Positions 1 to 26,297 of a stretch of 26,297 bases of DNA are shown in pieces (positions within the stretch are counted from its first letter, which is position 1; every line of letters starts with the position of its first letter). Source of the DNA: a virus. Under the pieces are notes generated by a model. The model made no database searches and was not told where the DNA came from. It saw only the letters and a program-made list of their open reading frames with translations. A program made the translations under genes and the position numbers. The DNA lies in IMG/VR virus record IMGVR_UViG_3300001680_001509, positions 1 through 26,297 of that record; one strand, 5' to 3'.

Positions 1-126
1 ATGGATTTAAGATTTATAACAGCAGAGTTATTAAATGATATTAGTTGGTTTGATGGTATCATGTATATAATACTAGGCATTGGTATATATGCTATAATAA
101 AGTATATCAATACTAAAATTAATTAA
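1..126 (+). CDS. Small predicted membrane protein, 41 aa
   Basis: A short frame opens with ATG at the first base of the window and ends at TAA 124-126. The product would be 41 residues: a polar N-terminal third, then one hydrophobic stretch at about residues 21-35 (MYIILGIGIYAIIKYI), then a short basic-polar tail, so it would be a single-pass inner-membrane peptide. Because the window starts exactly at this ATG, I cannot tell whether it is the true start or an internal Met of a longer gene. I do not recognise a family. A small hairpin follows directly. Function unknown. Confidence 0.45.
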   Translation: MDLRFITAELLNDISWFDGIMYIILGIGIYAIIKYINTKIN

Positions 127-142
127 GACCCAACGGCGGGTC
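127..142 (+). other. Small intergenic stem-loop (GACCC/GGGTC)
   Basis: Immediately after the stop codon at 126, GACCC (127-131) can pair with GGGTC (138-142) around a 6-nt loop. There is no clear T-tract directly behind it, so it is not a convincing terminator. The same GACCC/GGGTC arms occur in the hairpin after the capsid gene (8873-8886). It may be an mRNA processing or stability element, or chance. Confidence 0.3.
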
Positions 143-193
143 GAAAGGTAAGACAACGATGTCCTTTTAAAATAAAAAAAGGAGAACAACAAT

Positions 194-421
194 ATGTACT
201 ACGAATCAGGATTATGCGGATATCTAAAAGGAAATGAAGCAGTAATTAATAAACGCGCATCATTAGCACAGGAATTAAAATTTTTATATTGGCAAGATGA
301 GCGCAAGCCAAAAGAATTAATGACAGGTAAGATCAAGTTGACCTTAGCAAGGCTATATAACTGGGAAGTAACGTTTTTCCCAGATATCGAGTCAATAAAG
401 ACTACCTATAGGAACTCATGA
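194..421 (+). CDS. Hypothetical protein, 75 aa
   Basis: The start at 194 is supported by an AAAGGAG Shine-Dalgarno sequence about 9 nt upstream (178-184). The 75-residue product is soluble, has no signal peptide or membrane segment, and is mixed-charge with several aromatic residues (MYYESGLCGY at the N-terminus). Its stop TGA (419-421) overlaps a possible 18-codon frame starting at 418. No family recognised. The good ribosome-binding site and position in a same-strand run of genes make it likely real. Confidence 0.7.
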   Translation: MYYESGLCGYLKGNEAVINKRASLAQELKFLYWQDERKPKELMTGKIKLTLARLYNWEVTFFPDIESIKTTYRNS

Positions 422-474
422 ATAAAACAGAGAACGAACACTTTCCAGATTGGGAAGGAGATTATTGGAAATAA
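418..474 (+). CDS. Possible micropeptide, 18 aa
   Basis: ATG at 418 overlaps the previous stop as ATGA and the frame runs to TAA 472-474. The product would be MNKTENEHFPDWEGDYWK, acidic and aromatic. The only support is the stop/start overlap typical of translational coupling. It may be a chance frame. Confidence 0.2.
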   Translation: MNKTENEHFPDWEGDYWK

Positions 475-504
475 AATAACATGAAGTATTAGAGGGAATA
501 TCTA

Positions 505-744
505 ATGGGGGATGTCATCCAATTTAGACTAGCAGAAGTCGATTATTGGCCATGGGAGTGGGTGACACCCTACAACCCCACTTTGTATGAATTAAGAGTA
601 ACACTAGAGACAATAAGGAGATACTACACAAATAACGTGGCAGCATTAGATAACTGCGGAGTCTCGGCAGAGATAGAAATTTTAGAAAATATAGATAGAT
701 TAAGCTGTATGTACTGGAGAGTAATGCAGTACTATAAATTATAA
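505..744 (+). CDS. Hypothetical protein, 79 aa
   Basis: The ATG at 505 has a purine-rich AGAGGGA element at 491-497 at a workable distance. The 79-residue product is unusually rich in Trp and Tyr (the run DYWPWEW near residues 13-19, and a Tyr-rich C-terminus), with no membrane segment or signal peptide. No family recognised. It sits 30 nt before the phoH-like gene and is probably co-transcribed with it. Confidence 0.7.
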   Translation: MGDVIQFRLAEVDYWPWEWVTPYNPTLYELRVTLETIRRYYTNNVAALDNCGVSAEIEILENIDRLSCMYWRVMQYYKL

Positions 745-774
745 CTAGTTTTTAATTGAAAAAGGAAATTAACC

Positions 775-1533
775 TTGAGTAAAAAACAAAGAAGGTCCTT
801 TCTACGTGATCTCAAAAGAGGGAAAGTAGACCAAAGTAATCACGACCACCTTGAGCAAGCAGGAGAGATGCTTGAATTTTTAAGGGATTACACTATCAGG
901 AGGAGTGAGGAGTCATTAAGACCCTTAAACGATAAGCAAGACCGATACATAAAAGCTATAAAAAATAATATTATTACTTTTAGTTCTGGGCCGGCAGGAA
1001 CAGGGAAAACTTATGTATGTGCAGCACTAGCTGCCGAAGCTATAGCAGCTGGAAAGACTGAGAAGATAATTGTTACTAGACCGGCACAGGAGGCTGGAGA
1101 AAGTTTAGGGTTTTTACCCGGAGAGTTAGAAGATAAATTTGCACCATACTTTCAACCTTTTAAAGATGTTTTAGAAGAGAGACTTGGTAAAGGGCATGTT
1201 CAGGGGTTAGTAAGAGCAGGGCGTATCGAAGCCGCTCCATTAGCTTATATGAGAGGCCGTTCATTTAAAAATTGTTGGTTAATTTTAGATGAAGCACAAA
1301 ACTGTACACCAACTCAGATGAAGTTATTTTTAACCCGTATTGGGGAAAACTGCACTGTAATTGTAAATGGAGATAGAAGTCAACAAGACATTAAAGGTAC
1401 TTGCGGCTTAGTAGATGCTATGAGAAGATTACAATACTGCAATGGAGTAACTAATATTATGTTTGACAAGGAAGATATCGTACGCTCAGGGATTGTTCAA
1501 AAGATTGTAGAAGCATACGAAGATGACGCCTAA
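775..1533 (+). CDS. PhoH-like P-loop ATPase
   Basis: This 252-residue protein belongs to the PhoH family of P-loop ATPases, common in marine and other lytic phages. Visible motifs are Walker A GPAGTGKT at residues 72-79, the family-typical TRPAQEAGE near 101-109, Walker B WLILDEAQN at 168-176, and the NGDRSQQD segment at 198-205. These are the conserved landmarks of the PhoH core domain. It starts with TTG at 775, preceded by AAAGGAA about 8 nt upstream; no ATG fits the conserved N-terminus better. The cellular PhoH paralogues are linked to RNA metabolism or phosphate stress, but the phage role is not established. The next gene overlaps its 3' end by 11 nt. Confidence 0.95.
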   Translation: MSKKQRRSFLRDLKRGKVDQSNHDHLEQAGEMLEFLRDYTIRRSEESLRPLNDKQDRYIKAIKNNIITFSSGPAGTGKTYVCAALAAEAIAAGKTEKIIVTRPAQEAGESLGFLPGELEDKFAPYFQPFKDVLEERLGKGHVQGLVRAGRIEAAPLAYMRGRSFKNCWLILDEAQNCTPTQMKLFLTRIGENCTVIVNGDRSQQDIKGTCGLVDAMRRLQYCNGVTNIMFDKEDIVRSGIVQKIVEAYEDDA

Positions 1534-1693
1534 ATACTGGGAAGACCTTTCTACTTTAGATAGACTTGAATACCTTTATTGGATAGAAGTACTAGTAGAT
1601 TGCGGAAGGTTAGAAGGTAACATGAGTGACGAAGAGATTTTAGAGAAGTGCAAGAGAATGTATTATTGCGATATTTCTATGGAGTCTAATTAA
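1523..1693 (+). CDS. Hypothetical protein, 56 aa, overlapping phoH-like gene
   Basis: A 56-codon frame starts at ATG 1523 inside the last codons of the PhoH gene (11-nt overlap) and ends at TAA 1691-1693, two bases before the next start. The product (MTPKYWEDLSTLDRLEYLYW at the N-terminus) looks like a compact acidic helical protein with three Cys residues. It fills the only space between two confident genes, and the overlapping start suggests translational coupling. No family recognised. Confidence 0.62.
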   Translation: MTPKYWEDLSTLDRLEYLYWIEVLVDCGRLEGNMSDEEILEKCKRMYYCDISMESN

Positions 1694-1695
1694 TT

Positions 1696-2169
1696 ATGAA
1701 GTTTGAATACGAACAAATGCCTGAAATGGCACCTTTACCTATAAAGACTAAAGGTAAGAGTACAATAGGGGCTATCTGGCTATGGATAGTAACAACACGA
1801 AAATGGAAGCTCGTTAGCGATTGGAAGTTTAGTATGGATGGGGTACAATATATGATACCCGCAGGATTTAAGTTCGACGGCGCGTCAGTGCCAAAGTTCT
1901 TTAGATCATGGTTAAGTCCAATGGGTGTATTACTTATACCTGGGTTAGTACATGATTATGGATATAAGTATTCGTATCTACTTACTAAGTATACTACTGA
2001 AAGTTATCAAATAGGTTTTCAACACGACCAAAAGTTTTTTGATGCTGTATTTAGAGATGTAGCAATTGAAGTAAATGGCTTCAAATATTTAAATTATATG
2101 GCGTACTATGCCCTCCGTTTAGGCGGGTTTGTAGCTTGGAAGGGGCACAGGAAACATGACAAGTCATGA
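1696..2169 (+). CDS. DUF1353 family protein
   Basis: The 157-residue product matches the DUF1353 pattern common in phage genomes. A central beta-rich segment contains IPAGFKFDGASVPKFFR (about residues 54-70), followed by a Leu/Pro stretch and a conserved His-Asp in LVHDYGYKYS (about residues 84-93), then more helical sequence. Biochemical function is unknown for the family; the conserved His-Asp has suggested an enzyme-like site. A GGAG element lies at 1681-1684. The gene is followed by, and slightly overlaps, the first of several micro membrane genes, so it may belong to the same envelope-related cluster. Confidence 0.85.
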   Translation: MKFEYEQMPEMAPLPIKTKGKSTIGAIWLWIVTTRKWKLVSDWKFSMDGVQYMIPAGFKFDGASVPKFFRSWLSPMGVLLIPGLVHDYGYKYSYLLTKYTTESYQIGFQHDQKFFDAVFRDVAIEVNGFKYLNYMAYYALRLGGFVAWKGHRKHDKS

Positions 2170-2224
2170 AAAAGGTGCTTTATTCTGGGCACTGGTTATC
2201 TTTATGCTAGTTATACTAGCGTGA
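2156..2224 (+). CDS. Putative 22-aa single-pass membrane peptide
   Basis: ATG 2156 lies inside the end of the DUF1353 gene (14-nt overlap), with AGGGG/AGGAAA purine stretches just upstream (2141-2154). The product has a short polar head (MTSHEKG) followed by about 15 strongly hydrophobic residues (ALFWALVIFMLVILA) to the stop. That composition is unlikely from an unused frame and resembles phage micro membrane peptides. Its stop TGA overlaps the next start as GTGA. Function unknown. Confidence 0.42.
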   Translation: MTSHEKGALFWALVIFMLVILA

Positions 2225-2313
2225 ATAGATTTAAGTGTGTATCGTGTGTAGCTACTATAGCTATATATATAGTTACATTCGTATGTATACTAGTGATAAA
2301 ATATGCTGGGTAA
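2221..2313 (+). CDS. Putative 30-aa membrane peptide (GTG start)
   Basis: GTG 2221 overlaps the previous stop as GTGA and the frame ends at TAA 2311-2313. The product has a basic, Cys-containing N-terminus, then a hydrophobic run (VATIAIYIVTFVCILVI) and a short basic tail. No independent Shine-Dalgarno is visible, so translation would depend on coupling to the upstream peptide. Its 3' end overlaps the next small frame by 11 nt. Existence is inferred from overlap and hydrophobicity only. Confidence 0.35.
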   Translation: MNRFKCVSCVATIAIYIVTFVCILVIKYAG

Positions 2314-2461
2314 ACTAACACACTGTATAGCAACAAAGAAGTGTTTTACATCTTGGTCTTGGAACAAGTGTAAATGCTTAGCATACCTCCTGTCTATGGC
2401 AGTCGGGGTTCCTTTACTTATGATAGGGACTTCGTTCCTAATGATGGAGATTAATAAATGA
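2303..2461 (+). CDS. Putative 52-aa basic Cys-rich membrane protein
   Basis: ATG 2303 to TGA 2459-2461. The N-terminal 25 residues are basic and carry four Cys (residues 8, 14, 23 and 25). Residues 26-48 form a hydrophobic span (LAYLLSMAVGVPLLMIGTSF). The stop overlaps the next gene's start as ATGA, a classic coupling arrangement, and the frame fills otherwise empty space. No good Shine-Dalgarno is seen, so it may be coupled to the upstream micro gene. A small membrane or holin-like role is possible but unproven. Confidence 0.5.
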   Translation: MLGKLTHCIATKKCFTSWSWNKCKCLAYLLSMAVGVPLLMIGTSFLMMEINK

Positions 2462-2988
2462 GTTTAAGAAATATTACTATAATAGTATTAACGTGGGTTG
2501 TTTTTTCATGTTGGTTGTTTGTATCCCCTTACGCTTTTGCGTTAGATGATTTTGATTTAGCTAAGTACGGCCCCGATGATAAAATTGAAGTAAAGAGAAC
2601 AGAGTTTATTGTTAAACTTGTACTATATACATCTGATGAAGAATTAAACAAATCTTATGAAAAAGTTACAGAAACCACTTTAGGCGAAGGAGAGGGAGTT
2701 AGAGGCTTTGCCTCTGTACACCCATCAGAGGATGTTTGTTACGTTCATATAATGGCAGCAAAGATTTGGGATGACAGGGAAGCAATGGCTATTATGGGAC
2801 ACGAAGTCTATCACTGCGCTTTATCCCAACATGAAACTATTGTTGGTGTAAGTACGGAAAAACCTATTGAAGAAGGTACTGAGGAACAAGAAATAGAGTC
2901 ACTATACGACGAAGATAGAAAGCTAGAGCTAGAGTGGCTATCAGAGGACTATGAAAAGATGGGAATTGTTATAACAGAGGATAAATAG
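2458..2988 (+). CDS. Secreted HExxH zincin-like protein
   Basis: This 176-residue protein begins with a Sec signal peptide: a hydrophobic stretch at residues 7-22 and a likely cleavage site after AFA at about residue 28. The mature part contains IMGHEVYHCAL, so HEVYH at residues 115-119 is a zinc-metallopeptidase-type HExxH motif on a predicted helix. Cys94 and Cys120 could form a disulfide, fitting a periplasmic location. The C-terminal 45 residues are very acidic. Start 2458 has GGAG 8 nt upstream and couples to the previous frame. It could be a peptidoglycan or protein hydrolase aiding lysis or modifying the envelope. The third zinc ligand is not obvious, and the substrate is unknown. Confidence 0.82.
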   Translation: MSLRNITIIVLTWVVFSCWLFVSPYAFALDDFDLAKYGPDDKIEVKRTEFIVKLVLYTSDEELNKSYEKVTETTLGEGEGVRGFASVHPSEDVCYVHIMAAKIWDDREAMAIMGHEVYHCALSQHETIVGVSTEKPIEEGTEEQEIESLYDEDRKLELEWLSEDYEKMGIVITEDK

Positions 2989-2989
2989 A

Positions 2990-3331
2990 ATGAATGATAA
3001 AATGGCAGGAATAGTAGTTAGATTTACAGGATTACTTTTAATAATTGGATTATTTTATGGCACTTCTGCAAAGGCAGTACCTTGTCCAGTAAAGGATGTA
3101 GTAGTTGAAAGAGATGTAATTGATACAGCAGTAAATGTTGGGTTAATATCATTAGAAGAAGCACTTCAACTTAGAAAAGATATTGCAGATGGTAAGAAAG
3201 ATGTCATTGACGTTGATAGTGACGAAGGTATCATATCTTTCGGAACAATAACGTATGATATAGAAGACTTAGACGCTGATCCCGAAGAAGGAGAGTACAT
3301 AGACGGCGAGTGGTACGATGCGTATCATTAA
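2990..3331 (+). CDS. Secreted or membrane-anchored acidic protein, 113 aa
   Basis: The N-terminus has a basic-hydrophobic signal sequence (residues 11-24, GLLLIIGLFYG) with a likely signal peptidase I site after AKA at residue 29, leaving a mature protein that starts VPCP. The rest is strongly acidic (many Asp and Glu in the last 45 residues). It starts one base after the previous stop with AGAGG about 9 nt upstream, inside the preceding gene. No family recognised. Lying between an HExxH secreted protein and a lipoprotein, it is probably part of the same periplasmic set. If uncleaved it could act as an inner-membrane spanin-like component, but no coiled coil is evident. Confidence 0.8.
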   Translation: MNDKMAGIVVRFTGLLLIIGLFYGTSAKAVPCPVKDVVVERDVIDTAVNVGLISLEEALQLRKDIADGKKDVIDVDSDEGIISFGTITYDIEDLDADPEEGEYIDGEWYDAYH

Positions 3332-3366
3332 CCCTTTTAGAGAAGAGACGAGACAGAGGATGAAAA

Positions 3367-3576
3367 ATGAAGGAAGAAGCTTGGTTTAGTAAATCAGTAT
3401 TTTATGCTATGGCATTATTGACTATGGCGTCCACTATTACAGCGTGTTCTACTTTAGTAAATAAACCTAGTATACCTGAAATTGGTACAGATGAATTTGA
3501 TAGAGTATTACTAAATTGTATAGTATATGGAGAGGGGTTGTACTCCTGTGAGGAAGTAGATGTTAGAGATAAGTAG
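3367..3576 (+). CDS. Small lipoprotein, 69 aa
   Basis: The N-terminus is a lipoprotein signal: a hydrophobic segment (residues 10-22) ends in the lipobox ITAC with the acylated Cys at residue 27. The mature lipoprotein is about 43 residues, with two further Cys (51 and 61) and an acidic tail. AGAGGA lies 7 nt before the ATG. Its last 17 bases overlap the terminase gene. Small phage outer-membrane lipoproteins include o-spanins (Rz1-like), but those are usually Pro-rich and nested in Rz; alternatives are surface exclusion or receptor-blocking lipoproteins as known from T5. Lipidation is well supported; function is not. Confidence 0.82.
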   Translation: MKEEAWFSKSVFYAMALLTMASTITACSTLVNKPSIPEIGTDEFDRVLLNCIVYGEGLYSCEEVDVRDK

Positions 3577-4861
3577 AGATAATATTAGTGGTTTAGAGTT
3601 AACTAAGTTTAAAGAGATAGATAGGTTTATAAAACTACCTGTAGAATCATATCTAGACTTATTAGATGTTACACCTAATTCATCCCAGACTGCGTTAATC
3701 AATGCAGCAAACAACCCAGACTATAGATTTATAGTTGCGGCACTATCCCGACGACAGGGAAAAACCTATATAGCAAACATTATTGGACAACTGATATCTT
3801 TGGTACCAAACTCTAATGTATTGATTATGTCCCCAAACTACAGCCTATCACAGATTTCCTTTGATTTACAGAGAAGTCTGATAAAGCACTTCGACTTAGA
3901 AGTACTACGTGATAACGCTAAGGACAAGATTATTGAACTAAGTAATCATAGTACCATACGTATGGGTTCTGTGAATCAAGTAGACTCTGTAGTTGGTAGA
4001 TCATATGATTTAATTATATTTGATGAGGCAGCTCTTAGTGAGGGGATGGATGCATTTAATGTAGCACTACGACCTACTTTGGATAAGCCTGGTTCAAAAG
4101 CCATATTTATATCTACTCCTAGAGGAAGAAATAATTGGTTCTCTAAACTATACAATAGAGGGTTTAGTGACGATCACCCTAACTGGATATCTATTAAAGC
4201 CACCTATCATGAGAATCCTAGAATTACTATGGCTGATATTGAGGAAGCTAGAAAAGCTATGTCTACAGCAGAGTTTTCTCAAGAGTACCTTGCGGACTTT
4301 AATCAGTTTGAAGGTCAAGTATGGACTTTTGACCAAGAGAAGTATGTAGCTGACTTAAGAGAACTAGATCTATCAAAAATGGATGTAATCGCAGGGCTGG
4401 ACGTAGGTTTCAGGGATCCTACAGCATTTGTAGTAATTGCCTACAGCTGGGAAGATGAGAAGTATTACCTAGTTGATGAATATTTACATGCTGAGAGAAC
4501 TACAGACCAGCATGCAGTATTCTTAAGGAAACTGATTGATAAGTACGATGTTGATTTAATTTATATTGATTCAGCAGCTCAACAAGTTAGGTTTGACTTA
4601 GCTCAAGAACATGACATCCCTACCAATAATGCTACTAAGGATGTATTGGCTGGTATTGCACATGTAGCGAGTATTGTAGAGAACGGTAGATTAATCGTTG
4701 ATCAAAGGTGCGTACAGACACTGATTACTTTGGATCAGTATCAATGGGACCCAAATAGAAACTTATTAAAAGAAAAACCCGTACACAATGATGCTTCCCA
4801 TATTGCTGATGCTCTTAGATATGCGTTATATACATTCCAAGATTCTGAAATAACAGTATAA
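3560..4861 (+). CDS. terL: Terminase large subunit
   Basis: This 433-residue protein is the packaging motor ATPase and nuclease. The N-terminal ATPase has a Walker A-like SRRQGKT at residues 63-69, Walker B LIIFDEA at 151-157 with the catalytic Glu, and coupling motif ISTPRG at 184-189. The C-terminal RNase H-like nuclease shows the acidic residues expected for two metals: Asp281 in GLDVGF, Asp337 in IYIDSA, and Asp411/Asp417 in NDASHIADALRYALY. The length is normal for a complete TerL. The start at 3560 has GAGG 7 nt upstream and overlaps the lipoprotein gene by 17 nt. No recognisable small terminase gene precedes it. It would dock on the portal encoded downstream. Confidence 0.97.
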   Translation: MLEISRDNISGLELTKFKEIDRFIKLPVESYLDLLDVTPNSSQTALINAANNPDYRFIVAALSRRQGKTYIANIIGQLISLVPNSNVLIMSPNYSLSQISFDLQRSLIKHFDLEVLRDNAKDKIIELSNHSTIRMGSVNQVDSVVGRSYDLIIFDEAALSEGMDAFNVALRPTLDKPGSKAIFISTPRGRNNWFSKLYNRGFSDDHPNWISIKATYHENPRITMADIEEARKAMSTAEFSQEYLADFNQFEGQVWTFDQEKYVADLRELDLSKMDVIAGLDVGFRDPTAFVVIAYSWEDEKYYLVDEYLHAERTTDQHAVFLRKLIDKYDVDLIYIDSAAQQVRFDLAQEHDIPTNNATKDVLAGIAHVASIVENGRLIVDQRCVQTLITLDQYQWDPNRNLLKEKPVHNDASHIADALRYALYTFQDSEITV

Positions 4862-4878
4862 GGTATAGAAAATTTCTC

Positions 4879-4907
4879 TTGACATTTTGGTCTGGGATTG
4901 GTATAAT
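4879..4907 (+). promoter_or_regulatory. Strong sigma70-type promoter before HNH/portal operon
   Basis: TTGACA (4879-4884), a 17-nt spacer, and TATAAT (4902-4907), with TG at 4899-4900 giving an extended -10. Both hexamers are full consensus. An A-rich/T-rich stretch (AAAATTTCTC) upstream resembles an UP element. The 14-base block around the -35 (4878-4891) is repeated exactly at a second promoter (12735-12748). Transcription should start near 4914 and give a leader of about 75 nt before the HNH gene. Host RNA polymerase would read it. Confidence 0.88.
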
Positions 4908-4988
4908 TGTGGTTATAAAAAAGTAGAAATGGTACCGTGGAATTACTGGTACTTTACTTAGAGGTAGAGATAGAGGAGATATTCTGGT

Positions 4989-5360
4989 ATGGCTGAACTA
5001 AAGCGCGATAGAGTTAAGTATATTCGTGATAGGGCGAAGAGTGCGTATGTAAAGGACACAGAATGTTTTATATGCGGGGACACAGAGAAATTAGATTTTC
5101 ACCACTTTAACTCAGTGACTGAACTTCTTGAAAGATGGATAAAGCAGAAAAACTTGACTATAAATAGTGCAGAAGATATGATGGATATGCGGGACGAATT
5201 CATTGAATTTCATCATAAAGAGATTTATGACGATACAGTGACCTTATGTCATAGACATCATTTGAAACTACACTCCATTTATGGGAAAAGACCTACTTTA
5301 GCTACGGCCCAAAAACAAGAACGCTGGGTGGACAAAAGGCGTGAAAAGGAATATAAATGA
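4989..5360 (+). CDS. HNH-type nuclease-like protein
   Basis: The 123-residue product has the layout of a zinc-binding HNH (beta-beta-alpha metal) protein: CFIC at residues 26-29, the central FHHF with His38-His39, and CHRHHLKLH at 87-95. The paired Cys-x2-Cys and Cys/His cluster would hold structural zinc, and His38/39 would be the catalytic position. HNH proteins next to terminase and portal genes are known in HK97-like phages to assist cos cleavage and packaging; position argues for that role rather than a homing nuclease. GAGGAG lies at 4974-4979. The stop overlaps the portal start as ATGA. Confidence 0.85.
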   Translation: MAELKRDRVKYIRDRAKSAYVKDTECFICGDTEKLDFHHFNSVTELLERWIKQKNLTINSAEDMMDMRDEFIEFHHKEIYDDTVTLCHRHHLKLHSIYGKRPTLATAQKQERWVDKRREKEYK

Positions 5361-6550
5361 GTATATTAGATATTATTAGAGACAAGTTAAACCCATCTCA
5401 ACCAGATATCTCCATTAATTTAGAAGGTTCGGAGATATCTACTACCAAACCATTCAAAAAATTTGGTGATGCGTATAGAGATGTAGAAGTGGTTAATAGA
5501 GGAGTCAACATGTTAGTTGACTCTGCTGTAGGATTAGAATTTGATATTGGGGATAAACTAGCGTTTACCGGCCCGGCAAATATTAGAAGAAATAAGTTAG
5601 CCTTATTACTAAATAAGCAACCTAATCTATTTCAAGATGCCTCAGCTTTTAAGCGCAATTTATATACAGATTTTTTAGTTGAAGGTAACGCTTTTATCTA
5701 CTTTGATGGAGCGCACTTATATCATTTACCTGCATCTAATGTTATAATTAAAACAGATAAGAAAACATTTATAGAAAGCTATGAGTACAACAATGTATTC
5801 TATAGCACTGAAGAAATTATTCATATTAAAGAGAACTCAGCAACTTCAATCTATAGAGGAGACTCTAGATTGGCATCTTGCTTAAGAAGTATTAATACTC
5901 TTTATAAGATGAGGTTATTTCAAGATAACTTCTTCGATAATGGAGCAGTACCAGGATTAGTACTAAAAACTCCAAACACTTTAAGCACAAAAATTAAGGA
6001 TAGGTTATTGGCTTCTTGGAGATCCAAGTATAACCCCAAGACTGGAGGTAGAACTCCTCTTATTTTAGATGGTGGATTAGATATTTCCCCTCTCTCTAAT
6101 ACTAATTTCCAACAGTTAGATTTTGATGAAAGTTTAAAGACTTTAGAGTCTAGAATTTTACAAGCGATAGGAGTTCCACCCGTATTATTAGATGGTGGAA
6201 ATAATGCTAATATATCTCCTAATACTAAACTAATGTATCACCAAACGGTTATACCTTTAGTTAAGAAGTTTAATTCAGCTTTCGAAAGATTCTTTACATA
6301 CGATATAGACTTAGCAACTCAAAAAGTTTTTAGTCTACGTCCAGAATTAAAAGATGAGTCGCAATACTACTCAACTTTAGTGAATAATGGTATTATGACA
6401 GGAGCTGAGGCTCGTGAGCTACTACGATTAGAACCTATTGATGACGAAGCACTCAATACTATTAGGATTCCAGCTAACGTGGCGGGAGCCGCAACAGGTG
6501 TAGCCGGTGAATCAGACGGAAAACCTGTACAGGATACATCAGAGGAGTAA
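5357..6550 (+). CDS. Portal protein (HK97 family)
   Basis: The 397-residue protein fits the HK97/lambdoid siphovirus portal family, the dodecameric ring through which DNA enters the head and to which TerL and the neck attach. Recognisable features include the N-terminal region with VVNRGVNMLVDSAVGL, the middle GNAFIYFDG and YRGDSRLASCLRSINT segments, the stem/crown region LESRILQAIGVPPVLLDGG, and a C-terminal Ala/Gly-rich tail (residues 370-397). The length is near that of HK97 portal. AAGGA just upstream and the ATGA overlap with the HNH gene support this start. Confidence 0.93.
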   Translation: MSILDIIRDKLNPSQPDISINLEGSEISTTKPFKKFGDAYRDVEVVNRGVNMLVDSAVGLEFDIGDKLAFTGPANIRRNKLALLLNKQPNLFQDASAFKRNLYTDFLVEGNAFIYFDGAHLYHLPASNVIIKTDKKTFIESYEYNNVFYSTEEIIHIKENSATSIYRGDSRLASCLRSINTLYKMRLFQDNFFDNGAVPGLVLKTPNTLSTKIKDRLLASWRSKYNPKTGGRTPLILDGGLDISPLSNTNFQQLDFDESLKTLESRILQAIGVPPVLLDGGNNANISPNTKLMYHQTVIPLVKKFNSAFERFFTYDIDLATQKVFSLRPELKDESQYYSTLVNNGIMTGAEARELLRLEPIDDEALNTIRIPANVAGAATGVAGESDGKPVQDTSEE

Positions 6551-6552
6551 AG

Positions 6553-6879
6553 ATGACACAGAACGAGCAATTAGAGTTAATGATTGAATTCTTTAAAAAG
6601 AACGACCATGAATTAAGCGAAGGTCACTATAGAGCTAGGAAAGATAAACCAGTCTCCATTAAGTTATTAAAGAGAATGTGGGGTTCAGGTAACGCTTACT
6701 TAAGAGCAAGACGTCGTGCTATTGAAGAAATAGCAAAAAGAGTAGTAGTTTCAAAACCAGTACCTAAGGCCGTAGCACCCGCTACACCTAAGCCTGGTAT
6801 GTTGAATAAACCCACGCCTAAAGCAGCCCCTAAACCGGCTCCTACGGCAAAGGTAGAGAAGGGAACAAAAAAGGCTTAA
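6553..6879 (+). CDS. Lys/Pro/Ala-rich structural protein candidate, 108 aa
   Basis: Residues 1-70 look like a small charged helical domain (MTQNEQLELMIEFFKKNDHE, then a basic segment RARRRAIEEIAKR). Residues 71-108 are a disordered Lys-Pro-Ala tail with repeated PKP and PKAAPKPAP units. The start has GAGGAG 7 nt upstream, inside the end of the portal gene. It lies between portal and protease/capsid, where head accessory, scaffold-like or DNA-binding proteins occur. The basic tail may bind DNA or a capsid partner. No family recognised. Confidence 0.75.
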   Translation: MTQNEQLELMIEFFKKNDHELSEGHYRARKDKPVSIKLLKRMWGSGNAYLRARRRAIEEIAKRVVVSKPVPKAVAPATPKPGMLNKPTPKAAPKPAPTAKVEKGTKKA

Positions 6880-6884
6880 GCCTT
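6871..6884 (+). other. Palindromic hairpin before capsid gene
   Basis: AAGGCTTAAGCCTT is a perfect 14-nt palindrome forming a 5-bp stem with a TTAA loop. It contains the stop codon of the preceding gene and is followed by T5 and then the AGGAG ribosome-binding site of the capsid gene. It could be a weak attenuator or an RNA processing signal that helps the capsid mRNA be made or kept separately. Confidence 0.35.
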
Positions 6885-6903
6885 AATTTTTAGGAGTTAA
6901 TTT

Positions 6904-8847
6904 ATGAGAAATAAATTTGAATTGCATACTCATTTTACCAAGGCAGTTTCTGATGAAGAAGGTGTTCTACGTATAAAGGGGTATGCTAACACGACTACTA
7001 AGGACAGAATGGGGGATGTAATCCCTATGGATGCGTGGACTAAATCAGGTGCTTTAGAAAATTTTCTAAAAAATCCTATTGTTCTTGCGTATCATGACCA
7101 TTCGCAACCCATTGGAAAAGTAGTAGATTATTCTATTACTAGCAAGGGGTTAGAAATAGTAGCCGAAATTAGTAAAGCTGCGGGGAATGTAGCAGATCTC
7201 ATCATAGATGAGGTTCTAAAAACTTTCTCTATTGGGTTTTCTATCAAAGATGCAGAGTATGACAGAGAGTCAGATATTTTTACGATCAAAGATCTAGAAC
7301 TATTTGAAGTATCAGTCGTATCTGTGCCGGCAAACCAAGATTCAACTTTTTCTGTGGCTAAGTCATTAGACACTGCAGATTTAGACGAATTAAAAACGAA
7401 GTATGGAACGTCTGAAGTAACAGAAGCTGTTAAAGCTGAAGTGGCGGAAGATATTAATAATAAAACAGCACCTGTTGCTGAAGAAAAGGAAGAACTAGAA
7501 ATGGATAAAAAAGAACTAGAAGCTTTACTGGCTAAAACTGCAGCAGATGCGGCAACAGCTGTAACAGCTAAAATAGAAGCTAAAAAAGCGGAAGAGAAGG
7601 CTGCACTAGCTGCGGAAACTAAGAAGCAAGAAGAAGCTGAAAAAACTAAGAATATTGCTATTGAGGCAGGTGCTACTGGTGCTGAGCGTCTTATGGCTGA
7701 TATTGCTAAAAAGATGGAAGATGAAACTGCTTCATTGAAAGACATCGTTAACACAATGGGTGAAGAACTTAAAGCTAAATCTGATGAGATTGAAGCTATG
7801 CAACGTTCTAAGATGACTTTTGCTGATCATAAAGAAGAAGCAATCGCTAAAGAATCTGCAGAAAAAGCTTACTTACTAGGTATCGTATTACGTAAAAATA
7901 TGTTTGATACAAAGTATGGTGCTGGTTTAGTAGAGAAGGTTAATACTTCTTCATCTGCACAAGTATCTTCAGATAAGTACGAGCAAGAAGTATCAACTAA
8001 TCTTGAACGTGATATCTATGAGAAGCTAGTTGTTGCTCCTATGTTCCGTTCAATTGATATGAATCAAGCGACTATGGTATTACCAATTGCTCCAGATGCA
8101 GCTATGGCTGACTGGGTTGCTGCTAGTACTTACGGTGCTGATGCTACCACGGGTGGAACTAAGACTACTGCGTTAACAGAGATCTTATTACAGACGTATA
8201 AGATGGCTTCTAAGTCATTCTTAACTGACGAAACTGATGAAGATGCAATTATCCCATTACTACCTCTAATCCGTGACGGTTTAGTACGTGGTCATGCTCG
8301 TGCAACTGAAGATGCGTTACTTAATGCTGACTCTACAGTATCTCCAACTACTGGACCATTCAATGGTTTAATTAAGAAGGCTGGTACTAATGTAAATGCA
8401 GTTAAAGTTGGTACTACAGGTACTGCTAAGATTATTGCTAAGGACTTACTTGAGACTCGTCGTAAGCTAGGTAAGTGGGGCTTAGACCTTTCTTCTCTAA
8501 CTTGTATTGTTAGTCAAGAAGTATACTGGGATCTATTAGAAGATGATAACTTTGCTCATTTGAATGAAGTAAATGGTCTTGCAACTAAGATTTCTGGTCA
8601 AGTTGGCTCAATGTACGGTATGCCAGTAGTTGTCTCTCCTGAGATGCCTGCTAAAGCAGACGGCGCAGCTGGAGCAGTAATTGTTGCTACTTCAAACTTC
8701 GTAATGCCTCGTATCCGTGGTTTACGTGTTCAGTCTGACTACTATGTTGAGAAACAGCAGCAAGTTATTGTTGCTACTCAGCGCTTCGGCTTCAGTGATA
8801 TTATCGCTGGTCAAGCAGTAGTTGCTATGACATACGACTACTCTTAA
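6904..8847 (+). CDS. Prohead protease / scaffold / major capsid fusion protein
   Basis: One 647-residue frame holds three functions that are often separate. Residues 1-155 are an HK97-type prohead protease (S78 family): GYANTTTKDRMGDVIPM (26-42), AYHDHSQPIGKV with catalytic His64 (or 66), TFSIGF with nucleophile Ser109, and ELFEVSVVSVPAN (132-144). Residues about 200-300 are an Ala/Lys/Glu-rich coiled coil acting like the HK97 delta (scaffold) domain. Residues about 305-647 are the HK97-fold capsid, including SMYGMPVVVSPEMP near the end. AGGAG lies 8 nt before the ATG. Codon use changes to CGT-only Arg in the capsid part, and an internal ribosome-binding site precedes Met200. The protease should cut itself and the delta domain away during head maturation. 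Confidence 0.93.
   Translation: MRNKFELHTHFTKAVSDEEGVLRIKGYANTTTKDRMGDVIPMDAWTKSGALENFLKNPIVLAYHDHSQPIGKVVDYSITSKGLEIVAEISKAAGNVADLIIDEVLKTFSIGFSIKDAEYDRESDIFTIKDLELFEVSVVSVPANQDSTFSVAKSLDTADLDELKTKYGTSEVTEAVKAEVAEDINNKTAPVAEEKEELEMDKKELEALLAKTAADAATAVTAKIEAKKAEEKAALAAETKKQEEAEKTKNIAIEAGATGAERLMADIAKKMEDETASLKDIVNTMGEELKAKSDEIEAMQRSKMTFADHKEEAIAKESAEKAYLLGIVLRKNMFDTKYGAGLVEKVNTSSSAQVSSDKYEQEVSTNLERDIYEKLVVAPMFRSIDMNQATMVLPIAPDAAMADWVAASTYGADATTGGTKTTALTEILLQTYKMASKSFLTDETDEDAIIPLLPLIRDGLVRGHARATEDALLNADSTVSPTTGPFNGLIKKAGTNVNAVKVGTTGTAKIIAKDLLETRRKLGKWGLDLSSLTCIVSQEVYWDLLEDDNFAHLNEVNGLATKISGQVGSMYGMPVVVSPEMPAKADGAAGAVIVATSNFVMPRIRGLRVQSDYYVEKQQQVIVATQRFGFSDIIAGQAVVAMTYDYS
7486..7503 (+). promoter_or_regulatory. 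Possible internal ribosome-binding site for scaffold-capsid
   Basis: AAGGA (7486-7490) lies 10 nt before an in-frame ATG at 7501 (Met200), exactly at the junction between protease and coiled-coil scaffold. Initiation here would give a 448-residue scaffold-capsid protein without protease, allowing excess capsid over protease. The purine-rich coding sequence here makes chance SD-like matches common, so this is an inference from position. Confidence 0.45.
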
Positions 8848-8868
8848 TATTAGAGTAACGTAATTAAC

Positions 8869-8891
8869 GGGGGACCCGACAGGGTCGCCTG
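8869..8891 (+). terminator. Weak terminator or attenuator after capsid gene
   Basis: GACCC (8873-8877) pairs with GGGTC (8882-8886) around GACA. With one bulged G (8887) the stem extends to GGGGACCC against GGGTC-CCT, and TTTT follows at 8892-8895. It lies 22 nt after the capsid stop and before the connector gene. No promoter is seen between here and 12736, so read-through must occur; it would act as an attenuator or a 3' stabiliser of capsid mRNA. Confidence 0.45.
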
Positions 8892-8920
8892 TTTTAATAA
8901 TTGCATTTAAGGAGAAATAA

Positions 8921-9508
8921 GTGGCAACTTTAATAACAGTGGCAGACTACAAATCATATGCTGGCATTACTAGTACTAAGTTTGACACACAGATCTCTAA
9001 TATAGTTACTGCAATAAGTGCAATTATTAAAACATATTGTAACCGTACTTTCGTAGATTACGCTAGTACAGATAAAACCGAGTATTTTAGTATCGCTAAT
9101 GATGCTACCATATTTGTAGAAGAAATACCTATAATATCAGTAACATCACTAAAGGTACGATTAAACCCTAGGGTCGCGTACACTACATTAGTAGAGAATA
9201 CTGATTTTGTTGTGGAAGAGGGGCAAATTGTCCATATTGATCCAACTACTGGTGGAGCATTAAAATTTCCACATGGACCACTAGCCGTAGAACTAAAGTA
9301 TAAAGCTGGTTTTACGACAATACCTGGTGATTTAAAAATTGCTGCAATGGATATGGTTACTTTCTATATGAAGAAGGAAGCAACACAAGAAGTAATGATG
9401 ATGTCTAAGTCTCCTAGTAATATTAGTAGATCGGCTAATGATAAGCAGGTATCTAATTTCCCTCCACATATTTCACGTATACTAAATTATTATAGAACTA
9501 TACTGTAA
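8921..9508 (+). CDS. Head-tail connector (HK97 gp6-like)
   Basis: The 195-residue protein has the pattern of phage head-tail connector/adaptor proteins of the HK97 gp6/SPP1 gp15 type: an N-terminal helical bundle (ITVADYKSYAGI, then AISAIIKTYCNRTF), a central beta part with EYFSIANDATIFVEEIPI and LKVRLNPRVAY, and a C-terminal helix (LKIAAMDMVTFYMKKEAT). The position right after the capsid is where this gene sits in HK97-like phages. It would form a ring under the portal. Start is GTG at 8921 with AAGGAG about 7 nt upstream. The stop shares a base with the next start (TAATG). Confidence 0.82.
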   Translation: MATLITVADYKSYAGITSTKFDTQISNIVTAISAIIKTYCNRTFVDYASTDKTEYFSIANDATIFVEEIPIISVTSLKVRLNPRVAYTTLVENTDFVVEEGQIVHIDPTTGGALKFPHGPLAVELKYKAGFTTIPGDLKIAAMDMVTFYMKKEATQEVMMMSKSPSNISRSANDKQVSNFPPHISRILNYYRTIL

Positions 9509-10992
9509 TGGCTGTAAAGGACCTCAAGAGGTTATTACTGAAGTACGAATCAAATTTAGCTAATAAAGCCAACTATAACGCGTCAAAATTAGCAAGAGTA
9601 AATACATACAATAATAGAGATTATGTAGTAGATTTAAGCAAGAAAACTATAATAAAAAATACTAAAGATAATATTAGAGTAGCAGGTAGAGATGAACCTA
9701 CTGCTGCAGAATTAGAGAATATTTGGGAAAGAACAATTGCTTCTATTAAAGCTGCAATACCTCCCTTTGGTGGAACAGGAAATAAAAGTGTTGGTGGTGC
9801 AGGGCAATTTAAAGTTACCTGGAATTCTAGCAATACTATTATGTATATTAAGAATGTAAAGAATGATCCATGGTCGGGGCAAAGTACCCATACATTCCTA
9901 TTAAAGCTTAGGCAAAAGTTAGAAAAGGAAGTATGGGGCTTCAATGTAGGTAGTGTTGCTAATAAAAAAAGAGGTACCAGTACTACAGCAGGTGTAGATA
10001 TTGGACATGTTGAGGACTTAATACTCGTACAATTAAAAGATACTCTATTAGGCAGTATTAATGATATTATTAGAAGCTTTAAATCTACGAAAGCAGCTAG
10101 AGGTATAATTTTAGATGATATAGCAAAAGAGCTAAGAAGTGGAGTAGCTAGCGGAAGTATACCCTTTAATACATTTATTGAAGTAACTAAGAATATAACT
10201 AGTGAAGGCACAATTAAGATGGGTGTTGGAGTAGGTGCAGAAGATGTGCCCTTAAAAACTTTTGAAAAGTGGATTGAAGTTCAGTTTGAGGCTACTTGGC
10301 AGAACCAAGGACAAAAGTCTAAGGATGTACAAGCTGCTGCTAAACTATTCAAAAAGACCATATTACCTGAGATATTAAAAAGTTTAAATAAGTTAGTAGG
10401 TCAAAATGATTGGCCCGGGCAGAAAGCAAGTCCTGCAATTAATGAAATGATTGATACTATGATAGAGAATTCTCTATTTAGTACTAAAAATGTTAATACT
10501 AGATTCGGCTCAAAAGCTAAGAGTAAAAAGAAAGCTGCAAAGCTAAAGTCTAAAGTAACTAAGGTTAAAAAGTATTTAAGAAAGAAACCTAAGAAACCAC
10601 CTCCTAGTAAAGGAGATATAAGAAACTATATTCAAGACCCTAGAGGAAATTGGATTTCCCCTATAAGTCTTACAAGCTTAATAGATGGATTAGTAGGGTC
10701 ACAAGTTGCAGCTAATATGGGTACTCCTGCTCTTAACTATCGTACAGGTAGATTTTCAGAGTCAGTAGAAGTACTTGATATAATGCCAGATACTGGCATT
10801 ACTATTAGAGGACAAAGACAAGAACAAGTGACGGCATATTATACATATATGAAAAGACCGTACGAAACTTTTGAAAGAAAAGACAAATGGGGTGAATTTA
10901 AAAACCCAAGAAGATTAATTGATAAGTCTATCCGTGAGATAGCTACAAAGTATATTAATGCGAGGTATGACTTAAGGACGGTTAGATTATGA
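9508..10992 (+). CDS. Neck or tail-completion structural protein, 494 aa (unassigned)
   Basis: I do not recognise the whole protein. Residues 1-330 are mixed alpha/beta with Gly-rich loops (IPPFGGTGNKSVGGAGQ near 84-100). Residues 335-364 are a Lys-rich, probably disordered stretch (repeated SKKK, KLKSK, RKKPKKPPP). Residues about 400-494 contain NYRTGRFSESVEVLDI and YYTYMKRPYETFERKDK, then LIDKSIREIATKYI, which resembles a C-terminal pattern I have seen in phage virion structural proteins. It lies between connector and tail terminator genes, where head-closure and tail-completion proteins are encoded. It may be a fusion of a neck protein with an extra N-terminal domain. Confidence 0.75.
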   Translation: MAVKDLKRLLLKYESNLANKANYNASKLARVNTYNNRDYVVDLSKKTIIKNTKDNIRVAGRDEPTAAELENIWERTIASIKAAIPPFGGTGNKSVGGAGQFKVTWNSSNTIMYIKNVKNDPWSGQSTHTFLLKLRQKLEKEVWGFNVGSVANKKRGTSTTAGVDIGHVEDLILVQLKDTLLGSINDIIRSFKSTKAARGIILDDIAKELRSGVASGSIPFNTFIEVTKNITSEGTIKMGVGVGAEDVPLKTFEKWIEVQFEATWQNQGQKSKDVQAAAKLFKKTILPEILKSLNKLVGQNDWPGQKASPAINEMIDTMIENSLFSTKNVNTRFGSKAKSKKKAAKLKSKVTKVKKYLRKKPKKPPPSKGDIRNYIQDPRGNWISPISLTSLIDGLVGSQVAANMGTPALNYRTGRFSESVEVLDIMPDTGITIRGQRQEQVTAYYTYMKRPYETFERKDKWGEFKNPRRLIDKSIREIATKYINARYDLRTVRL

Positions 10993-11429
10993 GTTTAGGG
11001 AAAGCAAGAGGTGCTATAGTTGACGCTATAGTTACAAAGCTTAAAACTATTGATGGTTCAGGATTTTTTAATATTGACCTATCCAATAATGTTGAAAATA
11101 AGCTTGTATTTTGGGATGAATTAAACGACTTTCCTTTTGTGTCAGTCGTTGCGGGAAGTGAGAGAAGAGAATATCTACCAGGTAACTTTAAGTGGGGATT
11201 TTTAAATATTACAATACGTATGTATGTGTATGATGAAGACCCTGTTTCTGAGTTAGAAAAACTATTGGTAGACACAGAAAGCGTCCTAGATTCTAATAGG
11301 CAGTTAAATTATGCCACTGGAATGGACACAACGGAAGTTCTGATTGCTCAAATATCTTCTGACGAAGGTTTATTAGCACCCTATGGTGTGGGCGAGATGA
11401 ATATTATAGTTCAATACGAAGTTCAATAA
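10989..11429 (+). CDS. Probable tail terminator protein
   Basis: The 146-residue product has the size and pattern of siphovirus tail terminator/completion proteins (lambda gpU, T5 p142 type): N-terminal helix with IVDAIVTKLKTI, a beta sheet FPFVSVVAGSERREYLPG and LNITIRMYVYDED, a helix SELEKLLVDTESVL, and final strands. Such proteins cap the tail tube when the tape measure length is reached and join it to the head. It overlaps the previous gene by 4 nt (ATGA) and directly precedes the tail tube gene, the usual order. Assignment rests on position and fold-like pattern, not a signature motif. Confidence 0.75.
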   Translation: MSLGKARGAIVDAIVTKLKTIDGSGFFNIDLSNNVENKLVFWDELNDFPFVSVVAGSERREYLPGNFKWGFLNITIRMYVYDEDPVSELEKLLVDTESVLDSNRQLNYATGMDTTEVLIAQISSDEGLLAPYGVGEMNIIVQYEVQ

Positions 11430-11502
11430 GTACAATATATCAACACTGGTTAGATCCCTGTTAAATCTTATAAGAACCAAGTAAAAATAAAAGGAAAATA
11501 AA

Positions 11503-12660
11503 ATGGCTGTAAATTTAAGTAGAAATACTAAGGTATACTTCTCAACTGCTACTGTTACTGCATCTGGAGCAACGGGAGGCGACTTCACTGCCTCTAACAC
11601 TTATGAAGTACCTGTACTAGATGGTTACTCTTTTTCACAGAGTACTGCTACACAAGAGATTCAACTAGACGAGGCTGGATCTTCACCTAATCGTGGTTCT
11701 CGTTCTTTCAATACTGCAATTAACCCAGTAGACTGGTCAATGAGTACGTATATTCGTCCATTCGATACTGAAGTTACTGCGGGTTCACCTGCTGTAACAA
11801 CAAGCACTTACACTGCTGTAGAAAAACGCTTATGGAATGCATTCGCATCAGATAAAGCTGTAGGAGTAGCTGGAGCTGCTTGGACAGACTCAGCTGGTAC
11901 TAGTGGTCTTCCGTCTGACGGCGCTAAGTTTAAACTGATAAATTCTAATAAACACCAAATGCAAACTTTCCATTTAGTATTTGAAGTAGATAATGTATTT
12001 TATGTAGTTAAAAACGCTGCAATTACTTCTGCTGAATTGGATTTTTCAATTGATTCTATTGCAACAGTTGCATGGACTGGTTTTGGACAAGAACTAGAAG
12101 AGATGGCTACACCTACTGCTTTCGCTGCTGAAATGTTGGTTGCTGTTGATGTTGCTAATAGCTTTATCACTAATAAACTATCTACTATTACATTAGTAGA
12201 AGTTGGTTCAACTGGTACACAAACCTTTACTGTTCCAATTACTGGTGGTAGCTTATCATTAGAAAATAATATCACATACCTAACTCCTGAAGAGTTAGGT
12301 ACTGTTAATAAGCCTATATCGGCTTATTACTCAGGAGCTCGTGGAGTTACTGGAAGTTTAAGTGCTTACTTACGTTCTGGTTCTGGTTCTTCTGATACTG
12401 GTGCTTTAATGAAGTCTCTAGTTAATAATACAGAAACAGAAAACTTCTATAAGCTTGTAGTTAATATCGGGGGTACCTCTGGTAACCGTGTTGCTGCTAC
12501 TATGCCAGCTGTACAATTACAGATTCCTTCTGTAGATGTTGCAGACGTAATTGGTACAACTATTAGTTTTGTAGCGCAAGGGTACACAGGTACTGGTGCA
12601 TCTACAGCATATGATATTACTGCTAATAACGAAATAGAGTTAGAGTACAAGTCTGTATAA
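11503..12660 (+). CDS. Major tail tube protein
   Basis: The 385-residue protein has the beta-rich, Ser/Thr/Gly/Ala-rich composition of siphovirus tail tube proteins, starting MAVNLSRNTKVYFS and containing PVLDGYSFSQSTATQEI and NPVDWSMSTYIRPF, typical of the N-terminal tube domain. The second half (about 215-385) repeats a similar beta pattern with GGSLSLENNITYLTPEELG, so it may hold two tube-like domains or a tube plus an outer domain. Arginine codons are almost all CGT, as in the capsid, fitting very high expression. AAAGGAAA lies 8 nt before the ATG. A strong terminator follows the stop. Confidence 0.88.
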   Translation: MAVNLSRNTKVYFSTATVTASGATGGDFTASNTYEVPVLDGYSFSQSTATQEIQLDEAGSSPNRGSRSFNTAINPVDWSMSTYIRPFDTEVTAGSPAVTTSTYTAVEKRLWNAFASDKAVGVAGAAWTDSAGTSGLPSDGAKFKLINSNKHQMQTFHLVFEVDNVFYVVKNAAITSAELDFSIDSIATVAWTGFGQELEEMATPTAFAAEMLVAVDVANSFITNKLSTITLVEVGSTGTQTFTVPITGGSLSLENNITYLTPEELGTVNKPISAYYSGARGVTGSLSAYLRSGSGSSDTGALMKSLVNNTETENFYKLVVNIGGTSGNRVAATMPAVQLQIPSVDVADVIGTTISFVAQGYTGTGASTAYDITANNEIELEYKSV

Positions 12661-12677
12661 TTACTTAAGTAATTAAT

Positions 12678-12714
12678 AAAACCCCTATAGGTCTTTGGCC
12701 TATAGGGGTTTTTT
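12678..12714 (+). terminator. Strong intrinsic terminator after tail tube gene
   Basis: CCCCTATAGG (12682-12691) pairs perfectly with CCTATAGGGG (12699-12708) around a 7-nt loop, flanked by AAAA on the left and T6 on the right (12709-12714). The A/T flanks make it potentially bidirectional, but all genes here point right. It closes the head/tube transcription unit, and a promoter follows 22 nt later. Confidence 0.93.
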
Positions 12715-12735
12715 ATCACCTGTAAAAAATTTTTC

Positions 12736-12764
12736 TTGACATTTTGGTTTCCCCCTGTTATAAT
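12736..12764 (+). promoter_or_regulatory. Strong sigma70-type promoter before tail chaperone/tape measure operon
   Basis: TTGACA (12736-12741), a 17-nt spacer and TATAAT (12759-12764), with TG at 12756-12757 as an extended -10. An A6T5 stretch (12725-12734) lies upstream. It matches the promoter at 4879-4907 in hexamers, spacing, extended -10 and a 14-base block. It should start transcription near 12771, giving a leader of about 90 nt before the chaperone gene. Confidence 0.9.
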
Positions 12765-12810
12765 ATTCTTGTGCGGTATAGAAAAAAAGACTTCTTACGA
12801 TAAGGAGTTA

Positions 12811-12870
12811 ATGTTATTTAAACTAAAGAGATCCCGCCGTACAGGGATAGGAGAAAAAAAGAATGAGTGA
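12811..12870 (+). CDS. Possible 19-aa basic leader peptide
   Basis: Within the promoter leader, AAGGAG (12802-12807) is followed after 3 nt by ATG 12811, opening a 19-codon frame (MLFKLKRSRRTGIGEKKNE) that ends at TGA 12868-12870, 8 nt into the chaperone gene. The peptide is very basic. The Shine-Dalgarno spacing is short. The ATCCC/GGGAT pair at 12831-12848 could fold over the chaperone ribosome-binding site. It may be a translational coupling leader or chance. Confidence 0.3.
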   Translation: MLFKLKRSRRTGIGEKKNE

Positions 12871-13306
12871 AGTAAAAGAGACAACCGTAAAAAGAAAGTT
12901 AAGCCTTTCGAGCCTATTGACGCCTTCTAAAACAGTAGAAGTAGATTATCCAGGCTTTCCAGGGTTTAAAATACAATTAACGTATTTAGGCCGTGATGAG
13001 CTTTTGAAATTAAGAAAAAAAGCTACAACAACGAAATTCGATCGTAAGACTCGCCAACCACTGGATGAAGTGGATGATGACGTATTCATGCAATTGTATT
13101 CTGACGCCGTGATTAACGGATGGTCAGGCTTTAAATACAAATATTTAGCACAGTTAACCCCTATTGACGACTCCGGAGTTGATGCAACTGATACCTTAGA
13201 TTATAGTTCTGATGATGCTTACATTTTAATGAAGCATTCCCCAGATTTTGATGGTTTTATTGCAGATACAGTAGGTGATCTTCAAAATTTTACTACGAAC
13301 AGTTAG
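12863..13306 (+). CDS. Tail assembly chaperone (gpG-like)
   Basis: The 147-residue protein occupies the G position upstream of the tape measure gene; lambda gpG is 140 residues. It has a short basic N-terminus, the segment VEVDYPGFPGFKIQLTYLGR (26-45), a helix with ELLKLRKKAT, and GWSGFKYKYLAQL near the middle, a pattern common to siphovirus tail chaperones. Its 3' end carries a -1 frameshift signal that fuses it to the downstream frame. The free form and the fusion together bind the tape measure protein and recruit tube protein; neither is kept in the virion. GGAG lies about 9 nt upstream. Confidence 0.87.
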   Translation: MSEVKETTVKRKLSLSSLLTPSKTVEVDYPGFPGFKIQLTYLGRDELLKLRKKATTTKFDRKTRQPLDEVDDDVFMQLYSDAVINGWSGFKYKYLAQLTPIDDSGVDATDTLDYSSDDAYILMKHSPDFDGFIADTVGDLQNFTTNS

Positions 13307-13668
13307 AAGCTCTAACTGAACAGATAGGATCCTACCTACGTCATGAAGACATAGGTATGACTCGCGATCGTGTACTCGAAATGCATAATCAGATGGGTAC
13401 AGAACCTGACGAGGATGAACTACCTCCAGATATGGATATGTTCGCTCAAGAGGTACAGGAAGCCTTTACTATATATGGGCTACTACAAGATCGAGTAGAA
13501 GGTATGGGAACTTACTTGGGTAAGGACTATAGCTATGTACGTGATATGTTAGACGTATATGGATATGAAGATCCAAAACTTATATTGTTTTTAGTACGAT
13601 ACATAGATAATATCCGAGTGGATATCTATAATAAAAAACAACTTGCTAAATCAAAGTCTAAGAAATAA
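13279..13668 (+). CDS. Tail assembly chaperone T domain, expressed by -1 frameshift (GT-like)
   Basis: This frame is one base back relative to the gpG-like gene and is open from 13279 (its preceding in-frame stop is 13276-13278) to TAA 13666-13668. The residues before the first ATG (13357) look like real protein (YYEQLEALTEQIGSYLRHED), so the ATG is probably not the true start. Slippage at 13285-13291 joins NF of gpG (residue 143) to YYEQ, making a fusion of about 268 residues, close to lambda gpGT. The T part is acidic in its middle (EPDEDELPPDMD) and basic at its C-terminus, and would contact the tape measure or tube protein. Confidence 0.85.
   Translation, partial: SSKFYYEQLEALTEQIGSYLRHEDIGMTRDRVLEMHNQMGTEPDEDELPPDMDMFAQEVQEAFTIYGLLQDRVEGMGTYLGKDYSYVRDMLDVYGYEDPKLILFLVRYIDNIRVDIYNKKQLAKSKSKK
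13285..13318 (+). promoter_or_regulatory. Programmed -1 ribosomal frameshift signal
   Basis: The heptamer A AAT TTT (13285-13291), read in the gpG frame, fits the canonical X XXY YYZ slippery pattern. After an 8-nt spacer, CAGTTAGA (13300-13307) pairs perfectly with TCTAACTG (13311-13318) around a 3-nt loop, an 8-bp stem at the right distance to stall a ribosome. The gpG stop codon (13304-13306) lies in the stem. Confidence 0.85.
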
Positions 13669-13683
13669 ATAGGATAATAGTCG

Positions 13684-16600
13684 ATGGCCAGTAAGAGTAA
13701 AAACATACAAATTATTGTAACTAGTAAGGGATTAAAAGAGGTAAAAAGAGACCTCGTATCTATCCGAAAACTTACTGGCCCGGGTAAAAATAATAATATT
13801 AAGATTAACCTCAGTGTTAATCAAAAATTCTTTCAAACGTCATTACAAAAGGCGTTTAAGAATATCGCCACTAAGAAACTTAATCTTAGTATAAATCAAG
13901 CATTCTTCAATAAATCTTTAGCAAATGCAATTGCTCAGGCAGAACGCCGTGGCATTAGATTAACCGCAAATGTTATTGGAACAGGAAGAGCAAGACCAGA
14001 ACAAAAAAGAGCCGAGCGTATATCTGGAGGAGCAGCTACGTCTAATATAGTTGGTGGTGTTGCTTACCAAAGATCATCTATGATAGCTACTCAGGCTGCT
14101 ACTAAGGCTCAAATAGCGGGTAACCAACTTGTTGCGAAGAACGTTCATTCAAATAAAATAGTTGCTAAGCAAGCTGAACAGGGTCGTCAAGCGACACTTA
14201 AACAGGCGTCACATTCAAAGTTTGCTAATAAACAGTTACAGAATCTAAATAGAGCTATATCTTTATTAAATAAAACTATGGAACGAGTAATTCGTTCTAT
14301 GTTACAGATAGAGTTAGTAATAAAATCTAATAGTGGTGTAAAAACTGGAAACACAGAACGGCAGATAAATAGAATTAAAAGCCAAGCTAAGGTTACTCGA
14401 CGAAATTTAGCATCAGCTACAGCTTTAGAGCCTTATGACCCTAGTAGTACTAATAGAAGATATGCAGGTGGCGCACCAAAACATCCATCTGTATATAGAC
14501 AGGATCAAGAAGCCTATAGAATCAGAAAACAGTTAGATGCAGGGCAAGCATCTGGACAAAGATTTACTACACTGACAGGCGGAAGACAAGTCGATACCAG
14601 AGAGGCTATTAGAGCAACTCACGAAGCAAGAAGGCTAAAGTTTGATACTGGTCAACTCGATAAAAAAGGTCAAAAGATATATCGTAACGCTGATACCTCT
14701 GAGGTTAACGCAGAACAAGTTAGAGTGGTTAAAAAGTTAGTTGCTTCTCAGAGAACTTTACAACATCATGTAGATAAACAGAGCAAAGAATATATCGCTA
14801 GTAAACCCCCTATATACACTTCAGAAGTTATGGGGGGTAGAACATCGGGAGCGAGAGGAAGCCGTCCAGGCGGGTCTGGCGGGTCTGGCGGGTCTGGTGG
14901 CGGAGGTGGTGGTCGTGGTCGTAGTATAACTGGTGCTGATCCATATAAAAGAAATAGAGGTATCATAGGTACTAAAGGCGGGGGCGGAGACTTTTCGCAT
15001 ATGGCATCTGGAATGGGTGGCTTTGTTGGTATGTATGCTGAAGTTGCAGCTAAGACTTTCGCCTTAGGAGCCGCATTTAGAGCTCTAAAAGAAGCTGCTG
15101 ATTTTGGTGTGCTTATTGATGGTATGAAAGCCTATGAGGCAGCATCTGGAGCATCTTTATTATCTGTAGCCAAAAGAGTACAAGAAATTACTCAACACAC
15201 TATAGGACTTAAGCAGGCATCACAAGGTGTAACTATGTCTATAGCTGCTGGGTTTGACTCAACTCAAATTGAAGCTATGGCAACAGCAGCCAAGAATGCA
15301 GGACTAGCCCTAGGGCGAGACTTGGGTGATGCTTTCGACAGAATTACCAAAGGTGTAACAAAAGCAGAGCCAGAATTATTAGACGAATTAGGAATTATAT
15401 TACGTCTTGAAACTGCCTCTAAAAAATATGCTAAAACAATAAGAAATTTAGACGGTAGTATAGGTAAAAATGTTAAAGAACTAACTACTTATGAGAAGCA
15501 ACAAGCTGTATTAAACGAAGTTATAACTCAAGCTGAAAATAAGTTTGGCTTATTAGGCAAGCAGATGGAAGGTAAAGCTAACTCTTTATCAGCAATATCA
15601 GCTGCTTTAACAGATACAGCTCTTAAAGCGGGTAATTTCGCGCTAGACTTTGATATAATATTTGGAATAGCTAGTATTAAAGATGTAGTAAAATTCTTTT
15701 CTGAGAATGCTACAGCAGTAATCGCAGCTTTTTCTGGGTTAGCTATATTTTTACTAAAGAATATGATACCCCAGGTAGGAAAATTTACTAATAAGTATTC
15801 TGATGCTGCAAGTAGGTTTGCAGCAGATTCTCATGCTATGGCAGTATCAGCTAAAAATAGTGGAACTACATTCCAAAGCTTTGCTAAACAAATGAATACC
15901 ATGGGAACAGGTGCTGCATTCTACTCTACTATAGAGGATATGGGTGTTAATGTAACAAACGCAGAAGGTCTCATAGTAAATAAGTTTGATAATATTACTA
16001 ATGCGTACAGAAATCTATTAAGTGAAGGGGGCGTGAATAATGCCCAAGCGATGCGCCACCTAACGGATGTAGCTGGCGGAGATGTTGCAAATATGTTGGT
16101 AGATTCTGCAGATAAGGTCAACATGTCTAAACTTGACCTAGCTAATGATCCATTTGCGGGTACTAGGGATGTGCAGAAGGCAATGAGTTCTTCCCTAATG
16201 AGTAATGTCGATGGATTAATAGGGGATATGGAAACTACCGGCAGAAGAGTCGGCACCCTTATTGATGAAGGCATGGGCATTGAGATGGATGTAACCAGAC
16301 GAGGACTAAAAGATCTAAGGATGCAAATGCTTAGAACGGTAGATCCGAAAGCATATGCTAAGCAGTTAGCAGAGATGGAAAGTGCTGTAACTGGATCATC
16401 ATCAAGCTGGGCCAGAAATATGGAAGGCAAAGTTAGATCCCGTATGGCTTTTAATGCCAAAAAAGCGGGTTTACGAGCAGCAGGTAAATTTGAAGTTCAA
16501 CAAGCATTTCAACATGAAGGAACTTCTGCAGGGTGGCAAGAAGCAAGTTACCAAGCTAAAAGGTATGGCAAAGAGATGGATAAGCTATATAAGGCTGAAG

Positions 16601-19600
16601 GCAAAAAAATGAACTTGTATCATAAAGCCCTAAAGTCTATGGGCAAAGCGAATATTAGGTTCGGCTCACAAATTGCTTCTCTTGGTCGTGGTATAATGTC
16701 AGGGGGTATGAAAGCTATGCAAGCTGTAGCTATATACACCATGCTTGAAGCAGCTGTAAAAGGTATATCTAAAGCATTCGGTTTCACTACTGACGTTATT
16801 AGTAAGGCTATTTCAGGTGCTAATGCTTTTGGGGAAGAATTAGACGCTCAACAAGAAAAATGGATAGGGTACTCTAATCAGTTAAATCTATTCACTAATA
16901 GTTTAGAGGGAATAGGTAAAGCAGCTGGTCAAGAAGCTAGTAGTTTAGAGAGTTTTTCTAACTCATTAACTACTATGTCTGTTAAGTGGGGTCAGGCAAT
17001 TGATAAAATGACAGCTGGTGATAAAGTAGGCGAAGTCTTCTCAGAGATGGTATTCTGGTCAGATAGTATGTCAGAGTCAATGGATGAGCAAACTAAAAAG
17101 TTTATTGATACGGTAAAAACTTCTGGGCACTTAAAAGCAATTGCGTCAGCATTGAGTATAGATATAGATAGTATAACACTTTTTGATTCTAAAGGTAGAC
17201 TAACTAAGGATCTGGCCAGATTTCAAGAAGAGACAAAAAAGGTCTCTGCAAGCTCTAGAAATTTAGAATCGAACATTAAAGACTTAGCTCTAGCATTTCA
17301 AGGCTTAGGAGACGCTCAGTCTGAGTTTGCAAAAGGATTGCTAACATCTACTAAGTTTGATACTTTAGTAGATCAGTCAAAAGGGTTGAAAAAAACTTTT
17401 GAGGATACATTCTATAATGAACAATCAATAATGGCCTTTGAAGGCACATTAGATAGAGCCGTAGAAGCAGTAAAAGAATTTAAAGATACTTTAGGAAATC
17501 TTAGTTTTGAGATTGATCTAGTAAAAGTTTCCCCTAGTACTGGTAAGGATATTATAGGGTTATTAGGAAAAGATTTAGAACGAGTTACAGAGTTACAGAA
17601 ACAGTTGCCGTCGTTTTCGGAAGGTATATTTGCCCCTAATGAATCTTTTGTTAAGACTAAAGCAATAAATCAGGAAATTCATGAAGTACTGTCAAAAGCT
17701 AATGTACAGAGGCAACAAGAGGGAGTAGCTAGCCAGCTAAAAGATTCATTATTACCTCAACTTAAGAGAACTGCCTTTAAACATATACCTGAGGAAGAAT
17801 GGAATAAGGTATCTAAAGCTATCCTTGCAAGTATTCATACTAAAATTGCCGATGCTGCAGCTGCTCAAAGAGCAGAGCAGTTTGCCAATATGCAGTCTGG
17901 CAATACTATGAGTGGGATCGCCAGTCTTGAGTCGTTATCAAGTGATGCTTTAGAACTATTAGTAAAAGATGCTGTAGGTAAACAAATTACTCCTGATATG
18001 ATTAAGCAGGGTATGTGGAAAAGTGCTATAGCAAGCCAAATTGAGGGTCTGAGCATAGAGCTACAATCAGCGCTGGAGACACTATTACTAGAATCTGGTA
18101 GATTTCTTAAAGATGAAAAAGAAGGGTTCCTATCAAGAATACATGAAACTGTAGATAGTAAACTATCATTTACGGAAGCAAAGGATACAATTAGAGAGGC
18201 TATTGTACTTTATGATGACTTTGTAAAAAATGCCCAAAGACAATTTAGATACTTACAGGGTGAAATAGATCTCATGGCTTCTGCTATGACAAGGTTAAAG
18301 GGTACTGGAACATCTACAGATTTAATCAAATCTTTAAATATAGAAAGTAAAATACTAGATAGTAAGCAAGCTCAGTTCCGTCTAACAATTAAAACTCTAA
18401 GATTGAGTAAACGTACAAAAGAAAATCAAGAAGCTATTGCTCAAGAACAAAAGAAAATCGCAGACTTAGAGCTTAATAGGTTATCTGAAGCTCAAATAAT
18501 ACATCAAGGTATTACTACAGAAATTAAGTATCAGTATAGCATATACGAAAAGAATCTTGGGCTGATTACTGATATGGTAACGGCGCTAGAGTCTATAGGT
18601 AGCATAAATAAGTCTCAAGTAGCACATCTAAACTTTGTGTCTACTAAACAAACATCCATTAATTCTGCAATTAAGGACTGGTTAGATATACATACTAAGT
18701 ATCAGAAAGATTTGAAATCTCCTGAAGCTGATAAAGTAAAGTTACTTGAAGCTTACACATCTGCTAATAAGATAGTAGGGGAGCGACTTACTAATATTGT
18801 TAAAATTGCAAAGATAGAGAGGGATTCTTCTTACTTAGATCATAAATTAGACCTATACAATAAAATGGTAGATAGAGCTAGTGCTCTATTAGATATACAA
18901 AAAGAACTATCAGGTGTGCATGATGCCAATGCTAGTACTACCGAATCTCTAGCAATTATTAGTGCTAGGGAATCAGACCTTGCAAAAGAAAGACTTGATT
19001 CTATGAGGGCAACTACTGAGCTAACTGAGAGGCATACACTTGCTCTACAGAATGCTGTGGGTAGTACTACAGACTTAACTAAATGGTATAAATTAGAGAA
19101 AGCTCATATGGCTTTCATGCTAACTACTAGAGAGGAACTTATAAGTCTACAGGCATTAGCAGCACTAAATACCCTTAAAGAATCTTCTTCTCTTGAGAGT
19201 ATAAATAGGCACTTAGTTGCTCAAGAAGAACTAAATAATGCTAAACTTACTAGTAGTCTTCATGTTAATAATATTAAAGCTAGAGAAAATAGATTATCTA
19301 ATATTAAGAAGAAGTTTGATATTAAGGCTTTACAGCATGAACATAATGTACTAAAAATTAGAGATAAACTAGAAAATCTAGAATTAACATCTTGGGAAAG
19401 ACAGAATCTAATTAGAGATATTGATTCTGAAATCCTAGAGATGGAGAAAGAAAAGGTAGAAGTTTTAGAGGAATACGTAGAGGGGCTAAAAGCTGCTCAC
19501 GAAGCAAAAAAGAGAATAGGCGAAGCATCTTTAGATGATGAGCTATACTATAGAATTAAAGAAATGCAAGAGGCTATGCCTAGTGCTATCGATTCAGCTG

Positions 19601-22600
19601 CCAATGTAATGATAGGGTCTATTAATACTGCTGTAGATATGATGGCAGAAAATATTAAGGAAGGCGAAGGAGCCTTCGGTGCGGGCGGATTTGAAAATTT
19701 TGCGGCTAAGCAATGGCGAGCTGCTGGAGATACACTTATAGACTCTGCAGCTGAGAAAATGAAAGTGGCTTCAGCCAAGTTAATGTTAGGCTCTACTTAC
19801 ATTACTCCAGAAGAAAAAGCAGTACAAGCACTAAAGAAACAAGACATTGGAAATAACTATTTATTAGATATTTCTGCGACTCTAAAAGCTATCAGAGATA
19901 GAAGGGTTGACATATCTAATCAGACAGGCACTACTATTAATGGTGTAGAGGATTTTTACGCAAAAAATAAGAATAAGAAAGTATTTGACCAATTCGTGCC
20001 AACAACTAAGTCTGAATTTTTAACAAATGCTATATTAGCGGCCGAAACTACAGGCGATAGAATTGCTGATACTTTAGAAAAGCTAGTTGATATTATGGAT
20101 ACTATGAGATTAAATAAATCTCTAGATAATACTCCAAGCTGGTTAGGTGTTGCAGACAACCTTATGTCAAATGAGGATCGCGCCTTAGCAGTAGCTCTAG
20201 ATGTACAAGCAGAATCAATTTTTAAAGCACAAGATAATTTCAATGCTCAGTGGGATGCGATGGAGCACCGTCTAAATACTACTCCAAGCTGGTTAGGTGA
20301 GCCAACAAACAATCTTATGTCAAATGAGGCGCGTGCTGCAGCAGTAGCAGCTGATAAAGCAGCGAAAGTATCAGCAGCTAGAGCAGCGGAAGAAGAATAT
20401 TTAGATCTTGCGATGTTCCAAGCTGAATTCGACCAAGAACAGATGGAGGCTCAGGCTAATATAGAGCGATTCATAGAGTCTCTAGGTTACTCAATGGATA
20501 GAGTTATAAGCTTGGGTAATAAAGGGAAAACAGCTACAGAAGTAATAACTAATTATACAGATAAGTTAAGCAACCTAAGTGCTGAAGACACTAAATTTAG
20601 GGAACATGAACGGTACAATAATAACCTTGCAGAACTTAAACAATTCTTACATGGTGCTGTAAACGAAGAAATGGGTAGTGGCTTTATGGGCTTCAATCCT
20701 ATGAAGACTGTGGCCCATAGTATGTTGACTAGTGAAATGGGTCAATACAATGACCCTAATATAGTAAATTCGGGTATGCTTGCTAATACTAGAGCAATGA
20801 TGGCGGATAAGATGTCTGGACAGGTATCCCCAGATAAGATAGCATATATTTTAGATAGGTTCGATAGATTCGCAGCACAATTCGATAATTACAAAGCAGC
20901 TGTAGATAATTATACAGAGAAGTTACTGGCACCAACAGTCGTTATACCATCTATACCCTTAGAAAAGCCCAAGTATAACGCTCTGCCTAGTGCATCTGAT
21001 CTTAACCATAATCCTACTTGGCAAGACAGAGATGATAACAATAGAGGCGCAGAATTTTATGCACATGGTGGGCATGTGTCAGGATTAGGCGGCCCTACAG
21101 ATGATTCAGTAGCCGCATGGCTATCTAATGGAGAGTTTGTTGTTAATGCAGACGCCGCTCAAAGAAATAGAGCTTTCTTAAATATTATTAATGAAGGTGG
21201 TAAGATACCTGGATTCTATGAAGGAACCAGACCAGATAGTTATTTAGGTGGAGGTATTTTTGATGCTGTAGACCCTCAAGTAACTAGAGTATTGAGAGAA
21301 GTAGCCGGGCATGTGCTTACTATAAGTACCTTATTAAAAGACCAGGTAGGCTACTCTGTTCGCGCAATTGATGATTTATCTAGAGAATTAGTATTCGATT
21401 TAGTATCTGTTATAGAATTCGAATTAGGAATCCCTATGGGAGAATTCATGAGTTTCATCTCTACAGAGATGTCTCCTACATTAGATAAATTAAATATTAC
21501 ACTAGACACTATTAATACTGAGTTTACTAGTGCGTCTAAGACTTATGACACAATCACTACTCCAAGTGAGTGGTTCTCTCCAAGTGAGTGGTTCTCTCCT
21601 AAAGCAGGCGACCTACCTCATAATAAATTTGCAGCAGGTGGTCGTATTTCAGGCCCAGGGGGCCCTAAAGAGGATAAGATCCCTGCCTGGTTATCTAATG
21701 GAGAGTATGTTATTAATGCAGCCTCTACTAAAAAGTATGGACCATTAGTAAAATCCATCAATGACGATACTCTGAATCTAGCTGCTGGTGGAAGATCAGA
21801 TAAGAGTAAATATGCTAAATTTGCAGAGGGAGGCATTGCTAAATTTGCAGATGGTGGTTCATTTGATTGGATGAAATCTCTTCAAAAAACAAACGTAAAT
21901 GATGCTGTTCAAAGACTAGCAGATAAAATGAATATAAATAATGTCATAAAGAATGATGACGTTATGCGAAATACTAGTGGAAAGATGCACAAAGCTGGTC
22001 CAAACTTTAAAACTTTTAAAGGGGCAAGTTGGTGGGTAAACAAAGAAGGACAAAGAGTTCGTAATGTAGGGAAGCCATACGGTAATTGGCAAGAGGGTAT
22101 GAAGTGGAAAGGTGGAAGTGCAGGAGCTCATAGATTTGGGCCTTTCAGTACAGGCAACCCTTACGCGGGTACTCCTCCAAACCTTAATATGCATGAAGTC
22201 GGTACTGCCACTAATAGAAATAAGCCAGTATCAATACTAAATCAATATGACAAAAAACCTGATGGGACCGCTAAATATGCCAAAGGGTTTAAAAGTGTAT
22301 CTGACGAAAAGAAAGCAGCACTAATAATATACGATAAGCTAATGGCAGGAAAGGACCCATATAGAGGTAAGTCCCTTATGGTTCCAAACCCTGTATCACA
22401 TCAAGGTATTGTAGCAAAAAGTGCCAAAGGAGTACAGTTTGCCAAAGGTTTAGCGCAGGAAAGGAGAATTTGGACTAAAGGATTTGCTAAAAAAGCAGCT
22501 GGATCTTTAGTTGGTTTACCTCTTGCGGGAGGACTTGGCATAGCTGAGCTTATAAACATACTAGTAGGTAACCCATTCGTGGATGAGCCTAGAAGTGTTA

Positions 22601-25050
22601 TGCAAGGATTTGCAGGTGGCGGACTAATATCTGACTTCTTCCTTGGTAAACAAGCGAATGCTATTAATATAACACCTGGTTGGGGACCATTCGGTGAACG
22701 ATTAATGCCAGGTGGCGTTGGACGTGGTATAATGCCGAGTGGTGGGGGTGGAAGGTCTTCAGGTATTCCCCCATTACCAAACGGTAGAATTACTATCGCC
22801 CATAGAGGGAATATGACTAGGGAAGAGTACAAAACCCTCAGACAACAAGTAGACTCTAGGAACGGCGTATTTGTACCAGGACTTCAACCATGGGATATGG
22901 CTCAGAGACGGTCGGCTGCTAGATTGGATATGTGGAAATCGATACACAGCCATGGATCATTTGCCAATGGAGGTCCAGTAGGTAACGCGGAAAGATTCGT
23001 TAGAGGCATGGATTGGAATATTATGGGGTGGGAGGACGATGTCGTACCTAAAGATCCAATGGGGTTACATAAATATGGTTTCTCTTCTAAATCTAGAGGT
23101 AAGAATGATCTTAATGATAGACTTAAGCTATCTTTCGAAGGGCTAGATCCAGATGCTATGGCTAATAAAGCTCCTTTCTTCTTTCTAGGAAATCCAGGAC
23201 AAGACCCTATATTCGCACTAAGAGGGCGACTGGCAGGGGGTAATATCCGTGGAGTTGCAGAACAGGGTTGGGATGAAGATGGTAACTGGGCTAAGATAGC
23301 TACATATTTTTCAAGTATAGAAGGTGATATGGTGCGTACTATGGCGCATGAAACTGGTCATTTTCTCCCTTCGGCCCAACTTGGCTGGAAAGAGGTATTT
23401 GGGGATAAAATAGATATATCTTGGTTCAAGCATTTAGCAACAGATAAAAATGATAAAGGTGGAACTAAAGAAGATAGAAAAATGAACCATGCGTTTACTT
23501 ACCGTGAAGACCAGATAGGTAGGGAACTTATTGCACGTACTAGAGAAAGAATGGCAGTATCCCCTATGGGAACAAGCATTAAAGATCTGGTTCCTGAGTG
23601 GTTAAAAGAATACTATACTCAAGAAATGTGGGAGGCTCTAACTGATGCTTCCATTCCTAAGAAGGCAGACTATGATATGGAAAGAATGTTTGAAACTCTT
23701 TCTGGTAAAGGTCGTAATGGAGATACAGAATTAGCTCATGTTAATCCTTTTGAGTCTAGTGTACTAAGAGGTTTGGGAGGATCTGGAAGTGTCAATCCTA
23801 CCACAGGTCTGAGAGAATATGCTCAGCACAAACTTGCAACCGTTAAAACAAAGAGTGTAGTACAAGAAGATCTTTTGACAAAGATTAGTAAGATGACTGA
23901 AGAACAAGCTGAGACCCTTAAAAAGCAACTTGAGTACTTTGAAAATTCATTTAACTTCCAGAAAGGTGAATTAAATGAAGAGCAGAAGAACTGGAAGTTA
24001 TTCAATGACTCTGACGCTGTTAAATCATTTGAGGGCTCAACAGGTATAAGTGCTCAAGCTTTAGTACAAAGCTTTGGTGCTTCTTTTGAGATGGAACTAG
24101 GAAGTTTATTTAAAACGGGTAAGTTTGACGTTAAGAGTATGCTTTCAACGTTTGCAACTAGTGTCAGTGTAGCCTTTATGAACTCAGCAACAGCAATGGC
24201 AGTAGACTATATAGATAGTTTAGGAAGGGATTTATTCTCTTCTTTAGCCGGAGACGGAAAATCTGAATCTAGTAAGGTTGTAGATGATTTTGGCACTAGT
24301 GTAAAGAAGTCTGTATCTGATACATTTGATAAAGAAACTACTGGTACCGGAGGAATATGGCAGAGTATATCCAATTTTGGTACTAAGTTATTTGACGGTA
24401 TAGGAAGTATATTTAATGGTGAGGGAGGAGACGGCGGACTTATGGGTATGCTAAAAACTGGTGGAAGCTGGCTTATGGATCTGTTTAGTGGTAGCGGTGA
24501 CTGGTTATCAAGTTTATTCAGTGGTTTCACCACCACAGCTTTAGCTAAAGGTGGGTACGCAGAATTTGCAGCAGGTAATGGCGGTGCGATACACGGTGCA
24601 GGTGGTCCAACAGCAGATGCAATTCCTGCTTGGCTATCTAATGGTGAATATGTTATTAATGCATCTTCTACAGCACGATACAGACCTATAATAGAAGCCA
24701 TCAATGCTGATGAGTTAGCTAAAGGTGGATTCGCTAGATTTGCTAGAGGCGGGTTCCCAGAGTATACTAAGTATGCTGCAGGTGGAATTAGTGATACTAT
24801 GACTCCTGGACCAGATATGGCAGCTATTAAGCCTATCCCTCAAGGGTCAATGGGTAAAACTGAAGTTAGCAATAATGTCAGTGTAAATGTTAATGTAACG
24901 AATGGTGGTGCTTCTATAGATGTTGATTCTGACTCAGGTAATGAGTTAACTCAAGAACAGTCTAAAGCGCTTGGTTTAATGATTGGACAGAAGATCCAGG
25001 AACAGCTAATTGATGAGCAAAGACCTGGTGGAATTTTAAGTGAGTATTAA
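13684..25050 (+). CDS. Giant tail tape measure protein, 3788 aa
   Basis: This single uninterrupted frame sets tail length and likely enters the cell envelope with the DNA. Residues 1-395 are basic and helical. A Gly/Ser linker spans 396-413. About 480-660 hold the conserved tape-measure core (for example ALGRDLGDAFDRITKGVTK and EPELLDELGIILRLETASKK). Hydrophobic stretches occur near 680-694 (IAAFSGLAIFLL), 1016-1030 and 2942-2963. Residues about 1000-2200 are mainly helical with coiled-coil character. Three WLSNGE modules begin near 2460, 2651 and 3633. HETGH at 3222-3226 suggests a zinc metallopeptidase domain, with REDQIGRELIART downstream offering a possible third ligand. Near 1.5 angstrom per residue it predicts a tail of about 570 nm. 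AGGAT lies 8 nt upstream of the ATG. Confidence 0.96.
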   Translation: MASKSKNIQIIVTSKGLKEVKRDLVSIRKLTGPGKNNNIKINLSVNQKFFQTSLQKAFKNIATKKLNLSINQAFFNKSLANAIAQAERRGIRLTANVIGTGRARPEQKRAERISGGAATSNIVGGVAYQRSSMIATQAATKAQIAGNQLVAKNVHSNKIVAKQAEQGRQATLKQASHSKFANKQLQNLNRAISLLNKTMERVIRSMLQIELVIKSNSGVKTGNTERQINRIKSQAKVTRRNLASATALEPYDPSSTNRRYAGGAPKHPSVYRQDQEAYRIRKQLDAGQASGQRFTTLTGGRQVDTREAIRATHEARRLKFDTGQLDKKGQKIYRNADTSEVNAEQVRVVKKLVASQRTLQHHVDKQSKEYIASKPPIYTSEVMGGRTSGARGSRPGGSGGSGGSGGGGGGRGRSITGADPYKRNRGIIGTKGGGGDFSHMASGMGGFVGMYAEVAAKTFALGAAFRALKEAADFGVLIDGMKAYEAASGASLLSVAKRVQEITQHTIGLKQASQGVTMSIAAGFDSTQIEAMATAAKNAGLALGRDLGDAFDRITKGVTKAEPELLDELGIILRLETASKKYAKTIRNLDGSIGKNVKELTTYEKQQAVLNEVITQAENKFGLLGKQMEGKANSLSAISAALTDTALKAGNFALDFDIIFGIASIKDVVKFFSENATAVIAAFSGLAIFLLKNMIPQVGKFTNKYSDAASRFAADSHAMAVSAKNSGTTFQSFAKQMNTMGTGAAFYSTIEDMGVNVTNAEGLIVNKFDNITNAYRNLLSEGGVNNAQAMRHLTDVAGGDVANMLVDSADKVNMSKLDLANDPFAGTRDVQKAMSSSLMSNVDGLIGDMETTGRRVGTLIDEGMGIEMDVTRRGLKDLRMQMLRTVDPKAYAKQLAEMESAVTGSSSSWARNMEGKVRSRMAFNAKKAGLRAAGKFEVQQAFQHEGTSAGWQEASYQAKRYGKEMDKLYKAEGKKMNLYHKALKSMGKANIRFGSQIASLGRGIMSGGMKAMQAVAIYTMLEAAVKGISKAFGFTTDVISKAISGANAFGEELDAQQEKWIGYSNQLNLFTNSLEGIGKAAGQEASSLESFSNSLTTMSVKWGQAIDKMTAGDKVGEVFSEMVFWSDSMSESMDEQTKKFIDTVKTSGHLKAIASALSIDIDSITLFDSKGRLTKDLARFQEETKKVSASSRNLESNIKDLALAFQGLGDAQSEFAKGLLTSTKFDTLVDQSKGLKKTFEDTFYNEQSIMAFEGTLDRAVEAVKEFKDTLGNLSFEIDLVKVSPSTGKDIIGLLGKDLERVTELQKQLPSFSEGIFAPNESFVKTKAINQEIHEVLSKANVQRQQEGVASQLKDSLLPQLKRTAFKHIPEEEWNKVSKAILASIHTKIADAAAAQRAEQFANMQSGNTMSGIASLESLSSDALELLVKDAVGKQITPDMIKQGMWKSAIASQIEGLSIELQSALETLLLESGRFLKDEKEGFLSRIHETVDSKLSFTEAKDTIREAIVLYDDFVKNAQRQFRYLQGEIDLMASAMTRLKGTGTSTDLIKSLNIESKILDSKQAQFRLTIKTLRLSKRTKENQEAIAQEQKKIADLELNRLSEAQIIHQGITTEIKYQYSIYEKNLGLITDMVTALESIGSINKSQVAHLNFVSTKQTSINSAIKDWLDIHTKYQKDLKSPEADKVKLLEAYTSANKIVGERLTNIVKIAKIERDSSYLDHKLDLYNKMVDRASALLDIQKELSGVHDANASTTESLAIISARESDLAKERLDSMRATTELTERHTLALQNAVGSTTDLTKWYKLEKAHMAFMLTTREELISLQALAALNTLKESSSLESINRHLVAQEELNNAKLTSSLHVNNIKARENRLSNIKKKFDIKALQHEHNVLKIRDKLENLELTSWERQNLIRDIDSEILEMEKEKVEVLEEYVEGLKAAHEAKKRIGEASLDDELYYRIKEMQEAMPSAIDSAANVMIGSINTAVDMMAENIKEGEGAFGAGGFENFAAKQWRAAGDTLIDSAAEKMKVASAKLMLGSTYITPEEKAVQALKKQDIGNNYLLDISATLKAIRDRRVDISNQTGTTINGVEDFYAKNKNKKVFDQFVPTTKSEFLTNAILAAETTGDRIADTLEKLVDIMDTMRLNKSLDNTPSWLGVADNLMSNEDRALAVALDVQAESIFKAQDNFNAQWDAMEHRLNTTPSWLGEPTNNLMSNEARAAAVAADKAAKVSAARAAEEEYLDLAMFQAEFDQEQMEAQANIERFIESLGYSMDRVISLGNKGKTATEVITNYTDKLSNLSAEDTKFREHERYNNNLAELKQFLHGAVNEEMGSGFMGFNPMKTVAHSMLTSEMGQYNDPNIVNSGMLANTRAMMADKMSGQVSPDKIAYILDRFDRFAAQFDNYKAAVDNYTEKLLAPTVVIPSIPLEKPKYNALPSASDLNHNPTWQDRDDNNRGAEFYAHGGHVSGLGGPTDDSVAAWLSNGEFVVNADAAQRNRAFLNIINEGGKIPGFYEGTRPDSYLGGGIFDAVDPQVTRVLREVAGHVLTISTLLKDQVGYSVRAIDDLSRELVFDLVSVIEFELGIPMGEFMSFISTEMSPTLDKLNITLDTINTEFTSASKTYDTITTPSEWFSPSEWFSPKAGDLPHNKFAAGGRISGPGGPKEDKIPAWLSNGEYVINAASTKKYGPLVKSINDDTLNLAAGGRSDKSKYAKFAEGGIAKFADGGSFDWMKSLQKTNVNDAVQRLADKMNINNVIKNDDVMRNTSGKMHKAGPNFKTFKGASWWVNKEGQRVRNVGKPYGNWQEGMKWKGGSAGAHRFGPFSTGNPYAGTPPNLNMHEVGTATNRNKPVSILNQYDKKPDGTAKYAKGFKSVSDEKKAALIIYDKLMAGKDPYRGKSLMVPNPVSHQGIVAKSAKGVQFAKGLAQERRIWTKGFAKKAAGSLVGLPLAGGLGIAELINILVGNPFVDEPRSVMQGFAGGGLISDFFLGKQANAINITPGWGPFGERLMPGGVGRGIMPSGGGGRSSGIPPLPNGRITIAHRGNMTREEYKTLRQQVDSRNGVFVPGLQPWDMAQRRSAARLDMWKSIHSHGSFANGGPVGNAERFVRGMDWNIMGWEDDVVPKDPMGLHKYGFSSKSRGKNDLNDRLKLSFEGLDPDAMANKAPFFFLGNPGQDPIFALRGRLAGGNIRGVAEQGWDEDGNWAKIATYFSSIEGDMVRTMAHETGHFLPSAQLGWKEVFGDKIDISWFKHLATDKNDKGGTKEDRKMNHAFTYREDQIGRELIARTRERMAVSPMGTSIKDLVPEWLKEYYTQEMWEALTDASIPKKADYDMERMFETLSGKGRNGDTELAHVNPFESSVLRGLGGSGSVNPTTGLREYAQHKLATVKTKSVVQEDLLTKISKMTEEQAETLKKQLEYFENSFNFQKGELNEEQKNWKLFNDSDAVKSFEGSTGISAQALVQSFGASFEMELGSLFKTGKFDVKSMLSTFATSVSVAFMNSATAMAVDYIDSLGRDLFSSLAGDGKSESSKVVDDFGTSVKKSVSDTFDKETTGTGGIWQSISNFGTKLFDGIGSIFNGEGGDGGLMGMLKTGGSWLMDLFSGSGDWLSSLFSGFTTTALAKGGYAEFAAGNGGAIHGAGGPTADAIPAWLSNGEYVINASSTARYRPIIEAINADELAKGGFARFARGGFPEYTKYAAGGISDTMTPGPDMAAIKPIPQGSMGKTEVSNNVSVNVNVTNGGASIDVDSDSGNELTQEQSKALGLMIGQKIQEQLIDEQRPGGILSEY
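14869..14895 (+). repeat. Tandem 9-nt repeat encoding Gly-Gly-Ser linker
   Basis: GGCGGGTCT occurs three times in perfect tandem, followed by a Gly-rich run. It encodes the flexible linker at residues 396-413 of the tape measure protein, separating its basic N-terminal region from the conserved core. Confidence 0.9.
20131..20355 (+). repeat. Imperfect direct repeat in tape measure gene (PSWLG...NLMSNE)
   Basis: Segments 20131-20202 and 20281-20355 are similar: both encode TPSWLG, a short spacer, NLMSNE, then an Arg/Ala-Val run (residues about 2150-2173 and 2200-2224). They share an exact 19-nt block, ACTCCAAGCTGGTTAGGTG, and an almost exact block around CTTATGTCAAATGAG. This looks like a partial duplication of about 150 nt that has since diverged. 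Confidence 0.85.
21064..21150 (+). repeat. WLSNGE module copy 1 (tape measure)
   Basis: Encodes GGHVSGLGGPTDDSVAAWLSNGEFVVNA-type sequence at residues about 2461-2489. It is the most diverged of three copies. This Gly-rich turn plus AWLSNGE[FY]V[VI]NA unit is known in many phage tape measure proteins; its role is not established. Confidence 0.9.
21562..21597 (+). repeat. Perfect 18-nt tandem duplication (tape measure)
   Basis: CCAAGTGAGTGGTTCTCT is present twice without a mismatch, encoding PSEWFS twice (then P). The exact identity suggests a recent slippage event. Confidence 0.95.
21634..21720 (+). repeat. WLSNGE module copy 2 (tape measure)
   Basis: Encodes AGGRISGPGGPKEDKIPAWL then SNGEYVINA at residues about 2651-2679. 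It is followed by KKYGPLVKSIND, and by short FA.GG units (KFAEGG, KFADGG) at 21820-21860. Confidence 0.92.
24580..24663 (+). repeat. WLSNGE module copy 3 (tape measure)
   Basis: Encodes GGAIHGAGGPTADAIPAWL then SNGEYVINA at residues about 3634-3660, near the C-terminus. It is followed by ARYRPIIEAINAD and short FARGG/YAAGG units, the same arrangement as copy 2. Confidence 0.92.
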
Positions 25051-25052
25051 TT

Positions 25053-25403
25053 ATGGCATATGATTTTAATACAGTAGTAGGTATTAATCCTGCTAAAGGA
25101 TTTAAAGAACAGGTTAAGTCTAATACCTTAAAAGCTAGATATGGTGATGGGTATATGCAAAGGTCTGTAGAAGGTATTAATAATTTTACTAGCGCTTTTG
25201 CTCTATCTTTCCCAAATAGAACTTCAGCTGAAGCTCAAACTATTATAGATTTCTTAGAAGCCAGAAAAGGTTTTGAAAAGTTTACTTGGACTCCCCCATA
25301 CAAAACAGTGGCAATTTCAGTATACTGTGAGAAATGGGATGAGCAGTATGTTGCTCATGGTGCTATAACAGTAACTGCCACATTCGTTAGAGTATTTGAG
25401 TGA
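25053..25403 (+). CDS. Minor tail protein M-like
   Basis: The 116-residue protein matches the lambda gpM-like phage minor tail family: KARYGDGYMQRSVEGINN (28-45), the FEKFTWTPPYK segment (about 74-84) with the family-typical F-x-W-x-PP, and the C-terminal ITVTATFVRVF strand. It forms a ring in the distal tail near the tape measure C-terminus. It starts two bases after the tape measure stop; the SD-like GGTGG/AAGTGAG sequence upstream is weak, so coupling to the tape measure gene is likely. Its end overlaps the L-like gene by GTGA. Confidence 0.9.
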   Translation: MAYDFNTVVGINPAKGFKEQVKSNTLKARYGDGYMQRSVEGINNFTSAFALSFPNRTSAEAQTIIDFLEARKGFEKFTWTPPYKTVAISVYCEKWDEQYVAHGAITVTATFVRVFE

Positions 25404-26224
25404 GTAGCGGGTATAAGGCCATTGTAGAGGCCATATATGGGTTAGAACCCGGAGTTATAATAGAGCTTTTTGAGCTTGATCTTACAACTATACCTAATTG
25501 GGTAACCCCTGTTAGCGGTGTTGAAGTATTACGTTTTCATGCAGGTACTGCAAATTATGGCACATACAAAAGTCAAGAAATAATGTGGCAAGGTAAAATC
25601 TATTATCCTTACCCTATAGAAGTATCAGGATTTGAATTTAGTGGAAAAGGGGCATTACCTACCCCTTCTTTAAAAGTAGCTAATTTAACTGGAGTACTGA
25701 CAACACTTATACTAGACCATGAAGATTTAGTATGGGCAAAATTAACTAGAAAAAGAACTTTCGCAAAATACTTAGATTCTGTTTGTTTTGATGCCATTAA
25801 CTTAACTCCTGTAGAGGGCATTACTAGCTTTTTAGGCTGTATACCTATTTCTAGTGGAATTTGGTACAATAATACTAGCATGGATGTAAATGCTCATTTT
25901 CCTGATGATATATTCTACATAGATAGAAAAAAGACAGAAAACAGAGTAATGATAGAATTTGAGTTGTCTACTGCATTTGATGTGCATGGTACTAAGCTAC
26001 CTCGTAGGCCAATGATTTCTAATACATGTACTTGGAAGTATAAAAGTGGACAAGGTTGCACTTGGGTAGATGATTCTACTAAAAGATATAATATTGATGA
26101 TATTGCAGTAGTTAATGAAGCAGATGACCACTGTGGTAAAAGAGTTAAGAGTTGTGAACTGCGGTTTGGAGAGAGTAACGAGTTACCTTATGGAGGGTTC
26201 CCTGGGTCTAATTTAGGATTTTAA
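25400..26224 (+). CDS. Minor tail protein L-like (four-Cys tip protein)
   Basis: The 274-residue protein is the lambda gpL homologue: an N-terminal domain with the VLRFHAGTANYG strand pair and WQGKIYYPYPIEVSGFEFSG (63-82), and a C-terminal domain with FELSTAFDVHGTKLPRR and the ending LRFG...LPYGGFPGS. Four Cys (210, 220, 245, 252) match the C-terminal cluster that binds an iron-sulfur centre in lambda gpL. Residues about 131-163 (after LDSVCF) look like an insertion relative to the lambda form and carry Cys147. It starts with GTG at 25400 overlapping the M stop as GTGA. The protein links the tube and M ring to the hub. Confidence 0.9.
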   Translation: MSSGYKAIVEAIYGLEPGVIIELFELDLTTIPNWVTPVSGVEVLRFHAGTANYGTYKSQEIMWQGKIYYPYPIEVSGFEFSGKGALPTPSLKVANLTGVLTTLILDHEDLVWAKLTRKRTFAKYLDSVCFDAINLTPVEGITSFLGCIPISSGIWYNNTSMDVNAHFPDDIFYIDRKKTENRVMIEFELSTAFDVHGTKLPRRPMISNTCTWKYKSGQGCTWVDDSTKRYNIDDIAVVNEADDHCGKRVKSCELRFGESNELPYGGFPGSNLGF

Positions 26225-26225
26225 A

Positions 26226-26297
26226 ATGGAAGAAGAGATGAGAAAGCACACTAAGATTGAATATCCTAGTGAGGCATGTGGGTTAGTAGTAGAAGTT
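26226..26297 (+). CDS. Tail assembly protein K-like, N-terminal fragment
   Basis: ATG 26226 opens one base after the L-like stop and runs off the window after 24 codons. The sequence HTKIEYPSEACGLVVEV has the Pro-x-Glu-x-Cys-Gly pattern that begins the JAB/Mov34-type domain of lambda gpK-like proteins, which usually continue into an NlpC/P60 peptidase. The gene order M-L-K fits. Only the first residues are visible, so the domain content beyond is inferred. Confidence 0.8.
   Translation, partial: MEEEMRKHTKIEYPSEACGLVVEV

Follow-up and report, generated by a model that had tools for sequence, protein, structure and literature searches.

In phage lambda, a start codon is nested in frame inside the protease gene of the head operon (C/Nu3). 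The nested lambda product is a scaffold only, the capsid protein E is encoded separately and the protease is of another family than that of the phage described below. Herpesviruses possess a protease-scaffold gene, UL26, with an in-frame, 3'-coterminal nested scaffold gene, UL26.5 (PMC4498786); nesting is achieved there via separate transcripts, and the capsid protein is not part of it. The capsid precursor of T5 forms 775-copy proheads, from which pb11 removes the N-terminal scaffold domain (PMC5292684). In the T5-like phages pVp-1, VspSw_1 and PWKp9S, and in Tequintavirus and Thalassavirus, protease and capsid precursor are specified by separate adjacent genes. Fused capsid-protease genes are already known from PHROG 617, 2263 and 4523, from NCBIfam NF045541, and from Arthrobacter and Microbacterium phages. 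Passages of the Arthrobacter phage paper note the fusion and compare it with other fusions; these passages make no mention of an internal start (PMC5513430). While nested starts in head genes and fusion genes are both known, the locus presented here is new in combining them into a putative nested capsid start. No description of such a start in these fusions was found in open-licence papers.

The window (the whole stretch of DNA analyzed) is a virus record of 26,297 bases from an uncultured phage. It contains a fused protease-capsid ORF flanked by genes for portal, head completion, T5 p143-like and tail terminator proteins, which identifies the locus as the head module of a T5-related siphophage. 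The features are as follows:

5357..6550, plus strand: portal protein (Pfam Phage_portal, E 2.9e-53), upstream of the fused ORF, in synteny with the T5 head module
6892..6896, plus strand: Shine-Dalgarno (SD) sequence AGGAG serving the full-length (protease) start at ATG 6904, spacer 7 nt
6904..8847, plus strand: fused ORF, S78 prohead protease, delta scaffold and HK97-fold major capsid in a single frame, 647 aa
6952..7371, plus strand: Peptidase_S78 domain, residues 17-156 (Pfam E 2.5e-16)
7408..7500, plus strand: variable, predicted disordered linker from protease to delta (AlphaFold2 pLDDT <50, residues 169-201)
7486..7490, plus strand: internal SD AAGGA, 10 nt before ATG 7501
7501..7503, plus strand: internal in-frame ATG (Met200), candidate nested start, aligned to T5-like capsid-gene starts
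7501..8847, plus strand: putative nested product, delta scaffold plus major capsid, 448 aa, in frame and sharing its stop codon with the fused ORF
7501..7938, plus strand: delta (scaffold) domain, 146 aa (AlphaFold2; long helices 202-252 and 260-302)
7939..8844, plus strand: predicted mature capsid protein, 302 aa, HK97 fold (Foldseek)
8921..9508, plus strand: head completion protein (Pfam HCP, E 1e-16), downstream of the fused ORF
9508-10992: T5 p143-like tail completion protein (Pfam T5_p143, E 6e-9), after the head completion protein

Further downstream (13684-25050), a tape measure protein of 3788 aa, matched by four tape-measure PHROGs, takes up 43 % of the window, and its size points to an unusually long tail. 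Directly 5' of the protease ribosome-binding site, at 6871-6884, a terminator-like hairpin (AAGGCTTAAGCCTT) followed by AATTTTT was observed, which exceeds shuffle expectation; judged by eye, it is not kept in the relative L003.

A preliminary description of this DNA had placed a protease, a coiled-coil delta domain and an HK97-fold capsid in one frame. The single frame was borne out, and Pfam found Phage_capsid at residues 361-642 in addition to the Peptidase_S78 domain. Fused frames identical or 80 % identical to that of the window were seen in several independent metagenomes, so the fusion is not an assembly error. Residues 1-199 are 45-55 % identical to T5-like prohead proteases, with H64, H66, S109 and S137-S140 in conserved columns of the alignment; from Met200 on, identity to the T5-like capsid precursor is 35-38 %. 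The alignment is variable in the linker, where L003 has an 18-nt deletion, and the AlphaFold2 model puts Met200 where the disordered linker meets the first delta helix. The best PDB matches of the capsid part in Foldseek are the DT57C and T5 capsids (40-43 % identity). Delta and capsid are predicted to be cut apart after K345 (EK|VNTSSS, K345|V346), which would leave 302 aa. In the nested product the site is K146, and the alignment pairs it with K159|AVN of the Tequintavirus capsid precursor, the place of the T5 cut.

The window shares with the T5 pb11/pb8 pair the protease and capsid families, the N-terminal delta scaffold, the gene order, the position of the capsid start and a similar spacing of the ribosome-binding site. 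The two differ in that T5 has two genes with a stop codon between them whereas the window has a single frame. Accordingly, of the features of a T5-like (Demerecviridae) head module, the S78 prohead protease and the HK97-fold precursor with its N-terminal delta and K/xVN-SSS cleavage region are present, but protease and capsid precursor are not two genes. Met200 sits in the alignment column of the start codons of T5-like capsid precursors, several of whose genes carry AGGA at the same 10-nt spacing as the internal SD of the window; pVp-1 and Wyman, whose capsid genes are separate, also have this spacing. The precursors compared are 458-465 aa long, versus 448 aa for the nested product. A T5 pb11/pb8 pair written in one frame is a nearer counterpart of this locus than lambda C/Nu3, the comparison drawn in the preliminary description, which fits in principle, although the nested product of lambda is a scaffold only. 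How small the step between fused and separate genes can be is seen in Vibrio phage phi 3: both genes share a frame, just a TAA and one additional codon lie between them, and the protease coding sequence contains the capsid SD. Phi 3, VCPH, PSTCR5 and fuchur had come up as possible fused isolates through one-piece tblastn matches and were rejected, as they have separate genes in the same frame. Among the best tblastn matches against 50,697 phage records no isolate with a fused T5-type gene was present, and scans of bacterial genomes yielded no relative.

The sequence around the candidate start, 7484-7503, reads AAAAGGAAGAACTAGAAATG. The AAGGA, the ATG, the 10-nt spacer and the 448-aa product had all been given exactly in the preliminary description. 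At the sequence level, there is thus an internal start with a ribosome-binding site of its own and the stop codon of the long ORF. Owing to the many K and E residues of the linker, synonymous shuffling of the gene recreates the SD in 64 % of trials (p = 0.64). Taken alone, the motif in the window is no better than chance; its conserved position together with its nucleotide conservation in relatives is far beyond chance.

Related loci were collected from four viral scans. The 263 obtained comprised 217 fused in one frame, 36 with two genes and 10 partial ones, and clustering of the fused loci at 80 % identity gave 53 clusters. An in-frame ATG with an SD was present at the protease/scaffold border in all 53, at a spacing of 6-12 nt, a match rate that is somewhat inflated since, of the few ATGs that a stretch of 80 residues contains, the best one was scored as the border ATG, and a count that is not fully independent since the clusters share ancestry. 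By our own estimate, such a choice might match perhaps a tenth of the clusters by chance, not all of them. A border SD of -5 kcal/mol or better was found in 27 of 28 clusters of a first set, against 14 of 397 other in-frame ATGs, and in 50 of 52 clusters of a larger set, with L033 in addition at -6.0 kcal/mol; the other in-frame ATGs of the larger set had an SD this good in about 5 % of cases (40/765). Among the other codons of the border stretch, used as a control, 221 of 4420 (5 %) had an SD. It is very unlikely that only the full-length polyprotein is made and that all capsid arises by proteolysis, the freed protease being packaged or degraded in excess. The frame is indeed continuous, the protease start has a good SD of its own (-6.8 kcal/mol in L005, identical to the window) and K/E-rich linkers give SD-like sequences by chance, but such a scheme leaves unexplained the SD and ATG in 53 of 53 clusters, the synonymous constraint and SD registers described below, and the exact match to the start of the separate genes.

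Across the fused clusters the border SD is AGGA or GGAG, it occurs in all three codon registers and the peptides encoded there differ (KEEL, TKEW, NEGI/EGII, SKGK, SSRK, VFGE), which argues that conservation acts on the nucleotides of the SD, not on the protein. Where a K, E or Q codon lies in the SD, its third base is G in a ratio of 41:5, versus 162:874 (16 %) elsewhere (p = 3e-26, uncorrected for phylogeny). This site-specific test replaced a synonymous shuffle scored by the best SD anywhere upstream (p = 0.04 combined over 28 clusters), which was rejected as too permissive, given the K/E-rich linker. Around the ATG, over codons -25 to +4, only about 5 % (4-7 %) synonymous differences remain in 64 pairs from within clusters, compared with 25 % otherwise. 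KE or EE does occur a few residues before Met at most borders, as would be expected if the motif were a protein feature, such as a linker or cleavage signal, and the SD incidental. The same nucleotides in other registers and peptides (EGII, SKGK, SSRK, VFGE) and the fixed synonymous codons make this extremely unlikely. SD-like sequences about 10 nt upstream can also stimulate -1 frameshifting, and the SD might in that way cause frameshifting or pausing instead of initiation. By eye, no slippery heptamer follows the SD in phase in the window, and it is the ATG that is constant between clusters while the sequence after it varies; we give this explanation hardly any credence.

The RNA of the start region is open: its unpairedness lies on average at the 92nd percentile within its own ORF (p = 2e-10), and at the 100th percentile in the gene of the window. 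Together with the aligned T5-like start, the SD and ATG in every fused cluster and the synonymous constraint, this supports the internal start that had been proposed at the border. In L036, L237 and L240, a GGG-SD-CCC hairpin holds the internal SD in its loop, and another in-frame ATG follows four codons later; regulated initiation is possible at these loci. Hairpins upstream of the internal SD, common by eye, showed no enrichment relative to the remainder of the ORFs (combined p = 0.15). In 35 of the 53 clusters the duplex energy of the internal SD is weaker than that of the protease SD, so that SD strength does not predict an excess of the short product, which accessibility, coupling or an internal promoter or transcript would have to supply.

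One such source would be a separate mRNA for the short product, arising from an internal promoter or RNA processing site in the 3' end of the protease region, like UL26/UL26.5 of herpesviruses. The synonymous constraint extends 75 nt upstream, past any SD, and one subclade has a conserved 16-nt element, CAGCTAAAGGGCTAGA, 40-57 nt upstream of the internal ATG; these two observations hint at a further control element. In L042:1092-3051, L062, L152 and others, the sequence at this position is the invariant TCAGCTAAAGGGCTAGA, which encodes SAKGLE with a rare GGG codon (5 % usage) that is fixed in 17 of 17 clusters, and it could be an RNA operator, a processing site or a promoter. That CAGCTAAAGGGCTAGA is a repeated phage promoter, resembling the T3-type CTAAAGGG core, was rejected, as 8 contigs of 51-128 kb each contain a single exact copy, the only other matches having 2-3 mismatches. 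The element is absent from the window, where promoter-like sites are not in excess (1 found vs 2.0 expected), and upstream hairpins are not enriched overall. The observations point both ways. That the short product comes mainly from its own mRNA is the less likely case, and even then the SD and ATG would remain its translation start.

We consider it highly probable that this gene, a pb11-like and a pb8-like gene in one frame, contains the ribosome-binding site and start codon of the capsid gene as a nested start and gives two products. With this second, conserved site the phage can very probably produce capsid in excess without a matching excess of protease. Ribosomes starting at 6904 would produce a minor, full-length protease-delta-capsid polyprotein, whose delta and capsid parts would allow it to co-assemble into the prohead and thus bring the protease inside. 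Initiation at 7501 would give the main product, a delta-capsid protein of 448 aa from which the shell is built, and this nested start would set the excess of capsid over protease. The protease would then cut behind delta, at the predicted K345|V346, to yield the 302-aa shell protein.

Fusions of another capsid family, PHROG 2263, were gathered from the same collection. A GTG behind AAGGAG/GAGGAG-type sites was found at the border in 9 of 10 clusters; the tenth was not counted because the rule chose a TTG inside the protease region, and a strong SD with a start was present in the border region in 10 of 10. Among cultured phages, four types whose capsid-protease fusion is annotated show AGGA or AGAGG ahead of an in-frame ATG at the border (Met172 in Arthrobacter phage MooKitty, Met162 in Hadban, Met166 in Microbacterium phage Noelani and in Loca, Met165 in phiExGM16), the site being among the best SD sites of the ORF, not always the best. 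The PHROG 2263, Arthrobacter and Microbacterium fusions thus resemble the window in having protease and capsid in one frame and, in the members tested, an SD-like border start. They and NF045541 (prohead protease/MCP fusion) differ from it in capsid family; the window scores 52.2-52.9 bits against NF045541, below the curated cut-off of 525 bits. In Streptomyces phage HangryHippo (L266:2414-3697), the protease gene gp49 has a very strong SD, AGGGAGGTG, before in-frame ATG 255, a candidate, unannotated nested start that would yield a scaffold-like product as in lambda Nu3.

In a tree of the capsid domain, one branch divides fused from separate forms with a support of 100/100, and midpoint rooting, which no outgroup confirms, nests the separate T5-like clade within the fused forms. 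The polarity of fusion or fission does not follow from a protease tree with distant outgroups, which does not root and in which the outgroup branches are very long. Only tentatively, nested starts may be a general rule of phage protease-capsid fusions that arose in no fewer than two capsid families, acquisition of a stop codon may have turned a nested gene into the T5 pair, and the 16-nt element of the one subclade may be cis-regulatory, as RNA or DNA, and control the protease:capsid ratio.

In many phages, protease-capsid fusions are annotated as one polyprotein, which leaves unexplained how hundreds of capsid proteins are made without as much protease. A conserved nested start would answer this, and it predicts that cultured phages make a further capsid product, abundant and so far unannotated. 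It would also make the passage between fused and split head genes an easy one, as the difference between both states can be just one stop codon.
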